Shown here piece by piece: positions 1-64,000 of a stretch of DNA of 64,000 bases. Every line of letters begins with the position of its first letter. The first letter of the stretch is position 1. The stretch lies in the NCBI GenBank assembly GCA_010093605.1, contig MU004183.1:1860001-1924000 (forward strand), written 5' to 3'. A program made the translations under genes and the position numbers. The notes below the pieces were generated by a model. That model made no database searches. It saw nothing but the letters and a program-made list of their open reading frames with translations, and had not been told where the DNA came from. The stretch is from Lophium mytilinum. Its lineage: Eukaryota > Ascomycota > Dothideomycetes > Mytilinidiales > Mytilinidiaceae.

Positions 1-143
1 GTTTTGAGGTTCTTATCGATAAAGCTCATCCTGGGATTTTTCGTCCCACCTCACCCCATACATTTTTCTTATATACCTGCATATTGTATATTTACCAACG
101 TATATCATTATTAGACCAATATTAGAGCGACTAGAATCTCAGC

Positions 144-1076
144 ATGGCAGACCTAGACCTCCAAGAAATCCACGACTACCTAGTCTCGCTCGCCCACAAA
201 GCGGGCGAGATGATAACCTCCGCCCATCCTACAACATCTGCATCAGGAACTAAGAAGAATTGTTAGTTCTACACACATACATGACTCCCTAGCAGTAAAC
301 CCACCTTATAATTCCCATCCCTAGCCGCCGACCTCGTAACCGAAACCGACCGCGCCGTCGAAACCCTCATATCCACCTCCCTACACACCCACTACCCCCA
401 CATCCTCTTCATGGGCGAAGAGACCTACAAGCCCGGGGACCGCCTCACCTCTGCCCCAACCTTCATCGTCGACCCCATCGACGGCACCACCAACTTCGTG
501 CACCGCCTCCCCTACGCCTGCATCTCACTCGGGCTCGCCATCAACCTCGTCCCCACCGTCGGCGTCGTCTACAACCCCTTCACAAACACGCTATACAGTG
601 CCATCACCGGCCGCGGCGCATTTCTGAACAAGACGACGCCGCTGCCCCTCGCGGCTCCGACGCCGTTAGGCGAGTTGAGCAATTGCCTCGTAGCGGTGGA
701 GTGGGGTAGTGATCGCAGCGGCAACGATTACGATGTTAAGGTCGCCACGTTTGCGAAGCTCGCGGGGGGGAAGGAGATTGGGGGGTCGATGGTGCATAGT
801 CTGCGCTCGTTCGGGTCTGCGGCGCTGAATATGTGCGCTGTGGCGAGTGGCGCGATTGATGTGTACTGGGAGACGGGGTGCTGGGCGTGGGATGTGTGTG
901 CGGGGTGGGTGATTCTGAAAGAGGCTGGAGGGTTAGTGGCGGATGGGAATCCGGGAGGGTGGGAGCCGAGGGTGGATGGGAGGCGCTATTTGTCTGTGAG
1001 AGGCGGGGAAGGCCAGAAGGAGCTTGTGGAGGAGTTTTGGGGGGTGGTTCAGGGGAAATGTGAAGTTGGACTCTAG
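144..1076 (+). CDS. Inositol monophosphatase family protein
   Basis: Magnesium-dependent phosphatase of the inositol monophosphatase superfamily; it probably releases inositol from inositol-1-phosphate in the cytosol. Two exons, 144..261 and 325..1076, are joined across a 63-bp GT-AG intron and give 289 aa. The junction recreates the family motif KKNSADLVTETD. Also visible are the metal-binding GEET, the signature DPIDGTTNFVH near residue 115, and the C-terminal WDVCAGWVILKEAGG motif that supplies the last metal-binding Asp. Length fits the family (about 270-300 aa). The start at 144 is the only ATG giving the complete N-terminal helix. A QutG-type relative of the quinate pathway cannot be excluded, but no quinate gene lies nearby. 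Confidence 0.9.
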
Positions 1077-1119
1077 AAACTGTGATATATAAAAGTATGT
1101 AGAGCTATAATTTGCAGCT

Positions 1120-1395
1120 AGAAACCTTACATCCCATTCTGGATTTTTCGGGTACACTGGAGGACTCTAAACGTTGCTAGAGTGGTGTAGGATGCTGAAT
1201 GTATGAATGACGCGTCACGTACTTTGCATCTCATCTTGAATTTTCCTGGTACGTTGGAGGACCTTAAACGGTGCTGGAACGGTGTAGGAAGCTGGATGTA
1301 TGAACAACAGCGTCATGTAATTTACATCCTGTTCTCAATTTTCCTGGTACGTTGGAGGACCTCAAACGGTGCTAGGATGGGATAGGAAGCCAGAC
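1120..1395. repeat. 98-bp tandem repeat array A (about 3 degenerate copies)
   Basis: Three copies of a 97-98 bp unit lie head to tail downstream of the phosphatase gene. The core GGTACGTTGGAGGACC recurs with substitutions at 1151, 1248 and 1346, followed each time by AAACGGTGCT-like sequence and a TAGGAAGC-like block. The same unit occurs in opposite orientation at about 24.4-24.9 kb. No convincing coding frame runs through it. Confidence 0.8.
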
Positions 1396-1883
1396 GGACT
1401 TCGAAGAATTCGCTCGCGGGGCACTCCACCCATTCTTTACCTCCGAGTTCACGAAGCGAGATGATTCTCCTCGCGGTCTCGTGACCTGCCTCAAGATTCA
1501 CGGAGATAGCTCCGAAACTGGGAGATCGTGATTCGGGCCTTTGGTATTGGGGTGAAAACTAGCTGCGATATTGCGGGCCTAGAAACTTGAGAGGAATAGC
1601 AGAGGTGCTTCGATAAGGTAAGGAGATATAGTAGACGGGAAATAGAGTGAGGGGATGAACTTCTGGAGGAAAGTCGGAGGTAAGGGAATATCAATTTCAC
1701 CGCCATCGCACATTGGACTTGAGTGTAGATACATCTAGCAAAAGAGACTAGGTATGTATTGCGTGCTACTAAGTAAGAACCCCTGACCAATGGTATCGAT
1801 CATCCATCATGTTCATTTTCGTGAAAAAGACCAAAGAAACAAACCCAACCCATTCCCCGTAACGTGCCCCAACCTTCTTAGCC
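1396..1883. other. Intergenic, nothing recognised
   Basis: Stretch between the repeat array and the convergent 3' end of the VIP1-like gene. It presumably holds that gene's 3' untranslated region. I see no coding sequence, RNA gene or repeat. Confidence 0.5.
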
Positions 1884-2813
1884 TCAAGTGGAGGCGGAAG
1901 CAGCGGGCTTCTCGCTCTCGTTCTTGGCGCAGTTGTTACATGCGCACTTGCCAGGAGGACACGGGCACTTCTCAGCTGTCGAGCCACAATTGCACGCGGT
2001 CTTGCCCTCTGATACCTCATGCACACCGGCCTCCTCCACAGACGGCTTCTCGCCCGTGGCACCCGCCGCATGCTGCTTCTTCAGATCCGCCAAACGCCTC
2101 GCCTCCGTATGCACATCCACCACCTGCTTGTTCCCCTCGGTATAGAGACTCGCAATCTTCTGGCCTGTGGGCGTACCCAGGGCCTTCTCAAAGTACGAGT
2201 TGATGCCACGCCATCCTGTGACCGCCTTATCCGTGACACCCAGCTTGGTGTCGACCGCCTGCGCCTTCTCCGTCGCCTTGAACTTGGTGTCGAACTGCTT
2301 CAGCGCTGAGGTGAAGCGGTTGCTGATGCCGTGCTGCTTGTCGAGGGCGATGGCACGCTCGATGGCGTTGTCGGAGATGACGTAGCCGTGGGCGAGGTAC
2401 TCGGCGACGATGCGAGAGCGAGGCTTATCTTCTTGCTCGAGCTCGTGCTCGTGCTCTTTCTCAAGAGCATCTTCGGTCGTGACGTGGCCGGCGGCAATCT
2501 GGTCGATGGACTTGGCAGAGGTAACAGAGACGGCGGACGGGCCGAGCTGGGTGTTGTCGAGGAGGAGGGCGGTTTTCGCGGCCGTCTCTTTCTCGAAGGT
2601 TACGGTTGCGGATTGGGAGTCTGCGGTGGGGGTGACGGAGAGGGTGGAGATTTTACCGCTGCTTGGTGTAAGTGTTTGTTCATGGCGATGGATGTGCTGA
2701 TGCAAGTTTTCTTGGAATAATAGGCAGCGAACTTACCAGAAGCTGAAGAAGTCTCTGACTTCCTTCTCGCTCGTCTGGGTGGAGATGTTCTCAACGTGGA
2801 CTGTGGTGGCCAT
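1884..2813 (-). CDS. vip1: VIP1-like RNA-recognition-motif protein with Cys-rich tail
   Basis: Two exons on the minus strand, 2737..2813 and 1884..2658, around a 78-bp intron give 283 aa. The junction joins VRDFFSF to CGKISTLSV and so completes an RRM (about residues 3-75) that starts MATTVHVENIS, as in the fission yeast Vip1 family. The middle is charged and helical. The C-terminus carries seven Cys in CNCG...CPCPPGKCACNNCAK, a metallothionein-like cluster. Fungal homologues are annotated as 'actin cytoskeleton protein VIP1', but the true role is poorly defined; RNA binding is inferred from the RRM, and metal binding by the tail is a guess. Confidence 0.85.
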
Positions 2814-5058
2814 GTTTGCGATATAGGGATAAAAGTTTGGGTGCTGGGTGTGGTAACTGAGTGCGGATATCAAGTGCGTGTATGAGTGATGTGGGAAGTC
2901 GATGAGCGGTGTATTCAGGCAGAGGGTTGTTTATAAGCAGACCTGGTTGTTGAAACGAGGGGCGACGACTGCAATGACGTTGCAGCTGGAAACGCCACAA
3001 CGAATGACTGGGCACGGACCCCGACACGCGGATCCTGTCTCAGCCACTGTGGCTGTGAAATACGTTAGCTTGCCAAGACGGGGAGCATTCTTGTGGAACT
3101 GTTTGCGATGCTCCTCGACTTCACGTGCTACGACGAGCGTCGCAAACAGGACAGCTGGTTACTGTGGTTCTGGAACGGGAGTCGCCCTGGTATGAATGCG
3201 TGCATTGCATTATCTCCTCATTCCAGGGCTGGGGAAGGCGCTATCTGATTACACTAGGGAACCTTGGTGATGCGACCTAATCTGCATCCCAGCTCATAAG
3301 ACGGCCGCTCCTCCCTATCCTTAAATGAACAATAATACGAAATCCCATTGCGTCAAGGAGTTGGACAAGTTACTAGGGCCCAACTTGAGGGGAGGTCAAA
3401 TGAAACTATTTCCAAGTCTCGGGTGCAGTGTAAACGAGCCAATGAGCGTCGAGGTCTCATGGAGACTCGTGATCAAGCCCCGCTTGAATTTTTCTGCAGC
3501 TGTCAAATGCAACGTCCAACGCGAACGAAATGCAACAACTGGACGGACAGCTATCACTAAATTGTACCGAAACGTGTACGGCAGCCGGCTTGTGAAGCTA
3601 GCACCACCCCGCACATGTCACTAGCCATATGGTTCGAGAATCTTCCGTTTCGTAACAGCATCAGAGTACGGTAAGTTGAGCCGAGATGAATGAAAAACAC
3701 TCGATAGCCGTCCCTCACGGCCTCTGAGCATGCCAGTCAACCTAGTCCTGGATAGACGCAAGGGTCTTTGCCGACGGCTACCGTTGTTCAAGCACGGAGA
3801 AGGGTCCATCTTCTCGTTCATCCCTGCGCATCTCACGCGATACGGGTTCTGAAACTCCATTGTGCTGGAGCCATCCATAGCCAGCTTGCATATGTACATG
3901 TATCAGGTCGCGATATTCACGACATGGCACAGCTGCAGCCTTTGGAAGATTTGGTGTGCCATTGATAAGTGCCTGACTCGCACTACGGCAGAAAAGCAGG
4001 AAGCCGGACTCCTATTCCTCCCGTCCGGTGAGGATTCGGGCCGTTTTGCGAGCTGCAAGATACGGGAAACCCAGCGCACTGGCACGCTGGAGCGAGCAAG
4101 TTTCGTGGAAAGACTCGAACGAGGAGCGACGAGGAGACCAGGCCACCTGGAGATGGGCCGTGGACCCCACATCGATGGCAACCGCTAACGGCGATCGTCG
4201 CTCCAGGCATGGCGGATGTGCCTTGGCCTAAATGCAGGTGCCCAGCTGTGAGATAGAGAGGGGTCGCTATCTGACCGCCTTTTTCCACGACGAAGCGATT
4301 TTGCGCTCCCCTCGCTGCTCCCAACGCTGTGCAATGCATTGAAATGGCCGAAAAAGCACCATTTCCCTGCTCCTGCTCCCAAATGGAGCCCTCGGGCGGA
4401 GAATAGACAGATGGAGATACAGTTGCGGAACGGCGCAGAGCCGCCACATCATCTGCAGCCGAAGCAAGGATTTCCGCCTTCCGGGGTGTGGGCCGACATC
4501 GGGCTGGCCTATCAGCTGGTGTACTAAATCTTTTTACTTCTTCCCGAGACAGGGTATTCGCGGGCCAGTGCATGCATCCAGCGGCGCCTTAACAGCGTCG
4601 GAACACGGCCGGCGTTGGGATATCAAAACTCTAACGACGATGCGAGATAAGCAGCGTAAGCAGGCAGGATGCAAGCAGCGCAACACGATCGGCGAGTGAG
4701 AGTCAAAATATGCGCAGTGGAGGAGGATAGAATGCGAGAGGGGAGTGTAGCCGCTGTGGCGAGGGCGTTGCATGCGGAGAGGTGGAGCTGTGAAAGGAAT
4801 GCATGTCTGATTCGGGCAAGCACGGGCCGTCGTTCGGTGGTCGTGTGCCGGTGTTGACCTGATAAACTTCTTCCTCCACCCCGCCCACAACACTCTTTCC
4901 ACTTCACTCCATTCTGTCTGCCACTTCCGTTTGCAGCTCTTCTTCTTCAATCTCTGGGGCTCCCTAGGTCAAACGCAGCGAACGCTCATATACCGTTCCG
5001 TCGAGCCTGCCCGCTGCGTGTTGGCACAACCGTAAGATCTATATCAGGCTCCCAGATC
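2814..5058. other. Long intergenic region, no supported gene
   Basis: Divergent spacer between the VIP1-like gene and the MFS transporter, so both promoters lie here. Open frames exist (for example minus strand 3983..4573), but they show no recognisable domain, low-complexity but non-protein-like composition, and no splice continuity. The last 200 bp before 5059 are pyrimidine-rich, as expected of a fungal promoter and leader. Confidence 0.5.
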
Positions 5059-7024
5059 ATGTTTCTCACTCAAACAAGAACTCCTCGTGACCCCAACAAA
5101 TTTCCCACGGTCCAGCTCTTCATCCTTGGTACGTTATCTCCCAAAGCGCTTGCAGCATCGGGAACGGAGAGTCGGCCTGCACTAGACTTGGTACGCCGCA
5201 GGTCTTGCTGCAGCCGGAGTCACACTCATTGACTGTCACTCCACCCCCTCACGAAAATCGCAATGCATGAGATCCCACTAACTTAGTGTTCCAATAGCAC
5301 TCGTACGCGTTGCGGAGCCCATTGCTCTCACTTCTATCTTTCCGTATGCTTGGAAGCTCGTTCTCTATTACAATGTCACCGACGAAGCCAACGCCGCTTT
5401 GTACGCCGGCATCCTCATCTCTGCCTTCGCTCTCGCCGAGGCCTTGACTGGCATGTACTGGGGAGGTCTTTCAGATCGTATCGGAAGGAAGCCGGTCCTC
5501 TTGCTAGGATGTGCCGGTACTCTGCTGTCCCTCCTCATCCTCGGCTTCGCCCCCAACTTCTGGGTTGCACTCGCTGGCAGAATCCTCGGAGGCATGCTGA
5601 ACGGAAACATTGGCGTAATTCAGACTATGGTTGGAGAGCTAGTTACGAAACCTGAGCACGAGCGTATGCTTTCCCCTTAGCATCGTCATTCAACCTTTAC
5701 TGACTGTACCTAGCTCGAGCCTACGCTGTAATGCCATTCGTTTGGTCGGTGGGAACTATCGTTGGGCGTGAGTACACGGATGCTTCCGTAACCTAGATTT
5801 AATACTAATTTTCGTCCAGCTTCTATTGGCGGGTACTTCGCTAATCCTGCCGAGAACTTCTCTATTTCCCCGCATAACATCTTCGCCAAGTTCCCGTATC
5901 TCCTCCCTAATCTTATTTGTTCCGTTTTCATGCTCGTTGCCATTGTCGCTGGATATGTTTTCCTCGTCGAGACACATCCAGACATGCAACCATGGAGCAC
6001 TCCGGAAGATCTGGACAACACCACGGCTCAGACGCCTCTGCTTCCAACTGCAGGAGCCACAGCTCATGCCGCTGCGAACTTGACCACGGAGTCATACGGG
6101 ACGTTCGACGCCGTCGATGTTCAGCGGAAGGAAAATTGGCACGTAAAGTCCGACGGACGTTCCGCTTCCATATCTTCTGAGGAGAATGGGAAGGTCTTTA
6201 CGAAGAATGTGGTCATGTTAGTTGTCGCCTTAGGCATCTTCACGTACCATTCGGTAAGTCTGGCTTCTGGTTGAATATGTAGTCCTTATCGGCCACTGAC
6301 ATTTTTCAACAAATAGATGACTTATGACCACCTGCTCCCTATCTTTCTCCAAGACCGACGGATTGACGAGCTCTCAGTCAATGCCGATTCTTTCTCGCCA
6401 ATGGCCGGCGGACTTGGGCTTTCTACCCAACAGGTTGGCATCATTATGAGTTTCAACGGTATCATTGCGCTCGTCATCCAAGCCGCTGTGTTTCCACTGA
6501 TGGCCGCCTGGCTCGGAGTGTGGAGACTTTTCATTTTCGTCACCATTGGCCATCCTATCGCTTACTTCATCGTCCCATACCTTGCAATGCTTCCCGAGTC
6601 CTGGGTATACCCTGGCATCTATTTCTGCCTTGGTATTCGAAATTTCTTCTCCATAGTGGCCTACCCGCTCATCCTTATTCTCCTCAAAGAAGCTTCGCCA
6701 TCTACGACCCACCTTGGGAAGATCAATGGCCTCGCTGCAAGTACTGGAGCCGCTTGTCGTACTATGGCTAGTCCGATCGCTGGCTTCCTCTACGGTCTCG
6801 GCATCCAGCTGAACTTCACTCCAATTGCCTGGTGGGCAAGCGCGGTGGTCGCTGTGATTGGAGCATTCCAGGTCGCTTTCGTGAAGAGGAAGCACAAGCG
6901 AGAGACTCATATCCTTCCCGCAGCTCCGTGCCGCTTTATGCCTGCTGAGGAGCCCTTCAAACCCGACATTGTTTATATCACGGTCGACCCCACTTCGGAT
7001 GATGAACGCGAAGTCGAAGTTTAG
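5059..7024 (+). CDS. Major facilitator superfamily transporter (ZIF1/zinc-induced-facilitator-like)
   Basis: Five exons, 5059..5128, 5298..5663, 5714..5767, 5820..6253 and 6317..7024, give 543 aa; all junctions are in phase. Residues about 15-25 read PRDPNKFPTVQLF, then TM1 with RVAEPIALTSIFPY. The MFS loop 2-3 signature is GGLSDRIGRKPVLLLG. The third exon junction gives EPRAYAVMPFVWSVGTIVGPSIGGYFANP, typical of TM4-5 in this family. A long hydrophilic central loop (about residues 210-280) separates the two six-helix halves. It is a plasma- or vacuolar-membrane proton-coupled exporter by family analogy; the substrate is unknown. The first intron (169 bp) is longer than the others and could hide a small extra exon. 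Confidence 0.85.
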
Positions 7025-8673
7025 TGCTTGCTTGATGATTGATTGATTGCTTTCGAGTATGTTTTATATCCAAAGCGTTGATGCGGGTGAGAACCGATTA
7101 AGCATTGCAAAATCCACGGTCATTGGTGGGTTGCTTTTCAGCATGGCGTTTCTGGAGTTTTAGTATCTCATTTTCTAGTTCTCTTCTTCGGCGTATAGAC
7201 CGGTCTTCCTTTCGGCGTTGAAGCGTGCTTTGAGCGTGCTCTGAGACTTGCGTGCATATTTGGTCTTTTACTCCGTCGTCAATGTAGTTTCTGCGAGCGA
7301 TCTTTTGGCGCATTCTTCCATTTCAACGGCATTGCTGCCAGAATTTTTTGGCGATTGTAGGTGGGGAAGAAGGATTATGAGACATGGCAGAGGTACAGGT
7401 ATAAGAAAGAATGCAAAACTATACAAAACTTCTCGGATTGTCTAGTGACGTGCTTTCCTACGCATTGATCGGTTCGACTTTCGACAGTGCCTTACCATAG
7501 GTATCCGTACACTTTCTTGCTAGTGTTTATATGGGGCGCCAATGTACCGGTAGAAGATACACTTCAATCTAAATAAACCCTGCTCACGCTGTCCGATGGA
7601 GCCTCACAAGTTTACTAGCTGTCCAGAATGCCGAATTTCTCTCCTGTTCAAAAGTCGAAAATGCTAATCGGATCTAAGCTGAAACCTGCCCTTCGTCTTG
7701 TTGCGAGGTCTTTATGAGCGAGGCTCAGCTGATAGGCCATAGGCATGGTGGATCCCATACCAAGCCGGCGCTGCACGCGTTTCGAGATGTCTACGAGCCA
7801 TTAAAGTGTGCTCGTCGGGATCGCCCGATCGTGGGAATACGGACGGTCCTTGCGACGGTAGCCTTTCGGATTGTTAACATGTGCACTGCACGTATACGTT
7901 TTTCTCTTGTCCGCTCCCTATCCCGCCATGATGAGGTCACTAAAAGGCGGTGCTTTCAATACTACTGTTGGGTGGAGTGGATAAAGAAGGCGAGAGTCGG
8001 ATGAGTCCGGTTCCGATAGCTTCACAGGGAGGCTAATGGCAAGGTACTACACTGTCTTGCTACTGTCACAGGTGCTTCAGCAAGATTTGGAGGATCCGAA
8101 TGAGATGTGAGCTCATACTTTTGAACAACCCGTAGAATCGTTACGCCATCTCAGACGGCGTCGCTCGCACATATACTCGAAGGAATATCGGTATACGCAC
8201 TGTGCGAATTCTCGTGGTTTCTAAAATAGACTCGGATAAATATGGCTCAGTAGTGCAGCCAGCTATGATTAGCATGGTTGTTTACGGAAAAAGGAAGCTT
8301 TCTAAAGGTTTAAGAAGTATCACGCTGATCACGTCATATGACTTGCTATGGTTATGCTAGCATATCAAGAGTTATAGTCTACCAATCAAGCCATCCAAGA
8401 TTGGATTGTCTATTTCTCTATCGACTCACTGCTTGACTTTGATCCCACCCAATCAATCAGAATCCGCGGTGGGTTTCCGGCGACTTTGCGCAGGAAGTAG
8501 CACGAGCTACTACTTCTCTTACTCATAATTCTAACATGAAACGTCACTCGCTGGCTCTGTCACAGCTGTGAGTAGGAAGACACACTTGCGTAACATGTAC
8601 TCACGAGCTTATAGCTGTCCTCACCATGTATTTCTCCACAGATACATGTAAATATCGCCTTACGTTATGAGAC
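7025..8673. other. Intergenic, no supported gene
   Basis: Spacer between two convergent genes, 1.65 kb. The short frames in it (for example 7714..8004 plus) have random-like composition and no family resemblance. I see no RNA gene or repeat. Confidence 0.45.
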
Positions 8674-9705
8674 CTATACCCTGTACATGTCCTCTAGGTA
8701 CTCTACCATTCGTCTCTGCAGCGCCAACAACTCATCTTCAGTGATCTTCGGCCCAACCCCACTAGCCGCTGGCGGCGGTGTACCTGCTGTCTTTTCCTCG
8801 TCTGGGGGGATGATTAGCTCTGGCTTAACACCGAAGAAGGGCACGCCTAAACGCTTCAGTTCTAAGGACATGTTGTCCACCATCAGCTGCACCGCTCGAT
8901 AGATCCGCTTATCGAGCTGCTTAAGCTCGATCTCTGCTTGCTCGGCAGACTATTCACGATCAGCTTCATCCGCACACGGAGCGCTGGGACACCGTCAAGG
9001 GCTCCAAGAACTCACCACAGGCGCAGCATCAAGAGAAGTGCCCAGCGAAGATCTGTAACGGTAAGCCAGAGCCAGAGCCATTCAACCTTGCGTGATGACG
9101 TACAGTATACTCTTCAGATTCTCGTCATTGTCTGATCTGGCAGCGTGCGCCTTCAGCAGAGCTTCCCTCTCCGCCTGCCTAAACAACGTTAATCTGATAG
9201 CTTTCATGCCGCTTGTAAGGAATACCTACCACGTCTTCTCTTGATGCTCTTGGTCGGCCATCAACTGCATCATGTCAGCGCAAGAACGTCGTGAAGTTCA
9301 TCTGGCACATACCTTCCGAATCGCCATCTTGAAACTCGGAGTCTGAGCCGCGATCTTGCTGACGCAACGTAGACCATGCGACCATTCGGTGATCGTAGCA
9401 GGGTCGATTAGGGGAGGTGCGGAGCTGGTCCGGGGTGGATCTTGGATACTTGACCGGTGCTGGGGGACGGTTCGTTGGTCCTGTCGCGTGCTCGTGGGTC
9501 GGACCGGGAGCTGTTCGACATTTGTAGAAGGCTGTGAAGTCGCTTGAGTTGGATGAGTTGGGTCATAGAAAGGCTCTGATTGATGTTGAAGAAGGCTGGC
9601 TGCTATGTCCTGGCCTGGCTGCTGTGGGGTTGCAGGGGCTAGAGATGCCAGAGTTCGCAGGACAGAGGCTAAGTCTGGGACCTGGGGGTTGTGGTTCTCT
9701 GCCAT
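8674..9705 (-). CDS. DUF2458-family protein
   Basis: Five exons on the minus strand, 9313..9705, 9230..9264, 9104..9178, 9016..9052 and 8674..8949, give 271 aa with four introns of about 40-70 bp, all in phase. The N-terminal half is Pro/Gln/Thr-rich and probably disordered. The rest is helical: WSHGLRCVSKIAAQTP, EKTWWQAEREALLKAHAAR, then KQLDKRIYRAVQLMVDNM and LGVPFFGVKPELI. The last two match my memory of the fungal DUF2458 family (Pfam PF10454). Function is unknown. Two of the exons are only 35 and 37 bp, so automated gene callers may truncate this gene. Confidence 0.75.
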
Positions 9706-10146
9706 TTGAGATGCGATCTAGTTGTGACAGTTTGAGAGAGTACTGAGTTGATACTTTTGATGGAGAAGATTAGATAGAGCGCGGAGCCTGGGATGCTCGG
9801 CGATGAACTGAATGAGTGGTATCAAGGAGAGACTTGTAGAAAGTCGTTCCAGCCAATCGACCCGAATGCAAACATCATCAAAGCACTAACTATCCACCAT
9901 AGATGTAGAACTCTTAATATCAAGAAATCATCCACGGCGTTGTCTTCACCAACCCCCCAGCCTCGTTGTCGGCGAAATCACCTCCGTCACCACCCCCGGC
10001 CCACGCCACGGCTCTCTCCGACTTTTTCCCAGTGGTTCGATTCGACGACACCTCAAGACCTCTCGAGAAACCCCCCCCCAAAAAAATCCGCCCAATTCCA
10101 CTCCCCACCCCCCATCCAGCACCTTCCCAGCAGCAGCACCCGGCCC
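9706..10146. promoter_or_regulatory. Divergent promoter region
   Basis: A 441-bp spacer between the divergent DUF2458 and COX14-like genes. The proximal part before 10147 is C-rich on the plus strand with a run of C then A near 10070-10086. A plus-strand frame is open from 9793 through the COX14-like start, but its composition does not look like protein. Confidence 0.4.
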
Positions 10147-11005
10147 ATGATGGCACGCTCAGCCACGGACGCCACCCGCTTCACCGCGACGGGGCCCTAC
10201 GCACACTCAAAACCCAATACGGCGTCGACGCTGCAATTCGCCGGGCCGCCGCCCCCAAACGAGACGCCGCAACAGAAGGTCATACGGCTGCGAGAAGGCG
10301 CGCGGAAGGCGAAGTTGGCGCGTATCAGCAAGTTCGATAGGGTTGTGGCGACGGGTAGGGTGGTGGCGGATGCTGCGCATCGGACGACGGCGTATGGGCT
10401 TATTTTCTTAACGGGTATGTCACTCAATTGGGCTTTGGGGATGCTGGGGATTGCTATGAAGTGCTTCTGCGTGTTTGAGACGGATGCTGATTGTGGGTTT
10501 TCTAGGTGTTGCGGGTCTGGTTACTGTATTCTCCCTCGGTGACATGATCGTCTACAATCGTCGGAAGAAGCGAGAGTACTTCGCTGAGCAGCAGGCAAAG
10601 CACGCGAAGGATTTGGGAATCGCCCGGTTAGCTGCAGCTGATGGCAGTGCGGATGAGAACCAGATACTGTTGTTGAACAGGGAGAGGGCCGCGGAGGAGG
10701 CGGAAGTTGCGAAGCAAAATCGGAAAGGCTTCTTCAAGTCTACACTACAATATCTCTATGGAAGCCCCGAGCAGCAGAAGGAGGCAGAGCAGAACGCGGC
10801 GAAGACGCCATCCGAGTTGGTGGAGGGGTTTAAAGAGGAGGTTCATGATAAGACTGGCAATCTTGGGATAATGAAGGCAGTAGAGGAGTCGAGAAAAGAG
10901 CAGTCATCCTTAAAAGGCGGACCATTGGATGAGCTAGCAGACAATGCGGCGTCATCGACAGCTGCAAGCACAAAAGGCTGGACGAGCTGGATAACAGGCC
11001 GGTGA
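10147..11005 (+). CDS. COX14-type cytochrome oxidase assembly domain protein
   Basis: Two exons, 10147..10414 and 10506..11005, give 255 aa; the junction GGT codon is split by a 91-bp intron. The start at the double ATG (10147/10150) precedes ARSATDATRFTATGP, which I recognise from fungal proteins annotated with the cytochrome oxidase c assembly domain (Pfam COX14, PF14880). The segment RISKFDRVVATGRVVADAAHR leads into one membrane helix (YGLIFLTGVAGLVTVFSLGDMIVYN) followed by a basic NRRKKRE. The C-terminal half is charged and helical. Expected site is the mitochondrial inner membrane. It is much longer than yeast Cox14 (about 70 aa), so the functional equivalence is uncertain. Confidence 0.65.
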
Positions 11006-11272
11006 GGGCAAAAGTCGATATAACCGTTCTGGTGCGGAGGTTGTCTGGAGGAGCTTGTAGCTCTCTGATGTATAATATGTCGTTCACAACTGTATCATTC
11101 TATCTTGCATAGAGAGGTGTACAGTGGGCACGGAGTTCAGGTGGTAGTCCTGTCAATTGACAGGGCGTTACTTTTATTCAAGGGTATCGCATTTTACAGT
11201 ATTCGTCCAGTTCAAACCGAAAGCCAAGACGCCCAATCCAATTGTATCATGGTTGCCATTCGTTGACTCCAT

Positions 11273-11873
11273 CTAACGATCTGTACTGCCTACTGGAATA
11301 TAATCCCGTCGTTCTCTCGCTTTCTGTACCACCGTTAGCACCATACTCAAATAGTACGGATCCGTAAGGCCCACCTCTGACCACTGATCTATCCATGGCC
11401 GAACAGCCGCATACGTCAACAGTCCTACTGTCGCAATTATAAATATGAATACGACCGCTTGGTCTTTAGTCGAGTCCCGCTCTGTACCACCACTGTCAGC
11501 TCCTTCTGATATACCCATTCATAAGATGTAACATACGGAAGCAAGTTGTGAAGACCTCCTCCTCTGGCGCGCCCTGGCAGAACGGATAGCCCAGACAGAA
11601 CTGGCGATTACAGTCGCTGCACGTCCTCCTCGAAGCCCGCTCTCTGAGTAGATCTGGATCTACGGGCTTCTTGGTGGCAGGGCTGTCGAGAGCCACAATC
11701 GTGCTATTACCGTTGCAGGTGCATTTGCAGAAGGAGGTGGGGGCTGTGAATGGTGAGCTTATGTTCATTGTTACAGATGGTGGTAAGGTCATACAGGCTG
11801 CGGAGACGCTCGAAATAAGAGTAAGCGCAAGGAAAGCGAGCAAGATCAAAATCCAGGACCGTCGGGTTTCCAT
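11273..11873 (-). CDS. Small Cys-rich secretory-pathway membrane protein, conserved in fungi
   Basis: Two exons on the minus strand, 11537..11873 and 11273..11481, give 181 aa; the junction yields TTCFQRDSTKDQAVVFIF. Residues 1-26 form a signal peptide (ILILLAFLALTLISSVSA). A lumenal domain holds about nine Cys, including FCKCTC, TCSDCNRQFC and GYPFCQGA. One membrane helix follows near residues 122-142, then a tail ending PVGSTDR. I recall close fungal relatives with the same Cys pattern but no assigned function. It is probably a type I membrane protein of the ER or surface. Confidence 0.7.
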
Positions 11874-12190
11874 AGTATATCAAGGTGTTTCAGACAATAC
11901 TAGAATCGGGCGGCAAAAGCTGGAATACCGCGATGTTGAGGGACCAAGGACGATTGAGCCATGGATGCATGTCATTTGTCTACGGCGCTAGCCAGCTTCC
12001 CCAGCCGCCGAGCAGAACCTTTTGCTGGACCCCTCCACTCCACTCCCGCTCTACTTGCGACCACCATACCCACGACTAGCATCATGCGGCTTTACTAGCA
12101 AGCGCCTGTATTTAGCAGCATCTAGATTTTGTTCTATTTCCGGCCGCGCTGTACAACTCTCTTTTCCTACCGCCGGGACAGGTCGTACAA
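11874..12190. promoter_or_regulatory. Divergent promoter region
   Basis: A 317-bp spacer shared by the divergent Cys-rich membrane protein and nucleolar protein genes. No specific operator is recognised. Confidence 0.4.
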
Positions 12191-14023
12191 ATGCCAACTC
12201 CCCCAGCGCTTACCCGCCCATCTAAAGCTCGCTCGGTTTCCACCAACACCTCCGCACCGCCTCCCGCAGCGATCGACAGCAAGACCACGGAGGAGAGCGC
12301 GCGAACTAGGCTACATATTACGCCATTCACGGCTGAACTGCTGAAAAGCTATATACCCCCGACCGTCCTTCCGTCTGCGACAAATATCTCGTTTCACACT
12401 GTCGAGACTTTTCCGGAGAAGGGCTTTGGCTACATTGAGTTGCCGACTATGGAGGCACAAAAGCTGAAGAAGAAGTTGAATGGGTCTATATTGAAGGGGT
12501 CCAAGGTGCGCATCGAGGAAGCGAAGCCAGAGAAGAGGAAGAAGGCGGAGAAGGACGGTGCGGTCGCTAAAGAGGAGGACAGACCGGCGAAGCGCCCGAA
12601 GAAGGAGAAGCGCACACAGAATGTGATGGAGGGAATCGAGCTGCCGGATCAGAGAAAGATCAAGCGTGGCTGGACTGAAGTACCGGGGCATGGGAAGAAT
12701 AAGGCGGACAAGAAGAGCAAGAAGGATAAGAAAGAGAAGGCGAAAGAATCACAGTACCTGAAGGAACCGGAGATGCTATTCAAGGCGAAGCTGACACCTG
12801 CAGCTGCTGCCGCCGAGAGTGCGGTGAAGGCCAAGAAGAGCAAGGCTGAGGGCAAAGAAAAGAAAATATCGAAGGCGAATCGAGACGTGGTAGTACATGA
12901 GTTCACGAAGACTAGCAAACACCCGAGTTTTCTCAAGAGCAGTGAGGCTATTTCGGAGAACAAGCCAGCCACGGAGTATATCAATGGGAAAGGGTGGGTG
13001 GACGAGGATGGCAACGTTGTTGAAGCTGAGACTGGAAAAGCTAGGAGGGCACGATTAGTCGGCCTGGCAGAGGCAACTCCAGAAGAGAACACGCCGAAGC
13101 CAGCCAAGGGTGTATCGAGTAGGAAAAACTTGTCTGCTTCATCTATGGATATCCCAGATATAGCGACCAAAACCAAGTCAAAATCGAAAACTGCCAAAAA
13201 GTCAAAACAAGCAACACCGCCTTCCGAATCCTCTGACGAGACCTCCGACTCTTCGTCAGCCGTATCCTCCGAATCGTCAGACTCAGAGTCTGACTCTGGA
13301 TCCGAATCCGTTGCATCTGACTCGCAAGCCTCGTCATCCTCCATATCCTCCTCAGTACCTACGAAACCCCTCCAAAATATTACTCTCACGCCTCCTTCAC
13401 CTTTAGCAGAGGCTGAGATTAGCACTAAGGAGGTCCACCCTCTCGAAGCGCTCTTCAAGCGTCCTAAGCCGCCAACGATCACAACAGCTGCAACAACGCC
13501 CTTACGCCTCGCACCGATCACTACATCCTTCAGCTTCTTTGACGGCGATGCGAATGAGGTCCAAGACGAAGATGGGGACACGTCGATGAAGGATCCACAT
13601 ACGCCATTCACGCGACAGGATCTGGATTGGCGAGGACTGAGGAGTGCAGCGCCTACGCCGGACACGGCTGCCATTGGCCGCAAATTCTCATTCCCGTGGG
13701 GACGTGACAATAGTGAAGAAGAGGACGAGGATGATGTTGATGCTGGGGCCGAGCTGAAAGTCAACACGAGAGCCAATGCGGCGTTGCATGCGGTGAATGA
13801 GGAGGACATGGACGCAGAGGTCGACGCCAATGTTACCCCATTAGGGCGCAAGGCGGCTAGAGAGGGAGAGACAGAGGGGCAAGGGGAAGAGGAGAGCGAG
13901 TTCTCGAAATGGTTCTGGGAGCACAGAGGGGAGAACAACCGGGCGTGGAAGAAGCGGAGACGAGACGCATTGAAGGTGGAGCGGCAGAGGGAGAACAGAC
14001 GGACGGGGAGGAAGGTGGTGTAA
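12191..14023 (+). CDS. Nucleolar Nop8/Srp40-like protein with N-terminal RRM-like domain
   Basis: Intronless gene of 610 aa. Residues about 35-112 form an RRM-like fold (LHITPFTAELLKSYI, then GFGYIELPTMEAQKLKKKLNG). Lys-rich blocks at about 115-225 look like nuclear or nucleolar signals. A Ser/Asp/Glu tract at about 341-390 resembles Srp40-type acidic-serine regions. The C-terminus EFSKWFWEHRGENNRAWKKRR is a conserved fungal motif in this family. By family it is a ribosome-biogenesis factor of the large subunit. Homologues are often labelled 'suppressor protein SRP40' because of the Ser tract alone; the RRM-like N-terminus favours a Nop8/NOL8-type role. Confidence 0.7.
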   Translation: MPTPPALTRPSKARSVSTNTSAPPPAAIDSKTTEESARTRLHITPFTAELLKSYIPPTVLPSATNISFHTVETFPEKGFGYIELPTMEAQKLKKKLNGSILKGSKVRIEEAKPEKRKKAEKDGAVAKEEDRPAKRPKKEKRTQNVMEGIELPDQRKIKRGWTEVPGHGKNKADKKSKKDKKEKAKESQYLKEPEMLFKAKLTPAAAAAESAVKAKKSKAEGKEKKISKANRDVVVHEFTKTSKHPSFLKSSEAISENKPATEYINGKGWVDEDGNVVEAETGKARRARLVGLAEATPEENTPKPAKGVSSRKNLSASSMDIPDIATKTKSKSKTAKKSKQATPPSESSDETSDSSSAVSSESSDSESDSGSESVASDSQASSSSISSSVPTKPLQNITLTPPSPLAEAEISTKEVHPLEALFKRPKPPTITTAATTPLRLAPITTSFSFFDGDANEVQDEDGDTSMKDPHTPFTRQDLDWRGLRSAAPTPDTAAIGRKFSFPWGRDNSEEEDEDDVDAGAELKVNTRANAALHAVNEEDMDAEVDANVTPLGRKAAREGETEGQGEEESEFSKWFWEHRGENNRAWKKRRRDALKVERQRENRRTGRKVV

Positions 14024-15402
14024 GTTCCGGAATCGGATGCTGCTCCGGTCGTTTGATCTGGGTATGGCTGCTTAGTTCTGGAAGGCGTAGATCTGTAGTA
14101 TCAAGTCGTTTGTTGTGAGACATGAGATGGTATCCGTCCATTGGATCTGTGTGACCATGTCCATTTCAATCGAGTGCGGTTGACACGGTGTCCATGTCCA
14201 TGCGACGGTCAAGCACGTTTACGTCCAGGCAGTTCATTAACCATGTCCTGAATAAAGCCCTTTTGGGAGTTTTGAGACAGCCACCGGACGTTGATTCTAC
14301 CTCGGTGTGCGCTTTTATACGGCAGCCAGCCGCCACAATCCCCATTGATCCGCTTAGCCACTCTAGGACTTCGCAGCACATTCCGATGACGTGAATCCAC
14401 GATGCCGTGGACAGGCCCGTGTGCGTGGCTACCGGGCATGCCGTGATTACAAAGGAGCGTTGGCCGTCGGGCAGCGGGGGAAATATGGAAGGCTTCTGGA
14501 AAGCTTGCACGAGTCGTTCGCGGCGGATCGAGGGCCGTTTGCTGTCAAAGCCGAGCATCAGGATTCAGGCATCGTTCCCTTTGGCTCGTGAAACACTTGT
14601 GCAAACGCGGGCGGCCCATGGTGCCCTGTTCCCTGCGGCGGAAGTCCATCCGTATGACACCCGCGAGATGAGATGAGCGTGCTGCGTACCTGCCAAGCGC
14701 CTGCTGTTGAGGATGCCCTCCAGCTCCTGGTGAGACCTCCGCGAGACAGCAGGACTTGGAGGGGGTGAAGGGCGCGATGGGGATGGTGGTGTTTTGAAGC
14801 CGGCCCGTCGACGCGTCTCGTCTTGTTTACATCAGAGGCAGCTGTTACAGGTGCCGCGCAGAGTCTGCAAGCGCGTCGAGGGAGATTAAATGAGGTTCCA
14901 AAGCAGGCTTGCGGTGGCAGGGCCGTGGCAGTTAGGTTAGATGCACCACGGACCGTTGAGACTTGCGGCCCCAGTAATGCAGGAGTAACCCGGCGACTTT
15001 TGCTGCAGCCCGAGCCACCACGACCCTTTCTCGTCGTCTCCTCCAGCCTTCACCTCCGCCTTGCACGCCACAGCCCGAGTAGTGTGCTCTTAAACCTGCC
15101 TGTCCCTGTCTACTCCTCAAGCCCCATCGAACTTCCAAGGCGGCCATGAAATTGCTCCGCTGCGGCCGACCCTCGTTCCTTTTGCTGTCTCGCACCTCCT
15201 CCGCATAGCCGCTGACGATCCCTCCGACGCCTTATACCAACCGCCGCACGCTCCCAAACCCACTCTCTTTTCTCCTCTCTCTATACATTCCGGGAATGAA
15301 GCCTTGCTCCGCCGTCACGTCGTCCCATCACCTTAGCTCCGAGGGGCCGTCATCTGCAACCTGCATGGTCTGCATCCCGACAGCTCGCCGCGCTCCAGGA
15401 CG
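14024..15402. other. Intergenic region with long pyrimidine-rich leader
   Basis: 1.38 kb between two codirectional genes. The left part holds the 3' region of the nucleolar gene. From about 15000 to 15400 the plus strand is C/T-rich (repeated CTCC, CCTC), as expected for the promoter and 5' leader of the TBC gene. No protein or RNA gene recognised. Confidence 0.45.
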
Positions 15403-17964
15403 ATGACCGCGCGCCTTCAGGACTCCAATAATGGCGGAATTGGACCCGGAAGGCTTCAACATGTGGCACTGCCGCCAATTGACCCTCGAGCCGTCCATAC
15501 CTACGCAGATCAGCTCTCCAACAGATTCACGCCCCCAGCGTCGCCCCGAGACTCGGATTCCGTCTCATTGTCATCTTTCAGGAGCAACACTACCAACCGC
15601 TCCAAACATCCCCTTACCGTGCTCACCGAGAGCGCCCAATACAACTCCTCGCGCGAGAACATACGCCATTCGCCGTCACCGGAGCCCTCCCGACCTGGCC
15701 TTACGACAATACCACCCCCTCATGTCCCGCTCCGCCGAAGCTCCTCGCAGCGTCTCCGCCAGCGGGCGTTACCAGCCTTGTCTTCGCCACTGAATGAGGA
15801 GCGAATACGCAAAGCCGGGCATCCGTCGCCCACACTCTCTACATTCTCCACCAACAGTGGTGGCAGGTCCCGCCAGGGGAGCGCTGCCGCCATCCCGAGC
15901 GACGATCCCCGCAGGAACCCGCTATCGAGCAACCCCGTAACCTCGTCGTGGCACATACCTGCTGCCGAGCACCCTCTTTTCCCGCCGAACAGATCTCGAG
16001 GTCTTACCACGTCGTCCCAACCGGGCTCCCAGTTTCAGCCTGGCCGGATCCTCCGAACCTCGACATCAATACCAGACTATGGACCAATTGGAGTTTCGAA
16101 TCGGAATGGGCCATCTACTACATACAAGCCGGATCGAGGTCAACCTGGCCGCGACAGCGACAGCTACCACTCGGCTCTTCGCCGAGACCCATTAATACGC
16201 AACGACGAGGCCCGTGCGAGTTTTCGATCAGGTTGGACGAATGGCTCCTCTGGATTTTTGGATGCTAGCGGCACGGAGCGGAGCAGCGTAGCCACCAAGA
16301 GAAGCTCGACAAGTGACGGCCGGAATAGCGTTCACCAAGCGCACGACGACGATGTGGACCCAGACGCCGAAGGAATGAGCGTAGAGGACTACATTGAGAT
16401 GTACGCGGACGGCTTTTATGATGATCCTGAAGTGGGTGGGTTGGACAACTCGGATGAGGGTTATGTGTCCCAAGCCGCTCTCGGCCGCACTCCAGACTCA
16501 CCAGAGGAACCGGTGAAACAACGCCGTCACTCCGCAAGCATGGTAAGAGAAAGCGTATTCATCGAACCAGCAAAGCTCAACCTCGCCCCGCCGCCCCCAA
16601 TTCACGTTCGAAGCTCGACGCAAATATTTTCAGGAAGACCGCCAACCGTCCAAGGAAATGAGTCCATTATGCCGGTTGCGCGCGACCGCTATGGCTTCAA
16701 AAAGGCCACGCAAAACGTAACAGCTGATCAGTATGATGTCTGGAACATGGAGTATACGATGTATCTTGCTCGCCGACGAAAGAAGTGGGAGGCTCTCATG
16801 AAGCAACATAATCTACCCACTGACAACCCAACCCGCTTTCCACCCAGATCCGATAAGGTGAAGCGGTACATACGAAAGGGGATTCCACCGGAATGGCGAG
16901 GTGCGGCGTGGTTTTGGTACGCGGGCGGAACCGAGAAACTGACTCAAAACCCTGGTCTATATTGGGATCTTGTAGAGCAGGTCGACCAAGGGAATCTAAA
17001 TGAGACGGACAGAGACCTTATTGAGCGCGACCTGAACAGGACCTTCCCCGACAACATTCGCTTCAAACCTGATTTTGATCCAGTATCAAATGATATGGGT
17101 CGAGACTCTGATCCGACATTATGCTCTGAAACCGCAATACTCCGAGCCCTGCGCCGCGTTCTCCAAGCATTCGCAATTCACAACCCTGGTATCGGATACT
17201 GCCAATCGCTCAACTTCCTGGCTGGACTTCTCCTGCTCTTCCTGGACGAAGACGAGGAAAAGGCTTTCCACATGCTCAGCATCATCACCACTATCCATCT
17301 CCCAGGAACTCACAGCAGAGTCCTCGAAGCAAACGTAGACATGGGCGTGTTGATGAGCTGCATCCGCGAATCGATGCCCGCCATATGGACCAAGATAGAC
17401 GATGTACACCTCCTCAACGCCGGGACCCACTTCTCCGCAAGCAACGCGCGACTTCCCACGATTTCCCTGGCAACAACTGCATGGTTCATGTCTCTGTTTG
17501 TCGGCAACCTCCCCATCGAAACCGTTCTCCGAGTCTGGGACTCGTTCTACTACGAAGGCTCGAAAACCCTCTTCCGCATCTCTCTTGCCATTTTCAAAGT
17601 CGGCGAGCCCGACATCCGCTCCATCAACGACCACATGGAGATTTTCCAAGTCATCCAAACGATCCCCAGACGTCTGGTCGACGCGAACAAACTGATGGAG
17701 GCGTGCTTCCGCCGCCGCAACGGCTTCGGCCACATGTCCCAAGACACGATCGACTCGAGGCGCGCGGAGCGGCGGAAGCAGCATGTCGCCGACATGGCGC
17801 GGATGAACACGCTAAACAGCGTCACATCTGGCAAATCCGGCAAATCCGGCGCACTCGCACCGTCTGTGGATGCAGATGAGGAACGCCCGCCGACGAGCAT
17901 GAGGCGCACGGCATCGAAGCGCTTCAAGCGGAGCATGTCGCGGAAACGCACCGCGAAGAACTAG
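15403..17964 (+). CDS. TBC-domain Rab GTPase-activating protein
   Basis: Intronless, 853 aa. Residues 1-430 are Ser/Pro/Arg-rich and disordered. The TBC domain spans about 486-760: KRYIRKGIPPEWRGAAWFWY opens it, IERDLNRTFPDN (near 540) carries the arginine finger and GIGYCQSLNF (near 597) the glutamine finger. Both catalytic fingers are present, so GAP activity is expected. A basic tail (KRFKRSMSRKRTAKN) ends the protein. The architecture resembles yeast Gyp-type and fission yeast TBC proteins acting in exocytic or endocytic traffic; the Rab partner cannot be told. An in-frame alternative start a little downstream is possible. Confidence 0.9.
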   Translation: MTARLQDSNNGGIGPGRLQHVALPPIDPRAVHTYADQLSNRFTPPASPRDSDSVSLSSFRSNTTNRSKHPLTVLTESAQYNSSRENIRHSPSPEPSRPGLTTIPPPHVPLRRSSSQRLRQRALPALSSPLNEERIRKAGHPSPTLSTFSTNSGGRSRQGSAAAIPSDDPRRNPLSSNPVTSSWHIPAAEHPLFPPNRSRGLTTSSQPGSQFQPGRILRTSTSIPDYGPIGVSNRNGPSTTYKPDRGQPGRDSDSYHSALRRDPLIRNDEARASFRSGWTNGSSGFLDASGTERSSVATKRSSTSDGRNSVHQAHDDDVDPDAEGMSVEDYIEMYADGFYDDPEVGGLDNSDEGYVSQAALGRTPDSPEEPVKQRRHSASMVRESVFIEPAKLNLAPPPPIHVRSSTQIFSGRPPTVQGNESIMPVARDRYGFKKATQNVTADQYDVWNMEYTMYLARRRKKWEALMKQHNLPTDNPTRFPPRSDKVKRYIRKGIPPEWRGAAWFWYAGGTEKLTQNPGLYWDLVEQVDQGNLNETDRDLIERDLNRTFPDNIRFKPDFDPVSNDMGRDSDPTLCSETAILRALRRVLQAFAIHNPGIGYCQSLNFLAGLLLLFLDEDEEKAFHMLSIITTIHLPGTHSRVLEANVDMGVLMSCIRESMPAIWTKIDDVHLLNAGTHFSASNARLPTISLATTAWFMSLFVGNLPIETVLRVWDSFYYEGSKTLFRISLAIFKVGEPDIRSINDHMEIFQVIQTIPRRLVDANKLMEACFRRRNGFGHMSQDTIDSRRAERRKQHVADMARMNTLNSVTSGKSGKSGALAPSVDADEERPPTSMRRTASKRFKRSMSRKRTAKN

Positions 17965-18193
17965 AACACTTGATCCTTTTTTTCTTGCTTTGCATTGCGG
18001 CTAGGCTGGGCGGTATATGTGGCGTTTGGTGAACATATCATGAATGGTTGGGATACGGGCGATCGGGAATTTCCGCGTGTTGCATTGTCTGGGGGATTTC
18101 GGCGGAGTTTGTGATAATATATGTGGGTAACAATGGACCAGGAGATGGGGATATACATATGGAAAAGCTCGGGCTGATTCTGGCTGTCCACGT

Positions 18194-18224
<31 letters not shown>

Positions 18225-18599
18225 ACCAATCGATGTCACTTTCTTGTCTATTGAGATCCAATTCTGTTGATTGGTGTGATACCTAACAGATTTCGCACTG
18301 ACTGGGTGCGTTTACGGCGACGTTCCACGTTTACGTGTCTCATATACAGGCGCTGCACTATTATGATTTGATTACTGGCAGGATCTGGACATCGCGTCCT
18401 GGTCCCTAACCTGTGTATGGAAGGACTTCAGACTCTGTCAGAAAGTCCTATATATGTACGAGCGGTGCGAATTCAGAACAAAGACTTGAATTTTCCAAAC
18501 ATCAAACGCTGTCTATGCATGCTAATATGGCATTCCCATTTCCATCCATGTAATGCATATGCGTGTCCGCTCCCCTCCCTCGTCCTCCCACTCAACTCC
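17965..18599. other. Intergenic region between convergent genes
   Basis: 3' regions of the TBC and OPT genes. It contains a (CA)n microsatellite at 18194..18220. Nothing else recognised. Confidence 0.5.
18194..18220. repeat. (CA)n microsatellite
   Basis: Uninterrupted AC/CA dinucleotide run of 27 bp in the 3' intergenic region of the TBC gene. Likely length-polymorphic. Confidence 0.95.
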
Positions 18600-21500
18600 C
18601 TACCACCTATCCGGCCCAAAATGCTTCCCCTCAGGCACATCCCGATACGAGCACGCCTGCCAATCGCAGCCCTGCTTATACACCTCGGTCCCCCACCACT
18701 TAAACCCACCCATCCAGCCAGGATACAACACGCCGAAAAACACCACCACGACGCCGACCGCCAAGCCCGAGTCCAGCGCCGCCGACAGCGTGACGTTATA
18801 CTTCCGCCACCATGCCTTCCGCTTATTCTTAATCAGATAATTGAACGCCCAACACACAAGCCCCCAGACGGAGAAATTGAGCCCCGTGGCCGGCGGGATC
18901 CAGCTCAGGCTGCCAAAGACGACGGGCAGGTTTACCTTGCGCCAGAGGGAGCGGCGGTCGCGGCGGCCGAGCAGCCAGACGCCGATAGGGCAGACGGCGC
19001 CGGCGAGGAATGCCCAGACGAGGGGCCGGTAGAGGGCACCCGGGCCGAAGAAGCGGGCGGGGCCGACGACGCCCCACAGGATGGAGCCGTTGAAGTGGAC
19101 GCGGGCGAGGGGGCAGGTGAAGCCGTTGATGGCTTGCGGGGTGCAGATGCCGGGGACGTTGGCGAGCATCCAGTTGAGCACGCCGATCTGCGTGATGCTG
19201 GAGATGAGGGTGGCGGTGATTTGGAGCGCGAAGAGGGTGCGTGGTGGGATCTTCATGTAGTGGCCGAGTTTGAGGTCCGAGGAGAATTTGAGGCCTTGGG
19301 TGGAGGAGATGTAGCCGTAGGTTGTGAAGAGCATGTTGGCGACGGGCCGGCCGGGGAAGAGGACGCCGCAGATGAGTTGGCAGATGAGGTAGATGCTGCT
19401 TTGTTGGTTGGTGATGGCCATGACGATGCCGATGGGGATGAAGAGGATGGCGCCCATGCCGAGGGCGAGGAGGAGTCCGTACCATGGCAGGTGGATGGGA
19501 TAGCTGTTTTTGTTACTATATGGATTGGTGCTGTCATGGGCAAACTTACTACTCCACGATGAAGATCCCAATCGCCAACATACTGACCCCTATCAGGATA
19601 TACCAGATGATGGGAACATCGGGATACTTTTTCATCAGCCGGTTGTGGATGTCTTCGGAGCTAAGTAGGTTCTCTAGCCCTGGCTCTGAAGAGCTGCGAG
19701 GTCTCGAATGGCTGCCGTTCGCGCCATTACCGTTTGTAGGCAACGGTTCGTATCTGGCATCGCTATCGCTCGAAACTTCGTTCATCGATTTGCGCCATTG
19801 AGTCCAAATGTCCTTGCCGTGCCACAGAGCTGTGTGCGAGATGAGAGCAGCGAGGGCTGCGAATTGAAGCGCGTAGCTCAGGGCGTATGTAATAGGCAAG
19901 AAGACGCGACTGTAATTGTGGTATGCCTCATTGTCGAACAAGAAATCCTTGGTCAATATCCTGCTGACATCATACGGCTTTCCAGTATTGTCGAAAACCG
20001 CTGAAGAGAGGATGGGCATGTAAGAAGAGAACATGACGTTCTTGTAGTCTGAAGATTATTAGCGGAGAAGTCGAAGTATGGTTAAGAAACATACACAAAA
20101 TTGGCGCAATAATCCACATCACAACGACGAGACCTCCAAGGATGTTACACGCTGCCCAAAAAGGAACGGCGAGCGGAGATCCAATATAGGCTATTTGAGA
20201 CCAATCAAATGTCAGGGGGAAGAGACCAAGACCAGATGCGACGCCAAACTAATGGAGTTAGTATTGGGCATGCCTTGAAAAAGCCACTAAGAGCACTTAC
20301 TAGGTTGGCCACAACAACGTTCTTTGGAGCGAACCACGTTATCACGCTGAAGTAGCTAAGGGCCGGCATGAGAAGACCGGGGAGGAAATAGAAGAGCACG
20401 GCTCCGCAGAACACCTTGAAGAAAAAACTAGATCGGCTAATGGTCCATCCATTCGCAGGTTTGTTCTCCTCCTTATGAAGAGTGAAAAACATGGCCGATG
20501 AAATCAATGTTGAGGGCCAGATCATTCCGCTTGGCCAAACAAGATAACGACGAGTCAGCCCTGCGAGGGAATATCCTAAGACCTGGGTTGAGATAGTAAG
20601 AAGGATCTGATACGTGACACCAAGTGACTGATGATAGAACTGAGATTGCTCCACAATAACCTACACAAATGAGATTAGCGATTTGCCTTATTCTGGTGGT
20701 GACTTCTGAGACTTACATCTGTTGCAAATGCGAAACCAAAAGAAACGTTACTGGCAATATAAACACAACTATGCTCTTTTTCATTCCATCGTCCCTGCGC
20801 CAGCCAGAGCCGTAATCTCCTCCTCCATGCAACCCGAGTCGGAGAAGACAGCAAATGCACTTCGGAGCTGACCGAACTGGCTCGTTCTTCCGAACTGGAG
20901 GGGCGGGTTCCATCTTGGAAGGTAGAGTTGCTCGATGTGTGGTTTCGAGTCTCAAGGGAGCCGTTCACAAAAGTCTCGGCTGGGTCGCTCGCTCTTTTGA
21001 GAATCGAGTCCCAGATAAGGCCGGCGGGATGGGCTAGCAGAAGGGCAATAATGGGAGTGATGCTAACGCTGGGGTATCTTAAAGAAAAGAATAAGTTGGT
21101 AGAAGAGCCGAGAATAGCAAAGAAAATAGACAAGGTCCACATGCGAGGCGTGCTGATAGAGAGGGTGGTGTCGTCGGTAGGCGGTACAGATGCTCGCACT
21201 AGGGCATATGGGGAGTCATCCTTGGGGTGACCGGGTGCTTTGTGGTCGTGGAGGTCGCCTTCACTAGATACGTCACTGTCGCTATAACTATCACCGTCAC
21301 TTGGCTGGTCGTTGAAGACACTGCTGCCGGATGATGATTGAAGGCCTTCGAAGACTCGACCACCCATCCCTGCCGCCACGGGCGGAGCAGCGCCCGATGT
21401 GAATCTCGGCTCTAGTCCAGATTCCTGGTGCCCTTCGAGGGCGTCGTCTAACGCTGCATCTCGTTCCTGGCTGGTGGTGGCCGGGGTGGATCGCCTTCGA

Positions 21501-21982
21501 CTTCTGCGCTGGCGTGGAGTAGCATCGTTTGAGACTTCGACGTCATCGCCGTTGGCGGACGCACAAGATTCAAGAGCAGAGCCGCTGTTTCTGAGTTTGC
21601 TCTTACCCTTCCGGCGGGTGCGATTCTGTGCTGCTTCGGCGGCTGCATGTTCATCTGTATCTGAGTTTCCCGGGCTAGAACTGAAGGACACAACGGGCAG
21701 GCCGCCATAGGAGCCGGTTCCTAACGCGGGTGACGAGCGGACTAGGAGGGGCACCCGCGACATGTCGACCTTTTCTCCAGCGGTTGGGATTGCAGGAGGA
21801 GTCGACTGAGGCTCAGCGCTGCTGTCATTAGCGGCTGGTGAGCTAAGGCTGTGCTGTGTGTTTGCTTTTTGTGCGAAGTCATGGAGCTCGAAGGTCCCCG
21901 CAGGCGAGGGCAACGTGGCGGGAGTGGGAGCGACAGGCGGCTCTCTTAAATCGCTCTCAGTATTGACGGCATCAATCTTCAT
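18600..21982 (-). CDS. OPT-family oligopeptide transporter
   Basis: Five exons on the minus strand, 20717..21982, 20301..20660, 20095..20248, 19550..20048 and 18600..19503, give 1,060 aa, all in phase. The membrane part begins near residue 278 (MWTLSIFFAILGSSTNLFFSLRYPSVSITP, a TM1-2 pattern of the family). Later family marks are FDWSQIAYIGSPLAVPFWAACNILGG, KIPPRTLFALQITATL, and the C-terminal CDWQACSY. It should import small peptides or related metal chelates with protons at the plasma membrane. Unusual is the 270-residue hydrophilic Ser/Pro-rich N-terminal extension; typical fungal OPTs have 700-850 aa. A shorter protein from an internal ATG cannot be excluded. Confidence 0.85.
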
Positions 21983-23394
21983 CAGGAAGAAAGCGGGCCA
22001 ACAAGGCCCATAAACGTGTTCAAAAACGAGGTGTGACAGCGGTGCGTCGCAGTGAGCGTGTGATCTGATAAGATTATTGCGCCCTTGTCCTCCGCGTTAC
22101 GCGCGCCTGATGCATGCCCAGGTGCCACAGGTGGCGCTGTGCAGACTAACCTTCCATGACAAGCCCCATCTTGTGGAACACTACGGAAGGCCGTATTTCT
22201 AAAAGAAGGCAATAGTGAAGATATCCGCCTTGAAAGCGCTCTTCTATCATTCTTAAATAGTTGGCTGCGGTGACTACAGCTACATCTGAAGCCTACCCGG
22301 GGAATGGGTTTAGGTATGGATTCGCGCTAGGAATCTCGGTCGGGAGCCAAGCCGGCTGTCGCCATACGGGCCCGCGTGCTCGGACCCGCTCGCCTCAATG
22401 CATGACGACCGCTCTCCAACGACACCAGATCTCATCGAAATACTGATGACGAGGTTAGGAGTGCTACGATCAGGCGTCTTTCCGTATGCCGTGATACTAT
22501 AATATTGCAGTGGGTGCCAGTGAGACAACCAGCGCAGCTAATCTGTGGGCACGAAGCTCTTGAATCACAGCCGCTGGAAATGACATCCAACAGAATTCTG
22601 TAGAGCAACCTTGGGGTCCTCCTAACGGCGCTATGTAGGTGGAAAAAGTATTCATTAATCAAGCTCATATTTCTCTTGTCAATGGTCCGACATCGGAATT
22701 AAGAGTAACGACCTGTCTCATGTAACACGGTCGTGCCGCCGCAAGGAGGCCTTCAAGCTTGTTATCAGCTATGTAACAAGTCCAAGTCTGATTTACAGTC
22801 TCTAGAAATTACATCACGTTTTTATCTTTTACAATGCTGCCAGGGGGGTCTTCATAACGTGGCAACCTCCCTAAATCGCTGTCAATTTTGCTTTAATTTC
22901 CACTACCTGAGGTTACTCTAAAGCTTCAGCCTCTAATCATCGATCCGTCTACTATGGTTTTGCGCTATCTTGGACCAGTCAGGGCTATCCTCGCATATCT
23001 CAAGCAACAGTCAAAAATCCAGTGTCAACACTTCAATTCACAACATCCATCTTCCGGTGCTCCAATCAAGCTGCCCAAACTCTCCTCAAATACCAAACCT
23101 CTACTACATCAACATCTCATCATGCTTTTGCACAAGCCTTAGACCAATCAAGACGCCCCCGGCCACCTCAAACAGTAGGCAGGAGTTGAGCGAAATCGGA
23201 GGGAGTTGAAGTGATATGGAGCGGTCGAAACAACAACGCTAGTGGGACGCTAGCGCCAAATAGGACGGGTATAAATCCACCACTCTCGCTGCTCTTCTTC
23301 CTTTCCTCTCCACCCCACTGTCGCTTCATCATCTCACAGTCTCTACTACGCCTAGCAGCCTCATTCACCACAACTTCCGTAAGTAATCAACAAT
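21983..23394. other. Intergenic, no supported gene
   Basis: 1.4 kb between the OPT gene promoter and a degenerate gene. Short frames only, with no recognisable domain. The segment 22680-22950 is somewhat AT-richer than its surroundings but shows no repeat structure. Confidence 0.4.
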
Positions 23395-24261
23395 GTGTGG
23401 CCTGTTGATGCATTCACCTCATCATCCCTAAGTAGTACACACCGCGCGACCCTGTTCACAGTCCTTCTTTTCGCGATTCTGGCCGCGCTTGGTGGCCTAG
23501 CTGGCACGGCGACGGCCCACCATCGTCACAAGAGCTACATCTTCTCGGACGGCACCTGCACACTTTCGGCCCTCGATGGTACGTGTGTGTCGGTCAAAGT
23601 ACCCAAACTTCCCCATAGATTGGCCAGACTCACGAGCCAGAAACCACCTTTCTTAACGGAAGCGTCGCTATCTCTCACGCGGACCAGGCTAAATGGGCCA
23701 CTTTCTCGCCTTCTTCGCCTCTTTGCACCACTACCGTTCTACGTCACGTCCACTATCACCGTCACTATTGGCACCAATGTAAGTACTTGTTACGAATACC
23801 TATACAATCACCCCACTAACGCCTCTTCGTAGCTCGCTGTCGTCGCTCTAAGGACAAATGGGCCTACTCTTACCGGAACTGTGCCCTCAACGGCCCCCGG
23901 CGTCACCCACTCCGTTACAACAAGCAACGCAAGCCTCGACCGCCGCGACACATTGGCCCCAAGATTCCCACAACTCGTCCCCGAAGGAACCGACGGCGTG
24001 ACCTACTTCCCGCACCACCTAGCCGCTACGTGTCAAAGCTCCACCGAAAGCGCCTCCTCGGCGTCACCAACCACCACCTCTTCCGAGTTTTTTGTTGCAT
24101 CTTTCACCTCTTCCACTTCTTCTCTCATTAGCCCCGAGGCTTTGGGTATGGCGATCTTCTGGCCCCTCTTGGTTCTTCTTGTTGCTTTGTTTGGCGTAGG
24201 CTTTGGGTACATGTTGAAGCGACGGGGTGTGGGCGCTAGGCGTTTTAGCAGGTTGTTGTAG
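23395..24261 (+). pseudogene. Possible degenerate secreted or surface membrane protein gene
   Basis: The plus strand is open from 23395, with a putative GT-AG intron at 23779..23832 (GTAAGT...CGTAG), and continues in frame to a stop at 24261. The N-terminal part has a hydrophobic signal-like stretch (LFTVLLFAILAALGGLAGTATA). The C-terminal part is Ser/Thr-rich with one strong membrane helix (AIFWPLLVLLVALFGVGFGYML) and a basic cytoplasmic end. No in-frame ATG precedes the signal-like stretch, and between about 23640 and 23740 a different frame (NGSVAISHADQAKW) looks more protein-like, which suggests a frameshift. I do not recognise a family. It could instead be a live gene with an undetected 5' exon. 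Confidence 0.35.
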
Positions 24262-24389
24262 CGGGAGCGGGGCCTACGCGTACAGATATTGAGCGAATGC
24301 GTCCACGATCACGGGCAATGAAGGCACGAAATGGGGGGACAGATTGGGGCCTCTTTGTATAATAGTTTCCTTGACCGAGGCGTTGAAAT

Positions 24390-24930
24390 GTACAGCCTCT
24401 TGACACTGTTTGAAGTCCTCCAACGTGCTCTGGAAAATCAGGATATAATGTAAAGTTCGTGACGCTGTTATTCAGACGTTTGGTCTCCTATACTATTCTA
24501 ATACCGTTTGAGGTCCTCCAACGTGCTCTGAAAAATCGGGATGTGATGTAAAGTTCGTGACGTTAACATTCACACGTCTAGCTTCTTACACTATCCCAGC
24601 ACCGTCTGAAGTCCTCCAACGTATTAAGAAAATTCAGAATGGGATGTAAAGTATGTGACGCTGTTATTCACACGTCTAGCTTCCTACACCGTTCTAGCAC
24701 TGTTTAAGGTCCTCCAACTTACTAGGAAATTTCATAGTAGGATGTTAAGTACATAACGCTGTTATTTATACGTCTAGCTTCCTACAATATCCCAGCACTG
24801 GTTGAGGTCCACCAATGTACCAGGAGAATTCAGAATAGGATGTAAAGTATGTGGCGCTGTCATTCAGACGTCTAATATACTACATCACTCTGACACCGTT
24901 TAAGGTCCGTGGTTAAATCGAGCCTAGCGC
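24390..24930. repeat. 98-bp tandem repeat array B (five copies plus a partial)
   Basis: The core GTCCTCCAACGT or variants starts at 24415, 24513, 24611, 24709, 24807 and (truncated) 24905, an exact 98-bp period. Each unit then has GGATGTAAAGT-like sequence, GTGACGCTGTTATTCA and GTCTAGCTTCCTACAC. Reverse-complemented, it is the same unit as array A at 1120-1395. Copies differ by scattered substitutions, largely transitions. Confidence 0.9.
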
Positions 24931-25257
24931 TTACACTCTCTGCCCGACCCGTCAGACGTGAAAAGCAGCGGTAGGAGCCCCTTGATGTGCCGTTAAGAAG
25001 ACTACATAGAACAAATTAGCCAACACAACACGCAGTCCCCTATGTAGTCTCCAGCTTCTCTACTCAGAACCCACCATGCTCAAACAGCAAACCCAAGAAC
25101 CAAGCCCAGCGTTTGATAGCCACTCCCCCGCACCATCCTCTCCGCTACTCGCACTTCCAGCCGAGTTGCGCTTGGAAATATGGAAACTCGTCTTAGGCGG
25201 CATCGTGATCGAAATCGGCCAAGAACACAAACCACGCATCCCCTCGCCAGCCGGCCA

Positions 25258-25263
25258 GGATCC
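25258..25263. repeat. Target-site duplication, left copy
   Basis: GGATCC immediately outside the left inverted repeat; the same 6 bp lie outside the right end at 29488..29493. The sequence is palindromic, so orientation is ambiguous. Confidence 0.75.
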
Positions 25264-25301
25264 GGGCAGGCCGATTGCGTAGGCCGATTGATCACGTGCT
25301 C
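25264..25301 (+). repeat. Left terminal inverted repeat (38 bp)
   Basis: Begins GGGCAGGCCGATTGCG. It holds two direct copies of AGGCCGATTG separated by CGT, then a CACGTG palindrome. It matches the reverse complement of 29450..29487 at every position. Confidence 0.95.
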
Positions 25302-25499
25302 TTGTAAACGAACTTAACCGAATTTTATGATTTTTATAAAATCATTAAATTAAACTTAACACTAATTAAATACAAATAACTACTAAATTACGCAGCGCCC
25401 TTTCTAAACTCTATAGCCTTAATATTCTAATATATACGCTTGCCCCTAGTAAATTTAGGGGACTTAGGCCCTTTAAAAGTAGCCGGGCGCTTTCTATTT

Positions 25500-28400
25500 T
25501 ACGCCATATTTTTTGTTATTTTTTTTGCCTTTCTATTCTATTTCTTTCTATTTAATAAGGGTTCTTCTATATAGTCCTTATTCTTATAGTTAGGCTTATT
25601 ATTATTAACGCTAAGAATTATCTTATCTAGGCCCTAATTATCTATTTTATTATACCTACGGTAAATTCTATTCGCACGGGTTAAATAAGGACCCCCCTTA
25701 ACTACGGCATGCCTAGAAGCTAGAGGGGGGGCGGGCGTAGGTAAGATTACCCGCAAAATAAGGTAAGAATCTCTATTAGAAGTGCCCTGCGGCGGCAGCT
25801 CGCTATCTAGGTAGTTAAAGAACGTTGCATTATTAATAACTTTCTTCTCCGCCTACCCTTCTTTTTCTTTATTATACCTTATAGAGTACTCTACCTTATT
25901 AGAAGGCTCTATAGCCTTAGCGGCGTTATCTACTATATTCTTATTATTCTTATCTAGCTTCTAAAGCTCCGTGTAGTTATATTATAATAGGTTAAATTAA
26001 GGTTAGTAAGCAGCCTTATAGGCGGCCTAAGTAGCTCTTTTCTTTTTAGCCTCCTTCTCTTTACGTACTATAATATTAGCTAAACTCTTAGCTAACTCTA
26101 CGCTAGTTAAAGCCCTCTAATTTACTTTACCGTGCTTCTTTATAGGTTGTAGATAATAAACTAATAAAGGCGGAATAGTAAACTCTATATTACTTAGTAC
26201 TAGCTGGAGTTTACCTTTCCTCTTTAAATATAAGGCAATTCGGCCCTCTAGCCCTTCTAACTTAGTAGCGATGTAGCTAATGTTATTATCTAGAAGCCTA
26301 TTAACTTAATTAATAAGGCGGAGAGCTATATTACGTATTCTATTAATTCTAATAGCCTAATTTAATACTAGATTACTCTCTATTATAATACTGTCTATAA
26401 AATAAGGCGCCTATTCTTCCTTAGCTATTACGTTCTATGCTAGCTTCCAGCGAGGGTAAATAAGGCCTAATAGAATAGCCTTGCCCGTAAGGACGCTTTA
26501 AGAGAGAAGATAGGGGTATAGAAGACTAAATTAGCAAGAATTATTATACTTATAATTAGATAGAGACTAATCTTTATCTATATATAAAGCTAACGTAGCT
26601 AATAATATATCCTTAGCCTTGCGGAGTAAATTAAATACCCTCTTAAGTATAAAGTGCGTGATTTTCCCGTTTAATTTAATAAAGTAATAGCTAAAATAAT
26701 TAAGTATAATCTTTCTTAGAAGTGCAATCTTATATAAATATTTCTTGGCCACTAACTTACTAAATAGAATATTTACCTACGCCTGCAAATTTTACACGCA
26801 CCCCTTAAAACTTAATTAGGGGTTTATAAAGTACTTTAAGGCGTAATTTATACCTTTAAAATGTGTAGAGCCGGCTACGCTAAGATTTAAAAGCTTTCTA
26901 GCGAGGTGTAAGTTAAGAAAGTTAAATAAAAAAATAAGATAAGGCTAGTAGTATAACGGGTACGCCGCTTATAATATAATATACGTAGGGCGTGCATAGA
27001 CTACCCTTATATATTTTTAGTTTATAGTAAGTATATAGGTAAAAATAGGTAGACTATAGGGCCTTATATATAAGCTTGCGCCTACCTATATATAAGATTA
27101 ATATAGAAGGCGTGCTAAGTATGCCTCTATATACTAAATCCTTATAATATACCTATCTTTAACACGCGCGGAGTATATAGATAATAAAAATAATAGAAAA
27201 ATTTAAAAATATAATAAAAAAAGCTCTAAAACTTACTAGATATAGACTATTATTAAGTACTTCTCTTTAGCTACGTACGTGTTCTTAAACTAGGGCTTAT
27301 TAACCTCTTAGAGCTTATCTAGAATTATTTTATAATTTTTTTTAAGGTTCTCTATAGTTAATAACTTTATATATAGCTAGAATAACTTCTTTACCTCTAT
27401 ATAATGTGTAGTAGTATAGCCTTTACCTTTAGTAACGCCCTTATTAATTTACTTCTTTATTACCTTTACTCCGTGCTACTAATAGAGCTAGAGAATAACG
27501 CTAAGAAACTACCCCTATAGCAGTACGGCCCTTAACCCTTTTCTAAAGTTAGCTATAATTACTTTAGGCCTATAATCTTTAGGCTAAATAGAACCCTCTA
27601 TATACTCTAATATAAAGCTCTAGAAAACAGCGTCCTTCTTCTTTTAAAGGGAGAATATAGCTAGAAAGAAGCAGTTTATATTAGATACGCCGGTAATAAT
27701 TCTAAGCTTTAATTTAGCCTAATTTATATTAAAAGTAGCGTTTATTTAGCAGTAATAATTAGTAATAAATCTCTAGCTAAAGGCCTCTATATTCTTAGTC
27801 TAGAAGACTATTTACTAGAGATTATAGGCTATATATTTACCCGTGCGTAGATTAACTTTATATATATATTATAAGCGGTATTTAAAGCCCGCGGTATAGA
27901 GGTAGAGCTCTAGGGTAGAGAGGGCGTTCTCCTTTATACGCCGGTTAGATAGAAGAGTACGCAGGTCTCGGGCTAGGTTATAGTACTTTCTTTTTAATAT
28001 ACTTAGCTCTTAGAGGTTTAATTAACGCCTAGTAGTCTTATATATTTTACCTATTCTTTATAATTTAATTACCCTCTCTATAGCCTTATAGGCCTCTAGC
28101 TAGCAATCTTAGTAGTAAATATATATAAATGGATTTAGTATTATTCCGTAAGCCTTATTATCTTCCTCTAAGTATTTTCTATAGTAATCCGGGCACGTAA
28201 TTATAGAAATCTAGGCTATTTCCGTGCGGCCTTTATATATTTATTTCTAACTAATATATATACTCTATAAGCAATTAAACTTACCTATAATAGTCCCCTC
28301 CTTCTACTAACTACCCTTCTACTTTAATTTACTTAATTAGTAATAGTTCCGGGTTTCTAAACTATAGTGTTTACACGCTATATAGATTACCTAAACTTTT

Positions 28401-28540
28401 AATACCTTAGTACTAGATCTAGAGTCTCTAACTACTAGAAAGCCTTTAAAAAAGAAGTAATCTATATAGCGCTTAACGCCTTCCTCCTATAAGTTAAACT
28501 TCTCGCCCTTAACGGGCTCTAGAAGGTAGTAAGCGGGCAT
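25500..28540 (-). pseudogene. MULE transposase, inactivated by RIP-type mutation
   Basis: Reading the minus strand from an ATG at 28540, many TAA/TAG stops interrupt otherwise coherent family blocks. About 28350-28380 gives CKHYSLETRNYYQL, like the Cys/His N-terminal domain of FAR1/MULE proteins. About 27510-27740 gives a LKLRIITGVSN block followed by KVIIANFRKGLRAVL and LQLYQQHGVKVIKK, matching the DDE core of MULE transposases, with Asp positions changed to Asn. About 26630-26700 gives NGKITHFILKRV. About 26430-26540 resembles a SWIM zinc motif ending LIYPRWKLA. A coiled-coil-like tail follows to about 25700. End points are approximate, and 26800-27240 is hard to align and may contain an intron or another insertion. 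Confidence 0.75.
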
Positions 28541-29449
28541 TTAATTAATTACTTTTTATATAGGGGCGATAAGATTTAAATATAACTAGACGTCTAGAAT
28601 CTAAATACGGCGCCGCGGAGGTAGTATAAGAGAGCCTAATTATAGCTATAGTTTATCTAAAAAGGGGCGTATAGGTCCAGGAGTATAGCATTAAGAATTA
28701 ATAAAGTTATAGTATTTTTAAGTAGGTAATAACTTAATAGATTATAGAAGTAGAGGAAACTTATTAGAGTGCCCGGGCGGACTACTTTTAGTATAAATAG
28801 TAGGGGTAGAAGTTCTTAGAGGTATAAAACTAGAGCCCTATATACTTAGCTAATAAAAGAGAATATATAGAGGTGTAAGAGGGGTTAATTTAATTAGAAT
28901 TAGCCTCTCTTTATAGCTAGGCGTATAGCTATATAGCTATATATAACGCTAAATAATATAGGCAGGCTAAATAGAGGGCTAATTAAAATGGGAAGGCTAT
29001 ATAGAAGGCTGCATAAATAGTAAGTATAGTAATAGAACTATATAAAGTAGTAGAGAAGGCCTTTTAATTAAAGATTTATATAAAGAAAGAGGGCTTTCTT
29101 TATTATTTAATAATAGATTAGACATTATAAATGTAGAGAATAGATAGAAAATAAAGATAGAAGAGAGAGAAGCTATTTAATATTAAAATTAATAAAATTA
29201 GTAAGGATTTCTATAATAAATACACCTATACGGGCGCGTTAAGGGCGCAGTTCCCCGCTGTTAATTAATAACGCATTCTTGCAGCTAACTAACTAAAAAC
29301 ACGCTAGATATAATGCGCGTACATGTAGCTATTAATTTATTGTATTAGATTAAAGTTGCGACAATTATTAGTGGAGTTGTGATTTTTTGTATAGGGCTAT
29401 TCTAACGTGGCCGTGTTTTAATTTTGTGAAGTTCATAATATAGGCGAGC

Positions 29450-29487
29450 GAGCACGTGATCAATCGGCCTACGCAATCGGCCTGCCC
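29450..29487 (-). repeat. Right terminal inverted repeat (38 bp)
   Basis: Exact reverse complement of the left repeat, ending CGCAATCGGCCTGCCC. Identity is lost immediately inside (position 29449). Confidence 0.95.
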
Positions 29488-29493
29488 GGATCC
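29488..29493. repeat. Target-site duplication, right copy
   Basis: GGATCC immediately after the right inverted repeat, identical to 25258..25263. Confidence 0.75.
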
Positions 29494-30167
29494 AAACCGC
29501 TCGCCAGCCTTAACCCGGACCTCTCGCCAACTGCGTGCCGAAACCCTCCCAGTCTTCTGGGCGCACAGCATCTTCGACGGACGGCACTTAGCCATGCTTC
29601 GATTCTTCGGGCTGATCGGCCGTCAGAACCTCGAATTGATTCGGCACGTGCGACACACGGGTCATGTCGGGCTCAACACGCTCGTGGGGATTTGGTTGAC
29701 GCTGAGGATCCTGGGTGGTGCCTACGAGACGCTGGGCTTGCGCCGTGAGGCATTGCATCTCCCGGTACTGATAGCAGGCGAAGGGGAAAGCTGGGTGAAC
29801 CTGCGGGAAGCTTTGCAGGTAGAGCAGGTCAAGATGGGGATGGGGCTTTCGAAGATGCCGGTCGTGCGGCGGGTGAGTGCCAGGGCCGTGAAGATGGAAT
29901 TGGAGCAGCGATTCTTTTGATAGTTGAGTAGGGCTCGTTGATCTGTTTGCCCTTTCCTTTCGCTAATGGTGGTTAGTATTTTTCTAAGTTAGCCTTTTTA
30001 TTTGAGCACGCTATTGGGTTTTTTTTGGCTTGTTAGGTTTAATAAAGCCATTAACTATAAACTCGGGTTATATCAAAAGAATAGCAGAGTTCAGCCCGAC
30101 TGCCACTTCATCAGCGGGGGAGCAATATTGGTGAGTCTTCTTCATGTGTACACCGTGTTTGGCGGCG

Positions 30168-30225
30168 TCTGAGGTGCTTCGGAGGGGTTTCAGGTTTGTC
30201 AAAAAGATCGATTTCGGAGTTCTGA
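30168..30225. repeat. Dispersed repeat copy 1 (rvt 3' side)
   Basis: Starts TCTGAGGTGCTTCGGAGG and includes TTTGTCAAAA and GGAGTTCTGA. It resembles copies in rvt intron 2 and upstream of rvt and is the most diverged of the three. Confidence 0.5.
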
Positions 30226-30477
30226 GGCCTCTCGAGGCACATCAAACGCTGTCAGGGCAGTGCACCGTCAACGCATATCTAGCTTGGAGATGACACTGGG
30301 CCTACCAACCTCACGCATGACAGATATAAAGATCGTAACATACAAATCAGGATTTGTATTCTATGATTGTGTAAGAAAGCTGAGGAGCCCATCGCACTCA
30401 TGCTTACTAGTGGCAGTATCTAAATATCAGTCGCAAGATACCACCATCGAATCTCTAGCACCGTGAACCTTAGGCAC

Positions 30478-30531
30478 TGTACTCCTAGGGTCTGTACTCC
30501 CAGGGTCTATACTCCTAGGGCCTGTAGTCCC
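30478..30531. repeat. 15-bp tandem repeat, about 3.6 copies
   Basis: Units TGTACTCCTAGGGTC, TGTACTCCCAGGGTC, TATACTCCTAGGGCC and a partial copy. It ends 3 bp from the rvt stop codon, so it lies in the rvt 3' untranslated region. Confidence 0.85.
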
Positions 30532-30534
30532 GCC

Positions 30535-33503
30535 TCAGATCTGCCATCTAACCTTCTCACTCCGCAGAGTCTTCAGCAAGCCCACCACAAGCACCTTCCG
30601 CTCGCTCACAGCCAGTTCACCGAACTTATCGTACATCTCGTCGCAGTGCTGCTGCACCATCCACTTCCAGTACGTCGACAGTTTCGTCCAATCGTTGCCG
30701 AATCCCTTGCTCCAACCCTCACGCGGGAGCTCCTTCAGGCCCGCCTTGATCTTGACAGAACCGGGGGTGTCGCCTTGCTCCGGCGCCGTCTTCAGGAATT
30801 TGTAGGCCTGGTAGAGGGCCCTGCTTGTCTCCTCGCGATTCTTGACATACTCGTTGAAGGGGATGAATGGCTTGACGGACTTGTTGAAGCGTTGGCGAGC
30901 CTCCATGAACGCCTTCTTGTCGGCCTCGTAGTCTAGCTTCTCTTGCTCCTCTGCAGCCGTGATCTTGTCTCCCGGATTCTTTAGGCAGAAGCGACGGACG
31001 AGCAGGAGGTCAACGAATGGATTGTGAATCTCAAGGCAGCCGAGTTCGACGGGAAGGTAGATGAAGCCGGCTGGAACGTCCTCGATATTGTATTGCTCCT
31101 TGATTCGCTCCCGCAGGTACTCCACGATGTTACCCTTCGCGCTCGGGCGATCAGACAGGATTCCATCGATGATACGGCGATAAGCCTTGAGGATCATATT
31201 GACATGGTCGACCCCGAAGCAGTGCGCTGGGTGCGCGAAGTTGCTGCCTAGGAATCGGCTGAAGCTGTTCCATGCCTGGATCCAGGCGAGGATGCTCCGA
31301 CAGGCACCAAGATGCTTCTTGACTTCCTCGACGTAGCCATTGACCTTGTCCTCGTCAATGACCCACTGGCCTTTCGCTGGATCGAGGTAAAGAAGTCCGA
31401 AGCGAACACGTCCTTTAGGAAGGATTGATCCTGCCGTAGACAACGGCGACGGAGCTACAACTTCAGAGCCGGTCTTGCCCATGTTCAAATCCATGCCCAT
31501 GACCTTGGAGAATTTCTGAATCTCCCTCCAGGCCGTCACGCAGACGGCTTCCTCTCCCCATACCCATAGATCGTCGTGAAGTCGGTAGAGATTGGCTCCA
31601 TGCGTCTCCTTGTTCACCGCAAAGTCGAGGCAGAAAAGAATTGCCTCGCCCATCATATCGCTTAGCTGGTGACTGTCTGGTACGCCGCGCTGACGCACAC
31701 GACGCTCCTCTTCCATTGGTATGGTGGCATCTAGACGGAATGCAAGAGGGCAACCAAGAAAGACCTTGAAGAAGTTGAGCCATTCAGGGGAGACTCCGAG
31801 GTACTGAAGGACGGTAAAAATCGTCGCATGAGGTAGGGACGGTCCGAAGGACTTGAAGTCGGACTGCAAGATCGTGAACGGCCGCTGCATCTGCGCGGAG
31901 ATGAGCATCTCGGTGGTAGCGGTACGCAGGAGCGACTGCTTGACAGCAAAGGAGGTGTTTAGATCATCTTGTCCCGCGCCGCCGAAAGCTCCGCCAATGG
32001 TGGCCTTGTTGTGAGTGGCCTTGCTACTGCTCGCTGAGCTGTCGTCTGGCTCGTCCTTGTACTCTTGTGCGCCTTCCTTCATCGAATTCGGTAGCTGTGT
32101 CATGAAGTAGGCCGCCTGGTACTCTTTGAGTCGGGCGCTTCGGAGGTTCTCCGTGGCATTCCTAGTCAGCCAAACATGTCGATAGGCTTTGGGATCCTCG
32201 GGCTCGCCTTTGCGAGATGGTTGGGCCCATGCGCTGGCCTTGAACTCATTCAAGCACTTCTTCAAGTACATGGCCCAGCTAAGACCAACGAACTGCAGCA
32301 GGATTGCTTCGTGGGTGTCTTCGTCCATGTATGCCCGAATCTTCCCATTCAGGTTTTTGCGTAGATCTGGAATGGCGATGAAGTTAGCATGGTTCTGTGC
32401 AGTCTTTTGAAAGCTTGCGGAGACCACGCATCACTAGTCTGTAGACGCTTCTGTACCACTATCTGAGGTGGCCCAACGAGGTGACTGGTTGTTCAAAATT
32501 GATTCGTTCACAGTTTTGACCTTGTATTGGGGTACCCTTGACGGTGGCAAGACATCGTACACAGACTGAGAGCTTTGGATTGTCCATCTGTATCGGGGGT
32601 TTACTCACCGATAAAGACCGGCGAATATTTCCACTTCCAAGTGCTTATCGACTCCAGGTCCATGTTGAGTGAATCAGCCAACTCGCTATCCGAAACAGTT
32701 AGCTTGTTGAACGAGGCGATTGATCCCAATGGATAGCCTTACTCTAGCACATCTGACCGCTTCTTCAGCTCAACCAGAGACTGTCGCTTGTCACCCGAGA
32801 AAAGGTCGTTCTTGAGCAGGCTATCTATACACCATCGGATCGATTGCTTGTCTAGGGTCTCCTTGATCTTGAAGTTCTGAAGTTGCTTCTGAAGGACAGC
32901 GAGTGCCTTTCCACGCCTCGAGTGAGGCTCGAAAAGCTTCTCGAGATAGCCCTTGACGTCACTGCTGGATACGTTGCCGTCGTAGAAAGCTAACGCCTCC
33001 CATTCCTTTCTCTGCCGGCTCATCTCTTCCACCACGGCACCGTCCACGAAGAACTCATCATTTGAGATGATCAACAGGCTGTCTTCTTGCTTGATTGTAG
33101 AAGAAGAAGCAGCTCCAGCCGCTGTAGGGTTGGGATTGTCATTCCAGTCCGACACGAGTTGACCAAAGAGACCAGCGAATTCATACTTAGAGCCTTGAGT
33201 TTCCAGAATGCCTTCAACCTGAGTCCGCAAGGCCTTGAGCTGAGTGTCAGAGATAGAAGAGTCAAACAAGGACTGTTGGAGGTATGCTGGGACGCTGATC
33301 AAACGACGTTCCTTGTGGATTCCGAGTTTCTTTCCTAGTCCCTCAATGAGCTTTCTCAGCTTGTCAGCTTCAGTAGATCCTTGGTTGACGTCATCAATGA
33401 TGCTCTTGCGATGAGCTGCGAACTGTGCTTGGCTCTGCTTGAGCTTGCGCAGCTTGGTCTTGGCGATGTCTTCCAAGGTAGAGGCGAGCAGAGGAGGACT
33501 CAT
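30535..33503 (-). CDS. rvt: Reverse transcriptase-related cellular gene (rvt family)
   Basis: Three exons on the minus strand, 32743..33503, 32609..32685 and 30535..32366, give 889 aa. Residues 1-80 are coiled-coil-like (MSPPLLASTLEDIAKTKL). The second exon gives ELADSLNMDLESISTWKWKYSP and joins in phase to DLRKNLNGKIRAYMDEDTHEAI, a continuity typical of fungal rvt proteins. The RT core keeps motif A (ILQSDFKSFGPSLPH, Asp449) and motif C (YRLHDDLWVWG, Asp544-Asp545), followed by MGMDLNMGKTGSE. No endonuclease, gag, LTR or target duplication accompanies it. rvt genes are single-copy, non-mobile RT relatives with protein or terminal-transferase-type activities described in fungi; the cellular role is unresolved. 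The uninterrupted frame and conserved Asp residues indicate selection. Confidence 0.85.
32461..32520. repeat. Dispersed repeat copy 2 (inside rvt intron 2)
   Basis: TCTGAGGTGGCCCAACGAGG followed by TTCAAAATTGA and CAGTTTTGA. It closely matches the copy at 33701-33762. The host intron is 242 bp, several times longer than most introns in this window. Confidence 0.65.
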
Positions 33504-34463
33504 GTTGAGATCTTGCAGAGAGGCAGCGAGTCAATGAGTTCTGCAGTGTTAGTGAGTGATGTTGGCCACCTCGGGCCAGTTGAAGTGATTGGAAGAGAAT
33601 GGTGGAGGAGGAAGGTTTGAGCTGTCGTGGAGCTGGAGGTAAATAGAGCAGGAGCAAACCTGGCCTAACTCCAATAGGAACGCTAGCCTAACGGGGTCCA
33701 GTACTTTCTGAGGTGGCCCAGAGGGCTATCAGCTTTGTCAAAATTGACGTTTGCAGTTTTGAATTAACGTACCAGAGGATCTCGAGCAGAGTTAGCTAGG
33801 TGTACACAAGCTTAGAGTGAGGGTATCTCTCAAGAATATGATTGAGACAAAGTCTCGGATTCGTGGACTGCTTTGTCCAAGGGAGCCTAGCAGTGAGTTG
33901 AGAGTGAGACGGAGAGACTGACAATTTAAGGGAACTATCCTCCGGACTTATGCATTTTGACCCAAACAAGATGTTTACGAAACTTCTAGGAGCCGCAAGA
34001 AGCGACGAGAGTTTATACGAACCAGCAAAAGAGGACGAAGAGTAACGCAAGGTGGGACAGCCGTTCCCAACTTCGTTTCTGTGATCTTTGTTAGGAGACG
34101 ATGGTAGTACTTTCAGTGTACAGATTCTAGTAACTTCGAAGAACTTGAGTCATCATATTTGTCGCAGAACTGACTTACTTGGGAGCAAGCAGCAGGATTC
34201 ATGGTGTCCTGAGATGAACATACCTCCGCAAATATCAAACAGCGCTTGTTTGGCAGAGCTTCGAATTGGTTGTGAGTCTTTAATTCCTGTCACTCGACTA
34301 TCCAACCTAGACCGTGATCCCAGCCCCAGTCCCTTTCCCTATGAGAAAGGAGAGAAAAATATCACCATACTCATGTACTGACACCCACGACATGTGAGTA
34401 TCGCAAAGTGAACCCACATGGTTTCGATTTAGTAAGGTCAGTTGTTTCCTTTAAGCGTCGACC
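33504..34463. other. rvt upstream region, no supported gene
   Basis: Contains the rvt promoter and the 3' region of the codirectional cyclase-family gene. A dispersed repeat copy lies at 33701-33762. Short frames show no family resemblance. Confidence 0.45.
33701..33762. repeat. Dispersed repeat copy 3 (rvt 5' side)
   Basis: TCTGAGGTGGCCCAGAGGGC followed by GTCAAAATTGACG and GCAGTTTTGA, matching the intron 2 copy, including a short upstream segment GTAC..CT. Confidence 0.65.
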
Positions 34464-35606
34464 CTAGAAAATAGCAATGGCATGCGGAGGGCTTCCAACC
34501 AGCCCTGGAACGTTCATTGGCATGCTAGTCAAGAAGAAGGAATATCGCCCTTGCCTAGCGCATTCTTCGCTCAACTCTTCAACATTGAACATTTCGCCTA
34601 TGCATCAGTTAGAAATAGAGTAGTCCATGTAGCCAGATAAGCTGCTCAAGAAGCGCTTATACCGAACTTACCGATCGGCATACCCCAACCACCCAGCAAA
34701 ATCTCATGAAGAGACAGCTTTTCTCCCTCAAACTCACCTCCGAACGGAAACCTCTCAAAGCCTGGCGCATCTCCGGCAGCAGCACTAAACCCACTCTCCC
34801 AAAGCCAGCGCGCCATGCCAACGGACGCTTCTAGTCCGACCCACTTCGTCGGCTTGGCTTTGCTCCATTCCACCTTTTGCTCCTCATTCAGTGCTTCGTA
34901 GCCGACATTGAACCCAGAGCGCACGATGAGGATATCGCCTTGCTTGATCTCAACCTTCTGAGCGTCAGCGACGGCTTTGAGGTCGTCGACGGTGATGACG
35001 TGCGCTGAAATCAGCTCGTAAGGCTTATTTTGGGATTCACTCCAGCGGAGATAGTCTAGGAGGATTCCGCGACCAACGATTCCACTTTTGCACCACGCTG
35101 CCAGCTTTAGCACTTCTATGTCTGATTCTTGGCTCTCAGTGCGTACAGTGCATGCCTAGGGTCGAAGTAGCATTTGGTCCCGAGATCTCCTCCGCGGTAA
35201 CACCGTTGTAGAACCTCTTCTCTTTCTGATACCCAAAATGTCGGAAACCGTCCCATTGGGACGAGATCTGGTATCCTTGAGCCCCTCGGTTCATTCAATC
35301 TCTGGATGTTCTTACTTGGGTGTTCATTTCAATGCTGTCATCATGAAATGTAGTAGGCGGATTACTGCTGAAAATATTGTGTTTTAGAGGTAACCGCCCA
35401 TGCGAAGGTGGCGTCAAATAGTTGATAGGGCTATCAAGTCCGATTCTGAAGCCCGTTTTGACTTCGCTGGTTGCTTCTTTCACCACCTCCGGCGTCAGAA
35501 GGTTAAGAGTTCCGAGCTGGTCGTCTAATCCATACAAGCCCCAGGCAGAATAGGGAGGATCGCCTTTGCGGAGCGGTAGTTGATCAAAAGAAGGCCTGGA
35601 CAGCAT
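34464..35606 (-). CDS. Cyclase-family (PF04199) metal-dependent hydrolase
   Basis: Four exons on the minus strand, 35316..35606, 35147..35267, 34672..35097 and 34464..34597, give 323 aa; introns are 48, 49 and 74 bp and all junctions keep phase. Family marks are GLYGLDDQLGTLNLLTPEVV, NTQISSQWDGFRHFGYQKEK, GPNATSTLGMHSW, GIVGRGILLDY, GDILIVRSG and the C-terminal MPMNVPGLVGSPPHAIAIF. Relatives include kynurenine formamidase and secondary-metabolism cyclases. The DGFRHFGYQ segment stands where bacterial members have HxGTHxD, the usual state in this fungal subgroup. Substrate unknown. Confidence 0.85.
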
Positions 35607-37019
35607 GATGTGGTTTTTGAATTAGATTTTGAAATCGATGGATATCGACTTCCTTTAGTACATTAGAGACCCGCTGGTGGTGGCACTAAGGCAATTCCGA
35701 CTGTCTAGCCGACTAATTCCGGCGTATGATAATATTTAATGTATTCTTGCACACCTTTACCACTCATCACGAGGAGGTATCGTGCATCAAGGCGCTTTGT
35801 CATATCTTATTGGAAATTTCGTGTCTTTTGGGATGCAAGACCTTTGCGGTGCGAGGAATCTGAATAAAATAACACTATTGATCAGCAAGCAATCTCGTAT
35901 TTACAGCATACCTTTGTTATCTAGTTTTAAGGTTGCACAGTGAATCACTAGACGTTGAACGTGCGATTGTCAGGGCAGGTTGCTTGCAGGTACTTCCAAA
36001 GTGCTTAGAAAGTCGGCAACGCCGAAAGTAATCATTTGGAATGTCTGGCAGGACAAGTCAGGCAACGCGCGGTTGATTCAATGTCTGTTTCAAGATGTGT
36101 GTGTAAGATGCGCCATGCAGTCAGCCCAGAAAGAGAAGGAGGAGAAGAGGATTCGAAGCCCCTTCGTACCTCCACGGCGATGGAAGATGGCGTTGGAAAG
36201 CTGGATCGTGCCCAAGTGGCTATGCAAATGGTTCCAGCCACTTTGAGCGCTACGAAGCACGGACGGCGTTTCTTCTTCACTCTCGTCTCTTTATAGACAG
36301 AAGTTACCTCCTGCATTTCCTAGAAAGGTAATCCTGTTAGCATACGAAAGAAGCTGCGCAGGAGAGCCTACCTAACTTACATCAAACATCTCAACTCTTT
36401 CCTACTTTTGATGAACTCCCAGTTTCAAGCCTCCAATCCTCAATCGCACTAGACTCCACACCCATTAATATTCCGGCAGATCTATTTTCAACACTGTTCA
36501 CATAAGCAGCCCACCCCGGCCACACTAACCACACCCCTGACGGCCTCACCGACCATGCTCACCACCACACGCCGCAGCTCACCTCCAAATCGCCCGCTGA
36601 CGCCATTCCCGCGCCCATGTTTTAGCCAACAGTGGACGAATCCGATCAACATGCTTAAAACCTTACAGAGGACAAGCTCGTAGGATGCCAGGCGATCACG
36701 GCGCCGCATCCGCCGCCTAGTGGCACGGGAAGGCTGAGGGCTGAGGGCTGATTGTGCAAGGCGCGCCGTTGGAAATGACTTACGTTGGCTTGGTAAGGAA
36801 GCGGGGCTGCAGGAATGATATAAGACCAGCGATCTCCATCTTTTGTTGCTTTCCCAAGCTTGTCTTCGTTTCGTGTATTGTACATCAATTTCAGAGTTCG
36901 CGCAGTGTGATGTGGGAGCCGACCGCTATTGCACTTCATATCACTTTTCATCTAGCTCTGATTGTAAAAGTTATTTGACTTCGAATAGGCAGAAGTGTTG
37001 GTACTGTGAGAAGAAAAAT
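35607..37019. other. Intergenic divergent region, no supported gene
   Basis: 1.4 kb holding the promoters of the cyclase-family and four-TM genes. Open frames near 36030-36320 on both strands overlap one another and resemble no protein. Nothing else recognised. Confidence 0.45.
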
Positions 37020-37989
37020 ATGGCGGCAGCAGCATACTACAACCCGAATATCAGCGAGCCTCACCCACAAACGCAGCACGCTCTCCAACACCAGCATTCG
37101 CAATCTCCACCATCGCAGCACTCCCCACTACGCCCTATGCTCCTTGTAGATACGCACCACCACGCCAACGATAGTCTCCATGCCCATCAAGTGATAGAGA
37201 TAGAGAAAGCCAAACTCAAGAAGAGGGAAGACCAGGTAATAATTTCCACCCATTCAATCTATCGTCTCAAATCTAATAATCCCAGGTCTTGAAAGCCCGA
37301 ATTCGCCGCCTCCGCCTCATAAGCCGCATCCTCGCCTTCCTCGTTAGCATCGCCGTTTTCATCCCCATAACCCTCACCCTCCACAAATTCCTCACAACGA
37401 AGGACACATTCCGCGAGGCGCCGGGCAAGGATGGTTCGACGGTGAACCGGACGCCATGGGCCAAGGACTCCAAAACATGGCCCACATACATGTACTTCGC
37501 CGTCGCGGCCATTGCGCTCGTGCTCAACATGGTGATTCTGGTGTCGTATAAATTCGGAACCAAGAACGCGAACCGGGCTGCGTCGGTATCCACCTTCTTC
37601 ACATGGCTCGTTATGATTGGGAACTTGGTTGTCTGGAGCATAGCCGCGTCGCTGTATCGGACGGAGAAGAATAAGAATGGGAAGTCGAATGACCTGTGGG
37701 GCTGGACGTGCAGTGCTGCGGCGAGGGAAATTCAGCATGTGTTCCACGATGACGTAAACTTCGACAAATTTTGCAAGACGCAGGTGAGTTCTCTTTTCTT
37801 GCGTGACGCTGCATTTGACGCTGATGTCTCTAGTCCATTTCATTTTACGCAGGGCTGGTTCAAGTGGGCGTTGGTTTTCTCACCATCGTCACTTATCTAA
37901 TGGTTATACGGCGGCGGAAGGTGAAGAAGACCGTAGAGGACAGGGCGAGGTTACTCGATGACCATGATGCTTGGGATGCGTCACACTGA
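37020..37989 (+). CDS. Four-TM fungal membrane protein of unknown function
   Basis: Three exons, 37020..37235, 37286..37783 and 37834..37989, each boundary at phase 0, give 289 aa. The N-terminal 70 residues are His/Gln/Pro-rich and cytosolic in character. Four predicted membrane helices lie near residues 83-103, 140-160, 175-197 and 245-265; a loop carries DLWGWTCSAAAREIQ and FDKFCKTQ with paired Cys. The C-terminus is basic then acidic. I recall many Pezizomycotina homologues with this WGWxCS loop and no assigned function. The third exon was chosen because it supplies the fourth helix (YAGLVQVGVGFLTIVTYLMV). Confidence 0.75.
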
Positions 37990-38055
37990 TGCTAGATAAT
38001 CGTACGTTGATCGAACACAACTTCTTCTTCTTCTTCAGAGATACCAGGTGCTTGC

Positions 38056-40659
38056 CTAAATGATCGTGATGGTATCGGTTTCGAACCCTTCCAAGCCCTC
38101 TCCCCAGAGCCGGTAGAAGAGTCCGACGCGACGGTAGTACCCTTCACGCACAGGCACCAAGAGCAGTCCTCTCATAGGATTTTCCACGACAACAAGAGCC
38201 CAAACATAGGACCACCCATATTCATCCACGGGAAGTTTCTCGTCTGCATCGCCTTGAGCGCGTCCAATGTGAGTAGCATTCGTCGGATCCTCTATGGTTG
38301 CGACTTCAATAAGACGCTGCCTTGTTGTGCCACATTTGAAACGTTTCATGAGTCCTTGTATCTTGAGGTAGGCCGACAGGGTTGGGTTGAGAGCGCCGTA
38401 TGGCGCGTCTAGTGATGCTGGCGTAGCCCGGCAATCGATTACTATAGCTGGATCTGAGAAAGAGGTTGGGCACCATTTGTAGCTGACCTCGCCATCAACC
38501 GCTGCCCACGACCAGGAGGGAGCGCGGTGGACAGTCGGCCTCGAGATGTCAGATCGTGCAGAGCTCCATAGCAAGTCTTTCGGCAAGGCAGACTTCCAAA
38601 GGCCAGCGAGATAGTCGCTCTGGTACACAGCACCAAAATCCGCGGCAACGCCAGAGATAGCGGGGAACTTGTCTCCTGGAAACGTCAGGAAGCGCCGCGT
38701 GTAATCACGGAGGGTTGATCTCCATGAATCTAGGGAGAACTGCTTGTTCTGGGACTGGTCGGTACTGACGTCCATTGGCTCGTCGTCTAAAGAGGTTTTA
38801 GTGCTTCCGCAGATCCACCAGACGTCTTCGGAACCGTAGTCAAGAATTCGTGGGGATAGAATGTGTTCTGAAAGAGTCCATGCTCTCAGACTGATCGGGT
38901 TTTTCTCAGGTGTATATCGATGCGGCTCCTCTATGAGGATCGATCCCGACTTTCCCGCTGGCGTCTCGAATGGCAGCTTCATACATGTCTTTGATACCGA
39001 GGGTCTGGGCTGCAAGAAACCCTCTTGCACGTTTCTAGCACTAGATGCTGATATCGTGATATATGCTTCCTGGAAGATACTTGGCATCTTCCCAATCTCT
39101 CTCGAGACGTCTTCCGGGTCATCTTGGATGATGCACTTTAAAGGTCAGCACTGACTCGGATAGCTCAGCAAAAAGGGGTTCGCTACTGACTATGCAATCA
39201 ATCCAAATGTAACGTATTCCCAATTTGTTTGCTACAACCATTGCGTCCTGGAGTGTTTGGGGAAACCAGGAGAAACGGATACCATCCGTGAAATCCTGGA
39301 CGGTTGAACTAGTGCTCTTGATAGGTGGCTCACCGCCCCAACAGTACGATAACGCGGCGTATTGGCCGACTTCATTTTCCTCTGTCCAGTGCAGCCGTAC
39401 GAATGATATTGGTTGCTTGGTACCTATGTCAATGACCCTTGAAGGCATAACGCCTCTCGGCTTGGGACATCTCTCATGATCTTCATGGCACGCCTTCAGC
39501 GAAATTCGCGCCCTTTCAATAATGGCATCTGGAGACATGTCTGAGTTGCTTGGTCGATCGTGGATGTGGGCGGCAGCTGGGTCATCTATTACAATTAGCT
39601 AACGTCCTGTCAGGATGATCGACAATAGAAAGATAGACATAAAGAGTAGCACACTCAACAAGTAACCTGTGCACACCTGTTTGCTACTACTTGAAGAGCT
39701 TTAACAAGTTTCCGCATAGCCCAAAGCTAAGAGCCCATATTTTTGAAGCGCATTGAAGCACCACAAGCAGCGGCATACAAGTACACTCGGCCGTGGAAAG
39801 ACAAAACGGTTGCTGAGTGTGCCACCCTTCCATGCCCGAGATGCAAAGCCTGACTGAATTACTAGTGAGGAGATACCCCCATGTGATAAAATAAGAGAAT
39901 GAAGAGCTCACCACTGGTTGTGGTTATCCTGAATGGACCTTTTGGTACATTCATCTCATAATGTTTAATGAATATCGGGTAGCTTTCTTTCTCTTTCACA
40001 TTCTTTGATTCCCACAATTGATCAACCAAAAATGGATCGATACTATAGCTGAGCCATAACCTTGCCCCACGGTTCAATGCAGAAATAAACCTGTGGTCGG
40101 AAAGTTGGAAGTGTATGTCCAAGCCGTCGTCGAAGGAGATGTATTCAAGGTTCTTGACCGCCCTACCTCCAGACGTCTGATGGTACTCGGGATGTCTTGA
40201 GACATACATTTTTGAGACATCTGCCCTCAGTCGATCCATGCCCTTGTCTAGCAATTCCATGACCCAGAGGAACAGAACGCACTGCTCTGCGTACCCACTC
40301 AGGACGTCCTCTTTGCTGCATCGAAGAGACGATCTGTGGTTCTTGAGGGAATACCTTTCATCCGTTGAGGACTGCCTGATTACCAGTCTTTGACAGTGGC
40401 TGCAAGAATGAGGGCCATCTCTCTGAGGGGGAGAAGATACTGGTAGATTCTCTGGTTCGTGAGATAAGCGTCTCATGCCTCGAGCAATGTACTGGGCCAC
40501 CGCAGTCTTATCGACATCCCGCAGTTGACTGAATGATGAAAGGACTCCTGAGATAGTGGGAGTTGCGCTATTCGGTGCGATGGAGGCATTGACCGAGCCA
40601 TCCAGGGTCATGGAATCTTCGGTATCCATCATGTCCCAGGTAGAAGTAGTCTCGGACAT
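38056..40659 (-). CDS. HET-domain (heterokaryon incompatibility-type) protein
   Basis: Three exons on the minus strand, 39912..40659, 39191..39585 and 38056..39135, give 740 aa. The first junction yields TTTSDDPAAAHIHDRPSNSD, the usual linker before the HET domain; the second yields WIDCICIIQDDPEDVSREI. The HET domain spans about 325-475: YAALSYCWGG, TLQDAMVVANKLGIRYIWIDC, and ISASSARNVQEGFL. The N-terminal part has a CSHC motif (CSHCQRLVI). Proteins of this type trigger or modulate non-self recognition and programmed cell death; no partner NLR or HET gene lies beside it. The first intron is long (326 bp). The gene ends 66 bp from the convergent four-TM gene. Confidence 0.85.
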
Positions 40660-40860
40660 TGTGACGGGATTGTGTATGCTTTTTTTACGGGACTGATATT
40701 GTGACAGTAATGGCCTTCTTCACACCTGGTGGAGGTAAGGCTTTTATTCTCATGGAGGTACATAGGGTGAGGTCAGAGGTGCAGGCAACAGCGGCTAGTG
40801 TGGTCATGTGAATATTATATCACGTGTCAATATATATGTACATTGAAAGCTTCAGAGCTA

Positions 40861-42372
40861 CTACAATTTAGCGAAGACTGTAGGCACCTCTCCACTCATC
40901 TCAACTAAAGTGCTCTTGTTTCTGACCCATGCCTCAATGCCTCGTCTTCCGTTCTCGACGCCTACTCCGCTCAACTTCCACCCACCCACACTCATCTCGG
41001 CTGGGCTTTCACCCCAAGTGTTGACCCAAGTTATGCCAGCCTGCAACTGTGCAATGACCTTGTGAGCTAGATTTAGGTCTTTCGTGAATACCCCGGCTGC
41101 TAGACCAAGGGTTGTGTTGTTCGCGCGCTCAACCACTTCCTCCACAGTCTTGTAAGGCAGGATGGACATTACAGGACCGAAAATCTCTTCCTTCACGATG
41201 CGCATACTGTCCTTGCAATCCGTGAAGACTGTCGGCTGGACCCAAAACCCGTTCTTGACCTCGGAATTGGCAGATGCTAGCCATTCTGGCTTCCCAGGTC
41301 CGCCGTAAAGTAACGTTGCCTTGTCTTCTTCGATTCCGTGCTTCATGTAGCTGAGGACTTTCTCATAATGTGGCTTGCTAACCAAAGGTCCGAAGTTTGT
41401 GTTCGCGTCCATGAGATCTCCAGGTCGAATGAACTGCATCTTCTGCAATAGGACCTCCTCGAATTTTGCTTTCATACTTTCATGCACAAACACCCTCGTT
41501 CCGTTGGTACAAACTTGCCCGGAGGAGTAGAAGTTCGCCATCATGGCCCCGTCAACTGCTTGCTCGATGTCCGCGTCGGGAAGAACCACGCAAGCAGATT
41601 TGCCGCCTAGTTCCATGGTCACGTACTTCATTCCTCCCGCGGCAGATGCTGCTACCTTCGCTCCGGTGCTGACTTGTCCTGTGAAGCTAACTTTGGCCAC
41701 ACCCGGATGGGAGGTGAGATAAGCTCCTACATCACCACCTCCCTGGACGACATTGAACACTCCGGGAGGCACCCCAGCTGCAGTGTATATCTCTGCTAAA
41801 AGCGTGGAGTGTAGCGGGGTGAATTCAGAAGCTTTGTAGATCATGCAATTGCCTGCTGCTAGACACGGCGCGCTCTTCCACAACGCGATTTGTATAGGGT
41901 AGTTCCAGGCTCCGATTCCAACGCAGACTCCCAATGCTTCCTTCTTGGTATACGCCCATGCATCTGGTCGCAGCTGTATGGTTTCTCCGTTCAATCCTCC
42001 GCCTCCCACCAAGTTGGCAAAGTATTCGAGGACATCGGCGCCTGTGACGACGTCGACGGCTGACGTTTCGGAGAAAGCTTTGCCCGTGTCCTTCGTTTCG
42101 ACCGCTGCTAGCTCGTCGTTCCGTTCGCGGAGGAGGGAGGCGGCCTTGAGGAGGATGCGAGAGCGTTGGATAGCTGGGGTTTGAGACCAGGAAGGGAATG
42201 CCTTCGTAGCAGAGGCGACTGCTGCATCAACATCCGCGTGGGAAGCCGAGTGGATCTCTGCAAGCGGCAGAGACGTTGATGGATCTATGTTCTGAAATGA
42301 CTTGCCCGAATTCGCTGACTGTGGCTTGCCATCGTAGTACAGGGAGCGAGGTGGGTAAGGTAAAGACACCAT
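40861..42372 (-). CDS. Betaine aldehyde dehydrogenase
   Basis: Intronless, 503 aa. NAD(P)-dependent aldehyde dehydrogenase fold with the cofactor segment GVCVGIGAWNYPIQIALWKSAP, general-base Glu254 in MELGGKSAC and nucleophile Cys288 in FYSSGQVCTNGTRVF. Length and the motif GQVCTNGTR match betaine aldehyde dehydrogenases. It should oxidise betaine aldehyde to glycine betaine. It is transcribed divergently from a choline oxidase 0.9 kb away, which supports this assignment over a general aldehyde dehydrogenase. No peroxisomal SKL-type end is present (ends FAKL). Confidence 0.92.
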   Translation of the reverse strand: MVSLPYPPRSLYYDGKPQSANSGKSFQNIDPSTSLPLAEIHSASHADVDAAVASATKAFPSWSQTPAIQRSRILLKAASLLRERNDELAAVETKDTGKAFSETSAVDVVTGADVLEYFANLVGGGGLNGETIQLRPDAWAYTKKEALGVCVGIGAWNYPIQIALWKSAPCLAAGNCMIYKASEFTPLHSTLLAEIYTAAGVPPGVFNVVQGGGDVGAYLTSHPGVAKVSFTGQVSTGAKVAASAAGGMKYVTMELGGKSACVVLPDADIEQAVDGAMMANFYSSGQVCTNGTRVFVHESMKAKFEEVLLQKMQFIRPGDLMDANTNFGPLVSKPHYEKVLSYMKHGIEEDKATLLYGGPGKPEWLASANSEVKNGFWVQPTVFTDCKDSMRIVKEEIFGPVMSILPYKTVEEVVERANNTTLGLAAGVFTKDLNLAHKVIAQLQAGITWVNTWGESPAEMSVGGWKLSGVGVENGRRGIEAWVRNKSTLVEMSGEVPTVFAKL

Positions 42373-43273
42373 ATTGGAATCGTATTATCGGGTCGCTGTC
42401 TTCAGAGAGGGGCGTCTAGAGCTAAATGATTGCAGGTGAGTACGGTCTTGCTACCCTCGAGCCTTGCTAAGCCCTCGCAGCGTTGAATATGGACTCCGTA
42501 GAAAGTCCGATGGCTAATGGTGCTGACGCCTTTTCTGACGCGCTCGCCCACCGCTGAAAGGGAATATGGCGCCGGGAATGTCTACACAGGGAGCTTTGAT
42601 GGACCCCCCACTGATGACGGTGAGAGCTTTCAAAAGCTTCGACTTTGATAACGCAGGTGGTTGAGTGAATAGAAAATAGCTCAGATACTGCAGTCGGCGG
42701 GTCTGTCTATCAAATGGCGCGGAAGAGGCCGGTATCTGTGTTTTATCAGTGGTCTGAGAGCCTCAATTGATTAACTGAGCAGAGTTTGCTGGAGAAGGGC
42801 CGGGATCTGATTGCCCATTCAGTGAGGCGCAGAAAGCATTGATAGAAAAGCTGGAGGGGCGTCCTGGTTGCGCATTCCATGCCATCTGCCGGCCTCACCG
42901 CTGACGGGATAGACTGCCCTCAATCACGCAAGCGCGCCCCTCTTTGCGGCTCACGCCTCAGACTCCCCGTCAGAGCTCTCCATCGTGCCACGCCTTTGCA
43001 TTCACCCAATCGCAAAATCCGGGGTTTGCCCGCCATAGGGTAGCTTGAGCTGGCCCAAGCGGCTCGTGGCAAGGCCTGCACGATAAAACCCTATCGCCTC
43101 CCGCACTGAAGCATGACACTCGCACCCATTGTTGACGGCTGTGGGGAAAGCTAAGCTTTCTTTCTTTAAATCCTTTGAAAGTCCTTCAGGCCCGAGGCAT
43201 TGTGCATCAGCATCAGCTTTCATCATCCTCTTTATTCGTTGTCTAAGACTACACCCTTGGCCAGCACTCCATC
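42373..43273. promoter_or_regulatory. Bidirectional promoter of the choline-to-betaine gene pair
   Basis: A 901-bp spacer between two divergently transcribed genes of one pathway, so coordinated regulation is likely. It has no credible open frame. No specific binding site can be assigned with confidence. Confidence 0.55.
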
Positions 43274-44908
43274 ATGGCTCCCACCACAACTGAAATCTCT
43301 GCAGACGAAGTCAACAGCTATGATTTCGTCATTGTCGGCGGCGGCACCGCGGGCTGTGTCATTGCTAGCCGTCTCTCCGAGTATCTGCCTAACAAGAAGA
43401 TCCTGTTGGTTGAGGCTGGCCCTTCCGACTTCATGGATGACCGAGTTCTGCTCCTGAAAGACTGGTTGAGTCTTCTTGGAGGCGAGCTGGACTACGACTA
43501 CGGGACCACCGAGCAGCCCATGGGCAACTCTCACATCCGGCATTCCCGCGCCAAGGTGCTGGGTGGATGCTCTTCTCACAACACTCTGATCTCTTTCCGG
43601 CCGTTTGAGTACGACTGCCAGCGATGGGAGGCCCAAGGCTGCACCGGCTGGAGCTTCAAGACTTTTATGCGTGTTCTGGACAACCTCAGAAACACCATTC
43701 AACCAGTCCACGAGCGACACCGAAACCAACTGTGCCTGGATTGGGTTGAATCATGCTCAACGTCACTAGATATCCCAGTGGTGCACGACTTCAACAAGGA
43801 GATTAAGACCACGGGTTCTCTGAAGCAATGTGTTGGCTTCTTCTCCGTGTCCTACAACCCAGATGACGGACGTCGGAGCAGTGCCAGTGTGGCGTACATC
43901 CATCCCATTCTGCGTGGTGACGAGAAGCGCCCTAACCTGACAGTCCTGACGAATGCCTGGGTAAACCGAGTCAACGTAGACGGCAACAAGGTCACCGGCG
44001 TCACTCTCACTCTCCAAAACGGCGAACAGCGCATTATCCGTCACAAGGCCGAGACCATCATCTGCGCCGGCGCAGTCGACACACCCCGTCTGCTTCTCCT
44101 ATCCGGCATCGGCCCGCGCAAGCAGCTCTCAGACCTAGGCATCCCCGTCGTCAAAGACATCCCCGGAGTAGGCGAGAACCTCCTTGACCACCCCGAATCC
44201 ATCATCATCTGGGAGCTCAATAAGCCCGTGCCCATCAACCAAACAACCATGGACTCGGACGCCGGCATCTTCCTGCGCCGCGAGCTCCCCAACGCCGCCG
44301 GCGGCGACGGCGACATCGCAGACATCATGATGCACTGCTACCAGATCCCCTTTTGCTTCAACACCTCCCGCCTGGGCTACGACACCCCCATCGACGCTTT
44401 CTGCATGACGCCAAACATCCCCCGCGCTCGTTCCCGCGGCCGCATATACTTGACCTCCGCCAACCCGGCTGACAAGCCCGCGTTGGACTTCCGCTACTTC
44501 ACGGACCCCGAGGGCTACGACGCCGCGACGATCGTTGCGGGTCTGCGTGCTGCTCGTGAGGTCGCAAATCAAGAACCCTTCAAGCATTGGCTGAAGCGTG
44601 AGGTTGCGCCCGGCCCGAAGCTGCAGACGGACGAGGAGCTGAGCGAGTACGGCCGTCGTGTGGCGCACACGGTGTACCACCCCGCTGGAACGACCAAGAT
44701 GGGAGATGTGCAGAAGGATCCGCTGGCGGTGGTGGACGCGCAGCTGAAGGTCAAGGGGCTAGAGGGGGTCAGGATTGCCGATGCGGGCGTCTTCCCCGAG
44801 ATGCCGACGATCAACCCTATGCTCACGGTCTTGGGCGTCGGCGAGCGCGCGGCTGAATTGATTGCTGAGACCTGGGGCTGGAAGGGACTGCAGAAGGAGA
44901 GGTTGTAA
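43274..44908 (+). CDS. Choline oxidase (GMC oxidoreductase)
   Basis: Intronless, 544 aa. The N-terminal FAD-binding motif is YDFVIVGGGTAGCVIASRL with the distal Glu in ILLVEAGP. GMC signatures are AKVLGGCSSHNTLISFRP and GAVDTPRLLLLSGIGP. The C-terminal catalytic region has VYHPAGTTKMG (active-site His) and INPMLTVLGVGERAAE (Asn). It converts choline to betaine aldehyde and can also take it on to glycine betaine with H2O2 release; family members with GGCSSHN are choline oxidases rather than glucose or alcohol oxidases. The adjacent divergent betaine aldehyde dehydrogenase completes the pathway. The start at 43274 directly precedes the short pre-FAD tail typical of the fungal enzyme. Confidence 0.92.
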   Translation: MAPTTTEISADEVNSYDFVIVGGGTAGCVIASRLSEYLPNKKILLVEAGPSDFMDDRVLLLKDWLSLLGGELDYDYGTTEQPMGNSHIRHSRAKVLGGCSSHNTLISFRPFEYDCQRWEAQGCTGWSFKTFMRVLDNLRNTIQPVHERHRNQLCLDWVESCSTSLDIPVVHDFNKEIKTTGSLKQCVGFFSVSYNPDDGRRSSASVAYIHPILRGDEKRPNLTVLTNAWVNRVNVDGNKVTGVTLTLQNGEQRIIRHKAETIICAGAVDTPRLLLLSGIGPRKQLSDLGIPVVKDIPGVGENLLDHPESIIIWELNKPVPINQTTMDSDAGIFLRRELPNAAGGDGDIADIMMHCYQIPFCFNTSRLGYDTPIDAFCMTPNIPRARSRGRIYLTSANPADKPALDFRYFTDPEGYDAATIVAGLRAAREVANQEPFKHWLKREVAPGPKLQTDEELSEYGRRVAHTVYHPAGTTKMGDVQKDPLAVVDAQLKVKGLEGVRIADAGVFPEMPTINPMLTVLGVGERAAELIAETWGWKGLQKERL

Positions 44909-45353
44909 AACATGTGATGTCATCTATGGGAGTATCAGGGAGCAATGTTTATATGGGATTTGAGAGACGGGCTGAATTGTAGGACGACTAGCTAACGAAG
45001 TTGATATTCTTAGGAGTTTAGCGAGGGTCCATCTTGAGCAGGAGGCGATCCAAGTATCCCTCACGAGTCCTTTACAGACTCAGAGAGAGAAATTCATTGG
45101 ATCTACTCTCAATTGTCAGCAAGCTTCCCCAATGATCAAAGTGATGAGATTACTGCTCCTCATCCCACCCCTCAGCCATTTCTTTAGACTCGACCTCCGC
45201 GACACTGACGGCGTTCGCGCACCTTCCGAATACTCCTCCTCCTCATCGATGGCGACGCGGTAAACCTAGAACAGACCCCCAACATTAGCCAAATGTCACA
45301 ACACACATCCAGGCCCCCTCCCTCATCCATCTCCTCTCACCCCCTCACACCAC
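44909..45353. other. Intergenic region between convergent genes
   Basis: 3' regions of choline oxidase and the alpha/beta hydrolase. The right part is C-rich on the plus strand. No gene recognised. Confidence 0.45.
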
Positions 45354-46514
45354 TCATACCGGAAAACTCTCCCTCACCCTCCCCGCCCACTCCTCACTCA
45401 ACCCCCACTCCTCCCCAATCAAGAAATTATGATCCGTCCCCACCGGCCCAACCTGGCTCCTATAACTCATCCTCTCCCTAACCCCTTGTGGCCAGCGCTC
45501 CGCATCCCAGCACTCATCAAACCACTTCTGCCCCTTCTCCCCCACCATATTATCACTCGCCGCATGAAACACATCCACCGCCAGCGCCCCGGTGATGCTG
45601 TTCAAGAACACCTGCGCGCACAGCAGCGGCACAAACCCATCTGTATCCGTCCACGCTGGGGCGCCCGTAGTGGCGTCGGGGCACGACCACGCGGTGTGGG
45701 CGCCCTTATGCAGGAACAGCTTCGCGTCCTCGGAGAAGCCGTTGCTGGCCTCGGCGAAGATGTAGGTCAGCGCGGTGGAAGAGAGGGCTTTGGTGAAGAG
45801 CGCCGCGTCCGCCGTTGGTCCTGCTGCTGCTGCGTCGTCGAGGCCTGAGGTTGCAGACGTCGCTGCGGCGGCGGGCGGCGCGACGGGGGACTGGTGCTTG
45901 AGCTGATTGAGCAGGGAGCCGCTGTAGCCGACGACTGGGGTGAGGTTGTTGTTGACGAAGCGGGCGAGGGCGCCGAATTTGCCGACGGCGGCGGTGGGGA
46001 GGTATTTGGTTAGGGCGAGAGAGGTGTTGTTGGTGTGCGAGTAGTGGACCCAGGGGGCGAAGAGGGCGAGGTAGGGGGTGGAGGGGTGCAGGATGTGGGG
46101 GAGGGCGAGGAGGGTGTTGAAGAGGTAGATGCAGCCGCCGCTGTGGGAGGCGAGCGAGACATGGGGGATGGAGAGGTGGTTTAGGAGGTAGGGGACCAAA
46201 TCTTTGGCGCGTGAGATTTGGTTGGAGTTGGGATTCTTGGGGGGAAGGGACGTACCGAGCCAGGTGGAGATGCGGTTTTGGAGCTTAACGGGGTCGCTGC
46301 CGCCAATGCCGGGGCGATCGGGGTGGATGATCCGCACGCGGTGACGTTTGAGGAGGGAGTCTAGCTGGGCGTATGCGATGCGGCCGCCCATCAGAGGACC
46401 GCAGAATAGGACGACGGCTTCGGATTCTGGGTGCAGCGGGTCGTGGTACCCATAGTCGCTGTAGGAGACCCTCAAAGGGTTCAAGCGGCCTTTTGTGGGA
46501 TCAGGAGGCAACAC
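45354..46514 (-). CDS. Alpha/beta hydrolase
   Basis: Two exons on the minus strand, 46256..46514 and 45354..46201, give 368 aa. The 54-bp intron is a multiple of three and free of stops; splicing joins TWLG to the following sequence as TWLDLVPYLLNHLSIPHVSLASHSGG, which is the normal family run. The nucleophile elbow is SHSGG; the oxyanion segment is VVLFCGPLMGGR, and HPDRPGIGGSD follows strand 4. The last His is probably in VGTDHNFLIG. An insert of Ala-rich residues lies near 210-230. Substrate unknown. Unspliced reading would add 18 residues. Confidence 0.75.
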   Translation of the reverse strand: MLPPDPTKGRLNPLRVSYSDYGYHDPLHPESEAVVLFCGPLMGGRIAYAQLDSLLKRHRVRIIHPDRPGIGGSDPVKLQNRISTWLGTSLPPKNPNSNQISRAKDLVPYLLNHLSIPHVSLASHSGGCIYLFNTLLALPHILHPSTPYLALFAPWVHYSHTNNTSLALTKYLPTAAVGKFGALARFVNNNLTPVVGYSGSLLNQLKHQSPVAPPAAAATSATSGLDDAAAAGPTADAALFTKALSSTALTYIFAEASNGFSEDAKLFLHKGAHTAWSCPDATTGAPAWTDTDGFVPLLCAQVFLNSITGALAVDVFHAASDNMVGEKGQKWFDECWDAERWPQGVRERMSYRSQVGPVGTDHNFLIGEEWGLSEEWAGRVRESFPV

Positions 46515-49166
46515 AATGGATTTGTGGAATCTGATGTCGCATAGAAATTCGATTGCACTTTTGGAGATGAGAATTTGAAGACGATGGATGAGAATAATCG
46601 GGGGAGCAATCTTTACCGTTCATCTGGGGGTTTGCCAGTTGAGTCTTCCATCATTCATCACTGGTAGCAGCAACAGAAAGAATAGTCAACTTGACTTGAG
46701 GATGCCTTTGTAGGATTCATAGGGCTTGGAAGCGTTGAGGTGGAATGAGATTGTCGCAACGAGGTTTAGATATGGAGAAAGTACCATCAACCTGACAGGA
46801 TGGAAACCGCGAACGATGAAGCAACATGGTGCCTGGGCGGGGCGCCATGGACCTGAAGTAGGGAGTACCGTCCCCCACTGCAAAACCCTTGTTCTGCGCT
46901 CGATGGTTTCCAATTCGAGCGATGGGACTGTACCATCTGTGGGTGCAGCTGAAAGGTGATGTTGATACGAACGCTGAGGCAGTAGAGCATCTGGAGCATC
47001 TTGGCCAATTGCAGGGGCGAATCAAGCATCATCGCAGATACGTAAAAACATCGACTGATCTCAAAATGACTTTTTAGGCTTCCTGTCAGATGACGGGAGA
47101 GGTTGGGACATATCTAGTCTATCAAAGCTTTGATATAGAGCAGTGCGGTAACGACCTCTACGTGATAGATACGAATTACATGCTCCAGTACGTCGAACTG
47201 CGACCGGAAATCGTAGAGTGTGTATCGGCATATACAGTACCTGCCACATCTTAGAGTGAGGTTGGATATTCAGAGCCACCATCCGGACCGCCGGTAGCGA
47301 TTTGAAGAGACTGCGAGCTAAGATCGACGGGTTCCAAAAGTCTGAGACATCCAAACTGGGAAGGTTGCACGTGGAGTGTTATACCATGGGGGCGCCACAA
47401 GCGCAATGCCATGTGCAAGAAACTTTAATCTTGCTTCATCCGAGCTGATGACCATAGTAGCTACGTATATAGGAAGAATGAACGCTGACATGGCCCAAGG
47501 TGATCGGTGCAGTCAAGGGCCAGGAGTGCGTGGAGATTATTGACGTCAACTCAGTGTCATTCGCAGTATGCATATGTTCAAGCATCGTTCCGAGGTCCTC
47601 TAAAATAAGTAAAATATGTTTAATGTAAATCTGTATATGATTCAAGAGAGAATGTCACTTTCTTTGCTATTGATGAAACAGACACCGGCGACTGCGCATA
47701 AAATCTCGACGCTGTCTGTCGAATGTGAAACATACTGCCGCCTTACGTTGTGTTTCGCAGGCTAATCGCACCCTAGGACACAGCCTGGGGAACCCGGCAA
47801 GCGCTTGTGCTCTGCTTGGTCCTCTCGCATAGGCTTACTGTTTGTCTTACCGTACGCGCGGATCGTCTGAGTCGCAAGCAACTTCTCGCGCTTCAGAAGC
47901 TGACAGCAACCGCGGTTGTTTCTTCTGTATGTTCCCATGCTTGAGTCTCGCAGACAGAGGCCAGGTGTCCGCTATCAGAATCCAAGGTTGAGGGCGCCGT
48001 AATTCAACCAGGTGACGCTGGTCTAGGCTGGGCGGACCAGGCTACCTGGAATCATGGCCTTGCACGCTTGTTTCCCGCAGCCCATCTCCATGCCATAGTA
48101 TGATGTTTTCAAAGCCAACCCAGGCTCTTGGACGGCTTTGGTCGGTTTGCGCTGGTCCCAAGGTTTGCGCGCGGTGGAGGACGACGATGTGACTCACCGG
48201 TGGTGAGGAGCCGTGGGACAAGCAGAGGCTTTGGGTGGCCTCCAGGCCTCGGTGGCGCCGATGCTGGCCGCGGAGGGTGCTGCGCCCGGGCGCTGGTCGT
48301 CGCGATAGGCGCCGGTCGTCCGGTCAGGCTGGTGTCGCAGTCGGGCAGCGGTCGCAGGCAGCAGGAGCCAGCCTCGCGACCAGGCTGGCTGCTGGGTCTG
48401 GTGTTGTGGTGTCGCGGGCGCTGGGCTCCAAAGGCTGCGGGCGCAGAAAAGGGGCGGATAAGAATCCGCTATGCCTGGAAGGTTCTAAAAGCGGCGAAGT
48501 CGGGTGGCGCTAGCGGCTTGGCGGCAGGCAACAGGCGAAGTACTTAAGGAAGCGGCCGCCCACCTTCAGAGCCTTCGCACTGATTTGGCTGCCGCTCCAC
48601 CTCGCCGTCACCACCACCGTCGCAGCCTCGAAACACCACCGTTGTCGACCTGCGTGCGCCCTCTGCAGCGTCTCTGCATCAACCTCGTGCCCAGGACTAA
48701 CATTTCTGTCATCGCAGCTGTACCAGGTCCTTTTTCCCGATCGGATCTAGCCTAGCCTGCCCACTGCAGCCTCACTTGGCACCTCAAGACACCCACCGGC
48801 TTGCGCCTCCGCTCTCTACACCCCTTCAAGGGCCAACTGGTTGCGCTCTTGACCTCACGCCCTCACCTATCCATCTCCCGCCACCCACCTCGTAATTCGC
48901 GACCGCGTGGTTGTCGCCCGTCACACTTGGCAGCGCCTGTGAAGAGATTCATTCGGTTGACAATCTCCCACTACCTGGTAGGAGCCCGCCCTGCGCCCCG
49001 ACGACGATTCCTCCTATCGACCGACCTCGCGCTCTCTCCGCGATCTCGTACAAAGCCGATATCGTCGTTGCACTCGTTAGTGACCCGGTCTAATCACGCT
49101 CTTAGACTGTCAAGAAGCTTCGACTTCGCAAACACACAGATCACCAGCAACTGACCATCCATCACA
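46515..49166. other. Long divergent intergenic region, no supported gene
   Basis: 2.65 kb between the hydrolase and TATA-binding-protein genes. Open frames at 48128-48550 are G-rich and overlap in two frames without a recognisable protein. From about 48590 to 49160 the plus strand is pyrimidine-rich, probably the TBP promoter and 5' leader. Nothing else recognised. Confidence 0.45.
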
Positions 49167-50050
49167 ATGGACTCACTCACTACTCACCCCCAGACTGCTG
49201 TCCAGGCTAAGGCAAGGACACCACGCCTCCTCGACTCCGGCTTTGCTGACAGTTACAGGCCTTTGTCGCTCCGACTTCTATGTCTTACCCCGGTGGAGTC
49301 CCGCAAGAGCTCACTCCGCCATCGTCCGAGAAGAACATTGCTCAGGATGCCAACGCCGTGAACGGTGTGCAGACCCCGGCTCCGACCCCAGACACCCAGA
49401 ACTCTGCTAGTGGCATCATCCCTACCTTGCAGTAAGTTTCACTCAGTCCCTCATGTCTAGATGAGGCTCTAAAGTGCCAAAGAAACATCGTTGCCACCGT
49501 CAATCTCTCCGCGAGACTGGACCTGAAGACGATCGCTCTGCATGCACGAAACGCTGAGTACAATCCCAAGCGATTCGCCGCTGTGATCATGCGAATTCGC
49601 GAGCCGAAGACCACCGCCCTGGTCTTCGCCAGCGGCAAGATGGTGGTAAGTGCTGCTCTTCCCGTCATGTCCATCCATGTCTCACCAAAGTAGGTCACTG
49701 GAGCAAAGTCTGAGGACGATTCCCGCCTTGCCTCGCGCAAGTACGCCCGCATCATCCAGAAGCTCGGCTTCAACGCCAAGTTCACCGACTTCAAGATTCA
49801 GAATATTGTCGGCAGTTGCGATATCCGCTTCCCCATTCGCTTGGAGGGTCTCGCGAACCGTCATCACAATTTCTCGTCCTACGAGCCTGAGCTGTTCCCT
49901 GGTTTGATCTACCGCATGATGAAGCCGAAGATCGTTCTTCTCATCTTCGTCTCTGGCAAGATCGTTTTGACTGGCGCCAAAGTTCGCGAGGAGATCTACC
50001 AGGCCTTCGAGCTCATCTACCCGGTGCTGTCGGATTTCCGCAAGCCTTGA
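49167..50050 (+). CDS. TBP: TATA-box-binding protein (TFIID subunit)
   Basis: Four exons, 49167..49211, 49259..49431, 49483..49645 and 49694..50050, give 245 aa. The C-terminal saddle has both direct repeats: [23 protein letters not shown] and [19 protein letters not shown] in the first, [21 protein letters not shown] and [17 protein letters not shown] in the second, ending [10 protein letters not shown]. It nucleates pre-initiation complexes for all three nuclear RNA polymerases. The first intron (49212..49258) appears to be a GC-AG intron: no suitable GT donor exists, and AAG|GCAAGG joins [15 protein letters not shown] to [21 protein letters not shown] as in other fungal TBPs. Confidence 0.95.
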
Positions 50051-51034
50051 GCTTAGCGACTTCTCAGAGGTAGTGATTCTGCTCGAGTCACAATGTCTCA
50101 CATTGTATTAACACTTTGCTTGTAGGGATAAACGCGTGACTGTCGTCTGCGTCGATCCCATTACGAACTTCTGCAAAACCACCCTCGTCGGACTCGGTTC
50201 ACGATTGGCGAAGCTCGAGGTTCTAATCTTTCTTTCTGATTGTGTTTCTACACCGAGCGTGATTTCTCTTTCCCTTTTGCTTTCTCTCTTTTCTCTTGCG
50301 GCATTGCATGGTGTTCTGGATGGTGTGGCTTGGGCCCTGTTGATGACGGGCATTGGCCTCTCTTTTCCTTGGTGCGTCTCTCAAAATGCTTCTGCTTCAG
50401 CACACCTCTAGAAAGGCTGCACTCGCCGGATCACCTTTTGCGGCGAAGATGCGTCGATTGATCGGGCTCCAGCTTAATTTGGGTTACATGGAGCCGGTCT
50501 TTATTCTCTTCTCATTGTCGAATTATGCCCAAATAGGGCGACCAGGGTGGCGAACGGTGCGGTTTACGCGAATATGGAATGGGGAGGTGCTGGGACTGGC
50601 CTACGGGCAAACTTGCTTTGCGATATGGATGAGAGCCTGGGGAGACTGCCGATGGATGTCATGGCTTCTCATCGAACCTAACTGATAATTCGTGCGTGTG
50701 CTACTACGTTCGCTGAAAGGCGGATTGCCAGCATTGCTTTGTGGTATTGCTTTGCAGTATTGCTTTGCTTCCTTTGCTGAGTGTAGTTCAATACCAACCA
50801 CGATTCATAAAACATGCGTTCATTTGCAATGTGAAGTAATATTTCTGGCAGTAGTTTCTTTCCATGTCTTGACTATTTGCTCTGAATATGAACTTCCTTG
50901 CTATATAGAGTGACATGGTAGCTTTCCAAGGCCGTCTATGCGTTTGCTATCTGACCACAAACATTCTATACATGTACGACGTTTCAACGCACAACTCTTT
51001 AATCATAACCATCCCCATATCCCCATATCCCAAT
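50051..51034. other. Intergenic region between convergent genes
   Basis: 3' regions of TBP and the FAD oxidase. Short frames only, with no family resemblance. Confidence 0.45.
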
Positions 51035-52559
51035 CTACAACTTACTCGCCCTCCCCATCTCCTCCCTCAACACCATCCCCTTGGCCCCGCCCCGACTCCC
51101 ATCCCCCGCAAACCCATCCTCCCCAACCTTCTTGCTCGGCCACGCCCACTTCTCCATGAACTCCGCCGGCGTCTTCCCAAGTATACACTGCACAACTTTC
51201 TCCCCAATCACCGGCAGCATCTTAAACGCATGCCCCGACCCACCCGTTGCTACAAACAACCCCTGATACTTCGGGTGATAATCCACCAAGAAATCCCCCG
51301 TCGGCGTATCCGTATACCAGCATATCCTACTACTGCTAAACGGCCGCTCCGCCAGACTCGGATACACCTCGCGCAGGAACGCGCGGCACGCCGCCAGGCC
51401 CTCGGCGGGCACAACGAGGGATGGGTCGTCTACGGCGGTGAGGGGCTGCGAGACGGTGATGGTGGTCTGGGAGGGGAAGGTGGAGGCGGGGGTGTACTCT
51501 GGGTGGGGGATCTGGACGGGGTTGGTGTAGCCGTAGCCGTGGCGGGCGATTTTGAGCAGGCGGCGCGAAGGCGTGATGCTGAAGCAGCCGGTGGAGAGGT
51601 TTAGGATGGAGGGGGTGGTGGCGAGGGCGGTCTGCTCAGTGGCAGTCAGGGGGAGGTAAGCTATGACTTGCCCCGTGGCGGTGCAGATGCCGCGCAGGTC
51701 GAGCAGGGCGGGGGTCCAGGCGCCCGCGGCGAGGATGGTGAGGGCGGCGGTGAGGGGGGTGTTGGAGGGGCCGAGGAGGACGCCGGAGACGCGGGCGCTG
51801 GAGTGGTCGATGAGGAGGCGTGAGACGGTGGCGGTGATGAAGGTGACGCGGTTTAGGGCGACGACTTGGGAGTGTAGCCATCGCATGCAGGCTTCGGCGT
51901 CGACCCAGCCTGCGCCGCGGTTTAGGTAGCCGGAGGTCCCGGAGCAACCGTCGACGCCGCATGCGGTGCTGATTTCGGCGGGTGAGTTGAGGAGCGTGAT
52001 CGGGGCGCCTAACGATTGCATCATCGCGGCCGCGCCTTGGACGTAGGAGGCGGCGCTGGTGGAACAGGTCAGGCAGAGCCCGGTTTCGTTGTAGCGGCCA
52101 TCCTCGCCCCAGGTGGAGCGCCAGAGAGGCATGGCGGAGGAAACGAGGGAGGCATAGGCTGGGTCGGCGTAGTCCGCGCGTACGATGCGGGAGGAGTCGA
52201 TCTGGGTTTGTGAGATGGGAATGAAAATGAGTGATGGGTTGTGAGCAGGGCGGGGGCGGGAAGGTAAGACGAAGGAAAGATCGAAAACACTCTTCTTGCG
52301 TTACTGATGGTGCGTAATACATGTTGTTCGGTTCTTGTCATTTTGCTTGAGATAGACTAATGGTGACATCGAAATCAAACCGGCAGACGAGAGAAAGACG
52401 TACACTGGAGCCATCTGAAGCGGGAAAAGGTCGCCGCTCTACAAGCGTGATTGAAGTGTCTTTGAAATCTGGGTTCAGGCAGAGCTCGTATGCGGTCGAG
52501 AGGCCAAATACTCCACTCCCTATAATGAGGATGGAGGAAGGAATTTTTAAGTCAGACAT
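51035..52559 (-). CDS. FAD-dependent oxidoreductase (DAO family; sarcosine/fructosyl-amine-oxidase-like)
   Basis: Two exons on the minus strand, 52404..52559 and 51035..52201, give 440 aa; a 202-bp intron joins SDGSS to IDSSRIVRADYADPAYASL. The N-terminal Rossmann motif is ILIIGSGVFGLSTAYEL with acidic LVERRPFP. SRIVRADYADPAY, GYLNRGAGWVDAEACMRWL and the C-terminal FVATGGSGHAFKMLPVIGE are marks of fungal monomeric sarcosine oxidase/fructosyl amine oxidase relatives. The Cys that would hold covalent FAD in that group may be the one in SSRICWYTDTPTGDF's neighbourhood, but I cannot fix it. Substrate is an amine or N-methyl/N-glycosyl amino acid by family. Confidence 0.85.
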
Positions 52560-53056
52560 GTTGGGCTAATATGCTTTACCGATTGTGAACGCAATGGCAG
52601 GAGTCTGCAAGTAATGAACAGGATGGAAATAAAACAGTTGAGAGACTACTTATGATGCCCACATATGGCCTTTATATTGATAGAGAAAGTCTGAGGAGCA
52701 TAAAGTGGGGGGTAGAGGTTGTGTCCCAAGCCAACACTAGCCTTGGCGAAACTCCAGAAGCAGATAGGGAGCACGCCCTAGAGTCCGTGGGGGGCGGTAC
52801 AACGTCTTTTTATTGGGGTTCCGGGGGATCCTTGAGTAGAGTTTGGGAGTATTTGCCTGATCTCGCGTCGTGCTGGACGCCTCAAATCGGCTGCTCAATT
52901 TGATAATGAGGAGGGCGGACGTAGTGCGGAAATACCTAGGGCGCCGGGCTTTTCTCGGTTAGGAATTTTGATAGCTTCGAGGTTGATCGTCCGACCACTC
53001 CATCACGCCTCAGCGAATCAATTGACACCCAAATACACTCATCCGAGTCTTTAGCA
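52560..53056. promoter_or_regulatory. Divergent promoter region
   Basis: A 497-bp spacer between the FAD oxidase and the methyltransferase genes. No specific site recognised. Confidence 0.4.
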
Positions 53057-54061
53057 ATGGGCAAGCCGCCGCCGAAGTCAAAGAAAACGAAGTCAAATCC
53101 CCAGAAAAAGGCTAGCTCGCAGCCCTTGCATTACCGACCGCGCGCCCCTCCACCCGCACCTCTACCAGCACCACCAGCAGCTGCTGCACCATATTCACGG
53201 GCTCGGAAGCTACCACTGATTCTTGCAGGAGTTACAGCCCTTGGCATTGGCTGCTATAGCACGCTCATCTACCTAAGCCTCACCCGGGACGACCCTCGAC
53301 TGAAGAGAATACCGCGCGATGCCTCGGACCGCTTTGACGACAATGCCTGGGTTTACGACAGCAGCGTGGACACCATGGAATGGCTCATGGGAATAAGCAA
53401 GCGGAGGAAGGAAATGGCGTCAATGGCTAGGGGCCACTTGCTAGAGGTTGCAGCGGGCACAGGGCGGAATCACGCTTTCTACGACACGAAGAAGCTGGCA
53501 ACGGTCACCATGCTGGACCAGAGCGCGCAGATGCTGGCAGTCGGGAAAAAGAAGTGGAAAGACGAGCATCCTGAGTATGCTAGGCGGATATCCTGGCGGA
53601 CTCAGTCTGCGCTGGAGCCCATTGCCCCGCCCCCACAGTCCCCAGACGGGTTCGACTACGTTATCCAGACCATGGGACTCTGCTCAACGGCAGAGCCTGT
53701 CAAGTTGCTCCAGAATTTGGGAGAGGTCGCAAAGCCAGAGGGCGGGCGCATACTGCTGCTGGAGCACGGCAGGTCACATTATGCATGGCTGAACAGGGTG
53801 TTGGACAAGACGGCAGCAGCGCATGCGGACGAGCACGGGTGTTGGTGGAACAAGGATATTGGCAAGATTGTCGAAGAGAGCGGGCTGGAGGTGGTCAAGC
53901 TGAGAAGATACAATTTTGGAACAACGTGGTGGGTGGAATTGAAGCCGAAACCTAGGCGGCGTCTGGGGGAGAGGATTGCGGGACATGCAGCAGACGCAGA
54001 AGGCAGTGGGAGCCCGCAGGACAAGGTGGCACAGAAACCGTGGTGGGCCATTTTGGGGTGA
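53057..54061 (+). CDS. OMS1-like mitochondrial methyltransferase
   Basis: Intronless, 334 aa. The first 50 residues are Lys/Pro/Ala-rich and could target mitochondria; one membrane helix follows near 51-73. A class I SAM-dependent methyltransferase domain covers about 85-295, with motif I LLEVAAGTGRNHAFY near residue 127, TMLDQSAQML as the acidic loop, FDYVIQTMGLCST and GGRILLLEHGRS later. The layout (single N-terminal TM plus methyltransferase) matches yeast Oms1, an inner-membrane protein linked to respiratory assembly. Substrate unknown. Confidence 0.8.
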   Translation: MGKPPPKSKKTKSNPQKKASSQPLHYRPRAPPPAPLPAPPAAAAPYSRARKLPLILAGVTALGIGCYSTLIYLSLTRDDPRLKRIPRDASDRFDDNAWVYDSSVDTMEWLMGISKRRKEMASMARGHLLEVAAGTGRNHAFYDTKKLATVTMLDQSAQMLAVGKKKWKDEHPEYARRISWRTQSALEPIAPPPQSPDGFDYVIQTMGLCSTAEPVKLLQNLGEVAKPEGGRILLLEHGRSHYAWLNRVLDKTAAAHADEHGCWWNKDIGKIVEESGLEVVKLRRYNFGTTWWVELKPKPRRRLGERIAGHAADAEGSGSPQDKVAQKPWWAILG

Positions 54062-56136
54062 GTGCATGCATAGGCACATGGGTGTATGCATTCGGGACCT
54101 GCGTGGGCGGGACGACTGGCCACTGGACACACGAGCAGAAGAGAGCTGTCACATTTCACATATTGGACGACTGGACGCGAGCATGCCGCTCCCGCGGTGA
54201 CGTTACCTATCACATATAATATTGTTGATGGCCGAACAATATACAGAACTGCATAAAGTAAGCGCTCTAGCGTCAGCATTGCGGCAGTAAATGCTAGAGT
54301 GGAGGCGAGATCTGCAGCCAGCCGACGACCTGCATGAGCTGATGTCGGGTTGCATATCTGATTGGAGCATCGGCGGGGCAGGTCGAGCAAACAACGTCAA
54401 TTCAACCACAGGCGAGGCGATCGACAGCGAGGCGGAGAGGCCATCTGTTTGCTTCGCACACCGCACCCGGAACTCCACAAAAGTGACGAAGTGCTGGAAT
54501 GGCCTCGCCGTGATTGGCACTGCGGACTGCTGTCGCGTGCTACCACAACACAGGAAGGTGACGGGGTCTCTGGTCGCCTTGCCGACGAGATGCAGCATCT
54601 TGAAACATGAGGCCATGTTTTCCCCAGCGCCGCCGTGGCCACCAGCCGCGAAGAGCGCTGCTTTTGCGCGCCCGTCAGCGAGAAGGGCCCTCCACGACAC
54701 GAGCAGTCCCGACAGCATGACTCGGGCGGCTTAGGGTCTTCTCTCGCCGCCCTCACATCCTCCGCGTCGCCGCTGCACCTCGGCGTGACAGCGGAAAATT
54801 TCTTCTTTCTTTCTCGCGGCGCGCATCCGCGTCCCTGTTGGTGGAGCGGGCCCTGCTGTCACAGGCCGACTGCTCACCGCCTGGGGCCACTGGGCTGAGG
54901 CTAAATTGGGCTGCAGACGACGCTCAAACAGGGGCTCCCAGTTGCTGGAACAGATGGGCCAAGGGCCTGCCACAGGCCGATCAGATCACCAGATGGCAGA
55001 ATTGCCCCGGCATTCGACTCCCTGCGCCCGGGCTGTTCGACCACGCGCGTTCTGGGATCGATATGCCAATGGACGCACCTCTGTTGCAGCTCTGGAGCAG
55101 CGTCAGTACCGCGCGAGGCATCCGGTCCGCACGTCGAAGCTGGAGAGACGGCAGTGATGTCGCCGCGGGGAGAGCCTCGTGGCAACGGGCACGGCGGTTC
55201 TTGGGAGGAGGATGGGAGGCTGCAGGCAGCGAGTAGGGAGGGCCGGCAGCGAGACACACAGGCCGGGGAAGCGCGGGCAACGTCTTTGGCGGGAGGCCGG
55301 CGCACGCTGCGTGGCTGCTTGGGAGAAGAGGTTGCGGTGGTTAAGGCATGGCGCTGGCGTGTGTGCAGCTTTTCCTCGTGTCGCCGGACCCCTGGCCATG
55401 CCCCGAGTTAGTGAAGGGCCGTGACGATATTCATCCTGGAAACTGCCACTCCACCCAGTCCACCGCACCTCACTCGGCTAGGCGTTCCTTCCTGGCCTGG
55501 CATCCCGCATCTCCCTCCTGCCCCGTCCCTCCTCCCTCTTTCAAACCTGCCAAACACCTCGTCTTCTGCCTGTGCTTCTCCCGCCTCTTCCTGTCCTCCG
55601 CGTGCTCATTTCTGTCGACTTCTATCGACCTTGTACTGTACTGTATTGTGCTGTACTGTACTGCACCGTCTTGTACTATTTGTGTCTTCTATTAGTCGTC
55701 GCATTTGCTGTTGTCTCTCACGAGTTGCTGGCAACCACCCCCTGATCCGTCCTCGTCTCCGTCCAAGCCGGCTGCAAAAGGAGCCGACCTTGATTTGGAC
55801 GTCAGCCGTGCATACAACAAACACAGCGCATTCGTCCCGTCCGGCATCGAGCCTCGCTCGCTCTCAGTCGCACCAGGCTCCCCTTCCCTGCCTTGCATTA
55901 ACGCTGCATCGTGCTGCATACCAGCGGTAAGCTCTTCAGGCAAGGACCAGTGTCGCCGCCTGCATTCCGGCCGCCGCCCAGCCAATAGCGACCATCCAAA
56001 TCCACCTCGCCCATTTCACGAGCCCCGACAACACCAGGCACCTTCTCTCGCCGCTATCTGTCCAAAATAATTCCACGGCTGCGATCCGCCCTCCACCTGG
56101 ACCTACCCTCAACTGCACAGCCTTGCGACCGCCGTC
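54062..56136. other. Long intergenic region, no supported gene
   Basis: 2.1 kb. Many overlapping frames on both strands, but none with recognisable protein features. From about 55440 on the plus strand is C/T-rich, consistent with a long 5' leader for the GDS1-like gene. A TGTAC-type repeat lies at 55631..55677. Confidence 0.45.
55631..55677. repeat. Degenerate pentanucleotide (TGTAC) repeat
   Basis: Successive TGTAC, TGTAC, TGTAT, TGTGC, TGTAC, TGTAC, TGCAC units within the presumed leader of the downstream gene. Confidence 0.8.
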
Positions 56137-57465
56137 ATGCCTTACAACACCCGGAGGAAGTCGCTGTCACTACCCTCGCTCGGCATCCATCTGCCAAACA
56201 GCTCGCGATCGGCTGCTCACCGCTCACCGCCTGCCTCAGCCGCCAGCAGTGAGCAACCTCAACCCGCCGCGAAGAAAGTGAAGCGCTCGCACCCCTCAGC
56301 CTCGCCACAGCCCTCGAGTCCGGAGCGCACCACGACTCTGCGCTTCCGTGATGAGCGACCCAAGAGTTCTGGCCGGGTGGCGGAACACACGCCGCCACCG
56401 TCGCCTGGTGGGAAGTCGTCGCAAACAAAGGTCAGCACTGAAGGCATCGACGACACCATTGTCGTGGGCGTCATCGAGCAGCTGGAGAAGACGGGCAACC
56501 GCCCACATCTCCTCAAGGAGCTAGCTGCTGTCCTTGCGACCTCGATCTCAATTGTCGAAAGGTACGAGCATGCGCAAACACCCTCGCCACGTCTACATCT
56601 TACTGACTGTGCCTCTAGCTCTGCGAACCCCTCAGCCATCATCTCTTCGCGCCTCGCGACATACCTAAGACGCCCCTGGACTGCACTGTCGCAATGTCCT
56701 CTCGACAAAGTGCTCGTAGGCACTCATCCAAAACGAGTTTACTACTACCTCACCACCTCCGAACACCAGCCTATCCCCACCGACTCTCCCACCGGCCCAG
56801 CAGCTGCACGGATAATCTCGCCCTCCCTGTCGTCCGCAGCCTCGGAAGAGGAAGAGGCCGACGCACGGACGCGGTCTCAGCTTTCCCCTTCTCCGGAGCT
56901 TGACCTCTCGTCGCCCGACTTCGAAGACGACTCCACCCCGTTCTCGAATCGTAATCCGTTGATGCGTGGCGGGCCCCATCCACCAACGACCTCCAACATC
57001 TCGCACAACCGACGTGCTGTCTCACCGCCCTTAGAGCGGGACGAACACGAGTTCACCCAGACCGCCTCAATCCTCCTGCAAAGAAGTCGTAGCCAGGATT
57101 CCGAGTCAAAGGTGGAGATCAAATCTGAAAGGTCTCCCTCGCTTCACGACACATCAATGCAGGATTCTATCCCAGAGGAGGTCGAGGAAACTGAAGAAAG
57201 TGCTGCGCTGCGGAACTCCGAAGCTGCGGCGGCACTCTTTGGTCATGTCGACCATCTGTCCGTGCACGCCATCCAACCCGCCTTCGCGTCCAGCAGCCCC
57301 ATGTTGAAACCGCACCTCGAGATTGAGACAACTCGAGCAACCTTCAAGTCGGGACTCAGCGACGATGTGAAGATGAGCGATGATGAGACCTGGGGCTGGT
57401 CTGAACTCAAGAGCCCTGAGAACGTGGAGCTCGATGAACTCGAAGATATGTTCGGAGAGTATTGA
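56137..57465 (+). CDS. GDS1-like winged-helix protein
   Basis: Two exons, 56137..56561 and 56619..57465, give 423 aa. The 57-bp intron is a multiple of three without stops; splicing joins TSISIVES to SANPSAIISSRL. A helical domain at about 100-200 (DDTIVVGVIEQLEKTGNRPHLLKELAAVL, RLATYLRRPWTALSQCPLDKVL, KRVYYYLTT) resembles the winged-helix region of fungal Gds1-like proteins. The rest is Ser/Pro/Glu-rich and disordered, with an acidic C-terminus (SPENVELDELEDMFGEY). Likely nuclear; yeast GDS1 is a suppressor tied to mitochondrial function. The family assignment is from memory of the domain pattern. Confidence 0.65.
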   Translation: MPYNTRRKSLSLPSLGIHLPNSSRSAAHRSPPASAASSEQPQPAAKKVKRSHPSASPQPSSPERTTTLRFRDERPKSSGRVAEHTPPPSPGGKSSQTKVSTEGIDDTIVVGVIEQLEKTGNRPHLLKELAAVLATSISIVERYEHAQTPSPRLHLTDCASSSANPSAIISSRLATYLRRPWTALSQCPLDKVLVGTHPKRVYYYLTTSEHQPIPTDSPTGPAAARIISPSLSSAASEEEEADARTRSQLSPSPELDLSSPDFEDDSTPFSNRNPLMRGGPHPPTTSNISHNRRAVSPPLERDEHEFTQTASILLQRSRSQDSESKVEIKSERSPSLHDTSMQDSIPEEVEETEESAALRNSEAAAALFGHVDHLSVHAIQPAFASSSPMLKPHLEIETTRATFKSGLSDDVKMSDDETWGWSELKSPENVELDELEDMFGEY

Positions 57466-58993
57466 AGTCACTGGGTTCGCCCAATTGGACTTGTCTGATT
57501 TTCTGTAAAGGCAATGATGTTAATGAAACCTCTCCTATCTCAGTCATACACTTCAGCGTCTGATTTTTGTTCATTTCCATTTCAGATGAATTTCGAGGAA
57601 GCTATATCCTAGAAGCTACCTCCGCCGCTCACGCTGCACCCGAGAGGAGAGATTTGGGAGAATGAGACGGAAGCGTGGTGCTTCTTACTCATCGATCGAT
57701 CGATGGTTGCATTGTTTAGTGTCCTTGTAAGATGGAAGAGTATGTGTGGCCGAGGCGCTGGCGTGGCTTAGCTTGCTTGTATGACTATCTATACCTAGGA
57801 GCTTGGGACAGACTGAACTGGCGACATCGGGAGCATCGGGCGTTGCGCTAGCTGGCTGAATAAGCTGGGTCGACGGCGAGAGAGAGAGAGCTAGGGACTG
57901 GCCATGGCCAGAGCGAAAGAAAGAAAGTACGGAAAAGCGTGTTCTCGCATACATAAAAATTTGATCATACGTTATAAACTTTTACATGGCTTCCGGCGGC
58001 TCCGATCGTGACTTTGTCTTTGATACGCTGGTGATGGATAGCGTGGCATCAGGACCATGGCTCACAATCCGGCGCCTCCGCGGGAGTTACCTAGAACTGC
58101 GTCAGGCTGGGTGGCGTTCATGCCGCGATGGAAACTGTCGCGGGTCTACGGAGTTTATTCCAGCTTATGATGTCGGGGCGCTGTTGCTGCAAATCGAAAG
58201 GAACGAGGAGGGTCGGATCGACGATTCATACTATGGAATAGATATTATACTTTCCACTATCTGCTTTACTTTGCAATGGTGAAGTTGAACTGTCGCCCAT
58301 ATACATTCTATATGTTATTGCTACAACTGGAAATCGTGTATGCTCGAATCAGTAAAGCATGCACCAACATGTGCATACTATACAAAGCACTCAACCAATA
58401 CCATTAATCAGAAACACAACATTAATTAGCCCCCTAACTACGTCGAACATCCCCACCAAACCAAACAAACAGCCCCTAACTCACCCAATGTCAACCCAAC
58501 CTTCCCCCGACCGTCAGCCTCATTCTCTCCCAAAGCGCAAGGCTGCTGCCCAGCGCCAGCGCCAACGCTCACGCCTCAGCTCAGCCCACGCGCGGCTTGT
58601 GATCGCCATCTGTCAACATCTCGCTACGTGTACGATGCCAACGACGTTTCCCATGCCTCAAGCCATCCAACTCTATCCCTTACCATGACCATCCCATCGC
58701 CCAAGACTTTCCCGCGCGTGCCAACATCCAACGGTGATCCATGCACACTGGCCCGAGCCCTACGACCCTCGTAATCGGGCCTCGCAGCGCAGCAAAAGCA
58801 CCCCCCGCGCCTGGCTGCCCAACCCACAAACGCGCCTCACCATTCTAGCTCCCGCTGCGTCGCGCTGCAGGGCAATTACTTTCATTTTCCTGCATGGTCA
58901 CGCACGCCCCGACCGACTAACTGGCATCAAAACTCACCCGGCTACACACGATCTGAACGACCGACGGGTAGGTGCAGCCTCGTGTGATTTTCG
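57466..58993. other. Intergenic region, no supported gene
   Basis: 1.5 kb. A short GA run lies near 57880-57893. A frame at 57986..58282 codes for 98 residues without family resemblance. From about 58490 on the plus strand is C-rich and probably the promoter and leader of the next gene. Confidence 0.4.
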
Positions 58994-61431
58994 ATGGACG
59001 GATCGCACCACTCGCGCGCCCCGTCGCGAGCGCCTTCGCGAGGACCACCCCCTAATCGGGCGGTGTCGAGGTCGCGGGCGGCAGAGTCGAGGCCGCCGCG
59101 GAATGCGGAGGCGGGGTATAAGCGGTTGATTGTTGCGTGTGATGGTATGTTTCCCCTTTTCACCCTTTTCCTCCATTCGGTAGGTAGTCATCTATCAAAC
59201 CTCGTTTCTATTGGCGCGAGGTGGGGATGCTGTTACTCAGGATGAGGGATGATGAGTGATGCGGAAAAGCGGACAGGGTTGGAGATTGGGGGACTTGGGT
59301 TACGGTTTGGGTTACATGGGATTTTTTCTGGATAGGGCTGACGTGTTTTATTTTTGTGGTGAACAGGCACGTGGTTGAATGCGGATAATGGGCTTATCAA
59401 TGGCAAGCTGTCGATACCGAGTAACGTGACGCGGATTTCGAGGGCGATTCGGCCGGTGAGTATGGATGGGGTGCCGCAGATTGTGTATTATCATTTTGGG
59501 GTGGGTGCGAAGGGGGGCGTGGTGGATCGGGTTGTTGGAGGTGAGTTAGTGTTTCATTGGCTGCGTGGTTGTTTTGAGTTCTGCCTCATGATTCCGTCAG
59601 TTTCTGGTTCAATCCTGAATTTCTTTTTCGTGCCACGTATCTTGTAAGAGCAGATGGCTTGGATAGAAGCTAACCAGTGGGCGAGCAGGCGCTATAGGCG
59701 AAGGCGTGGGAGAGAATGTCAGGGAAGGGTACTCGTTCCTATGCAACAACTGGGCGCCTGGGGATGAGATCTTCTTGATAGGCTTCTCAAGAGGCGCCTT
59801 CACGGCAAGAAGTATTGGAGGGCTGGTGGGACAGATTGGATTACTGACCAAGAAGGCGCTGGGAAGTTTGGCAGAGGTCTTCACGGACGTCCAGCATAGA
59901 CGCGACCCCCATTATCGCCCGAAGTACCCAGATGTTCCTTTTCCGGACAAGCCGAGCGCGGACGATCCTTACTATGCAGAAGAATTAGGCCGAGTAAGTA
60001 GATTTTGGTCCCAAAACCTGCTTCAGGGTTGCTGATGTATGTCAGAGAGGTCTTTCGCGTCTGAATATTCCCATCAAAGCAATTGCGGTATGGGATACTG
60101 TGGGTCGGTAACTCTAGCCCCCCTTCCTCCTCCTCTAAACGTTCGCAGGGTCGCTCGGAATGCCCCGTATCCCCCTACTAACACGACTGCGCCTCCAAGA
60201 CCCAGAGTCCAAACACATGGCATTTTACGACACCAAGCTGTATAATTGTACAGAAAACGCTTTTCAAGCGCTCGCTTTAGACGAGCGCCGAGCGGCCTTC
60301 TCCCCTGCCGTCTGGGAGAAGCCAGAGGGCAATCGGACTACGCTACGCCAGGTCTGGTTTCCAGGCGTGCATAGCAACGTTGGTGGTGGGTATGATGATC
60401 AGCAGCTGGCGAACATCACGCTAGCGTGGATGATGGCGCAGCTGGAGCCTTTTCTGGATATGCGCATGCAGTACGTGCTGGAGCAGGATGAGGAGAATGA
60501 GGAGTATTACCGCAAGCACCGGGAACGGGAAAGGCCGTGGTCGTTTGGTATGTTTGATATTAGTCTCTTTTCTACCATCTTCCCTTCCATTTCTTACTCT
60601 GCCCCTTTACTACAATTATTGAAGGAAACATTCCATTCAAGCACTGCTCCTTCTTTAAACGCCAACGAGCATCTTCTAACGCTCCTAGGCGAGCTCTACA
60701 ACAGCATGTCCGGCATCTACGCTATAGGCGGCGGTACAACGCGCACGCCAGGCACCTACTACGCCGTCGACCCCGACACGGGCCGCGCGACCTCCCGCCC
60801 GCTCCACGACACGCACGAGTACGTCCACCCGTCCGCGCGGACACGCCTCCGTCTCGGCGGGCCCGGCGTCGACGACAAAGGCGTCTACGAGTGCCGCGCG
60901 CTGACAGACAACTGGCGCCTCGTCGTCGACTACAACAACTCCGCCGAAGTCGACGTCTTCTGGAAACTGAAGAACAGGGACCGGAAGGTCAGCACGAGGG
61001 TGCTGCCGGAAGCACCGCTGTGGAAACTGGAACGGGAGCTCGCGATGACGGATCCGAAGACTTACGATTACGTGATTAGGCCGCCGCCAACGGGGGCGAA
61101 GCGGAAGAGTGGGCGGAGGAGTAGTCGCGTCGGGAGTCCGGTTGTGGAGCATGGTGGGAGGAGGAGTCGGGTGGGGAGTCCTATGGTGGATCATGGGAAT
61201 GGGCGCAGGAGTCGTGGGCCGAGTCCGAGTGTGGAGTATGGTAATGGAGTCGTGCTTGAGGAGGCTAGTGCGTTGGGAGTTGTGCGGAAGAATAGGGAGG
61301 GTAGGAGGAGGAGAAGCTTGGAAAATGTAGGGCCGAGGGGGAGTAGGGCGAGAAGTGTGGAGGTGGATCCGGACTGGGGGAGGAGGGAGACGCCGAGGAG
61401 TAGTAAGAGGATGAGCCATGGTGGGCCTTGA
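58994..61431 (+). CDS. DUF2235 (T6SS phospholipase-like) alpha/beta hydrolase
   Basis: Six exons, 58994..59144, 59367..59540, 59689..59993, 60046..60103, 60149..60547 and 60689..61431, give 609 aa with all phases consistent. The DUF2235 domain runs about 42-400: YKRLIVACDGTWLNAD, YYHFGVGAKGG, the nucleophile elbow GFSRGAFTAR (Ser142), IKAIAVWDTVGSLGMPRIP, and RQVWFPGVHSNVGGGYDDQQLANITLAWM (His/Asp). The fifth intron (141 bp) is in frame and stop-free, but splicing gives WSFGELYNSMSGIYAI, the expected run. The exon 4 donor is GTCGGT. The C-terminal 110 residues are Arg/Ser-rich with repeated GSPxV(E/D)HG units. Probably a lipid or ester hydrolase; substrate unknown. Confidence 0.88.
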
Positions 61432-62254
61432 GTGAGGAACTTGGGGAGACGAGTAGGAGATTAGAGATGGTAGGATTGTATTTTGGTGCATCGGTGTACG
61501 ATTCAGCGGCTTGTTGAGTATGTAGCATTTTGGTTTGGCAGTATACCCATTCAGAAAGGAGCTATGGTCTTTCGTTGTATAGCACCGACGACATCTCGAG
61601 GCCTCTGTCCTCCGAGACTTTGTAAATGTCTACCATAGCTTGTGTCATGTAATTCGAAAGCAGTGCGATAAGCGGAGTATAGATATGTTTCATCTTGGAC
61701 GTAAATAGTTTCTCAAAAGCTGTGTCACTCTTCCGAGGTATTAAAGCAGCCAGCAATCAGTACAGCTAGTGCTTGTGGTTGGAGGTTTTTCATGTCACGT
61801 GAGTCTATGTGACTAAGCAATAGGCCTGTGGTCCTTCAGCTTTCATCGTCGCCACCGCTGCCTGTTGTTGAAGTACTTCATCAAAACTAGAGTACTTCTC
61901 GAACCTAGAACATCATCTGCAGCTCAGAGCGTGCAGGGTCGGCTGATACAGCTCCCACTATTTCAGACATACGTTGCGGCTTTCTTCACCATCACAAAAT
62001 TGGTGTTTCGCAGACAAACATTTTTCGAGTAGCTTTGAAATAGCACCTTTCTCGAAGTGAATCGGACTGAAGCACGGCCTTTCGATCACTAGAAGTATTC
62101 TGGAAGCTTCTTCTGAAGACTCTCGACGTCCCAGTCGCCACCTTAGGTCAAAAAGTCTACAGACGACCGTTAGCGCGCCTTGTCCTGCGACTGCCATTTA
62201 TTAACTCAAGGGTGAGGAGAGTCAAATTCAAATACTTTCCACGGTCAAGCAGCC
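61432..62254. other. Intergenic, no supported gene
   Basis: 0.8 kb between codirectional genes, holding the 3' region of the DUF2235 gene and the promoter of the next. No other feature seen. Confidence 0.45.
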
Positions 62255-64000
62255 ATGTCGACTCCTTCCACAGTACTGGAGGAGCTCCAAGTCCATCTTC
62301 GCGGAGTGGAACAGGAACCGACAACTTCCCTCAACGTCCAGCTATTAGGGCAATGCGAGCTCTACGTATCCACCCTTGAGTACCTCAACGGAGGATGGCG
62401 GAAAACGCACCCACTCTTCTTTCAGCTTGGACAGCTTCTGCCGAGTCTGCAACAGGACCCATCTCCCTTGGTTCGATTCGCGCTCAAGCTCACCGCGCCA
62501 TACAGCTTCGATGAAGTCAAAGAGCTGGACTTTGCCATGGGACTGCACTTGAAAGCTGAGCCGTTTCATCTCCTTATTCTGACTTTGCTGGAAAAGGCAA
62601 CCGCCAGCGGAAATGATGCCGAGAACCTAGCCAGTCGATCAGATGTCGTTAAAGCCATTGTAAGGTTATGGCTTTGCACAGAAGACACCGGCACAGCAAC
62701 TAAGGCTTCGAATCTGCTCATCGCGCTCCTATCAGTTTCAAAGAACCTACCCGGGGGACTAAATGAGACTGGTGTTGGCGAGTACGGGAGAGGTGCGGTA
62801 TGGAAACGACTATTCGAAGATAAGGACATATATAGCTTGCTGTACCTCTTCTGCAGCCTCAAGCCCCTCCCGTCTGGCGATGAAGTCCCACTTAACAAGA
62901 GAGATACGACTGTCGCACAGGCTAGACTGATGGACTGGCTACCAAAGGCTGGAGCCCTGGATTGGGATACCATCATCAAGAGTCATCACCCGGAGATAGA
63001 GACCAAAGTCGGGCTCAAGAACGGGGAAGGTCTTCTGCATTTTGCGAGCATGAAAATGGTTGATTTTCTGGACGACATCTTGATGCACATTAGCTTGATC
63101 AACTTCTTCTCCGATCTCATCTCCACTATAAAGATTATCGCGGCGCCTACGTATGTACCTTATCTCTATGATTGATTATCTTTTTGACACCTTATAGATC
63201 CAAAGGGTCCAGTGTGGCCTTGGACTTTCTCAAGAAAGAGGGCTGGCATGCTCACATCATCAAGTATCAGCAAGACGACACTCCTTCAATGGAGCGAACA
63301 TTCCTGAAAGCGCCAGCAGCCAACTACATCTCCGCGTATGCGTCTACGTATCCGGACGACTTTGAACGAAGTCCAGAGGCGGCTGGAATCGTGGAGAAGC
63401 TCAATGAAACCATCAACAGATCCAAGCCAGAAGACTTCCATATCCTCGCATCAGTGCCACGAGCTAGCCTGGTGCCCCAGCGGGCTATGGGATATGCATG
63501 GGACGAATCTCCGATATTGTCCATTTCCATCCGCCAGACGAATGCAGACGCACTCAAGACGCTCGCAACCATATTCCATGGACCCATCGAGGTAAGTTTA
63601 CCCGAGCCTACTCTCTAAAGTCATATTAACACCTTTCAAAGCCCGATGTCGTCTTTCCACTATCGCAGATCTCGTTGAGTAGTCTGACTGTTCAAACCTC
63701 TTCCGCGCGACACGAATCCGAGCGAATCTACGCTCGCCTCCTCCTATCCCTCTACCTCACCAAGACACCGTCTTTCTTCACCGAGGTTATCCGTCACGCT
63801 GAAACAATCGCCATGAAAGAAAATGCTATCGCAGCCCTGATCCTGCTCCGTGCCATCATCACCGCAAAGTGGTCGCCTGCTTCTCAGCTCAACGACGTGT
63901 ACTTCGACGCTATTCTCACTCGCTTGCAGAACTTCCCGGACTCTGGCCTCGAACTGATCCTGGATCCAACGATTAGCGGTGGTGTGCTGCCGTTCTTGCT
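62255..64000 (+). CDS. HSM3-like 26S proteasome assembly chaperone (5' part)
   Basis: Three exons visible, 62255..63150, 63198..63591 and 63642..beyond 64000; about 550 residues are in the window and the gene runs off the edge. The protein is all helical and repeat-like (ARM/HEAT type). Segments PSPLVRFALKLTAPYSFDEV, LLILTLLEKATAS, GRGAVWKRLFEDKDIYSLLYLFCS and AQARLMDWLPKAGALDWDTI match my recollection of fungal proteins annotated 'DNA mismatch repair protein HSM3', the Psmd5/Hsm3 chaperone of the proteasome base. The first junction gives IIAAPTSKGSSVALDFLKKEG. The assignment rests on memory of the family, and another ARM-repeat protein is possible. Confidence 0.7.

Follow-up and report, generated by a model that had tools for sequence, protein, structure and literature searches.

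The window (the whole stretch of DNA analyzed, 64,000 nucleotides) carries on its minus strand a reverse transcriptase (RT) gene that is almost certainly an rvt gene, and it joins the known rvt kind as an additional member. Genes of this kind in fungi, bacteria and rotifers have reportedly been described by Gladyshev and Arkhipova. On balance we think it probable that the window gene is a functional cellular rvt gene of the RT_UG37 group and an ordinary host gene of an apparent filamentous ascomycete. Spliceosomal introns, RIP and HET domains are the signs of such a fungus.

The gene encodes an 889-aa protein in a reading frame that runs from an ATG at 33503 to a stop codon ending at 30535, with no internal stops. 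Its 2670 coding nucleotides, stop included, are spread over three predicted exons (761 + 77 + 1832), all on the minus strand. Exon 1 (32743-33503, start codon 33503-33501) encodes an N-terminal domain comprising residue 1 to part of residue 254, exon 2 (32609-32685) is 77 bp long, and exon 3 (30535-32366) contains the RT core with a variable insertion, a thumb-side region, a C-terminal region and the stop, where the domain names follow the order of the motifs and not a structure. Both introns are predicted from splice signals together with the reading frame. Intron 1 (32686-32742; 57 bp, GTAAGG...GCTAAC...GATAG) is in phase 2, and the frames of both paralogs described below continue straight through the aligned site; intron 2 (32367-32608; 242 bp, GTGAGT...TTCCAG) is taken up further on. 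Motif A, QSDF (31855-31866, residues 447-450), contributes Asp449, and motif C, HDDLW (31564-31578, residues 543-547), contributes Asp544 and Asp545; between them lies the motif B region, RGVPDSHQLSDMMGE (31645-31689, residues 506-520). The letters A, B and C follow RT nomenclature. Motif A is immediately preceded by a low-complexity variable stretch whose length differs among the paralogs. The preliminary description had claimed a complete frame with both catalytic motifs and two introns, and all of this holds, the introns as predictions.

The family assignment comes from the PADLOC RT_UG37 model, a defense-RT model of the DRT class, which matches residues 13-730 of the window protein over profile positions 9-656 of 778 with E=2.6e-54 and leaves the last 159 residues outside the match. 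Unlike the bacterial systems behind that model, the window gene is apparently fungal and spliced and has no bacterial defense-island context. The same model recognizes the paralogs on C2 (E=7.2e-68) and C12 (E=3.1e-45), and in a scan of the entire genome (43.2 Mb) at E<=0.1 it returned four stretches, all of them at the three rvt loci. Other defense-RT models are weak on the window protein, the best reaching E=4e-5. Among 14 control genomes, RT_UG37 matches at E<=0.1 occur in three (E. coli, Bacteroides ihuae and Methanosarcina acetivorans), the same three as for RVT_1, so weak hits to the model are not specific; the fungal matches lie in a different range altogether. We infer that RT_UG37 represents the bacterial rvt group. 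The literature matches listed for 'UG37' together with 'reverse transcriptase' were unrelated, judged by title and the start of the abstract.

RVT_1 does not match the window protein at E<=1, and a scan of the genome with this model listed 150 places (150 of the 173 first-look candidates were scored), none within the window. In Pfam nothing reaches its cut-off on the window protein or on either paralog, so that no endonuclease, RNase H or integrase is recognized. The traits of the family that are found in the window protein are the long RT_UG37 match, the three catalytic aspartates and the absence of a recognized mobile-element domain. Earlier, the gene had been described as an rvt-type cellular RT without LINE or LTR identity, and these homology searches bear out both points. 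Known rvt genes, in the portions of PMC5718144, PMC3520738 and PMC10680173 available to us, likewise have RT motifs without recognized mobile-element domains, match a bacterial RT-group profile and lie in non-repetitive DNA. The 'RVT' of PMC4920403 was set aside, as the available part of that paper applies the term to retrotransposon RT genes, a different meaning from rvt.

Searches for more distant relatives were negative. No relative of the window protein was found among viral contigs, bacterial genomes, plasmids and phages, where the contig scans relied on short, exactly matched peptide patterns, a method of low sensitivity, and neither an alignment of the three paralogs nor the C2 paralog as query found a bacterial, viral, plasmid or phage relative. 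The bacterial link therefore rests on one profile, RT_UG37. Sequence searches matched no solved structure, with a single hit at E=4.1 in one of them, and the best PHROGs match was at E=0.26. Structure prediction gave a pLDDT of 38.7 for the 609 aa of exon 3 and 45.6 for a 323-aa stretch with the presumed palm and thumb, a low confidence that we attribute to the lack of relatives. None of the 51 Foldseek matches to the 323-aa model had E<=0.001. The G2L4 RT ranked third among them at E=2.1, which is chance level, and an RT-like helix-hairpin order near motifs B and C of the predicted model was set aside at this pLDDT.

A protein search of the genome gave seven matches at three loci, namely the window gene, C2:711.4-714.4 kb and C12:703.7-706.6 kb. 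The C2 paralog is 981 aa long with one predicted 56-bp intron close to its 3' end, and the C12 paralog (C12:703748-706618, L017) is intronless and 956 aa long. Identity to the window protein is 33% for C2 and 26% for C12 over the full alignment and 39% and 34%, respectively, over the presumed palm and thumb. When the window protein was tested in four segments, with E-values computed for a single target sequence, every segment matched C2 (E from 1.2e-13 to 1.2e-83; 2e-25 for the N-terminal segment) and three clearly matched C12 (E from 8e-8 to 2.5e-59), whereas the fourth, fingers plus insertion, reached only E=0.006 against C12. Compared pairwise, the three coding sequences share no exact DNA match longer than 17 bp. 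The three loci are deeply diverged, so there has been no recent amplification. A gene present as the sole rvt copy had been proposed, and the copy-number check overturns this. rvt genes are also called single-copy in the available part of a 2023 meeting report (PMC10680173), a property reported as typical and not as strictly defining; it does not hold in this genome.

In the alignment of the three paralogs, only the window copy has the motif-A Asp and the motif-C Asp-Asp all unaltered. The C2 paralog has RSSF at motif A, with Ser for Asp, and YDDFW at motif C, whereas in the C12 paralog motif A reads QHDF and motif C reads RDEGW, with the second Asp replaced by Glu. The Ser call in C2 depends on how the region around motif A is aligned; two residues shared by all three rows, the Phe next to the site and a His nine positions further on, anchor that alignment. 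In contrast to the known rvt genes, there are three paralogs here and not a single copy, and catalytic residues are altered in two of them. The C12 paralog also has a proline-rich low-complexity stretch ahead of motif A.

According to the available part of PMC10680173, which names bacteria, fungi and rotifers, rvt proteins carry out non-templated polymerization, and stress relief needs intact catalytic residues. Given this published requirement and its sole unaltered catalytic set, the window gene would be the best candidate for the rvt enzymatic role in this genome. By analogy with published rvt work, its product would oligomerize and carry out template-free nucleotide addition, with a protein as the probable primer, and it would help the cell withstand stress, for example blocked protein synthesis or amino-acid starvation. 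We consider the chances about even that non-templated, probably protein-primed polymerization aiding stress survival is what this gene provides. The title of one paper reportedly names multimerization and protein priming for the rvt products of bacteria.

The altered residues of the paralogs also suggest a mixed complex, in which the window protein would be the catalytic subunit and the C2 and C12 proteins structural or regulatory partners. We regard this as unlikely, though it draws on several observations: all three genes keep long open frames (889, 981 and 956 aa) despite their low identity to the window protein, the catalytic changes are confined to C2 and C12, the related polymerases AbiK, Abi-P2 and DRT9 are trimers or hexamers according to the available part of PMC12483538, and a two-RT defense system is reported in the part of PMC13174585 at hand. 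However, the DE of the C12 paralog may still be catalytic, and the paralogs may simply do separate jobs. A division of labor among rvt genes is not described in the portions of the rvt literature examined, and it seems to us improbable that the three genes form one heteromeric machine with the window protein as sole polymerase and the ancient paralogs as scaffold or regulator. With a single copy catalytically complete and two that are altered but long preserved, the genome offers a natural experiment on what matters in the protein besides catalysis.

By profile, rvt genes are cousins of bacterial defense polymerases, and the window protein could defend the cell against mycoviruses or transposons as a DRT-like immune polymerase, perhaps one that copies a dedicated RNA. 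The best profile belongs to the defense-RT class, and weak hits on at least one of the three rvt paralogs come from the UG17, UG33, DRT9 and AbiP2 models. With AbiK, Abi-P2, DRT9 and DRT10, for which the available parts of PMC12483538 and PMC12632851 report protein-primed synthesis, the window protein shares weak profile similarity across the palm, but it has no strong or full-length match to them and the surrounding domains differ. The profile labels, moreover, are those of bacterial systems, no companion gene was seen, and the published rvt stress data, in the portions available, point away from an immune role. We consider an immune function quite unlikely.

RIP indices mark only four 1-kb bins of the window, from 25001 to 29000, as RIPped. 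These bins hold a dispersed repeat that adjoins the gene at a distance of about 1.5 kb and is not part of it; the segment 25800-29100 has copies on C22 (94%) and C5 (91%), plus six matches that are shorter or less similar. The rvt coding sequence itself shows no RIP signature (TA/AT 0.54; (CA+TG)/(AC+GT) 1.33). RIP requires long, highly similar duplicates, and with exact matches between paralogs of at most 17 bp the rvt gene is expected to escape it. The preliminary description had the gene escaping RIP as a single-copy gene beside RIPped DNA: the RIPped neighbor is confirmed, the escape would still be expected, and the single copy gives way to three loci.

Of the window's 59 open frames of at least 150 aa, a selection of 20 was scanned with Pfam, and 12 of these reached the cut-off or exceeded it: a cyclase, two HET pieces, an aldehyde dehydrogenase, two OPT-transporter pieces, a RabGAP-TBC protein, a GMC oxidoreductase, a DAO oxidoreductase, a methyltransferase, a GDS1 winged helix and a Tle1-like lipase. 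One of the remaining ORFs resembles an alpha/beta hydrolase below the cut-off, and seven have no match at E<=0.01. As none of the 12 matched ORFs belongs to a transposon family and RIP is limited to the four bins, 'transposon-rich' overstates the character of this segment, and nothing here shows the descent from a mobile element that 'domesticated' implies. The HET-domain (heterokaryon incompatibility) matches fall in two ORFs at 38056-39598, which puts them roughly 4.5 kb upstream of rvt. The Tle1-like phospholipase domain (PF09994, E=3e-27) lies in the ORF at 60139-61431, and its family is named after a bacterial secretion-system effector.

The nearby HET-domain gene and the frequent horizontal transfer that the available part of PMC10680173 ascribes to rvt genes would be compatible with a recent pseudogene or with the cargo of a giant transposon, but the reading frame is intact, and DUF3435, the giant-transposon captain, gives no match in the genome at E<=1e-5, a result of little weight because the search was equally silent in all 14 control genomes; we consider both very improbable. 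The idea of a LINE or LTR retrotransposon remnant next to other transposon debris, which the proximity of an RT gene to a RIPped repeat might suggest, is already contradicted by the RVT_1 results (no match of the protein at E<=1 and none of the 150 listed places in the window), the gene's freedom from RIP and the three deeply diverged loci, which are not a repeat family, and we give it next to no credence.

Intron 2 resembles an introner. A DNA search with its 242 bp found relatives on C5 (79%), on C13 in two pieces (82% and 81%) and on C18, where a 111-bp core matches at 86%. The relatives of window 32367-32608 on C5 and C13 are themselves predicted introns (C5:2060803-2061045 and C13:792470-792944); BLAST covers positions 1-236 of intron 2 for the C5 intron and, for the C13 intron, positions 1-158 and 167-236, and the final bases, including the AG, align with both in the multiple alignment. 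The C5 relative starts with the same GTGAGTAAACCCC, ends at CCAG and lies inside an ATP synthase alpha-like (ATP1-like) gene. The C13 relative interrupts a zinc-cluster-like transcription-factor frame and carries an extra ~230 bp; the names of both host genes are read from their translations. On C18 the match consists of the core alone, 3' of a glucanase-like reading frame, with no intron visible there. Neither the C2 nor the C12 paralog has an intron at the position aligned to intron 2. Because its relatives are introns of ATP1-like and zinc-cluster-like genes and both paralogs lack it, intron 2 appears introner-like, and it most likely entered the window gene after the paralogs split. An intron common to rvt, ATP1-like and transcription-factor-like genes is a modest example of intron spread that can be traced.

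The gene on C5 (L019) is predicted to contain a mini-exon of 8 nt, CACCGGCA, which is flanked by introns on both sides and lies just before the intron at 2804, the relative of intron 2. Including it restores the reading APF-TGT-SMGEWFRDNG, which presumably matches the conserved ATP1 protein.

The clear family members number three, and pattern searches gave no others. The exact GTGAGTAAACCCC 5' end occurs at four places in the genome against one for the reversed control, and at one mismatch there is no enrichment (115 places against 131). The fourth exact place, C1:1902285 in a histidine-kinase-like frame, shares the first 13-14 bases and short inner stretches with a best E=0.004 and is doubtful. 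A 3'-end pattern matches the three known introns perfectly and, at 2-3 mismatches, 40 more places; its control has 14 in total. Six additional candidate introns from the pattern lists were fetched and compared, and none is convincing. Similar introns across unrelated genes are likewise a feature of the ascomycete introner-like elements or sister introns in the available parts of PMC4457414, PMC8469720 and PMC9860276, the last of which, a survey, reports that introner families of ascomycetes lack terminal inverted repeats and target duplications; by eye, we also saw neither at the ends of these introns. In contrast to those elements, just three clear members are found here, each with an internal hairpin repeat that is related to a dispersed repeat. 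The predicted RNA fold of intron 2 has z=-2.42, with two of 200 shuffles as good, and that of the ATP1-like intron plus 5 nt of exon has z=-4.07, with none of 200 as good.

The internal hairpin of intron 2 is a 96-bp core (32454-32549, minus strand) with TGCCACTGTC-like inverted ends. Its 16-base end occurs at 28 places in the genome at no more than one mismatch, against one for the reversed control. An inverted partner lies within 700 bp at 15 of these 28 places, at about 96 bp in six, 128-129 bp in eight and 354 bp in one, and none was found at the other 13; this pairing allows up to four mismatches per end and has no shuffled control. The internal inverted repeat may be an old small transposon that has been carried along. 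The dispersed hairpin repeat has TGCCACTGTCAGGGGT-like inverted ends and is mostly about 96 or 128-129 bp long (for example at L021, L029 and L044). A short dispersed repeat with relatives on C1, C7, C18 and C20 (76-81%) also lies in the 5' flank of the rvt gene, at 33696-33837, and partly resembles the intron-2 core.
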